Part shown: positions 1-40,061 of the stretch, piece after piece
Position numbering within the stretch: the first letter of the stretch is position 1
Layout of the letters: each line of letters begins with the position of its first letter
Origin: Sporisorium sorghi
Lineage: Eukaryota > Basidiomycota > Ustilaginomycetes > Ustilaginales > Ustilaginaceae
Reading direction: 5' to 3'
Length of the DNA: 40,061 nt
Assembly (NCBI GenBank): GCA_023212695.1
Contig: JALCCG010000183.1
Coordinates: 1 to 40,061, forward strand
The notes under the pieces: generated by a model
What the model was told of the DNA's origin: nothing
What the model saw: the letters and a program-made list of their open reading frames with translations, nothing else
Databases searched by the model: none
Translations under genes and position numbers: made by a program

Positions 1-66
1 TTTGCGCTGGCAGTTGTTGTAGGGGGTGGGGGGGCAAAAGGAAAAGCCGCGGGAGGGGTGGTTGGG

Positions 67-68
<2 letters not shown>

Positions 69-119
<51 letters not shown>
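69..119. repeat. poly(T) tract, 51 nt
   Basis: An uninterrupted run of 51 T residues that follows a G-rich stretch. It is one of six homopolymer tracts of 35 nt or more in the window. Its length may be imprecise because long homopolymers are hard to sequence. On the opposite strand it would read as a poly(A) tail, but no retroelement coding sequence is visible beside it. Confidence 0.95.
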
Positions 120-535
120 CTTGGCTTCTTCCTGGTCAACGTTGTGTGCTCCGTCAACGCTCCCTCTTGCGCCGCCTGTCTCTTGCAATCTGACTTGCAT
201 TGCATTGCAGCTCTACTTTGTTCTGCACGAATCGACTCTTTCCTGTCTGGTCGTGTTGGCTTTTCGAGCGAATCGAGGGTGGGGCGCATCACCCAAGTAC
301 TTTCTCGCTCGAGTCTCGCCGCTTCTCCGGTGTATGGAGAATGACGGATCTCCTGCTGTGAAAACTCTCGAAGTGTGCATGGCTTGCTACTGCCGTGTTT
401 GAACCCGATTTCTTGTGGGGTAGCATCAAAGTCGTCTGGACATACAGTGTAGCTGGTCGTCGTTGTTCCCTTTCTGATGCGCTTCTCAACACCCCTCACA
501 CACTCTTCTGTTGGCATTCCGACGCATCCTGCACG
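120..535 (+). promoter_or_regulatory. 5' flank of the Fanzor gene
   Basis: This gene-free stretch leads into the Fanzor start at 536. It is moderately CT-rich, as promoters and leaders are in smut fungi. I see no clear TATA box, terminal inverted repeat or second transposon gene. The left end of any mobile element carrying Fanzor should lie here or to the left of the window, but I cannot place it because there is no second copy for comparison. Confidence 0.35.
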
Positions 536-2466
536 ATGAATGCTATCAATCTCACCAACATTCCTCGTCTTGACCTGCCGCGACTGGAAGGCCGTACGCA
601 AAGTCGCCATGTCTACCCATTCTGGGACCCAAAGCTTGAGCAAAAGTATCGCCAGCTCACCCTTCCCTCGAGCAACACCGCCACAGATGGCAAGACCGAT
701 CACCCAGCTCTGCAAAACACCTGGTTTGATGTCAAGGCCACTCATTTCGGAAGCGGTCAAGGTCGAGGAACACTGCAGCGCTGGCCATTTGCGCACACAA
801 CAACCGAGCAGGCCGAAGAGGTTCCGACAAAGGAACGCTGGACCCGGAAGACCTTGGCGATATCCTGGACGTCTTGCCCGCCGACTTTGAGCAAGGCAAG
901 CCTGCCAATGTCGATCGCGACACTGCTCTCTGCAAGCCGGAGTTCGGAGATATTCGATGCAGAAAGTTTCTGCTGTCCGATGGCCCTCAGAGTCTTCGCG
1001 AGGTGCTCTGGAGATGGTACATCGAGGGCATGGTTCCGGCAAAAAACGAGGCCATCCGGATCGTCAACGATATCACGGATGCGAAGGACAAGAAGCTGAA
1101 TGCGTGCACGCTCTATCCGGATATCTGCAACAACAATTGCACTTTCGCATCGCAGAGACAAGGTTATACGGATACCCCATGTCCCGTTCGTCGCAGCGCT
1201 GTTTTGGAGGCGGTCACGGCTCGAAAGGCCATCTTGACGGTCCATTCCAAGGCGCCATCCCAGTCACGAACCAAGCCCGCCCCCAAAATTGCTCCCGTTG
1301 TCCCCAACAAGAGCAATGGATTTGTTCTGACCTTCGCTGCTACAAATGGATACATCCATTTCCGGCAGATGCAAGCAAAGGCGGCTCGTTCAGAGTCCAC
1401 GCATGCTGCTGGCGTACCAGGCGAAGCAGCCAACTTTGATGTGCCGCAACTCCGCTCGGCGCCCATGTTGTTGGCCAAAGCCAAGGTCACGTCTACTTTG
1501 ATTGACATAGACGTACGCGGGCAGAAAGGCCGACAGTGGCTCTTCGAAGTCTGCAAGCAGGGCGCCGCCAAAGATGACGGACAAGAGGACGAGCAAGAGG
1601 ACGATCGCCATGACGAGAGTGCGACTGCTCAAGACGGTGGCACATCCAAGCTCGGAATTCCTCGCGAGTTTTCGATTCAGCTTGACAGGTACGGCAGGTA
1701 CTACCTCATCGTCAGGTACAAGGTCAAGGCACCGAAGGAAAAAGCAAAGATGCAGTTCAAGGGGAACGATCTGTTGGTAAGAGGCGGCGATCCTGGGGTC
1801 CGGACTGCGCAGACCTGGTACTCTTCCGACGGCACAGTCACCGAGTTCGGTTCGAAAAAGGATTGCGATAGGCTTGCATCGCTGCGGAAGAAGGCAGATT
1901 GCTGGAAGAGCAAGCGATTGAAAAAGAAGGAGTCAGACGGGAAGGATAGCAAGGAGGACTCGGGCGTCGACAAAGAGGCCGGCGGTGATGGAGAACCGAG
2001 CCAAGGGAAGGCTGAACAGGATATGCTGTTTGCTCTGTCGTCTGCCAAGCGACGTCAGCTGCTCAGAAAGGAGCGTCGTGCACTCAAGAAGCACGACAAT
2101 CTGGTCAAGGACGAGCACAGACGCACGGCATCCTATCTGGCTGACACGACCGACGTCCTCATTACACCAAGGATGGAGGTCCGCGGGATGGTGAAGCGGG
2201 GTAGCAAAATCAATCGCAGCGTCAAGCGGAGTCTGCTCGGCTGGGCCCACAACAAAGGCCTCGACGTACTGGCCCTTCAAGTGCATAATGCCGGCAAAGT
2301 TCTCTTGGTTCAGCCCGAGGGCTACACATCAAAGACGTGCGCAAACTGTGGCAGCCTCAACCAACAGCTGGGATCGAGCAAGACTTTCAGGTGCCCTTCC
2401 TGCACACACACAGCAGACAGGGACCACAATGCGGTGGTCAACATGATCAACAAGGCCATGCGCTAG
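536..2466 (+). CDS. Fanzor-type (eukaryotic TnpB/OrfB-like) RNA-guided DNA nuclease, reading frame interrupted near 5' end
   Basis: The C-terminal third carries the TnpB/Fanzor RuvC plus zinc-ribbon signature. The RuvC-I Asp lies in GGDPGVRTAQTWYS (Asp codon 1789-1791). The zinc ribbon has Cys codons at 2338, 2347, 2392 and 2401 (YTSKTCANCG, then FRCPSC). RuvC-III is ADRDHNAVVNM (first Asp 2416). The canonical RuvC-II Glu position in LITPRMEVRGM is not Glu (Pro, 2167). The Glu just before YTSKTC (2317) fits the rearranged active site reported for Fanzors. Upstream, PVRRSAVLEAVTARK (about 1183-1230) resembles the OrfB/Fanzor VRD-type motif. The family is known to cleave DNA guided by an RNA encoded at the gene's 3' end. 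The frame is continuous from 730 to the stop at 2466. The likely N terminus (ATG at 536, MNAINLTNIPRLDLPRLEG) is in another frame, and the join falls between about 724 and 840. No good branch point is visible there, so a frameshift is as likely as a short intron. A charged Lys/Asp/Glu linker (about 1920-2020) separates RuvC-I from RuvC-II. Activity is unproven. Confidence 0.85.
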
Positions 2467-2486
2467 AAAAATCTCGAATTCTTAGT

Positions 2487-2575
2487 ATTGACCCAAGTGG
2501 CGAATGTGAATATAGTCAGAGTTGAGAGCAAGCCGTGAGGGCGAAAGTGAATGCCGATCTCCCGCTCCAGACACA
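2487..2575 (+). ncRNA. candidate Fanzor guide-RNA (omega-RNA-like) scaffold / right end of element
   Basis: This 89-bp block begins 20 bp after the Fanzor stop. It recurs at 16887-16972 with about 92% identity: 4 substitutions and 3 single-base gaps, and the last 26 bases identical. No similarity extends into the Fanzor coding sequence or past CCAGACACA at 2575. A partial hairpin is shared. GGGC (2539-2542) pairs with GCTC (2564-2567) through one G-U pair where the other copy has A-U, and an inner stem is closed by TCCC. TnpB and Fanzor guide RNAs are known to come from the region just 3' of the nuclease gene and to take their guide from sequence beyond the element end. The RNA function is inferred. 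The block could instead be a dispersed repeat next to which Fanzor landed. Confidence 0.55.
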
Positions 2576-2661
2576 TGTCGGCTCGGCAATATGTCTTGCA
2601 ACAGTTGCTGGAGGCTCTGCTGAGTTGCTCGCCGCTCGCTTCTATACGCGATGGCAGACTG

Positions 2662-2681
2662 CGCGAGTTGATCAACTCGCG
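2662..2681. repeat. 20-bp perfect palindrome
   Basis: CGCGAGTTGA is followed directly by its exact reverse complement, with no spacer. It lies 86 bp past the end of the conserved block, between the convergent Fanzor and hydrolase genes. It could be a protein-binding dyad, a terminator-like hairpin or part of an element end. Nothing else supports one of these over the others. Confidence 0.9.
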
Positions 2682-2693
2682 TGTGGGAATATG

Positions 2694-2712
2694 CAAAGAG
2701 AGAGAGAGAGAA
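2694..2712. repeat. (GA)n microsatellite
   Basis: A short GA-rich simple repeat in the gap between the Fanzor 3' region and the hydrolase 3' end. It has no visible function. Confidence 0.8.
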
Positions 2713-2876
2713 AGTAATGATACAGTGCAGTGACGTGGGAACCCAGGATAACGAGAGGAATTGTATAACGAGAGTGAAGAAACTAATGCCCTTAGAGAGT
2801 GTGACGTGGGTGCCCTTGTCATATGAACACGATGAAAAGATGGAAGGCGGGAGTGGGAGTGCCAAAAGAGTGGAAT

Positions 2877-4237
2877 CTAAAGTCTGCATTCGCGGAAGAA
2901 GGTTGTCGAGATGTCGGTCTCGTGCCAGAAGCGGAGGATGCGGTGAGCAATCTCGATGGGACGCTCGTGCGGAAGGTTGTGAGTGCCCGTCATCACCTCA
3001 AAGTGGAGAGGAAGATTTCTTCGAGGGGCAGAAGCAAAGGCTTGTGAGCCGAAACGAACAGAACCGGAAGACGAGCGGGGAGGCAGTGCAAGTACTGCGA
3101 CACCTGCACACCCAGGCGGTTGCCTCAGATCGCAAGAGCCTCAGCAACCTTGTCGGCGCTACGCTCCACCGTTCCTGGAGCTGTCAGCGACTCGGTGAGC
3201 ATACCAGTGGCAAAGGCGTCCCTCATGGACGGGTGCCAGAGCCCCATGTGCTTGTCTGCGTTGGCCTCAACGTGAGCTTCCTCACACGATTCCCAGCGGT
3301 CCTTCTTGAGCAGCGTGTACCGAGCCAGCGGCATGGCGTGCATGTGAGGAACCTGCTCAAAAGTACCCAGGATGCTCTCGACAAGCACAACAGAGTCAAA
3401 AAGGTCCGGGAAGTGGTACGAGGCCTGCGTCAATGCCGCACCGCCAAATGAGTGGCCGATACCCACGAGCTTCTTGCGTGGCAAGCGAGGCAGGTGGAAA
3501 TCGAGCGTCCGCGACCGCTCGACCGGTGTCAAAGTAGGTGTAGAGGGCATGAAGCAGCAGATGAACTGAAGGATGTCGCGAGCAAGATCATTGCCATCAA
3601 TGCAGCGATCACTGAACTCGAGCGGCGACAGTCCGTCCAACTGTCGGTTGACCACAGCCGACATACCGTGACCGAGCGTGTCGATGAGCCAGACCTCCTC
3701 GATGTCGTTGGGCTTGGTTCGCAAGAGCTCGTCCACGATGGGGATCCAGCACTCTTTCGAAAACCCAAGACCATGGGTGAGCAGGAGGATCTTGGCATCC
3801 GGGTTCTTGGGAGCATGCTTGGGGATCAGGCGCTCCACAACCAGGACACGATGCTTATGAAGCTGCGCCAGGTCAGTGCCACCACAAACAAAGGGCGTAT
3901 AGAGACCAGGCGTCGGTTCCACCTTGACGGGGACAAAGTGACACGCATCAACGGCACGGGCGTTCTGCGAGAGCACCTCGTGTGTGCCTGGCAGAAGCTC
4001 CGAGAGCGACTCGCCGCCAGCCAGAGGTGAAGAGTACGTGGAGCGAGGGTAGGCGATGGGCATGGTGAAGCTGGTGCGGTGGAAGTTGGCGCCTTGCGAG
4101 CAGCCGGCGGGGTACTGAGGAGTAGGGGGGTTGATCGAGAGGCAGTGGAGGCGCTCAGCTGCCAGGTGAGCAGCCTCGAGGTCGATGGGAGCGAGGCAGG
4201 AGCCGAAGCCAGTGTCGATGTGCTTAGGAGCCTGCAT
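2877..4237 (-). CDS. alpha/beta hydrolase (Lpx1/AB-hydrolase-like), disrupted or unusually spliced 3' end
   Basis: ATG at 4237 opens a 370-residue frame that stops at TGA 3125-3127. An alpha/beta-hydrolase fold is supported by LLLTHGLGFSKECW (oxyanion-hole HG), LIDTLGHG and the nucleophile elbow GIGHSFGG (Ser codon 3449-3451). Family proteins continue to a catalytic His. Here the same frame continues after the TGA with plausible sequence (RLGVQVSQYLHCLP, LPVLFV) to a second stop at 2993-2995. The His motif VMTGTHNLPHERP (His 2979-2981) and the end FFRECRL, stop 2877-2879, are in another frame. Either a nonsense change plus a frameshift has made a pseudogene, or introns I cannot recognise remove both; a 45-nt GT-AG segment could remove the TGA in frame but lacks a convincing branch point. 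The final CRL fits the peroxisomal PTS1 pattern [SAC]-[KRH]-L, as in peroxisomal lipases of this family. Substrate unknown. Confidence 0.6.
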
Positions 4238-5833
4238 GTTGTGATGATGGTAGCGGGTGGGCTGAGATGCGATCAAGTCGAAGTGCGCCTGTCCAGCAGG
4301 AACGTCGAGTTGGAGTTGGAGGAGGAAGTGTTGTGAAAAGGCGAGAGAAGCCAGCTCTCAGTGCTAGGCTCGATTGCACAAGTGATGCAGAGTGAGCAAA
4401 GAGGAGGGTTAGGTCACGATCGAAGATGGTGTTAGGGGTGGGGAGATGTGGCGGAGGATGAACGGAGTTCAGCAGGGATAGATATACCTTTTGCGACCTC
4501 TAGCAGTCGCACAGGGCTGATAAGCACAGCACGCCGCTGTGTGAGAGCTGACTGACGAGCACGATGCAGAGGGTCAAGATTGGCCTGTCAAAGAAGGTGA
4601 AACAGGAGCGGCGCAGGCCAGGCGCCAACTCAGCGATATCGAGTCTGCCTTCTAGTTCGAACTTGCCAGAGCCAGGAGGCGGTCCCAACATTTCAGAGCA
4701 CATGTTGCCAGGTATCTGAGGCGCTTCCAAGGTTGCAAACCTGCAAGCAGACTTTGAACGCCGTTTTTCCTCTGATGGAAGATGCAGGCACAGGGCGATC
4801 AGGGAAGAAGGTGCCACGAGGAAAGGCGGACAGGCTTACGCCAAGATCGGGGCTTGAGAGGTTTGTTTGGGGAGCAACCATTACGAAAGTGGTGGTGGCG
4901 GCAGGCGCTCTAGTCGAGAACAAGAGTGTCTCGGAAAAGAGGGCCTTCGCCGTGTGGCTATCTCGGCGTGATTGGTGTCTGGTCAGAGGCATGGCAGAGG
5001 ACGCTGGTTGGCGGCAGACGCACCAAGGCGCCAAAGCCACACATGAAAAGAAAGAACTTTGTCGAGGGCGCTTAGCATGCAGGTGCGTGGAACAGAGCAT
5101 GGGACTCCGACCCGTCTCAAATTCCCACCAACCTTGAATGAATGTCGCCGATCTGAACCGTGACAATGAATGCAAAGGCGATCCACTCCGTTGCCGCTGT
5201 TCATGCAACTTGATCTCTAGCTTATCAGGCCCGTAAGCCGTTCCGATCGTCTTTGCAATGCTGACACCAAAACGTGTACTTCTACCGCTTTCAGAAACAC
5301 TACAGAGACAGTCTCCACCGACGAAGCTCGTTGTGCTACTCATCGTATGACTTGCTTCTCATTCGAACGAAAGCTGTGAATTATTGACGCCCCATTGTCG
5401 CTTTAATTCACATGCTCGACATGGACGTGGTACATGGTGGTCCGCTTCGCCCTCCGAAGCCAGGGTCTGGCCAACTCGAATCCTGACTGCTCTTGCGCTC
5501 TGCACTGCTCTCGTGAACACAGCGAGATTCACTTGCAAGGTCTGGCTCCGCTTGTAAATTTGTTTGCAATCAAGCTGAGAGAGCCAAGATTCAAACCCAT
5601 CTAGAACCCAGCAAGCCACCACCACCACCACCATCACAGCGAGCAAGCAGACGACGACGAACCCCAAACCAAAGGAGAAACAGGCTTGCACCGAGGTGAA
5701 ACATATCCGGTCGCAGCCATAGCTCATCCTGGATATCGAGGGTCGAACATTCTGTCAGTCAGACCATCTGGGCAATGTACGTTGATGTAATTGGAGATGC
5801 TAGTGTTACAGTGTGAGAATTGCATGTCTTGAG
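4238..5833. other. gene-poor region upstream of the hydrolase
   Basis: Normal-GC DNA without a recognisable gene. The part next to 4237 should hold the hydrolase promoter and leader on the - strand. A 216-codon open frame on the - strand (4693-5343, ATG at 5343) has no domain, signal peptide or membrane segment that I recognise. Its composition (scattered Cys, Trp, Arg and Ser) looks like chance rather than coding. No tRNA-like structure was found. Confidence 0.5.
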
Positions 5834-5868
<35 letters not shown>

Positions 5869-5876
5869 ATGCATAA
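5834..5876. repeat. poly(A) tract, 43 nt, at the left edge of the AT-rich island
   Basis: 43 consecutive A residues sit exactly where base composition changes from normal genic GC on the left to AT-rich on the right. The tract could be the 3' tail of a retroposed sequence or simply a boundary homopolymer. No flanking target-site duplication is obvious. Confidence 0.95.
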
Positions 5877-5895
5877 TGTAGTTCCCGTAGATGCG

Positions 5896-6335
5896 AGATT
5901 TTCACACAATATTGCTGTGTGCAGCCACTTTTTTAAATCTGACCATGATCACTTCAACAGAATTTTTGTTGGTGACACAAGTCTCAGTATATCCTATCCA
6001 ATGGCATAGACTTGTAGCCTGGAAACCAAAGTATGTGTACATACCCATATCAGGTATGCTTGTATTGCAGTCAGAGTCAGAAAATGTGAAGGAAGAAAAA
6101 AGTCGATTTTGGCTGACACTGTAGCAGTACATTTTTGCTTGGTCACATTTTTGGCTTCTTTGAGTTGGTGATATACTCATATGACCATAGTAGCATACTT
6201 CCAGACATAGTATCTACGTGCCTTCAAGGTTTGAGGTTGATTGGAGGACTTTGTACTAATGGTCAGGAGCCTTTGAAGTGATCATGGTCCATTTTAAAGA
6301 AGTGGCTGCACACAACTATATTGTGTTAAAATTAG
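5896..6335. mobile_element. MITE-like element with about 62-bp terminal inverted repeats
   Basis: The left arm (about 5896-5957) and the right arm (about 6274-6335) are inverted copies at roughly 80-85% identity. Shared blocks include GTGTGCAGCCACTT and CCATGATCACTTCAA. The interior of about 315 bp has no coding potential; weaker inverted similarity may continue inward. Size, structure and AT content fit a decayed miniature inverted-repeat element. I cannot identify the family, and no clean target-site duplication is visible. Confidence 0.6.
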
Positions 6336-7130
6336 TTGTGAAGTGTGAGGCCACTGAGGGTTAACTCTGGGGCCACACTTCAATCAATCCAACTTGCCAG
6401 TATGAAGTATACTGTTGAATAGATTGAATAGATAGCTATCACTTCGTATTCAACACTGGGCTTGCTTGTAGAGCTCAATCTGAGGATATTTCAGCTGAGA
6501 TACTGCCCGTTGGTGCTGTCAATAAAGGGAAAACACAGTAGGTACCAAGGTACAGTCAACCGGTATCGGGAAGGGATAATAGATGTTGAGAATGGATGGG
6601 AAGGAATGGCAGACTTAATGGTTCAAGGAATAGGAACTTGTTCGATTGATTTGAGAGTGAGGAAGTAACTACAAGAGGTCAAGTATATATAGATGTTGCA
6701 ATGCCATCATCAAGTGTATATGAGATGATGTCAACAACATCCAAGACAATACATGAGGAAACATGGAAATGTGAGAGAAACAAAACAGAAGATCAGATAC
6801 TCGAACTGTATGCAGGATGGTGCAAAACATCATGTGTGGCCATTTGTTGAAGATGGCGAAGTCCAGCCATCATCAATATCTTGGTGGCTTGGCAACAGGA
6901 AGACTCGGCGACAGCAAATAAACTAATGCAAGGTACAGCTGTGTCCAAGCTGTGCCTGCATATGTGTGAGAGTTTGCCAAAGGCATGATCTGGGCTCCCA
7001 TACTCGATCTAGAATTTGTTGGAAATTCCAAATTTGAGATGTGTCGAATTTGTTAGACCGAGAGGTGTGTTGGATTCACTATGTAGAATTGGACTTTCAT
7101 CTTGCACTTGGGTACATCATTCTACAAAGC

Positions 7131-7970
7131 CCAACACTCAGCGCTGAGTGTTGGAACCAATCAGAAGATCTCAAAACATGACGCTCGGTCCTCAGAGAAA
7201 TTCCTCTGAATTTTCCCACCTTGAATAACATGAAGACACAATCTCATTGGCTCAGGTTTGAGTCTCAACACTCAGCGCTGAGTGTTGAGCACCCTCGAAT
7301 GGCTGCAAACATCTGGCGACAGGAACCATCACCCCAATGGACCAATAGCAGACCTCCCAGGGAAACCTTCACACCTGGATGAAGCCAAGTCAAGTCACCT
7401 TGGTCGGTCAAACTCAGATAGCACTTGGACCTGGGAGAGCCGAGCCAATCAGAGATCACAGGGACCCATGGATGGCATCACAAACACCCTTGAAGGAGAG
7501 CAACACTCAGCACTGAGTGTGGGTCTCAGCTGATGGACTTCAAACACTCAGTACTGAGTGTGGCACTTCACCAGAGCACGATAGATACTCAGCAAGGGGA
7601 CATGGGAACTATGCTATAGTCAGTACATCCTCATAGCGGAGGATGGTCAACTCATTCACATGTATATAAGGACCTGAGAATGCACAAAGATGAGAGAGAA
7701 AATATTATCAAATCACTAACTTATCCGACTGATCCCAAGATCACTGAGCGACTCTCAACACTCAGTGCTGAGTGTTGAAACTTGACAGCCGTATTTGAAG
7801 CTTCCAACCACTACGCTACATTCATCACTTGATATTATCCCACTGTGGCTAACACCCTGACATCACAGTCTGGATCATCCACTCGTGGGACCTCAGAACA
7901 AACTTGACACTCTCCCAAGATCACAACTTAGGAATCACAGCACTGAGTCTAAACACTCAGCGCTGAGTGT
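7131..7970. repeat. six dispersed palindromes, core ACACTCAG-NN-CTGAGTGT
   Basis: Copies lie at 7131-7154 (24 bp, perfect), 7264-7289 (26 bp, perfect), 7503-7520 (centre CA), 7544-7561 (perfect, centre TA), 7755-7778 (11-bp arms, centre TG) and 7953-7970 (perfect, centre CG). The 8-bp arms are invariant in all six and the centre is CG, CG, CA, TA, TG, CG in order. Centre-to-centre spacing is irregular (134, 235, 41, 214, 195 bp), so this is not a tandem or CRISPR-like array. The shape suggests binding sites for a dimeric protein or repeated end motifs of an element. No binding protein can be named. Confidence 0.9.
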
Positions 7971-8299
7971 CGTAAGTCATATCTGTGTGTTGAATAACTG
8001 ATGCCGACTTCTGTACATAAGTTGACAACTTAGCTCTATTTTCTAATAGTCCCTCATTGGCTGCCAAGGATGGGCGCACCCGATTGGTCAATGAGCTCAG
8101 CCAATGGTGAGGTTGATTGTGCCAGGTCCGTGTGTATCTCTGGTCACGTTCGGGTAAAGTCATGCAGGTCTGCGTAGCCAATGAGTTGTCGGCACCTATA
8201 AGTGCCTCTCTGCTGGGAGCCTTGGCCATTCATCGTTGGGTCTGTCCAGACCTCTTTGAGCGAGATCAGTCACCTCATTGGCTCGAGTGGCAAACCAAT
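7157..8299. promoter_or_regulatory. cluster of CCAAT boxes
   Basis: At least eleven CCAAT/ATTGG pentamers occur here: 7157, 7246, 7334, 7342, 7445, 8056, 8083, 8101, 8178, 8277 and 8295. Chance would give one per about 512 bp counting both strands. Several share a longer context such as CTCATTGGCT or AGCCAAT. CCAAT is the site of the HAP/NF-Y complex. No gene follows directly, so the cluster may belong to an element's own promoter. Confidence 0.5.
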
Positions 8300-8700
8300 G
8301 GCAAGTGAGCGGTGAATGTTGGAAGTGAGCGATGAGTGTTGGTTGTCTCTGCATCGTATGTGTTCCGTGTGCCGAGCATGCATTGTCTGTTCAGTAAATG
8401 CATTATCTGTGCCAACAATGCCAAGTGCGTGGTGAGACAGGTTCCTGCTGAAATGGTGAAGTCAAATCCTTTCGGATTTTCCAACAGGTCACGCCTCGTA
8501 CTCGGATTTGGCAGGGGATTTTGGCAGGGAAATTGGAGTACCAGGCGTGGCCACATTTTGGACTTTGGATTTTTCTTGAATTTCCCAGCCTGTATTTTCT
8601 CGAGCTACCATCATCTATCCGAACCCTTCAACTGGATTTTTGCGCTTTTTGGCTGTTTCAGGCGCTGCTCGAGGCGTTTGCATTTGTATTCATCATTACA

Positions 8701-9193
8701 ATTTGATGTAAGAAGAATTAAAAAGTGGCGCTAGATCAAATACAAATGTCCAAACTCCGCGAAACGCCTTGCGAGACCGCTTCTGGACACTCGACCAACT
8801 TCAGAAAGCGGAAGGCGGCAAGTCGGAAGCCGCTTGCGTTTCTGCCAAGGCTTGCGAAATGCTGCCGCTTGCGTTTATTGCTCGACCTTCTTGAAAGACG
8901 ACATTGCGACGACCGATGTCCACCTTGGTCGATGCTTGGCAGCTTGCAATCGCTCGATCGGATGCGATGAGACAGAGGACGTGTTGGACGAGGAAACAAG
9001 GTTCAATAGCTGTCGACGAGGGTTTGACAAGGTTCCCACAGCGAGGGAAAAGCATGTCTCTCAAATTCAGCCCCGCCGCGATCTAAGCATGAGGTCTTGT
9101 CTTGATGTCCAAGCTTCCGCGACCTGCACTACAAGTTACATATCCGCTGGGGGAGGAAGGGTCCGGGTCCTTTCAAGCGACGCAATCAAAAGG
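8701..9193. other. gene-free stretch right of the AT-rich island
   Basis: GC returns to normal. A 13-bp direct repeat (GCCGCTTGCGTTT) occurs at 8829-8841 and 8864-8876. No coding region, tRNA or transposon protein is recognisable. The right part is presumably upstream DNA of the promoter at 9194. Confidence 0.4.
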
Positions 9194-9470
9194 GATAAAA
9201 AGCACACCCTTGCCATCCATCCGCCTATCCCACCCTCCTTGGGCGAGCCTGGTCCCCTCGCCCCCCTTCACTCGACCGTCCCCTCCTCGGCCACCAATCT
9301 CGACCACTCTCGGTCACCACTCTCGACCTCATCTCGCGCGAGCCTCTCCAACGCGCTCTCTCTCTCTTTCATCGTTTTTTCAACTTTTGTAAGTCTCGGC
9401 AAAGGCGGCAGGCAATAGCTGAGCGCACATCTTTTCTGACACCATATTTATTTTTTCGGCCGAATCACAG
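9194..9470 (+). promoter_or_regulatory. apparent promoter with spliced, ATG-less 5' exon
   Basis: A TATA-like GATAAAAAG (9194-9202) is followed by about 180 nt of CT-rich sequence without any ATG. Then comes a textbook intron: donor GTAAGT at 9389, branch-like CTGAC at 9436-9440, pyrimidine-rich tract and acceptor CAG ending at 9470. This is the usual layout of a highly expressed gene's leader in smut fungi. However, 9471-9905 holds only very short frames (for example a 23-codon ATG frame at about 9614), and beyond it lies an alcohol dehydrogenase on the opposite strand. It may be a non-coding or antisense transcript, or the promoter of a gene whose body was lost. Confidence 0.4.
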
Positions 9471-9905
9471 AGGGCGAAGGTCTTCCTTTGCCTAGTGGCC
9501 GGCTCTTCAGTCGTGCCATCGCCCGTGCCAGGGTAGGATTGCGCTCCGGCGCGTCAAAGTGCAGTTGTCTATCCCCAAACTATCGTCTGTCGATATGGTT
9601 CCACAGCGTCATCGATGAAACCTGCTTCTTTTATGAACGTTGCTCGAATCTACGAGGCTGTTCTTTCTTGTCGATTCGATCGATAACGAGAAGCTTCTGC
9701 GCTCGTCCTCCGTCAAATCCGAGTCGAGATAGCGACTCTTTGCAGTTGGGAGTGCCGTCAAAGCCATTCGGCGGCTATGATAAGAGGCAGCAGACACACA
9801 TTCGCACGAATCGATCTGGACGTCAAGTTGCGATGAAAATGGTATTCGGTATGTCAGGAGCATCGAGATTCGACATAATCAGGACGACAAAAAGGAACGC
9901 CAAAC

Positions 9906-10997
9906 CTAGAAGACCATGCAGAGGCGGCCCTGGAGCTTCTTCGAGTTGTAGTGCTCGGCCATGTCGTTCGCCTCGTCGACGCTGTACGTCTTTTCGATGA
10001 AGGTGGTGCAGCCGTTTTCGGCGTGCAGGTTGATCATGTCCTGGCACTGCTCGGGCGTGCAAATCAGACGACCTCGGATGGTCTGCTCCTTGAAGTTCAT
10101 GGCAAACGAGTCGAGCTCGAAAGGTCCATCGGCGGGCAGACCCACGTCGACGAGCTGGCCGCCTTTGCGGAGGAACTGCTGGCCAAACTTGATGAGACTG
10201 CGGTCCTCGCAGTTGATCACCACGCGGTCGACGCCCGGGTTGGTCTCATAGAAGCTTCCCGAGAGCTCCTCGGCGACCTTCGTTTGCGCCTCCTCCGAGT
10301 CGATCAGGAAAGTCTTGTCGGGCTTGAGGTAGTCGGGCGACTTGTTGGCGAGCTCCAGACCCTCCTTGCGGTTGTCGATGGCAACGACCTTGCAGCCCAT
10401 CGCCTTGGCGTACTGCACACCGAGGTGGCCAAGGCCCCCGATGCCAACCATGGCGAGCCACTGCCCCTTTTCTGGCTTGACGGCAAGCAAGGCTCCGTAC
10501 ACGGTAGCGCCGGCACAGAACAGCGGAGCAGCCTGATCCGAGGGGATGCTGTCCGGGACCTTGGACACGACACGGGCGTCGGCCTTCATGTACTGCGAAA
10601 AGCCGCCGTTGAGGGTGAGGCCGAGCATGCCAGGTAGCTTGTCGCAGAGCTGCTTGCCCTGCTTGCACGAGTCGCACTTGCCGCAGAAGCCGTACGTGTT
10701 GATGGAGCCGACGCGGTCGCCCACCTTGATGCCCGACTTTTCGGCGTCGGAGCCGGCCTTGACGACAGTGCCAACAGGCTCGTGCGAGCCGACGAGACCG
10801 GGCTTGGCGCCTTGCGACTCGTACACACCTTCCATGACCTGCAGGTCGGTGTGACAGTAGCCGGCAGCGGCGATCTTGACGAGGATGTCGTTGGGCCCGA
10901 GATCGGTGGGGACGTCAATGTCCTTGAACTCGTATCCCTTCTTGAAGTCCTTGATGGTGGCGGCGCGCATCTTTTGCGGGATGGATTCGCTCGACAT
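9906..10997 (-). CDS. zinc-dependent alcohol dehydrogenase (MDR family), NAD-type
   Basis: 363 residues, full length for a microbial class zinc ADH that oxidises alcohols or reduces aldehydes with NAD(H). ATG at 10997 (MSSESIPQKMRAATIKDF) is chosen because the in-frame extension upstream has no ATG. Catalytic zinc ligands are Cys48 (GYCHTD), His72 (SHEPVG) and Cys161. The structural zinc loop is complete: Cys105, 108, 111 and 118 in GFCGKCDSCKQGKQLC. The Rossmann motif GIGGLG is at 185-190, and Asp208 at the end of the second strand indicates NAD rather than NADP. No signal peptide, so cytosolic is likely. It is transcribed divergently from a second ADH across about 1 kb; a TATA-like TATAAG on the - strand (11093-11100) lies about 100 bp upstream of the start. 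The exact alcohol substrate is unknown. Confidence 0.93.
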   Translation of the reverse strand: MSSESIPQKMRAATIKDFKKGYEFKDIDVPTDLGPNDILVKIAAAGYCHTDLQVMEGVYESQGAKPGLVGSHEPVGTVVKAGSDAEKSGIKVGDRVGSINTYGFCGKCDSCKQGKQLCDKLPGMLGLTLNGGFSQYMKADARVVSKVPDSIPSDQAAPLFCAGATVYGALLAVKPEKGQWLAMVGIGGLGHLGVQYAKAMGCKVVAIDNRKEGLELANKSPDYLKPDKTFLIDSEEAQTKVAEELSGSFYETNPGVDRVVINCEDRSLIKFGQQFLRKGGQLVDVGLPADGPFELDSFAMNFKEQTIRGRLICTPEQCQDMINLHAENGCTTFIEKTYSVDEANDMAEHYNSKKLQGRLCMVF

Positions 10998-12028
10998 GGT
11001 TGCAGATCGCGGTGTATGCTGGAGTGGATGGGAGCGGTGCGAGCAGATCAAGAATAGATGTGATGGCTAGAAGCGGCGATTCTCTGAAGGTTCTTATAAG
11101 GAAAGTCCCGACCTGCAGCAGCTTTCGACGCGGGACAGGCACAACACACAGAAGCACACGACATCCGGCAGATCCAGCGCGCCATGACGGGAAAGCTCTG
11201 CCCTGCGACTCGGTGCAAGCTTGCAGAGGAGGACGAGTCGATGACGGCTGTCGGCTCGTGTTGGTTGGCCAGAGCAAGGAAGGCTGACTCACACATCCAC
11301 TCACGCTTGCTAAAGATCGGCCAACACTGACTGATTCTTCCGACAAATAGCTTCAGCGCGGGGTGTGATTCAGCGAAAACGTCACTCCCGAAAATCATGC
11401 CTTCATGCGCCTGAGGAGCGTAAATGTCTGTCGCACGACTCGTCGCGCAGAAGGGGCAAATTTGATAGAGCAGCTTCGAGGGACAGGTCATGGTATTATA
11501 TCGGCCGTATGTGTCTGAAGGCCTAGCCTAGCCTCCACCGTCAACGTGCCGCCGCTGTGGAGGTGGAGAATTGGACGGAGTTTTTTTTCTTTTGCTTCAT
11601 TCGGCTCGGCAATGTGTCGAACGACATCTGCACAGGCCACGAGCAGGAAGAGACCCTTGTCTGTCGTCCGTGCGCTTTTTGCCAGCTGCAGCAATGCCGA
11701 TTGTGCTCGCGAGCCAACAAGATTCAGTCGCTTTTGACCTGCTCCTCGTATCTCCGAACAGGTGGAGGCGGAGGCAGAGAGCGAGCGTGCTTCGGGAAGC
11801 TGAGTGTGTCTGCTGCGGTCGTTCTCAGCTGGCCGTATCTCTCCACCGCTTCTGATGCAGACGGCGACAAGCAGTTCGTCTCGAATAGATAAAGCCAGCT
11901 CTCTTCTCGCATTCCATCTCCTTCCGCCCATTATTGAAGCCCAACCTCCCTTCCCCTCACACATCCACTCTTCCCATTCCACCGTACTCCGGCTCAAGCC
12001 TACTTCCATCACGCAAACAACCAAGAAA
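10998..12028. promoter_or_regulatory. shared intergenic region between two divergent ADH genes
   Basis: 1031 bp separate the two ATGs. On the left a TATAAG lies in - orientation (11093-11100). On the right GATAAAG (11888-11894) sits about 135 bp before the + gene, followed by a CT-rich leader ending in AAGAAAATG. No coding frame of interest lies between. The arrangement would allow common control of the two dehydrogenases, but no specific operator is recognisable. Confidence 0.6.
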
Positions 12029-13157
12029 ATGTCGTCGCTGCCAAAGACCTACAAGGCTGCCGTCTTTGAAAAGCAAGGTGAGCCTCTTACCTTGAAGGAC
12101 GTCGAGCTCAAGCATCCCGAAGACGGCCAGATCCTCGTCAAGGTCGAGGCCTGCGGCGTCTGTCACTCGGACGCGCTCGTCCAGGCGGCGGCTCTCGGCC
12201 CGCTCCCTCGCATCCCAGGCCACGAGGTCGTCGGCAAGGTCGTCGAGGTCGGCCCGCACGTCACCAAGTGGAAGAACGGCGACCGCGTCGGCGGCGCCTG
12301 GCACGGTGGCCACGATGGCACCTGTCGCCAGTGCAACCGGGGCCTCTTCCAGATGTGCGACAATGCTCAGATCAACGGTGTCACCCGCGACGGTGGATAC
12401 GCCGAATACTGTCTGCTTCAGGCCGAAGCCGCTGTGCGTCTGCCTGCCGAGGGTGATGCTGTGCAGATGGCGCCCCTCATGTGCGCAGGTGTCACGGTTC
12501 ACAACGGCATCCGCAAGATGAACATCACTCCTGGCGAGATCGTCGCCATCCAGGGTCTCGGCGGTCTCGGTCACCTGGCAGTTCAGTACGCGAGCAAGAT
12601 GGGCTACCGAACCGTCGCGCTTTCTCGCGGCACCGACAAGAAGGACTTTGCCATGAAGCTCGGTGCGACCGACTACATCGACACCAGCAGCCAAGACGCC
12701 GCCGAGGCTTTGCAAAAGATGGGCGGTGCTGCCCTGATCGTCGCAACCGCGCCCAATCCGGCGCACATCTCGCCACTCGTGGGCGGCTGCAAGCCGTTGG
12801 GCAAGCTTCTCATCCTGGCACGTAAGTACGATGCAGTTGAAGTCCTATCTCATTTATGGTGCGGATCACTGACCAAGCATGTCTTGCCCTCGACGTCTTG
12901 ACGCATGTCCTGCCGATTGTTTTGTCGATACAGCCGTCGGCGACGTGTCGGTCAACTCGATCGCCATGATCACCAAGGGCATCTCGGTGCACGGATGGCC
13001 CTCGGGTCACGCGCTTGACTCCGAGGACGCTGTCGCCTTCAGCGAGCGTTTCGGCGTCAACTGCATGTGCGAGACCTTCCCACTGGACAAGGCCAACGAG
13101 GCATTCGAGCACATGATGTCCAGCAAGGCCCGCTTCCGCGCTGTCCTCACCATGTAA
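12029..13157 (+). CDS. zinc-type alcohol dehydrogenase (MDR family), probable NADP-type, two exons
   Basis: Exons 12029-12821 and 12934-13157 encode 338 residues. The 112-nt intron starts GTAAGT at 12822 and ends CAG at 12933. The join restores LLILAPVGDVSVNS, which fits the family well. Catalytic zinc ligands Cys45 (GVCHSD), His65 (GHEVVG) and Cys152 are present. The structural zinc loop is altered: HGGHDGTCRQCNRGLFQMC has Cys99, 102 and 110, but the first Cys is Asp96 (next to His95), a variant common in fungal ADHs. The Rossmann motif GLGGLG is at 176-181. Strand 2 ends in SRG instead of Asp, which suggests NADP(H) or mixed cofactor use. It is divergent from the ADH at 9906-10997 and convergent with the transporter at 13484. 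Likely an aldehyde or alcohol reductase; substrate unknown. Confidence 0.92.
12822..12933 (+). other. spliceosomal intron of the + strand ADH
   Basis: Starts GTAAGT and ends GATACAG. It contains in-frame stops, and its removal rejoins the conserved ADH frame in phase 1. It is the best-supported intron inside a coding sequence in this window. Confidence 0.92.
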
Positions 13158-13483
13158 GATCACCTTCCGATCGCTACTGTGCACGAACGGAACGTGATGC
13201 ATCATGTTTCACTTGGTAGCTCGTCGTCCTTACACGGTCATTTGATAGACCGAAGATGTGTGGTGATTTCTATTGAAGGTACAAGGCCCAGCGGCTGCCT
13301 CACCGCCAGGACAACCACGCTGGGTACGTCGCAAAGGGCGTAAACAACCAACGCAAACAAACAAACAAATTGCAAACTTGTGATCGTGGATATCATTTGA
13401 GAGTGAGTAAAAGTACAGATCGTCGCTGACGTGATGTAGGGAGTCGTGACAGGAAAGAGCAGGTGGGAAAGAAAAGCATCGAT
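13158..13483. other. convergent 3' intergenic region
   Basis: 326 bp between the stop of the + strand ADH and the stop of the - strand transporter. It must hold both polyadenylation regions. There is an A/C-rich stretch (about 13345-13370), but no hairpin terminator or small gene is visible. Confidence 0.6.
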
Positions 13484-15190
13484 CTAGGCAGATGTCTCGG
13501 CATGGGCGGCCTCCTTCTGAGCCTTCCAGAGAGCCACCTTCTCCTTCCTCAACTTGAGACTCTTCTTGACGTTGAAGCCGCCATCAAGAGTAGTGCGCAC
13601 CTCCTCGAGCGAGAGCAGCGAAGTCTCTGGGTAGAGGAAGTAGATGATGATGAGAAACACGGTGGTCAGGCCCGCGTAGAAGCCAAAAGCGCCCGAGGGG
13701 GTGGTGGCGTTCATGAGGCTGAGGAAGGTGGACGAGACAACGAGGTTGGCCGACCAGTTGGCTGCAGTCGAGATGGAAGTGCCGATCATGCGGGTTTCAG
13801 TCGAGTAAAACTCGCCCTGCTGCCAAGGAACATTGCCGAGACCAGTGGCGTACGCGCAGATGTAGAGGACCATGAAGACGAGCATGGCGGAAGTGTAAGA
13901 CTTGGGATAATCGTACCCCTCGACGAGGCGCTGGTTGGTGGGCTGGAGCATCTTGCCAAAGATGCCAGCGGTGCAGACAAGGAATAGGACGACGCAAGGC
14001 ATGGTCGCAAGGAGGAAGCGACGGCGGCCGAAACGATCAATGTACTTGAGCGGGATAAAGGTGCAGATGAAGTTGGCACCACTGACGATGAGACTCGTAG
14101 CTGTAGGATTGTGAATGCCCGCCTTCTGGAAGAGACTGGCACTGAAATAAATCAAGCTGTTCACGCCGCAGAGTTGCTGTGCGACGAGCGTGGTGCTGGT
14201 CAAGAAGACTGCACGTCTCGTAGGTAGGTCGGTCCAGACCTTGGCTATCCTTTGGATGAGGGGGGAATCTTCGACCTGGATGTGTTTCTGGAGGACGCCA
14301 ATCTTGGCGTTGATTTGCTCGGGAGTGGCCAGGGGATAGATGCGGGCGAGGACGCGGGTGGCTTCGTCGTCTCGTCGTTGCTTGATGAGGTAGCGTGGAG
14401 ATTCGGACATGAAGAAGTGGATGCCAAAGATCTGAACGATGGGAGGGAAGCACCCGAGGGCGATGATCCAGCGCCAGCCTGAAGAGACGTGTTGGAAGCC
14501 AGCTCCAATAGCATACGCTACCACTTGGCCACCGGTGACGGCGATGGAGTTGAGACAGGTGAGACGACCTCGAGCTCGCGCGGGGGAAAGCTCTTGCAGA
14601 TACACGGGCACGATTTGGGCAGCGGCTCCAACTCCAAAGCCCATCACAAGGCGCCCAGGGATCATGGTCCACTTCTTGTGTGCAGCAGCTTGGACGACGG
14701 CGCCGACGATGAACATGATGTCGCAGATGACCAAGGTCCACTTACGTCCGATCTTGTCGGCGACTACGCCGGCACCGAGGGCAGAGATGATGGCGCCGAC
14801 GATGAGAGCCGAGGTGATGAATTCCTTATCGCCATCGGTGAGGGGTCTGTTGTCAAGATCGTTGCCCACTTGTACTAGTGCACTGCTGATGACGCCAGTG
14901 TCGTAACCGAAGAGTAGACCGCCAATGGTAGCGAAGAAGGACAGACCCCAGAGGTAGGCGCTGTTACCTTCGCCCTGACCGGCAGCCTCGATGGCGGCTT
15001 CGTCGAGCACCTGGCTGAGTTCGGCTGCATCGATGATGCCCTCGGTAGACTCGACGGAGCGGGTAGCCAAATAAAGCTGGTTGAGTTGGTCGTGGTCGTT
15101 GGATGGCTTTAGGGAGAGCTTCTTGTCATCGGAGTCGAGGGAGTGAGGTTTCTCCTCGTCAGGAGTGAGGCTGAGGTCGCGGTCAGCCAT
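13484..15190 (-). CDS. MFS sugar transporter, myo-inositol/H+ symporter-like
   Basis: 568 residues from ATG at 15190 (MADRDLSLTPDEEKPHSLD), with about 12 predicted membrane helices. Sugar-porter hallmarks in order: GGLLFGYDTGVISSALV (first helix), DKIGRKW (loop 2-3), GRLVMGFGVG, PVYLQELSPARARGRL (helix 5-6 region), SESPRYLIKQRR, QQLCGVNSLIYFSASLFQ (helix 7), DRFGRRRFLL and PETSLLSLEEV at the end. The GYDTGVISSAL and NVPWQQGEFY motifs and the overall spacing resemble fungal Itr-type inositol transporters more than hexose carriers. The first 85 residues are an acidic cytosolic tail. It would move inositol or a related polyol across the plasma membrane with protons. Substrate choice is an inference from resemblance. 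Confidence 0.9.
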   Translation of the reverse strand: MADRDLSLTPDEEKPHSLDSDDKKLSLKPSNDHDQLNQLYLATRSVESTEGIIDAAELSQVLDEAAIEAAGQGEGNSAYLWGLSFFATIGGLLFGYDTGVISSALVQVGNDLDNRPLTDGDKEFITSALIVGAIISALGAGVVADKIGRKWTLVICDIMFIVGAVVQAAAHKKWTMIPGRLVMGFGVGAAAQIVPVYLQELSPARARGRLTCLNSIAVTGGQVVAYAIGAGFQHVSSGWRWIIALGCFPPIVQIFGIHFFMSESPRYLIKQRRDDEATRVLARIYPLATPEQINAKIGVLQKHIQVEDSPLIQRIAKVWTDLPTRRAVFLTSTTLVAQQLCGVNSLIYFSASLFQKAGIHNPTATSLIVSGANFICTFIPLKYIDRFGRRRFLLATMPCVVLFLVCTAGIFGKMLQPTNQRLVEGYDYPKSYTSAMLVFMVLYICAYATGLGNVPWQQGEFYSTETRMIGTSISTAANWSANLVVSSTFLSLMNATTPSGAFGFYAGLTTVFLIIIYFLYPETSLLSLEEVRTTLDGGFNVKKSLKLRKEKVALWKAQKEAAHAETSA

Positions 15191-16033
15191 GTCGAGTGAC
15201 GATCGATGCAAGCTGGTGTGTCGATGAATCTATGTGTGGATGTGTTGTTCAATGTTGGAGAGATGTCAAATGTTCGCAGGCGCCTTTAAATACGATGATG
15301 CTGAGCGAGGCAGAAGAGGGAGTGAAGGTGACGGTGGTGATCAGAGGAAAGGGCGAGAAGATTCCATGCGTGAAGGAGACGTGGATGAGCAAGGTGGGAT
15401 TATATGGTTGATGAAGAGCGCGAAGCTCGAAATGCACTTGCAGCAGCTCTCGCGTTTCGACGGGTTCCTTTGTGCTCAAAGACAGGGTCAGGTGGTCTCT
15501 CTCTCGCTCTCCTACAGAGAAAGGGAAGGGGCTCGGGACAACGGCACGCGGACCGGTGAAGTGTTCATGCGTGGCAGAAAGCAAGAAGCGAAAAGCGAAA
15601 AGCGAAAAGCGAGCTGAGCTTGCTGCGCTGTGCCAATGCTCTCTCGGTTTGCGCAAATTGACCGGTTCGGACGCAAAGGAGAATTCTCGGCGAAACGTGT
15701 TTTGGATTTCCGCTTGACACCTTGTGACCATTCGGGCTCAGTACAGCAGCTTTGCGACTCTGCGGAGTGTGTATGAGTGTAGTTGCTCTCGAGAAGAGAT
15801 TACTTGAGCATGGTAGTCAGCGAACGGAATGGGACACGGTCCGGTCAGAGCATGGTCGCTTAGGAGGCGGATTCTACTCGGTGCTTGGCTCGTCGAGCTC
15901 TGACCGAACTCGGACGCTTGACGGCGATCTCCTCGACACACACGTCAGCCGCGGCACTTGGCCTGCTTGCTGTCCATCGCAAGCCTTCGTTTGGCTGCAA
16001 AGAAGGATCTGCGGAAAAATTTTCAGCTTCTCG

Positions 16034-16071
<38 letters not shown>

Positions 16072-17514
16072 ACGCAGCCAAAATTCCACAAAGCAATTGT
16101 TCCGCACGAGAGTGAAAGACAAGGAGCGAGCGAGCCCGTCCAACTTCACGAACGGGCGGACGGGCGGAAGGGAGGCAGGCTTGCTGTGCAGCAACCACCA
16201 AGGACCGGTCACTTCTAAACGGGCTCATTTGACAGCGACCCCACAATCTGGTGGGTTCTAATTTACAGTACTGTACTGTACCGAGACGGCATTAGGGTCT
16301 TCTGGTACCACGAGTGCGGGGCGCACATCACTGTCAAACCCCACACTCTTCCAGGATTGTGTGGGGAAGCGGCAGATGGACGGTCGCTTCGATATTGACC
16401 GTTGCCGTGGCGAACGATGGATGCAGGCGAGGATGGTGGATTCGGGCCTTGGAGACGACACCTCTTTCGCCGAGCGGCCTCGTCGCGGCTTCTCAACCTC
16501 TCAACGCGTAGATTTTCTGCAAGATGTTTGACCGTGTGGAACACACAAAACGGGAATGCTGACGCAATCGACTTAACAGCTCTAAATTTGAATCGATCTG
16601 ATCGGCAGGCATCTTTGGGGACACCCCGATATCGACGAGCCTCTTGCCCCGCGTTGCTTTGCGGCTTTCTCTTCACATTCGGAGTCAGAACAGCAAGACT
16701 GTGCTTTCCGTCTCTGTCTCGTGCCAAGAGGGCAGCAGTCCAGAGGAAAAGTTGCGGAGATTGCTTTTTTGTTTTTCGAAACCCAGCCCAAGAGTTCCAG
16801 ACTTTGGCCAGGCAGCGAGCATCCCTTCTAGCACCTGCGCCATTCCTATCCGCCATTCTCACTCAATGTGAAGTTGGAGTCTCATCATTGATCCAAGTGG
16901 CGAATGTGAACATAGTCAGAGTTGGAGCAAGCCGTGAGAGCAAGGGAATGCCGATCTCCCGCTCCAGACACAGTCTCAGAAAATGCAATGCGGGATCCTC
17001 TCCTGCTGCAGGGTCGCATGAAGGAGACTCGCTGCGAAACGCCGTCGCCCTTTTTCCCCCCCTTTCCGCTGGGCTCAGCAGAAGGCTGCATTTTTTTTTT
17101 TTTTTTTTCGTCCCGCGTCGCTGCTCTGTTGCGCTCGCTGCACCGGCGATTCAATCTGAAATCGGCCTGCTTCCGAATCAAAGCCATCTAAGCGCATCGG
17201 GAATGGTCCGATTGTTCATCATCGTCTCGTCTCATCACGACCCATCACACTCGCATTCTCAACTCATTGTCACCATCTTTCTTTCATCACTTTTCGACAC
17301 ACAAACTTTTTCTCGCTCGCATCACCTCTCTCCTCCTCTCTGCTGCGCCGTAGACGGACAATCCGGTAGATCCCTTTTTCTTTCGACAAAGATGCAATTC
17401 ACCTTGATTCGCTAATTGAACCATTCCTAGACGCTGCGACTTTGGGTCATTCAGCACGACGCGATTCATACCCACCATCGCGACCTCTCACTTGCATTGT
17501 CTACGGCTCGCTGA
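15191..17514. other. large intergenic region between transporter and RhoGEF
   Basis: 2.3 kb without a recognised gene. Next to 15190 is the transporter promoter on the - strand. Visible items are a GCGAAAA tandem (about 15588-15611), a (TC)n microsatellite (16037-16065), a palindromic TACAGTACTGTA run (16264-16275), the solitary Fanzor 3' block (16887-16972) and an 18-nt poly(T) (17091-17108). Toward the right end a CT-rich leader precedes the RhoGEF. A branch-like CTAAT (17412) and acceptor CCTAG (ending 17430) suggest an upstream intron in that gene's leader. Confidence 0.5.
16887..16972 (+). repeat. solitary second copy of the Fanzor 3' block
   Basis: 86 bp matching 2487-2575: 82 of 89 alignment columns are identical, with the 26 bases ending in CTCCAGACACA unchanged. 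Flanks on both sides are unrelated to those of the first copy, and no Fanzor coding remnant lies next to it. This copy folds better. GAGC (16938-16941) pairs with GCTC (16961-16964), and after a 2-nt AA bulge GGGA (16944-16947) pairs with TCCC (16957-16960) around a 9-nt loop. It lies about 0.6 kb upstream of the RhoGEF open frame. It could be a guide-RNA gene acting in trans, a non-autonomous element end or a relic. Confidence 0.85.
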
Positions 17515-20500
17515 GCGAGCTACGTCGCCACGCTGTCTTCGCCTCGCTCGATACCCTCTTCTTCGCGCTCGCCGCTTCTCGAAGCTACTCCGCGCGCTCA
17601 GCGCAGCCTCTCTCCCTCGAGCATCGCCGCTTCTCCCACAAATCGCAGACCTTCCTACGGCAATCAGCTCTCGGTGCCGGGCTCGGCGCCCGGCGTCGGC
17701 GACGCTTCTTTCGATCAGGCGTCGCTGCTTAGCTCGCCCGGAGGTAGTTTGCGCCATCGTCGCGGCTCACGTTCCTCCATCCTTGCAGCTGCATCTGAAG
17801 CTGCCGGCACTGCTTCAGACAGGGAGTCGATCCGCTCGGCGGGCAGCAGCTCACGCATCGGTCCATCCACACCAAAGCAGAGGGCCAGAAGGTCGTCACG
17901 CAATGACGATCCTGAGCGAAACGCTTCGCCAGTCTCTTTCTACTCCTCATTCGAAGCGCCCTTGACATCGCCTCGTCAGTCGCGCCAGGGAAGCATGCAA
18001 TCACCCACTCACCCTGCATCAACCCACAATTCACCACCCATCGGCTCTTATCGCTCTCCAACATTCAAGCACAAGCCTCCATCCAAGGGCCAACAACAGC
18101 GGAACGACGCCACACCCACCAAGCGATCTGTATCTGCTCAGCATGAAGTCAGTCACGATGCGTCCGCCTCGTCCTCGTCCCATACCATGCGCTCCCTCTC
18201 GTCCTATTCGTGGCAGCAGCCCCACTCACCCACCCGCGACCCGCCTTCATCCCAGCGAACCGATCCAAAGGCTCAGCTTCCACACGCAGAATCAAGCAGC
18301 GTAAAGAGTGGCTCGCTTGACTCCAAGCCAAGGTCCATCTCCGCTTCAAGATCTTCCAATGTCCTGAAGCGTCCCGATGACACAACCACCACTCGACCGC
18401 GCTCAAAGAGTAGCACCAGCTCCTCTAAGCCAACCAAATCCCAGCCCTCTGTCGGTGCGCAATCCTCGTCTTCCGGCGGAGCGCAACCAAAAGATACGCC
18501 GGCGTCATCCGCTCCATCCGCAAAGACTCTCGCACCAGTGCCGTCCAAGCTCAGTCTGCGTTCCCGCATCTTTGGCGGCCTCAAACCCAGCTCGGCATCG
18601 CCAACTGCATCCTCGTTTGGTTCAGGCACCGAGACGCCATCGCCTAGATCCCTACACTTCTCGCCTTCCATCCATTCAGAAGGCTCGCACAGCGACCACA
18701 ACCCTCGAGACAACAGCGACAGCCCGCTTCTCGACCCAGCCAAAGCTTCGTCGCACTACTCAGAGTCTCTACAAGCACACGGTCCCGGCGATGACGATGA
18801 CTCGGGCGATCCCGCAAACGCAGATTCGAACGTGAACGCCGCCAGCTCTCGCAAGTCCAGTGGTGCCTCTAGCTTCCTGCGCAAGACAATGCGCTTCAAG
18901 GAAAAGCCTGCCTTCCTCAAGCCTCGTCCGTCGGTATCATCCATGACTTCGGATTCAGCCGCATCTACTTCCACCTCGGTGCCTCCTTCGCCCCTGGATC
19001 CCCCCGTCAACTCCGACGCCGAGGACGCTGCCAGAAATCCTCCCATCTACAAGCAAGTCAGCGGTCGCAGAGGGCTTCAATATCGACAACCAGTCTCGGA
19101 CCAGATGTCCAGTGCAGACGTCGCCTCCTCCAAGCCTGGCTCGCTTTCCCTAGTGACCGAAGGCGAACAAGTGCAGAACGCCATCGCTCTATTGCCTGCG
19201 GTGACAGAACGCGACTTGGAGGGCTCACCTCAGCTACATCGCTCCCTCTCGTACAAAGCCCGTGCTATGGCGGATCGTCAAGACGCCAGCTCGCCTACAG
19301 TCAAGTCGCGCTCCAGCGAGTCGGGTGCGACGTTGCAGCAAACGGTAGCCTCTCCCCTCGAAGCTGGCGCCCGATCTCGCATTCCTAGGAGCAGCAGCCT
19401 TCATGGCCACGTCGGTCGCAACAGTCCATCCACCACATCTCCTTCGCAGATCCGCTCGGAGCAAGTTGCAGCGTCACCTTTTGCCAGCATAGACGTGCCT
19501 GCATCGTCACGACGAAGGCCTCGCTCGGGATCCGACCACATGTTTGCGCCGCAGATACAGCCGCGTACGACAAGCTCGCCCCTCCAAAGCTCGTCTCGCC
19601 GTCCAGTCACAGCGCAAGGCAGTCCCTCGCTCGCCGCATCGCCTTCCGTAGGCGCTTCATCCATCAGTCGTCCGACACAGCGAGCCAGCCGACCCAAAAC
19701 GGCCGACAGTGGTCATGCTTATTCAGGCTCCCTCTCCAGCCTGCGTGATATTCTCATGGTTGCCAATGCCATCTCAGAGGAAGGCGCAGTCTACCACACA
19801 CCCGAAAAGGCGCAGATCGCGCGCTTCGAGTCCAGCGCCAGCCCGTCGCCTGATTCAAAGACGGCAGCTTCTCCTGCCGAACACAGGCGTCCCGGTCTTC
19901 CACCCAAGAATCCTTTGCGCAAACAACGACCGTCTGCAGCCAGCGTCACCAGCACTCCCTCGGTGTCTGGCAACTCTCCTGCCTCTGCTCATACCACCGG
20001 CGTATTTCCCGGTCTTTCCATGGGCAAAGCAGTCGATGAGCGTCTGCTCCGCCCCGCATCGAGGGATGCTGCATCCAGGCGTCCGTTGTCAGCATCAGGC
20101 TCGACGCCGTCTCTCGCCGAATTCCAAACTCGCACATCGGACTCGGCTCAACTGTCGCCCATGGAAAGGCAGCCGAGCGGCGACTACTTCGGGTCTCGAG
20201 ATGCACCCCTCGCACACGTCCCGTCCCGCTCGCCTGGCCTGGCGCCTGTCACAAGCAGCAGCTCTTCCTCGCCTGCGCAAGCGTCCTTTGCTTCGGCACA
20301 GCAGCTCTCGCGCGCACCGTCCACCGACTCCACTGTGGGATGGGTGCCGAGGAGGCATGAGCGCTCTGCTAGTGACGCCACCAGCTCGTTCACCGACCTC
20401 AGAAATCCTCTTGGCATGGGCGCTTCCACTCCTTCTCTCCACTCAGAAACTTCTTCGGGGACCAAGAAGAAAAAGGAGGGGCCGGGCAGCAAAATCTTTT

Positions 20501-23500
20501 CCTTTGCGCGCGACATCACCCATCGGGAAGGCAGCAATGACGCAACCTCAACGCTCACGAGCTCCGGGACGTTCCGGCTTGGAAGGAGCAGCAAGTCAAA
20601 GAAGGCAGATGCTTCGACACGACCCGTCATCCGCAGACTGTACGATGGACCCTTGGAAAGCGAAATGTCTGCTTCGGCTACGAGTCATGCTTCTGCAAAT
20701 GGCCTTCACTCGCCCCTCCAATACACAAGTGGCGTCAGCCCTGGAACTTCTGTCGTCGATCTGCAAGCCGGATCGGGTGCTGCACCTCGCACTCCCGGCT
20801 CAAGCGGCCATCGCACGGGTTCAGGCAGCCTGATTCGCTCCGCGTCATCATCCGGCAGCACTGCTCGAGACATCCTCTCGCCTGCTGCCGGCCATCTCCT
20901 GACACCGCAAATCGGCAACAATGGCAACGGAGCGTTCCTCCCGCGCAGCTCCAGCTTTGCCGTTCCGGCTTGGTCCATCCCGCAAGACGACCTGTCACAG
21001 GAGCAGAAGCGGCTCGTCAAGCGATGGTTCGTTCTGCGCGAACTTCTGGAGACCGAAAGAGCCTATGCCTCTGATCTTGCTGTAGCTCGAGACATTTACC
21101 TGGCACGGGCCAAGATGAGAGCTGGCATCACGGCGCCACTGTCGCCCTTGAGCGTTCGCTCGGCAAGCATCTTTTCACAGCTTGCTTCTCCCGAGCCGTC
21201 GACGCGCAGCCGATCCTCGCAACCGCACTTGCAGCAGCGTGGAAGCGCATCCGTCGTCAGTCCTGGACCAAGTGTTCATGCTGGTAGGAGCTCTTTGCCT
21301 CAGAGGGCGCTGTTCCGCAACGCATCAGCGGACGGCACAGCCAACGCCGCCCTGGCCAGTCCGAGCTCGGTCAACCAAGCGGCGTCTTCCGCCTCGCTCA
21401 CGTCGAGTAACCCGAGCAATCGCTCTTCGGTGTTCACCGTATCTTCGCAGAGCTCGCAGACCTCCGACACGAGTCAATTTGCGCTCTCGGGCCATCCAAC
21501 GCTCGCAGGAGGATTGCCATCTCAGATCTCCATCGACGCAAAAACAATGTCGCCTGCGTCGGCACACACCCCGACTTCAGGCACGCCCACGACGTTGCCG
21601 AATCCTGGCGTCTCGCCGTTCTCGTCCATGCCCGCGACGCCGTCGATCTCCACGCCATCAGGCATCCTTTCGCATGGAATCTTTTCGCCAGGCTTTGTTG
21701 GATCGGTCGAGACGCTCCCTGCTGGATCCCCCGATGCTCCATTCAGCGCAAGCGACGTGCGCATCATCTTTGCGCAGCTCGAGACGTGTGCTGCGTTCGC
21801 CGACGAGATGGTGGTGATCCTCGAGGGCGCCGTGGGCAAGATCTGCACCGGGACGGCCGACGAAGCCTCCCAGCTGCTAGCTCAAGGCAAGGTGATCGAG
21901 GAATCAGAGACGGATCGAGTCGGACAGGCTTTCCTCAAGCTCATGCCGCGCATTGAGCAGGTCTACTCGGCGTACTGCTCGCGACACGAGGCATCCATGG
22001 CTAGGCTGCAGGAGCTGCTCAGCACGCAGCCCAAAGTCGGCGCTTTCCTCAGCGAATGCACGCAGGCTGCACGGGCGTATACGAACGCATGGGATCTGTC
22101 GTCTCTGTTGATCAAGCCGGTGCAGCGCGTGCTCAAATATCCTTTGCTGCTCTCGCAGATCCTGGCGTCCACCAGCGGCAAGCATCCAGACATGGAGAGT
22201 CTGTCGGCAGCGTCAGTGGAGATTCAGAAGGTGGCAGACAACATCAACGAGGTCAAGAAACGCAAGGATCTCGTGGATCAGATCGTCAGCGGCAAATCGA
22301 CGAAACGCAGCACGAGTCAACGCATGCAGCACGGTGCCACGAAGAAGCTCTTGCGGCGTCAGGAAAAGGTGAAGAAGCTGGTCGTCGGCCGAGCAGAGGA
22401 CGTGCTCGTCGATGACGGCCAGTACAAGGCGTTGGTCGTTCAATTCCGGCAGCTGGAGAAGGCGACGGGCTCATTTGCAAGGCGATGCACGGGCTGGTCG
22501 TCGAGCGTCAAGGATGCGCACGTAGCGCAGCTTCGTCTCCTGGACCAATGGTGCCACGCCTACGCGGTCGACGAGATCACCGCCGGTACCGAAGCGGAGA
22601 ATCGCTTGCGCGCCTTTGTTCAGCTCGTTGAAGGCACACTGCTCGGCGAATACTGGGCGCAACTGGACGTCGAGATCCGCTCGAGCCTGACACCAGCAGT
22701 GCAACGCATCACAGCACTGTTTGCCCTGCCACAGTCAGTTATTGCAAAACGCGACGATCGCGAGCCAGACTATACGCGCTATCGAGCCGAGATTGCCCGC
22801 GGCGGCTCCAAAGCGGTGGACAAGAAGCTCACCGAGAGCGCCACCGCCTTCGTGGCGCTCCACACGCAGCTGATGAATGAATTGCCGCAGTTCAACTACG
22901 GCGTGCAGACGTTGCTGGATCTGTGCATCGAGTCGCTCTCGCGCACGCAGGCCTCGTACCATCTTCGCGTCCATCGTGCTTTGATTGGCTTTTGGCAGAC
23001 TTTCGGGCCTGAGGGCAACACGGACATTGCGCACAACGCAGAGACGGACGAAAAGTCGATGCGCCACCTCAACCCGGTCAAGATGTTCTGGCCTCTGCAC
23101 AGCAACATTGCCGGGTTTGCCGAGTCGCTGGGCATCGTTGGCGGTAGCGCTGGTGGCAACGTTGGGGGCGGCAGAGGTGGTGTGGCTGCTGACGAGCGCC
23201 CTTCTCGCTCGGCGTCGCTGAGCGTGGACAGCGAGCTGCTGGCGGTGGGCAATCTGAGCCCATCAAGCACGACGCACTTTTCGCCGCTGCAGTCTTCGCG
23301 AGCGTTGCCCGATGCCGAGTTTGCATCCAGTGTGCCGGACGCTGCCAGTATCAGCCAGAAGGTCGAGGTCCTCACTGCAGCGGGATCGGAAGCGTTGCTG
23401 GACACTGTTGCGACGAGAGCCAGTCCGAGCCCTTACGCCACACCACCTTTGGGATCACATCGTAGCGCGTCCAAGTCGCCGCAGCTTCATCAGACGCCGT

Positions 23501-24156
23501 TGCTTGGATCGCCGGCTCCGATCGGGTCGGCTCCGCTCGCGGGTGGCTCTGGGCAGCAGCAACAGCAGCCGGCGCTTCGCACGACCAAGTCCGGCGGTGG
23601 CCTGATCGGGCTTCTTCGATCGGTGGGCAGCAGCTCAGCGATGGGCTCGCGCAAGAACTCGCAGTCGACCGATACCGCGCACGAGAGTTTCCTGGACGGT
23701 CTGTCCGGCTCGTCGGATCCGCCCACGCCCATCAGCAAGGACACACCGCTTGTAGGGGGAGGCGACGCTGCTGAGGCTGCTGTTGCCGCACCGCCTCCGA
23801 CGCTGCCTGCGCTCACGTTCAATTCTGGGTTCTTCGGTCAGTCGGATGCCGTGTTTGACTCGGCGTCTGCGCACGGGCTTGGTGTGGAGACTGACGAGAA
23901 CAGGTCGCCGGGTTCACAGGCGCCTGCGCAGGATGCAGCGTCGACCTCGACAAACAAGGTAATGGGCACGATGGCTGCGGTGGCCAACAGTCCCTCATCG
24001 AGGGGCGCGGCGACCAAGAACGGCTATCCGTTTGTCGAGTATGCGGTCGGGGACCTTTTCAGGGTGGCCGAGCACGACGAGGTGCATCTGTTTGGGCATT
24101 CCGAGCACGGCGTCAAAGGGTGGGTGGAGCGCGAGAACTTTGTGCCTCTGTCGTAG
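17515..24156 (+). CDS. DH-BAR Rho/Cdc42 guanine nucleotide exchange factor (Gef1/Tuba-like), start unresolved
   Basis: The open frame runs from 17515 to TAG 24156, up to 2213 residues. No ATG exists before 17995, yet 17515-17994 is clearly coding (Ser/Pro-rich, for example SLSPSSIAASPTNRRPSYG), so the true start is probably in an upstream exon. The first 1150 residues are disordered. The DH domain begins at about 21010 (WFVLRELLETERAYASDL). It is interrupted by about 200 Ser/Pro/Thr-rich residues (21127-21745) and resumes at 21752-22260 with the CR3 helix SLLIKPVQRVLKYPLLL. A BAR-like helical domain follows (about 22290-23010), then a second disordered linker and a short SH3-like end (about 24025-24150, GDLFRVAEHDEVHLFGH, GWVERENFVPLS). 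DH-BAR proteins such as fission yeast Gef1 and animal Tuba activate Cdc42 at membranes for polarity and septation. No PH domain is seen, consistent with BAR replacing it. Confidence 0.88.
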   Translation, partial: ASYVATLSSPRSIPSSSRSPLLEATPRAQRSLSPSSIAASPTNRRPSYGNQLSVPGSAPGVGDASFDQASLLSSPGGSLRHRRGSRSSILAAASEAAGTASDRESIRSAGSSSRIGPSTPKQRARRSSRNDDPERNASPVSFYSSFEAPLTSPRQSRQGSMQSPTHPASTHNSPPIGSYRSPTFKHKPPSKGQQQRNDATPTKRSVSAQHEVSHDASASSSSHTMRSLSSYSWQQPHSPTRDPPSSQRTDPKAQLPHAESSSVKSGSLDSKPRSISASRSSNVLKRPDDTTTTRPRSKSSTSSSKPTKSQPSVGAQSSSSGGAQPKDTPASSAPSAKTLAPVPSKLSLRSRIFGGLKPSSASPTASSFGSGTETPSPRSLHFSPSIHSEGSHSDHNPRDNSDSPLLDPAKASSHYSESLQAHGPGDDDDSGDPANADSNVNAASSRKSSGASSFLRKTMRFKEKPAFLKPRPSVSSMTSDSAASTSTSVPPSPLDPPVNSDAEDAARNPPIYKQVSGRRGLQYRQPVSDQMSSADVASSKPGSLSLVTEGEQVQNAIALLPAVTERDLEGSPQLHRSLSYKARAMADRQDASSPTVKSRSSESGATLQQTVASPLEAGARSRIPRSSSLHGHVGRNSPSTTSPSQIRSEQVAASPFASIDVPASSRRRPRSGSDHMFAPQIQPRTTSSPLQSSSRRPVTAQGSPSLAASPSVGASSISRPTQRASRPKTADSGHAYSGSLSSLRDILMVANAISEEGAVYHTPEKAQIARFESSASPSPDSKTAASPAEHRRPGLPPKNPLRKQRPSAASVTSTPSVSGNSPASAHTTGVFPGLSMGKAVDERLLRPASRDAASRRPLSASGSTPSLAEFQTRTSDSAQLSPMERQPSGDYFGSRDAPLAHVPSRSPGLAPVTSSSSSSPAQASFASAQQLSRAPSTDSTVGWVPRRHERSASDATSSFTDLRNPLGMGASTPSLHSETSSGTKKKKEGPGSKIFSFARDITHREGSNDATSTLTSSGTFRLGRSSKSKKADASTRPVIRRLYDGPLESEMSASATSHASANGLHSPLQYTSGVSPGTSVVDLQAGSGAAPRTPGSSGHRTGSGSLIRSASSSGSTARDILSPAAGHLLTPQIGNNGNGAFLPRSSSFAVPAWSIPQDDLSQEQKRLVKRWFVLRELLETERAYASDLAVARDIYLARAKMRAGITAPLSPLSVRSASIFSQLASPEPSTRSRSSQPHLQQRGSASVVSPGPSVHAGRSSLPQRALFRNASADGTANAALASPSSVNQAASSASLTSSNPSNRSSVFTVSSQSSQTSDTSQFALSGHPTLAGGLPSQISIDAKTMSPASAHTPTSGTPTTLPNPGVSPFSSMPATPSISTPSGILSHGIFSPGFVGSVETLPAGSPDAPFSASDVRIIFAQLETCAAFADEMVVILEGAVGKICTGTADEASQLLAQGKVIEESETDRVGQAFLKLMPRIEQVYSAYCSRHEASMARLQELLSTQPKVGAFLSECTQAARAYTNAWDLSSLLIKPVQRVLKYPLLLSQILASTSGKHPDMESLSAASVEIQKVADNINEVKKRKDLVDQIVSGKSTKRSTSQRMQHGATKKLLRRQEKVKKLVVGRAEDVLVDDGQYKALVVQFRQLEKATGSFARRCTGWSSSVKDAHVAQLRLLDQWCHAYAVDEITAGTEAENRLRAFVQLVEGTLLGEYWAQLDVEIRSSLTPAVQRITALFALPQSVIAKRDDREPDYTRYRAEIARGGSKAVDKKLTESATAFVALHTQLMNELPQFNYGVQTLLDLCIESLSRTQASYHLRVHRALIGFWQTFGPEGNTDIAHNAETDEKSMRHLNPVKMFWPLHSNIAGFAESLGIVGGSAGGNVGGGRGGVAADERPSRSASLSVDSELLAVGNLSPSSTTHFSPLQSSRALPDAEFASSVPDAASISQKVEVLTAAGSEALLDTVATRASPSPYATPPLGSHRSASKSPQLHQTPLLGSPAPIGSAPLAGGSGQQQQQPALRTTKSGGGLIGLLRSVGSSSAMGSRKNSQSTDTAHESFLDGLSGSSDPPTPISKDTPLVGGGDAAEAAVAAPPPTLPALTFNSGFFGQSDAVFDSASAHGLGVETDENRSPGSQAPAQDAASTSTNKVMGTMAAVANSPSSRGAATKNGYPFVEYAVGDLFRVAEHDEVHLFGHSEHGVKGWVERENFVPLS

Positions 24157-24643
24157 GACGCCGCTGTCAGTCTCAGCCTGTGTATCAGCAGCAGTCAAGC
24201 AATTCGAACAATGTCGTTGGAAGCGTGCAAGCTTTCCATTGGGACCATCCCACATGCTAGGTGGTGTGGAATGTGTGTCTGAGACTTGATCCGTGATTGA
24301 ACGTGGATGACGCTGAGCTGAGAGAGTGGGAGGAGCCGTGGCCAGCAGACCCAGCGTAAACGCAAAGTGTCGAGCAATGATCCATGATTCTCACCTCTCC
24401 GCTTTGTGCCTGCGGTGGTGGTGTGTTGGTTGGAAATTTCCCTGGCCAACTGTGAAATGACGTGCTTTTCTTCCTGTCGTGCCACTCGCGGGGCCACAAG
24501 AGCAGTTTGACAACCGCTGGGATGGATAACCGAATCACCCCTTCTGCGAGCTTTTCACATACATACCACCATCCCTTTCCTTGCCTTCCGACCACAACCA
24601 TCCGGACGACCGTTGGCCACGACTGCTCACACATCGGAACCCA
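24157..24643. promoter_or_regulatory. intergenic region upstream of the mitochondrial carrier
   Basis: About 490 bp between the RhoGEF stop and the carrier ATG, both on +. It contains the RhoGEF 3' end and a C/A-rich leader before the carrier. No additional gene, tRNA or clear TATA box is visible. Confidence 0.5.
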
Positions 24644-25591
24644 ATGCCAACCCAACCGCGCCCAGCTGCAGGCGCCGCAGGCGAGCCATGGCCGCCATTC
24701 ACGCTGCCGACCGTGGACCTGGTCGCGGGCTCGCTGGCGGGCGGGGCGCAAGTGATGGTGGGGCAACCTCTCGACACGATCAAGGTGCGCACGCAGGTTG
24801 CGCCACGGGGGACATATCGGGGGCCTATGGAGGTGCTGACTCGCACGGTGGCTACTGAGGGCATCCTGGCGCTGTACAAGGGGATGGCGTCGCCTCTGCT
24901 CGGCATCGCGGCGCAGAACGCGCTGTTGTTCACGGCGTTTCAGGTGGCCAAGCGCGCGATATCGCCTTCGACGCAGGCGCTGAGCACAGCGCAGATCGCC
25001 GCAGCAGGCGCGGTTGCGGGTGGGGTGAACTCGGTGCTTTCGAGCCCCGTCGAGCTGTTCAAGATCCGGATGCAGGCGCAGGTCGCTGCCGGAAGTGGTG
25101 CGAAGAAGCTGAGTGCAGTCGCACGCGAGGTGTATACGCGCTACGGCATGCAGCGCGGCGTGATGCGCGGGTTCTGGGTCACTGTCCTCCGCGAGATCCC
25201 CGCCTACGCAGGCTTCTACACCGGCTTCGAGCTCGCCAAGTCCACGCTCCGCAGCAACCTCCCCGCAAGCACCACGCAGAACGCGACCGCTCTGCCCGTC
25301 TGGGCGCTCATGCTCAGCGGCTCGTGCGGCGGAATCTGCAACTGGCTCGCGTGCTACCCGCTCGACGTTCTCAAAAGCCGCATACAGCTCACGGACGCGC
25401 CTCTGCCCAAAGGCTTCGGTGGTCCGTTGCTCTTCAAGTACATCTCGCAAGAGGCTAAACATATCTATCGCACCGAAGGCGCAAGGGCGTTCTGGGTCGG
25501 GTTGAGCCCCACACTGCTCCGAGCGGTGCCCGCCGCAGCTGCGACGTTTACGACGTTCGAACTGGTCAAGAATGCGTTGGAACAGCCGTAG
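24644..25591 (+). CDS. mitochondrial carrier family (SLC25) inner-membrane transporter
   Basis: 315 residues from ATG 24644 (MPTQPRPAAGAAGEPWPP); the in-frame stretch before it has no ATG. Three tandem repeats of about 100 residues each carry the carrier signature Px[DE]xx[KR]: QPLDTIKVR, SPVELFKIRMQ and YPLDVLKSRIQ. Six membrane helices are expected. The first repeat (LVAGSLAGGAQVMVGQPLDTIKVRTQ) and GMASPLLGIAAQNALLFTAF resemble the carnitine/acylcarnitine, ornithine and Ymc1-type branch, so an amino acid or carnitine-like substrate is most likely. I cannot name one. No cleavable presequence is needed for this family. It follows the RhoGEF head-to-tail and converges on the surface-protein gene. 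Confidence 0.9.
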   Translation: MPTQPRPAAGAAGEPWPPFTLPTVDLVAGSLAGGAQVMVGQPLDTIKVRTQVAPRGTYRGPMEVLTRTVATEGILALYKGMASPLLGIAAQNALLFTAFQVAKRAISPSTQALSTAQIAAAGAVAGGVNSVLSSPVELFKIRMQAQVAAGSGAKKLSAVAREVYTRYGMQRGVMRGFWVTVLREIPAYAGFYTGFELAKSTLRSNLPASTTQNATALPVWALMLSGSCGGICNWLACYPLDVLKSRIQLTDAPLPKGFGGPLLFKYISQEAKHIYRTEGARAFWVGLSPTLLRAVPAAAATFTTFELVKNALEQP

Positions 25592-25972
25592 GGCCGTCGA
25601 ATCCATCACACTTGAAAACACCCTGTACGAACATGATCAAGAGGTGGCCTCGACAGACTACGCCACCGGATAGGCAGCAGCGTGAAAGGACGCTCAGAAG
25701 AAAGTCTCCTGCGACGAACGCAAGGCACGAGCTCATGCGTTGACGCTTGACACGAGTGGTTGTTTCGAGATGGTTCGATGCGAGACAGTCCCATCCATTG
25801 ATGCAATCAAAACAAAAACGTACAAGCTCTAGAGTACACGTGATGCCGCAGCCGACGGCACCACATCGGCTAGCGACGCAGAAAACGACCGAAATCTCGA
25901 CACAAGTCGCTGATGCGCGGGTATGTAGTAGAGATCGAACAAAGCATCACAGCGACTGCGCAGAGATCGAGA
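25592..25972. other. convergent 3' intergenic region
   Basis: 381 bp between the carrier stop and the stop of the - strand membrane-protein gene. It holds both 3' ends; no small gene, repeat or structured RNA is recognisable. Confidence 0.5.
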
Positions 25973-28552
25973 CTAGTGCGCCCAGAAAGCCGACTCGTCG
26001 TCGTTATCGTCGACCAGATCGGCGGCGTGCACCTCGGCGGGAGCGTCCGAGATGTCGAGCGATGTGAGGCCGTGCGTGTTTGACGGCACGGCGGTGATCT
26101 GAGGCGAAGCGAACGGGTTTGCGTCCAACGGCTGACTTCGCGCTGCCTGGACAACTCTCTGGGGCGACCTGGTATCGCTCGGATGGATCGTGTCGTACTG
26201 AGGCGGCAATTCCATCAACCGTCCCTGTCCCAGGTTGATGAGCTCGTCGCCGTCGTCGTTGTCGTCCAGCAAGAGGCCCGCATCGGCGTGGCGCACAATG
26301 TGCGTTGATGCGGTGCTGCTTTCCAAGATCTCTGCCCAGCCGTGCGTCCTTGAGGTAGGGGAAACACCGGAGCCAGAAGTTTGTGATCGAGCGGCAGCAC
26401 TGAGCGGGAAAGGACGCTCGATGCCGATGGTAGGCGAAGTGGTGCGGTTGGCCAGCAAATCCTGGTAGGCCGCTTGCGAGGCCGCATCGGGGCGATACGT
26501 TGGGCCGGAACCAACACGCGTGGATTTGGTCGAGGCGCCATCCGAGCTCGTTGTGCGCGATGCCACGGGCGGGCTTCCAGTGCGGTGCTGCAGGCGCGCG
26601 TCGTAGTAGGCGGCATTCTCCAACGTCTGCGGGTCGTCCGAGTAGAATCCAAAAGCACGAGGGACCGAGTCGGTGGGCGACCACGCCTCTCGAGAGCCGT
26701 TGGAAAGAGGGCGGCCATAGTGGCTGTTGGAAACGCCTCCCGCAGAAGCAACCGCAGTGTCCATCATCGCATAATCGTCGGCGGATGCATTCAAATGGCG
26801 GCCGCTCTGGTTTCCCGTAGCGGCCAGCTGCAAATGATCAATCACGCTCGAAGTCCAGCTACGCAGCGAGCCACGAGCCGAAGCATCGCGTGCAAGCGGT
26901 CGCGAAGAAAGAGAGACGGGGTCAATGTTGCTTGCACCCGAGACACTGGTGCGATCTGCTGTAGCCCTCGTTCCGCGTGCGCTGGTATCGCTCAAGTCGT
27001 TTCCAGTTGCGGTACGGCCGAAGACGCCCGGCGCAATCGGCATGTTGGGATCAGCACTAAAGGGCACCGATGGGTCATCCTTGGGCAGGTCCCAGGCGCG
27101 GATGTTTTGCTTGCGTCTCTGGTGCCTTCTGTAGCAGAACCAGCCGGCAGCGGCGCCAATGAAGCCAATCGTAACAAAGACGAAGATAATGAGGATGAGG
27201 AACCCAACGGTGGAGAGCCCTCCTTTGCTACTTTTCACCCTTCGACCGTTCTTGATCGTCTCGATGACGGTGACCGTGGCGACATTGCCGCCATTGGTGG
27301 TCAAAGAGGCAAGCGTGGTGGTGGCGTCCGGAAAGATGCTAGCTGGGCTAGCAGTGGTGGTCGGAGAGAACAGCTTGTGCGGATAGTTGGCTTGCGCGAG
27401 GCAAGAATCGCCGGCATACTGGTTGAGGGCGACGATATTGAGCTTGGAGACACCGCCGTTGTTGTTTTGTGCGCGACTGTCGCCCATGGTCATGAGGAAG
27501 CGCGTGCCTCCGGGCATGGCTACGGTCCAATTCATGCTATCCGAGACCAGCGAAGGTGCTGTAACGTAGAGGGGCGGAGAGGCCTCGGGCAAGAAGATGG
27601 CGGTGACGGGGGGAGCGAAGCTGCCGTTCCAAAAGATGTTGTAGTCTTGACACATGGAGGCGGGGCGCTCGGTGTAGAAAAAGAAGGAGCTCCGGTAGTT
27701 GAAGGGGGCGCAGGTAACGCCATTGGATGGACTGAGCACTGAGAGAATGCTGGAAGAGTTGGACATAAGTCCGGTGGAGTCGGTGACCGAGACAATCACA
27801 GAGGGGTTCGCCGTTTTTCCGAGGAAAAGGGGCATGTCATACTGGTAGAGCCACATGTCCTTGGTAGGATCGTCGAAGGTGGAGGGAAGATCGACTACGA
27901 CGGGCCAGTAGTCCTCAAAGGTGATCATGACCGTGTACGGTGGGATACCGTGGCTGGGATCGAAGGTGATGTTCATGGGCTGGCACATGACGGGCTGCGA
28001 GACACCGACATTAATGGTGTGATCGACAGGTGCGCTTGAGGACGCGGCGTTGGTGGCGGCAGCGGCGAGTTGCTTGTTGGCATCTTGAGCGTCAGAAGAA
28101 GATGAAGATGGAGTTGCAGTGGGCATGGCGATGCTAGTCGCGTTCGAGGCAAGTGAGGGGCTGTTGATGCCGCCCGTTGCAGTTGCAGAAGGGACCGCAG
28201 AGGCTACGATGGAGGTTACAAATGAGCAGAGCAGCACGATCACAAGAAGCAAGAAGCTGGCGTTGGTGCGTGAGGAATGCAAGCTCTTGCCCAAGATGCC
28301 ATGGGCCTGACTAGGAGCTTGATCCAGGGTGTCCATGCACGCGGGCAGGATGGGCTCCGAGTCGTCCTGATACGTCGCTTCTTGAGTAGCATTCGATGTT
28401 GGCGATTCAAATGAGCGAGACCGTCTGAAAGAGCGTGTGTGTTGTTGTGGGCGAGAAGCGACGCGAGTCGACGCGTTGGCGACATGAGATGAAGGGCGAC
28501 TGGAGCTGGCAGCATTCAAGCCGCAGCCACACTGGCACGGTTGGTCGCGCAT
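25973..28552 (-). CDS. two-pass plasma-membrane protein with conserved fungal ectodomain and long disordered tail
   Basis: 859 residues from ATG 28552 (MRDQPCQCGCGLNAAS); upstream codons in frame lack an ATG. A basic, Ser-rich N terminus is followed by membrane segment 1 (about 99-120, FLLLVIVLLCSFVTSIVASAV). An ectodomain of about 320 residues comes next, with several Cys (QPVMCQPMNITF, GVTCAPFNYR, CQDYNIFWNGSF, DSCLAQANYPHKLF) and N-glycosylation sequons. Membrane segment 2 (about 443-468, VGFLILIIFVFVTIGFIGAAAGWFC) follows, then a stop-transfer RRHQRRK and a cytosolic tail of about 390 Ser/Thr/Pro-rich residues ending in an acidic stretch. The ectodomain looks like paired beta-sandwich modules of a type frequent in basidiomycete proteins of unknown function. 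A cell-surface sensor or anchor role is possible. Nothing catalytic is visible. Confidence 0.85.
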   Translation of the reverse strand: MRDQPCQCGCGLNAASSSRPSSHVANASTRVASRPQQHTRSFRRSRSFESPTSNATQEATYQDDSEPILPACMDTLDQAPSQAHGILGKSLHSSRTNASFLLLVIVLLCSFVTSIVASAVPSATATGGINSPSLASNATSIAMPTATPSSSSSDAQDANKQLAAAATNAASSSAPVDHTINVGVSQPVMCQPMNITFDPSHGIPPYTVMITFEDYWPVVVDLPSTFDDPTKDMWLYQYDMPLFLGKTANPSVIVSVTDSTGLMSNSSSILSVLSPSNGVTCAPFNYRSSFFFYTERPASMCQDYNIFWNGSFAPPVTAIFLPEASPPLYVTAPSLVSDSMNWTVAMPGGTRFLMTMGDSRAQNNNGGVSKLNIVALNQYAGDSCLAQANYPHKLFSPTTTASPASIFPDATTTLASLTTNGGNVATVTVIETIKNGRRVKSSKGGLSTVGFLILIIFVFVTIGFIGAAAGWFCYRRHQRRKQNIRAWDLPKDDPSVPFSADPNMPIAPGVFGRTATGNDLSDTSARGTRATADRTSVSGASNIDPVSLSSRPLARDASARGSLRSWTSSVIDHLQLAATGNQSGRHLNASADDYAMMDTAVASAGGVSNSHYGRPLSNGSREAWSPTDSVPRAFGFYSDDPQTLENAAYYDARLQHRTGSPPVASRTTSSDGASTKSTRVGSGPTYRPDAASQAAYQDLLANRTTSPTIGIERPFPLSAAARSQTSGSGVSPTSRTHGWAEILESSTASTHIVRHADAGLLLDDNDDGDELINLGQGRLMELPPQYDTIHPSDTRSPQRVVQAARSQPLDANPFASPQITAVPSNTHGLTSLDISDAPAEVHAADLVDDNDDESAFWAH

Positions 28553-28682
28553 GGCAAAGCTGTGTTTGAGTCTGATGCGGATCAGAGAGCGGTGGAAAGG
28601 CGAAGGTTCGAGGTACACTCGTGTTAGCAAATACGGGAGCGGTGATGGCGGCTAGAGGAGAAGCATCCGTGGTGATTGCGGG

Positions 28683-28711
28683 GAGAGAGAGAAAGAGAGC
28701 GAGAGCAAATG

Positions 28712-28749
<38 letters not shown>

Positions 28750-28841
28750 GAAAGGGGAGGGAAAAGGGGGAGGGTGGGGGGGGGGAGGAGGGAAAGAGAA
28801 AGGAAGCGGGTGAAGAAGAAAGAAAAAAAAAAAAAAAAAGG

Positions 28842-28888
<47 letters not shown>
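28683..28888 (+). repeat. polypurine tract with G-run cluster and three poly(A) runs
   Basis: Almost only A and G on the + strand for about 200 bp. It includes A runs of 35 (28712-28746), 17 (28823-28839) and 44 (28842-28885), and a block with five or more G runs of three or more (28747-28795). It lies within 350 bp upstream of the - strand membrane-protein start. It could form triplex or G-quadruplex DNA. Exact lengths may be affected by sequencing. Confidence 0.9.
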
Positions 28889-28889
<1 letters not shown>

Positions 28890-30922
28890 GAAGAGCAGGG
28901 AAAAGGCTGATTGTTGGTGGTGGTAGGGATCGAGGATGTGATTGTGGCTGCGAAGGATGCAGGATCAGAGGCGAGGCAAGGCGGAGATGGAAAGCAGGTG
29001 AGCACAATGAGGAGCATGTCCAGATCCGGGGAGAAGTCAGTATGAAGAAGGGAGCGACGATATATCAGGAAAGAAGAGAGTGAAGAGGAGAAAGCAGAGC
29101 AGAAAGAACTCAGTCGAGATCACCGACGATCAGGGGCCAGCAGGATGCGGCGGCGTAGTTGGTCAAAGGACCGGCGGCGTGGCTTGCAGAAGCAGAGCAG
29201 AGCGGCTAGCCAAGAGGGAAAGAGGGAGAAAAAAAGACAGCAGCAGAAAACTCAGACGCGGATGCAGACGCAGAGCACAGCGAAACAGGAAGGGAGGCAA
29301 GAGGCAAGAGGCAAGCGGCAGGGACACGGGCGAAGCAGCACGGATCCGATGGAAGGCACGAACACGAGAGGAAAAAAAGTGAGACACGGACCCGCAGAGC
29401 AAGGCGACGAGCGAGAATCAGCTGCACAGGCTGCAGTCAAAAGCTGCTCAGAAGCTGCACCTCTCATCAGCTGGCACACACACCACGATACAGTACAGCA
29501 CACTGCAGACGCACAAGCAGCTTGGACGAGGCGACACAAAAAAAGACAGCCGAGGCGAGGCGAAGGCAAGGCAATGCACGGCAAGGCTACTGTACAGTAC
29601 CGAGGCGGACGGTCAACAATAAACAGATTGCAGCAAAGCCCATCCGCGTACAGACAGCAGATAGCAGCAGTGTTCTGTGCTGGTGATCTGCTGATCTGCT
29701 GCTCTGCTGGTGTGATGCAAGTGGTTCGGCAGTGCAGTTGAGCTTTCAAGCATTGAAATTGGCTTGTTTTCCTTCAAAGCAGATACAGCAGAAGGAGAAT
29801 ACAGTAATTCGGAGCAAACCCCGGGTTGCAGATACGAGTTGCATATCTGTCACTTTGCTTCCGTTGGATTGCTGTGCTCATCAGTAGGCGAGAAGCGATT
29901 TAGAGCTCAGTACATCGGATGCTGCTGTTTGCGGTGGAAGGCATATCGTGTTTCAGGACCAGCAGCGTCGCTAGCGAACATTTGTGAGCCATGGAGAGAC
30001 TGCAGTCGAGGGAGGAGCAGTGCTGCACGAGAGGCAAGCCGAGAACTCTCCAGTATGCACAGAGCTGCGTTGTTTTGCAGCGAGCAAGAACGTGCACACA
30101 TCACACAAGACTCGAAGTGCAGATTAGCGATATACGGGCCCATTCAGGCGCACACAGACAGCAGGCAGAGCACAAAGACGATGACGATGACGACGACGAC
30201 TGAGTGATAGTGGAGCATCCATGGCGGAAGGCGAGCGACGGGGCAATGTGCCTTTGATAGAAAAAAAAAAGCGGCGATCGCTCCGAGTTGAGAAAGAAGG
30301 GCGGAAGACGAGCTTCTGGCATCACACCGATAAAGAGGCGGATACTGTAAGTTAGAACCAAAGGTGGTTCGCTCAGCTTTTGTCCAACGGAAGCCAGCTG
30401 GCTTCTGATGAGTCGAGAGTCGAGACATTGGCAAAACAAGACGTTCCTGACTCTCACTCGCTCGCTTTGCCCTCTACCACGGCGCTTTCGCCGGTTGGAC
30501 AGATGGCCAAAACAGCATAGCGGCTTTCGGAGTCACAGAGTGTGGGAGAGAGCAACAGCGAGCCGAGCCGTGCGCCATTCCCTCTAGCTTTACATAGCAA
30601 AGCTGCGCATGTGTGGTGGCTTTCTCACACGCGGTCCAAGCACCGACCTTTCGCGACCTTGGCACTAGCACGAGTTCTAGAGGTGACATGTTGCTGCGAT
30701 TGTCTGTTAAAAAGAGAGAGAGAGAGAGAGAGAGAGTGCGAGAGCGACAACAAACTCGAGTGATCATGTTGCTGACGTTGGTAGTGGTGTGATGATGCCG
30801 ACGATACAAAGACAGACAGAGTGTTAACAAAAGGGTTTCCATTAAAACAAGAGTACGAAAGTGAAAGGAGGGAGAGGGGGAGAGAGAGAGGAGCACAAGC
30901 TGAGCTCCGAGTGGCAAAGCAA
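28889..30922. other. gene-free low-complexity region
   Basis: About 2 kb between the surface-protein promoter and the G-alpha 3' end. The left half (to about 29420) is strongly A/G-biased on + and contains frames rich in Arg, Lys and Gln that reflect this bias rather than coding. A 15-nt GACGAT-type run (about 30177-30200), a (GA)n microsatellite (30713-30736) and several TACAGTA/TACTGTA motifs (29478, 29587, 29800, 30343) occur. No gene or structured RNA is recognised. Confidence 0.5.
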
Positions 30923-31987
30923 TCACAAGATACCACTGTCCTTGAGCGCATTGGTAAGAATGGTCTCCTTGACCGCCGCAAACACCAGACGGATGTTGCT
31001 CGTATCCGTCGCCTGCGTCAGATGCGGATAGATGCTGAGCCGCGCTCGATTGGTCTGGGTGAAACGCCAGAGAATGTACTTGGCCGCCTTGTTGATATCC
31101 GGACCGCCGCTGTACTCGGGGAAGTACTTGGATAATGGCTGCTTGGGGATCTTTTGCTTGAAAATGTCAATCTTGTTGAGGAAAAGGATGACCGAGGTGC
31201 GCAAGAACCACCGACTGTTGACCACCGACTCGAAGAGCACGAGCGACTCGGCCATACGATTTTGGCCGCTCTCCTCGAGCAGCACCTGGTCGTACTCGCT
31301 CAACGCTACGCAAAAGATGATCGACGTGACCGCCTCAAAGCAGTGGATCCATTTTTTACGCTCGGAGCGTTGCCCGCCTACGTCGAAGAGGTGTATTGAC
31401 AGCTGGCCCATGTTGAAGCGCGTCTCGCTGATGCCGGTGGTTTTGGAACGCGCGCGAAGCACGTCGTTTTCGTTAGGCACGTAGTCCGACTGGCCTATGC
31501 GGTTGACATTGTCGAAAAAGTAGGCGGCGCTGTCCATCAGGTAGAACTCGCTGCTGCGTTCCATGACGGCAGGAATGATGGGGTCCTTCCATAGGGAATC
31601 GACTTTTCTCGCCATGGCGTGATCGAGTGTTGCGCCTGGGTCAGCGTCGACTCGATATTGCAGGATAGCATCGACGTTTTCACGGTTCTCGGGCATTTCG
31701 GGTTCCATCTTGAACTTGCGCAGCGCAAGCACAATGGCCTGTGCCGAGTCGACCAAGTTTTTGATGACGGTGAGTCGATAGAGGAGCAGTTCGTCCTTTG
31801 TGTAGCCATTTTGATGGATGATCTTCATCTGCTTGACGATTGTCGACTTGCCCGACTCTCCTGAGCCGAGGAGGAGGATCTTGCATTCCTTCTTGAACTT
31901 GCGGCTGTCCTCTTCGATCTGCTTGTCGATGGCGACGCTCCGGTCCTTGGCCTCTTTCTGATCGGTGGAGGAAAGACAGTTGCCCAT
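30923..31987 (-). CDS. gpa3: heterotrimeric G-protein alpha subunit, class III (Gpa3-type)
   Basis: 354 residues, full length. The N terminus MGNCLSS has the myristoylation Gly2 and palmitoylation Cys4 of membrane-bound G-alpha. Nucleotide-binding motifs are intact: P-loop GSGESGKST (41-49), switch I catalytic Arg178 in LRARSKTTG, switch II DVGGQ with Gln206, NKID (271-274) and TQAT (324-327) in place of TCAT. The C terminus SGIL has Ser at the position where pertussis toxin would modify Cys, as expected for fungal class III subunits. In Ustilago maydis, Gpa3 activates adenylate cyclase and is required for pheromone response and pathogenic development. The sequence resembles Gpa3 so closely that the symbol is used. 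No intron is visible. Its 5' side is a 3.6-kb region without another gene. Confidence 0.96.
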
Positions 31988-33245
31988 GTTGACTATGTGA
32001 GAGGCTGCACCGAAATAAGGCGTGGGATGGTTGTTTTTGAGTTCGAGTAAAGAAGCGCTGACCGATGCGATCAGAAGCAGTAGACCTCAGTACGCTTGAA
32101 CGAGGCGGTAGCAAGCGAGTTTGAGAGACGACCAAAGCGGTCCATGTAAGAGTGTTCGGCCCCCCCGTTGAATGTCAGGCTGTGGCTGCTGGACAGAGAG
32201 TGGACCCGATTGGCGCACCTTGCACACACGAGGCGGATCTTAGCTCGGCGCTGACCGATTCAACGAGCGAGCACAGAATGCTTGGGCAAGAGCGGAGGTC
32301 GAGACGAGCAAGCCGAGTTGAGCTGTTGGAGCGATTCTGACAATCGACGTACGGTCGGATGATTGCCCAACAGAGCTGACTCTGCGCAGTTGCGGCAGCA
32401 CGTGACACGCAGACCGAGAACTTCGGAATGGTCCGTGGAGCGCCTTGGAAACGACCTCGCTGAATCGGTGCTGCGATGGCGGCTGTCGATCGATCGTTCA
32501 AGATCGGCCAAGATTGCCGAGACTAAGCGCGAGGTGCGAAAGGTGACTAGAAGGTCGAGCGAGCCAGAAGGAAGCGAAAGACAATGGTGAGAGGACCGAG
32601 CAGCCGTGGTTTGACGCACGGAAAGCAGCAGCAGCAAGGCGAGTCGAGATCGAGGTCCAAGCGTGAAGCGTGCAGCGTGCAGCGTGCAGTGCAGCGAGCT
32701 AGTGATCGTTCTAAGGGGGCGAGACGCTGGCTGCAGTGGGGATGATGATGGTGGTGAGAGAGAGCGGTAGATGCAGCGTCGATCGAGCAAGCCGACAGCA
32801 AATGGAGGTAGAGGGTAGAGAAAGTGGAGAGAGAAAGAGAGAGTGTGTGTGTGGGGGGGGAGAGAGGAAGGGAGACACGCCCAAGTAGAACCGCGGCGGA
32901 TGGAGAGGAAAGGCGTGTGTGTCTGAGTGTGATGGTGGCTCGTCGTGCTGGTTTGGGCTGAACAAAAGATGAAAAATGGCTGGCTGGTCTGTAGGCTCGA
33001 GTCGACGACGATGATGGCAGCTGGAGGCAGGGCAGGCAGGGCAGGCAGGGCAGGCAAAGAGGAGGCACAAGCTTGGATCTTCGTCCGGCGTCTGCTACTA
33101 CTGCAGCCAAATTTAGGAGGAGCGTCGGACAGGCAAAGCCGAGAGGAAAGAGCCAAAAGGCACACCGAGCGAAAGCCGTTCAAAAGCAGTGTGATGACAG
33201 CGCCGGAAAACGGCGGCAGCAGAGAGTGAGAGAGTGACCGTGAGC

Positions 33246-33416
33246 GTGTGTGTGTGTGTGTGCGTGTGCGTGAGTGCGTGAGTGTGTGAGTGTGTGAGAT
33301 GAGCTGTGTGATTTTGGGCTGATTTCGAGCTAGACCAGCAAAGGCTGGCGGGCTAGCTGGGGTGAAGAAGCGCCAAACAAGAGCTCTGTGCGTGTGTGTG
33401 TGTGTGTGTGTGTGTG
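33246..33416. repeat. paired (GT)n microsatellites
   Basis: Two dinucleotide repeats, 33246-33299 (with GC and GA interruptions) and 33387-33416 (nearly pure), about 90 bp apart. They are likely polymorphic; no function is indicated. Confidence 0.9.
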
Positions 33417-34948
33417 CGGGTGACGGTGCAGGTGTGTGTGCTTGTGTGTGCGTGCTTGTGCACCGGGTTGCTTTTCCTTCAATTTTTATGAAAAAAACAA
33501 AACTCGACGAGCATGTGCATGCAGCGTCGATGTGCAGGCGTGCTGACCATTTTTTCTTAAAAAAAAAATAATTTTTTATGCAGCACAGAATGATTGAAGC
33601 GTCGAAGTTAGGCGAGCTTCTTGAGCGGAGCAGTCTTTTGAACAAACATCGAAAAGGAGAAAAAAAAAAAAAAAGAAAAAAAGCAGCCTCGCAGTCGCCT
33701 CTCTGCGCGGACCCTCAACTCAGTTACATACAGTAGCCGCCTCTGCTTGCTTGCCTAGCTCTGCATGAAATGAACAAGCAGCAGCAGCAGCAGCAGCACG
33801 CCTTTGCTTGCTTCTTCATTTGAGCTTGCAACACCCGGCTGTGCCTGATATCAACGTTTGGTTGCACTTCTACAAGCGGTGCTGACAAGCACGTTCTTGG
33901 TCATCGTTCGTTGTGGGGTAGGCGGCTGATGAAGCAGAACATATGAAAGCTGATAATGTCTGCGCTTCAAGGGAGCTTCGGATTTGTCTCGGCGTGCAAG
34001 TAAAAGCGTGTTTCGCTTTGTCTCTGCTGCGCTGCATAACTAACGTTAGCGAGCATTTGCTGCTTTTTTTTTTTTGACTGCATGTCAAGCCTTTTGAACT
34101 GCAGTGATATGGATTGCCGACATTGCGCGCTGCAGCAGGACGATCCAGACGACGAACCTCTCAGCTCGACTTGCTGCCTCTTGGCGCTTCACCCCGTCAT
34201 GGCGTGCTGCTTATCACTCACTCACGAGTGTGGGAGCAAGAAAGAATCAATTGCCCCATCCCAGCCGCTATCTCGAACAATGGTCCAAACCAGCTGCAAT
34301 TCGTCTTGCTATCAAACATCATACGCCATGGACAAGACCAAGCCAAAGCCGGATACTGTACGCATCCGCTCCTTAGCGCCAAAACCGGCATTTGCTCTAA
34401 CAACTTGGAACCCTTAGGCGCTCCTCAGCTTCAGCTTCAACCTGTTCCACTGAGTGCATGGCCAAAAGCTAGTTAAGCCAACCCAAACGCGCAGCAGCTT
34501 GCGGCTGCGACATCGCCAAACAAGAAAATCCTCTGCCCTCCTCTCGCATGTAGAGAGCGCTTCCGTTGTGGGTCACGGCTCGCAACGAAAACGCCATCCA
34601 ACCAAAAGCGAGCGAGTTGATTGTGATATCAAAGCCAAGATCATCCGAGTGGTATCAGCTTTCAAACAATCAAGCGCCTCTCTTTTGTCTGCAGTACGCT
34701 CGCCAGCATCGCTTGTCAGGTCCTAATCCCCAAGGCGCACAGGTTCAAGACCGCAGTCAGGGTCAGGGTCAGGGTCGTCAGCAGCAAGGGGCTTCCTTGT
34801 ACCATTTCCGTTCCTGGTTCCTTGCTCGACCCTTTCCTCCCTTCCTTCCTTGCTCTTCGCCCTCCGAATTCGGCTCCTGCTATCGACCGATCTATCATGC
34901 AAGGCGCTTTACTGCAAGAGTTCTCTTTCGCAATGTTGAGCGGAGCAT

Positions 34949-34949
<1 letters not shown>

Positions 34950-34985
<36 letters not shown>
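34950..34985. repeat. poly(A) tract, 36 nt
   Basis: 36 consecutive A residues in the intergenic DNA downstream of the WDR59-like gene. No retroelement or target-site duplication is recognisable next to it. Confidence 0.95.
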
Positions 34986-34987
<2 letters not shown>

Positions 34988-35580
34988 ACTCTGTGCAGCT
35001 GCGGAGCTGTAAAACAAACGCTCAACAGTGTGTGTCGACCCCAAACATGTTTTGCTGCATGCCCCTGCCGCTTCTCCGACAAACAACGACGTACAGCACA
35101 CGATGATTGGCAAACAGCTTTGATGCGATCCAGACCGCTGAATGGCACACCTGCTTCTGCAGCGTGAGATCTGAATCCCAGCAGCAGCCTGCAGTAAGTC
35201 ACCGCCGCTAGTCGTCGTCTTGCAAGGGTTGTTGGACAAGCACCCGACTTGAGCAAAACTCCGCTTCGCCGTCCAGAGGAAAAGTTCCGCATCGAGATCC
35301 GCACCCGCACCTTCATCCTCTTCCTGCTTCCGACATCTAGACCATCACACCTCCCCCTTTGATTGTCATCTGTCTTGCATGTGATCACTCACCCCTTACA
35401 AACCGGCGACTCAGAGGACCCTTGCATGCAGATCTAGACCCATGCTCGCTCGCTCTCACACACACGCTCTTCCCCCACACACATCGTCCTCGACCCAAAC
35501 CTGCTTGACACTTTTGTTCGCATGCGATCGTCATCGCCAATCAGCCATGGTGATGGTGGAGGACGACCTCTGTACTCACT

Positions 35581-38500
35581 TCACAGCTGCTCCTCCTGCT
35601 GCTGTTGCTGTTGATCCTGCTGCTCCCGCTGCTCTTCAACAAGCTGATACACCGTAACCAGCCCCACCCTTCTCTTGCGCTGTGTCTCCTTGAGCCTATC
35701 CAGCGCCAACAGCGCCGCCGGCGCGGGCAGCGATCCCAGCAGATCCGCATGGTGCGGTGCGCCACCCCTCGACTCATCGCCCGACCCTTCCCTCTGCTCT
35801 CCTCCCTGTCCTACCCGCGCACCGGGCGTGGACGCGCCACTCCCGCTGTAGAACCTCGACGACCCCGCGGCCTTCTGGCGCGCCACCTCCTTGCCTAGCG
35901 GCGTTGCTCCTCCTTCCTTCGAAGAGCCAAAGATGTCGAAGAAGTCCTTCTTGCGCAGCAGCCGGCGTGCGAAAAAGTCGGTGCTCATGAGCTGCACCAC
36001 GTCCGAGTCGCGTACCGAGTAGCCGGTGCTCACGCCCTCGCTTGCCGTGCGCGAGAAGCGCGCCAGAGACGACATGGCGTTGGATAGCGCCGTGTACGAC
36101 CGCAAGAAGCGCGACTCGCCGTCGCCGTCCTCATCGGCCATTTTGCCGTTGCGTCGGCTGCTAGCGGCGCCGTCGCTGTCACATTCCGAGTCGGTGCCGA
36201 GACGAGTCCGGGACTGCGCGCGCGAAAGCGCAGAGACCGACTTGCTCCTGACCCCCGCCGTTCCTGGTGCCTGCGACGCTGAACGCGACGCCTGCCGTGA
36301 CACCTGCCGCGACGATTCGCGCGACTGCACATAGTGATTCAGCGACCCGCCAAACACCACAAGCTCGTTATTCGGCCCAAAGCTCGCGCCCATCCTCCTC
36401 GGCGGCATCTTGAGGTTGAGACTCCTGCTCGCATCCACCGCCTCCCGCGCCGGCCTGAAAGACATCAGCCCGTGCTCCTCGTGCTCCGACTCGGACTCGG
36501 ACGTTGTCGCCGTGGCGCCGTCCCTGCTCGTTGTCATACCCGCATCCACCGCCTCCGCTTCCTCCGCATCCCTACGCTGCTGTAGCCCATCCTCGTCGAG
36601 CAGCTTGATCGGCTCCCCCACCAGAAACCGCGCACATACCTCCAAACACGGCCGCGCCGCCTTGGCCGACCGGGTCGATAACCGCCCCAACCCCCTCAGC
36701 AGGTACGCGCGCGTCTTGAGGCTGATGTTCGCGCTCTTCTCGAGATCAAACTGCGGCGGCTGGCGCGGGTACGTCGTGGGGAAGCGGATCTTGATGCGCA
36801 GGAACGCCGGCTCGTGGTCCGCCCAGGGGCCGTACATGGTGAGCACGCACATGCGACGCGTTAGCTCCACTTTTTCGAACACGATGCGCGGCAGCTTGCG
36901 GTTGATGCTGATGATCTCGTCGCCGAGCGCCTGCGCCGTAAGGCCCGGTTCGGCGTCCGTGTCGTCTTCGGTGGTGAGGCCTTCGCGGCCGAAGGCGACG
37001 CCTGTGCGTGTGTGCTTGCTGGCAGCCAGGCGCGAGGTCATGTGGCCGTCCGAGTCGCCGCCGGTCTGATCCTCGGACAGACTGCGGTCGTGGTCGAGCT
37101 CCTTTTCGAGACGCACATTGGCGATCCACTCGATCGGGTCGACGGCTGGCGCGGCAGCACGTCCTCGGTCGAGCCGCATCGCAGCACCTACCGCCTTGCT
37201 CGAAGTCGAGACCTTGTCAAGCTTACGTCGCTCGTCTTTCCTGCTCGCCCTATCCCGATCCCTGCGCTCCTCGTGCTTCTTTGACTGCTTCTCAACACCG
37301 CTGCGCTCTTCCTGAATCGGCAGCGGCCGTCCCGACGATCGACCATGGTTCGCTGCTTTCCCCTTGGTCGAAACGCCAACGCCCGGAACACTCTTACCGC
37401 GCAGATTCGCAGGGACCTTGAACGACGAGTGGCCGCCGCTATGCTGCGACGCACTGCCACCGCCATACTTGCTACTGTGATGCGACGTACCAAGCCGAGC
37501 CATGTACTCCTCGCCCGCCTGCTTGGGCAACGAGCGCGCCAGCTGCCCAGCCTGCAGACGCGCCATGCCACTCTCGGCCACCTGCTGCGCCTCGACGCGC
37601 CCCCACGACCGCGCCAGCGTCTGCAGCGGGCTGCGCGAAAGCTGGTTGAGATCCGCGCCCAGATCGCTGTGGCTCGAGCTGTGGTTGAGCCTCCTCCGAC
37701 CCGCACTCGTGCCAAAGGGCGCCAACGGGCTGGTGCGGCCGTCGCGGATGACACTCTGGAAGCCGGACATGGACGAGCTGTATGGCGAGGTGGTCTGGAT
37801 CTTGCTGCCGCTGCCCTTGCCACTGAGGAGCGATCGCGTTGCATGCTCCGGTGGCAGGATGGACGGGTTGGTAATGTTGCTGCCCGACGCTTGGCTCGCC
37901 AGCATGGCCGCGTCCTCGCCGCCGGGCGGAAGCGCCAGCGGAGGATCGCGGTACGAAATGTCGGGTGCATTGGCTCGAGTGAGCAAGACGCGGATAGCGC
38001 CACCGGGTTTGTGTCCCACCTTGCGCATGTGCTCGTCGCTGACGGGCCACAGCCGGAGCGTCTGGTCCTTAGACCAGGTGATGAGCTGGAACTGTCGATC
38101 GTCGCTGCCTCGGTCCTGTCCACCCTTGGTACGGAAGAGATATTCCTTGACAATGTCCGTGTGACCACTGAAAGTGGCCTTGGGCTCTTCTGGCTCGTCT
38201 TTGGCCCACATACTCAAGGTCGTGTCGCCGCGCTGAGGCAACGTCATGACACCCTTGCCAAAAGGAAGGTGACGCGCTCGCCAAACCGGAGTGCGCGTCT
38301 CGATCATGGATTCGGCCTCTGTAACCAGCTCTCTGGCACCGATGGCGGCTTGCGAAGTGTCGGAAGCCAGATTCCAGAACTTGACGGTGCGGTCCAAGGA
38401 GCAGGTAACGAGCCTGTCCAAGCCGAGGCTAGTATCTCGACTCCAATCGATGCCGTAGATCTTGTTCTCGTGCGCCTCGATAGTAGCGAGCGGGAGAGAG

Positions 38501-39561
38501 CCTTTGCGGTCATCCCAGATGAGCACCTTGTTGTCGCACGTGGAAGCAAGCCGATGCTCACTGGCTCGGTTGAACTTGACCTGCGTCACAGCCGCATTCC
38601 AGGCCGAGTAACCTTGAGCAGGCTTGTGCCTACTGCTTGCATCCGAGCCACCGCTCATGCGCAGATCCCAGACCCAGGTCCATGTATCGATCGAGCTGGA
38701 TGCAACAATCTCGGGATGGAAGGGGGACCAGTTGATATCGGTGATAGCCCTGGTATGCGCATGCAAGACATGCTCGATCGCAGATGTCCTCGGAGCGGCG
38801 AGCTGCAGCTGCGATGCAGCCGACATGGGCATCTCTGCAAACGTCGATGTAGCAGAGATGGCGCCGAAGCCACTGCGTGTACCTCCCGTGAGGCCAGAAT
38901 GCAAGCTCTGGCTGTTGTAGATGCTCTGGTAGGCGCTGCTGCGTTGGGTAGCAAAGTGAGGGTTAGTAGGCATGACGGGACTGGAGCTGCTATGGATCGA
39001 GCCGCGATGCAGCATGCGCGTGAGCGGTGGAGCAGCGCGTGGATCTCCCGGCCTGTCGAGGTTCCAAATGAGCAATTTCTGATTCGAGGTGCTGGCGACC
39101 CAGTTGCTCCTAGCAGGATGCGGCGACCACTGAATGTCGACAGCCTCCCACAAGGTCATATGCGCCAGAAAGCGAGGCGGAGCGAACAAGTCCTCGAGAT
39201 CGATGATAAAGAGACCTTTGCGTGCGGCTAGCACGACATCACGATTGGCGGGGCTGATGGACATGGAACCGACAGGCTCCATGAAGGAAATCTCGCACGA
39301 GCTATAGAAAGTGTTGGAAGGATGACGCTGCGAGACGGCATGTTTGGAGGATCGTTGTTGCTCTGTAGAGGTAGGAATGGGTATCGGAGCAGCAGCAGCT
39401 CCACCAGTCGCTGTGGTATCTGGGTCGTCGATCTCGCCGGCGACGGCGCGCTGTGCATCTCGACCATCCTGGCCAGCGGGAGGGAGGGCCAAGGGAGGCG
39501 AAGAGACGGCGGCCGAAATTTCGGTGGACGGCAGCGCCGGGCTGTCTGTTTCTGAGGACAT
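35581..39561 (-). CDS. WD40-RWD protein, WDR59/Mtc5-like subunit of GATOR2/SEACAT
   Basis: 1326 residues from ATG 39561 (MSSETDSPALPSTEISAAV). An N-terminal beta-propeller follows an acidic leader (about residues 85-520). WD-type repeats include DINWSPFHPEIVASSSIDTW, VKFNRASEHRLASTCDNKVL, GIDWSRD and LVTCSLDRTVKFWNL. A disordered basic middle follows, then an RWD domain at about 36630-36890 (RRMCVLTMYGPWADHEPAFL, then IRFPTTYPRQPPQFDLEKS). Propeller then RWD is the order in WDR59 and yeast Mtc5/Sea3, part of the vacuolar complex that relieves SEACIT/GATOR1 inhibition of TORC1 in response to amino acids. The family normally ends in a RING-like zinc domain. Here the frame ends in VYQLVEEQREQQDQ and a Gln run, with no CxxC pairs. 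Either the domain is absent, lies in an unseen 3' exon, or the gene is shortened. Confidence 0.82.
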   Translation of the reverse strand: MSSETDSPALPSTEISAAVSSPPLALPPAGQDGRDAQRAVAGEIDDPDTTATGGAAAAPIPIPTSTEQQRSSKHAVSQRHPSNTFYSSCEISFMEPVGSMSISPANRDVVLAARKGLFIIDLEDLFAPPRFLAHMTLWEAVDIQWSPHPARSNWVASTSNQKLLIWNLDRPGDPRAAPPLTRMLHRGSIHSSSSPVMPTNPHFATQRSSAYQSIYNSQSLHSGLTGGTRSGFGAISATSTFAEMPMSAASQLQLAAPRTSAIEHVLHAHTRAITDINWSPFHPEIVASSSIDTWTWVWDLRMSGGSDASSRHKPAQGYSAWNAAVTQVKFNRASEHRLASTCDNKVLIWDDRKGSLPLATIEAHENKIYGIDWSRDTSLGLDRLVTCSLDRTVKFWNLASDTSQAAIGARELVTEAESMIETRTPVWRARHLPFGKGVMTLPQRGDTTLSMWAKDEPEEPKATFSGHTDIVKEYLFRTKGGQDRGSDDRQFQLITWSKDQTLRLWPVSDEHMRKVGHKPGGAIRVLLTRANAPDISYRDPPLALPPGGEDAAMLASQASGSNITNPSILPPEHATRSLLSGKGSGSKIQTTSPYSSSMSGFQSVIRDGRTSPLAPFGTSAGRRRLNHSSSHSDLGADLNQLSRSPLQTLARSWGRVEAQQVAESGMARLQAGQLARSLPKQAGEEYMARLGTSHHSSKYGGGSASQHSGGHSSFKVPANLRGKSVPGVGVSTKGKAANHGRSSGRPLPIQEERSGVEKQSKKHEERRDRDRASRKDERRKLDKVSTSSKAVGAAMRLDRGRAAAPAVDPIEWIANVRLEKELDHDRSLSEDQTGGDSDGHMTSRLAASKHTRTGVAFGREGLTTEDDTDAEPGLTAQALGDEIISINRKLPRIVFEKVELTRRMCVLTMYGPWADHEPAFLRIKIRFPTTYPRQPPQFDLEKSANISLKTRAYLLRGLGRLSTRSAKAARPCLEVCARFLVGEPIKLLDEDGLQQRRDAEEAEAVDAGMTTSRDGATATTSESESEHEEHGLMSFRPAREAVDASRSLNLKMPPRRMGASFGPNNELVVFGGSLNHYVQSRESSRQVSRQASRSASQAPGTAGVRSKSVSALSRAQSRTRLGTDSECDSDGAASSRRNGKMADEDGDGESRFLRSYTALSNAMSSLARFSRTASEGVSTGYSVRDSDVVQLMSTDFFARRLLRKKDFFDIFGSSKEGGATPLGKEVARQKAAGSSRFYSGSGASTPGARVGQGGEQREGSGDESRGGAPHHADLLGSLPAPAALLALDRLKETQRKRRVGLVTVYQLVEEQREQQDQQQQQQEEQL

Positions 39562-39947
39562 TGTGAATGCGTTCCGTTGTACTGGACTTTTATGAACCGA
39601 GTGGTACGGATAGGATGGTCTTGGACCTGGCCAACCGCAGCTGGGCTAAAGATAAGGCAACATCTTGCGGTTGTGGTTGTGCTTGTATGCTTCAGCTTGC
39701 CATGCACGGCAACCCCTCTGAACGAACGCCACCAAGGCGATGATGGGTTTTCTCTAGCCTTCGATGGTCGTATTGAAGAGGCCGAGCTGTATGTGTTGGA
39801 ATCGTCGAGATGGTGGTTGGTGATAGACCATCAACCCCGCACAAAGTTGGAATGCACTTGTCAGTCACGAAGCCCGATCGATCGGGTATGCACAGGTTTC
39901 CGATTTCCGAATGCCGAATTTCCATTTTAGAATTTTTGATTTCACCA

Positions 39948-39985
<38 letters not shown>

Positions 39986-40061
39986 CAAAAAGCCGCAAAA
40001 CTACTCTCCCCAACACTAACCACAAACACCCCACCCACACCCCTTACCCCCCAAAATCGAA
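39562..40061. other. 5' flank of the WDR59-like gene with terminal poly(A) tract
   Basis: 500 bp at the right end. The part next to 39561 should hold the promoter and leader of the - strand gene. A 35-nt poly(A) runs from 39949 to 39983, followed by A/C-rich sequence to the window end. No gene is recognised. Confidence 0.6.

What the first reader, a model, noticed from the sequence alone, without database searches (positions are those of the whole stretch)
16887..16972. Orphan copy of the Fanzor 3' block upstream of a RhoGEF gene
The same block, 92% identical, stands alone 14.4 kb away with unrelated flanks and no nuclease remnant. It keeps a better hairpin than the linked copy. It may be a guide RNA working in trans with the Fanzor at 536-2466, a non-autonomous element mobilised by the same machinery, or a domesticated regulatory element in the RhoGEF promoter region.
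Basis: partly seen in the sequence, partly recalled or inferred. Interest (0 to 1): 0.88.

Follow-up and report, generated by a model that had tools for sequence, protein, structure and literature searches.

The report
Solo Fanzor guide-RNA scaffold copy
A smut-fungus genome carries, in front of a signalling gene, a stray copy of the short stretch that sits just behind a Fanzor RNA-guided nuclease gene and probably makes its guide RNA; such 'ghost' guide copies are already known in another fungus, so this is a further, smaller version of a known thing.

Summary
Window 16887-16972 is a 92%-identical copy of 2487-2575, a block that starts 20 nt after the stop codon of a Fanzor gene. A search of the 23.2-Mb assembly finds only these two places. 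Flanks are unrelated and no nuclease remnant was found nearby. SINE-like and host-gene-family explanations fail.

The same thing occurs in a second Fanzor lineage here: 81 bp that start 12 nt after the stop of the C222 Fanzor stand alone, 98% identical, on contig C172. A third case is weak. Five of eight lineages tested show no solo.

Position and length resemble the 75-nt omegaRNA scaffold of Spizellomyces Fanzor; that fungus has 134 Fanzor-less 'ghost' loci, and scaffolds from four of them work (PMC10432273). Best reading: a one-sided ghost, a solo right end/omegaRNA scaffold spread by the element, now most likely a relic. Use as a trans guide is possible, not shown.

The better hairpin is real but not beyond chance, the target-site duplication is only suggestive, and the linked Fanzor frame is broken in this assembly. 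Identification of the block as omegaRNA rests on position, not on RNA data.

The parts
16887..16972 (+). Orphan (solo) copy of the Fanzor 3' block; probable omegaRNA scaffold / right end without Fanzor gene
   Evidence: 82 of 89 columns identical to 2487-2575; only two places in the assembly; no Fanzor remnant in 14000-17600
2487..2575 (+). Linked copy of the block, starting 20 nt after the Fanzor stop codon; probable omegaRNA scaffold / right end
   Evidence: omegaRNA identity inferred from position by analogy with PMC10432273 section 7
536..2466 (+). Fanzor gene; N-terminal part and the open C-terminal 530 codons (874-2463) lie in different frames
   Evidence: PF07282 E = 4.9e-14; 9b0l L79 match E = 8.5e-13; D306, E435, D515 and four zinc-ribbon cysteines present; frames
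16938..16964 (+). 3' hairpin of the orphan block (8 pairs, 2-nt bulge)
   Evidence: not more stable than shuffles
16878..16884 (+). Left copy of possible 7-bp target-site duplication AGTCTCA
   Evidence: 146 and 186 of 20000 random intervals have one as good
16972..16978 (+). Right copy of possible target-site duplication AGTCTCA (first base shared with the block end)
16973..16990 (+). Sequence that would be the start of the orphan's guide, if the block is an omegaRNA scaffold
   Evidence: differs from 2576-2593; unique in the assembly at up to 2 mismatches
2576..2593 (+). Sequence that would be the start of the linked copy's guide
   Evidence: unique in the assembly at up to 2 mismatches
17674..24156 (+). 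Open frame of the RhoGEF gene downstream of the orphan (not part of the element)

Best explanation
The orphan is a solo copy of the right end of a Fanzor element, and that right end is most likely the DNA for the nuclease's omegaRNA scaffold. Shown: it is a copy of the block that starts 20 nt after a Fanzor stop codon; no nuclease remnant and no convincing left end were found; the sequence directly 3', where a guide would be, differs from that of the linked copy; a second Fanzor lineage of this genome has an equivalent 81-bp solo on another contig. Inferred: the linked block is transcribed as scaffold plus guide, as in Spizellomyces; the solo arose when the right end alone was copied, or was kept while the rest of an inserted element was lost; today it is most likely a relic that could at best supply a guide in trans while a related Fanzor is expressed.
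For: Two copies only, one directly behind a Fanzor gene. C222 Fanzor block (starts 12 nt after its stop) stands alone on C172, 81 bp, 98%, with no Fanzor remnant at E <= 1 in the 10 kb around; weaker third case, 53 bp at 82%. Block lengths 81-89 bp and place after the stop agree with the 75-nt Spizellomyces scaffold between stop codon and right inverted repeat. Ghost loci without the gene exist there, and four ghost scaffolds work. 5'-truncated, 3'-intact Fanzor copies with 7-19-bp duplications are published for Chlamydomonas.
Against: No RNA data. Folding of the blocks is no better than shuffles; no Rfam match in the window; no significant similarity of the block to the 3' flanks of eight other Fanzor loci and no shared k-mer beyond shuffles. 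Five of eight lineages have no solo. The C172 solo has no duplication of 5 bp or more at its edges. The left end of the linked element was not found, so one-sidedness rests on missing similarity; two short matches between the orphan's flanks and 337-358 (2 and 5 of 200 shuffles) are unexplained.
Confidence: 0.65

Rival explanations
1. Active trans-acting guide locus: the orphan is transcribed, its RNA loads a Fanzor encoded elsewhere in the genome and directs it to sequence matching 16973 onward.
For: Spizellomyces ghost scaffolds work with SpuFz1, and the authors suggest trans use of ghost guides. The assembly has other Fanzor genes, e.g. C222 with a 672-codon open frame. The orphan hairpin is the more stable of the two.
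Against: No expression data; the would-be guide has no other match in the assembly at up to 2 mismatches; hairpin gain is within random expectation; the closest other Fanzor is 65% identical, so sharing of scaffolds is unproven.
Confidence: 0.12
2. Accidental fragment: the block was copied once by break repair or local duplication, or is what a deletion left of a full Fanzor insertion; the omegaRNA nature of the block plays no part.
For: Both copies lie on one contig, 14.4 kb apart; other truncated Fanzor pieces exist in the assembly.
Against: A second lineage has a solo of nearly the same extent on a different contig from its Fanzor; two such edges just after a stop codon are not expected from random breakage, though two cases are few.
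Confidence: 0.2
3. Domesticated regulatory element of the RhoGEF promoter region.
For: Lies 702 bp before the open RhoGEF frame.
Against: I found no evidence for it; no sister genome was at hand to test conservation.
Confidence: 0.02
4. Ordinary SINE-like repeat or host gene family.
For: None found.
Against: Only two places in the assembly. The 20-nt core at up to 3 mismatches adds 7 places against 1 in the reversed control; flanks of 6 of these 7 were viewed and I saw no convincing extension (best local score 18, not set against a control). On the + strand all 3 frames of the linked block and 2 of 3 of the orphan hold stops.
Confidence: 0.01

Closest known systems
Ghost Spu-1 elements (stand-alone omegaRNA loci) of Spizellomyces punctatus, PMC10432273 (section 7 read in full; passages)
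   Same: Copy of the block between Fanzor stop codon and right end, without the Fanzor gene; variable sequence follows it; similar length (75 nt there, 81-89 bp here).
   Different: Spu ghosts are about 550 nt with inverted repeats at both ends, 134 copies, and tested scaffolds; here about 80-90 bp, one solo per lineage, no left end found, no RNA data.
5'-truncated, 3'-intact Fanzor1 copies CRe-1/2/3 of Chlamydomonas reinhardtii, PMC3627910 (section 8 read in full; passages)
   Same: One-ended copies that keep the 3' end; a 7-bp flanking repeat here fits their 7-19-bp range.
   Different: Those are multi-copy Helitron relatives with variable truncation; here two clear solos, both starting just after the stop codon; the duplication here is weak, absent at C172, and no Helitron hallmark was tested.
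Miniature derivatives of IS200/IS605 elements (recalled, not looked up)
   Same: Gene-less element made of end sequence.
   Different: Those keep both end hairpins; only a right end is seen here.

Membership tests
Fanzor ghost (stand-alone omegaRNA) locus | Copy of the region between Fanzor stop codon and right end, with no Fanzor ORF | tested here: met
Fanzor ghost (stand-alone omegaRNA) locus | Inverted repeats / left end on both sides | tested here: inconclusive
   No convincing left end beside the orphan or C172 solo; left end of the linked element itself not found
Fanzor ghost (stand-alone omegaRNA) locus | Variable flanking sequence in the guide position | tested here: met
   2576-2593 and 16973-16990 differ; each unique in the assembly
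Fanzor ghost (stand-alone omegaRNA) locus | Scaffold RNA is made and binds a Fanzor | not testable with these tools
   no RNA data
Fanzor ghost (stand-alone omegaRNA) locus | Structured scaffold | tested here: inconclusive
   folds not better than shuffles
One-ended Fanzor Helitron copy (CRe-like) | 3' end intact, 5' truncated, flanked by target-site duplication | tested here: inconclusive
   3' end kept; 7-bp repeat at the orphan with chance 0.7-0.9%; none at the C172 solo
One-ended Fanzor Helitron copy (CRe-like) | Ends shared with a verified Helitron | not tested
   no genome search for Helitrons was made
Fanzor nuclease (linked gene) | C-terminal TnpB/Fanzor domain with catalytic residues and zinc ribbon | tested here: met
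   PF07282, 9b0l L79, D306/E435/D515 chosen by motif and four cysteines. Model weak, mean pLDDT 65.9. Fanzor1 versus Fanzor2 not decided.
SINE-like repeat | Many dispersed copies | tested here: not met
   two places

The most novel reading that the evidence does not exclude
In smuts the omegaRNA scaffold itself is the mobile unit. Solos of about 80-90 bp, starting just after the stop-codon side of a Fanzor gene and ending at the scaffold/guide border, seed themselves at new sites, where the adjacent host DNA becomes a new guide. Fanzors elsewhere in the genome would use this scattered repertoire in trans: a minimal, one-ended ghost locus that creates guides by landing.
Probability: 0.1. Interest if true: 0.85.

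Novelty: new variant of a known kind. Interest (0 to 1): 0.45.

Why it matters
If the solos are transcribed, smut fungi would offer a setting outside chytrids in which Fanzor nucleases can draw on guide RNAs encoded away from their own gene, and the low copy number (one solo per lineage found) would make insertion, loss and function of each one testable with sister strains. If they are relics, they still mark where Fanzor elements have been and help delimit the scaffold: two lineages give 81- to 89-bp blocks starting 12 and 20 nt after the stop codon.

Tried and rejected
SINE-like repeat and host gene family: rejected. Coding function: on the + strand no frame is open in both copies; two minus frames are open in both, but over fewer than 30 codons. 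Special RNA folding: not beyond shuffles on either strand for the whole blocks or for the 3' hairpin (+ strand); hairpin gain within random change. Similarity of the block to the 3' flanks of eight other Fanzor loci: best rows 18, 23 and 29 of 300 shuffles among 16 comparisons, not significant (that script then stopped with an error before its terminal-repeat test, which was done in other forms). Left-end candidate: 339-357 resembles the 3' hairpin in direct orientation, but 21 and 29 of 500 shuffles do as well and 49 of 184 control pieces score as high, so dropped; a gapped inverted match of 179-240 to the orphan block (score 16, 18 of 500 shuffles, above all 184 control pieces) is not shown by the linked block (score 11, 400 of 500) and was dropped too. 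Two short matches of the orphan's flanks (16853-16865 inverted; 16999-17008 direct) to 337-358 (2 and 5 of 200 shuffles, 7 comparisons) remain unexplained. Sequence after the linked block matching 11601-11618 (17 of 18, E = 0.008 in the window) is left as chance. Motif RNGAAYGC in 4 of 8 Fanzor 3' flanks (0.43 expected) is post hoc; an unbiased k-mer count gave no excess (5; shuffles gave 5 or more in 57 of 60). Pol III boxes: an A-box match in both copies, but such matches are common (14.6 per kb at up to 1 mismatch), and no B-box match in the block. Viral contigs: no match for two block patterns and no Fanzor relative. Rfam: none in the window. Papers: Fanzor with Ustilago 2, with smut 3, none about smut Fanzors by title; Fanzor with ghost 1, which is PMC10432273 (listings only). 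Fold search for the weak Fanzor model could not be run.

Full report
What is there. The window is contig C97 of a 23.17-Mb, 469-contig assembly. Its mitochondrial carrier is closest among named matches to Sporisorium graminicola (85% over 89% of the query) and then to other smuts (120 of 457 hits listed), so the host is a smut or smut-like yeast; the species is not known. Positions 16887-16972 align with 2487-2575 over 89 columns, 82 identical, 4 substitutions, 3 gap columns. A search of the whole assembly with 16880-16980 gives these two places and no third (the tool warns that counts are lower bounds). Allowing 3 mismatches in the 20-nt core adds 7 places against 1 in the reversed control; I looked at the flanks of 6 of the 7 and saw no convincing extension. 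Similarity begins and ends abruptly. No Fanzor remnant at E <= 1 lies in 14000-17600.

The linked copy. The block follows the stop codon of a Fanzor gene by 20 nt. The C-terminal 530 codons (874-2463) are open, carry PF07282, match the chain 'TnpB-like protein L79' of 9b0l (E = 8.5e-13), and keep three acidic residues in RuvC-like motifs and four zinc-ribbon cysteines (motifs chosen by eye). The N-terminal part lies in another frame; by eye it matches the N terminus of homologue P0002. So the gene is broken or misassembled here. The protein search gave 14 homologues, those from named fungi being of Ustilago bromivora and Sporisorium scitamineum.

The phenomenon recurs. The protein search finds 13 Fanzor-like matches in the assembly, several of them pieces of one gene. 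I searched the assembly with 3' flanks of eight lineages: window, C222, C424, C69/C288, C456, C192, C169, C468; the C379 and C88 matches were not tested, and C88 looks bacterial. The C222 Fanzor has a 672-codon open frame reaching the C terminus. Its block begins 12 nt after the stop codon and stands alone at C172:18045-18125, 81 bp, 98% identical, with sharp edges and no Fanzor hit in the 10 kb fetched around it. The C424 flank has a 53-bp, 82% match at C222:87677-87729, weaker and starting far from the stop. C69/C288, C456, C192, C169 and C468 have none. So solos are clear in 2 of 8 lineages and possible in 3 of 8.

What it probably is. In Spizellomyces a 75-nt scaffold lies between the Fanzor stop codon and the right inverted repeat, is transcribed with 14-15 nt of flanking DNA as guide, and 134 ghost loci carry it without the gene (PMC10432273, section 7 read in full). 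Scaffolds of four ghost loci gave indel rates comparable to improved canonical ones, and the authors suggest that ghost guides may serve Fanzors in trans (passages). Position, length and differing 3' neighbour agree with this layout in both smut lineages. I therefore read the block as omegaRNA scaffold/right end and the orphan as a ghost-like solo. This rests on position: folding is no better than shuffles, Rfam is silent for the window, and similarity between lineages is not significant, apart from a post hoc motif in 4 of 8 flanks.

How it got there. No convincing left end was found beside the orphan or the C172 solo, and the left end of the linked element is itself unknown, so 'one-sided' rests on missing similarity. 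Two short matches between the orphan's flanks and 337-358 (2 and 5 of 200 shuffles) are unexplained. Bao and Jurka describe 3'-intact, 5'-truncated Fanzor copies with 7-19-bp duplications (PMC3627910, section 8 read in full). A 7-bp repeat AGTCTCA flanks the orphan, but 146 and 186 of 20000 random intervals have one as good, and the C172 solo has none of 5 bp or more. One-ended transposition, internal deletion of a full insertion, and break repair with a copied snippet all remain possible. Two clear solos that start 12 and 20 nt after a stop codon speak for a defined unit, but two cases are few.

Does it work? Untested. The would-be guides 16973-16990 and 2576-2593 have no other match in the assembly at up to 2 mismatches. 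The orphan hairpin is stronger than the linked one (-9.2 against -6.1 kcal/mol), but 32 of 200 shuffles equal it, and 927 of 4000 random changes reach it. Spizellomyces ghosts also differ from canonical scaffolds in one stem (passage), so the parallel is suggestive only.

Verdict. It is a smaller, apparently one-sided version of a known kind, the ghost Fanzor guide locus, seen here in a smut in two lineages. Most probably a relic; a trans guide is possible.

Noticed in passing
window 5898-5957 and 6273-6332: 60-bp inverted repeat, 88% complementary, 315 bp between the arms: looks like a small terminal-inverted-repeat element of about 435 bp.
   Followed up: partly
window 2578-2595 and 11601-11618: 17 of 18 bases directly after the linked block (its would-be guide) recur near an alcohol-dehydrogenase-like gene; E = 0.008 within the window, probably chance.
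   Followed up: partly
L023 (minus strand) and L024, contigs C69 and C288: Two Fanzor elements 88% identical over about 2.2 kb, with a shared palindromic left border and a shared 3' region ending about 26 bp after a TCTCG..CGAGA hairpin: a chance to define element ends in this genome.
   Followed up: partly
L019 1-167 and L020 2255-2421, contig C424: The first 167 bp of the contig, inside a Fanzor gene, recur 100% identically about 11 kb further on: a second partial copy or an assembly artefact.
   Followed up: no
L029, contig C88: TnpB-like match whose 3' flank looks like a bacterial IS200/IS605 right end (recalled likeness); the assembly probably holds some bacterial contigs.
   Followed up: no
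L043, C222:87677-87729: 53-bp piece, 82% like the C424 Fanzor 3' region, about 2.2 kb upstream of the C222 Fanzor match: a possible third solo.
   Followed up: partly
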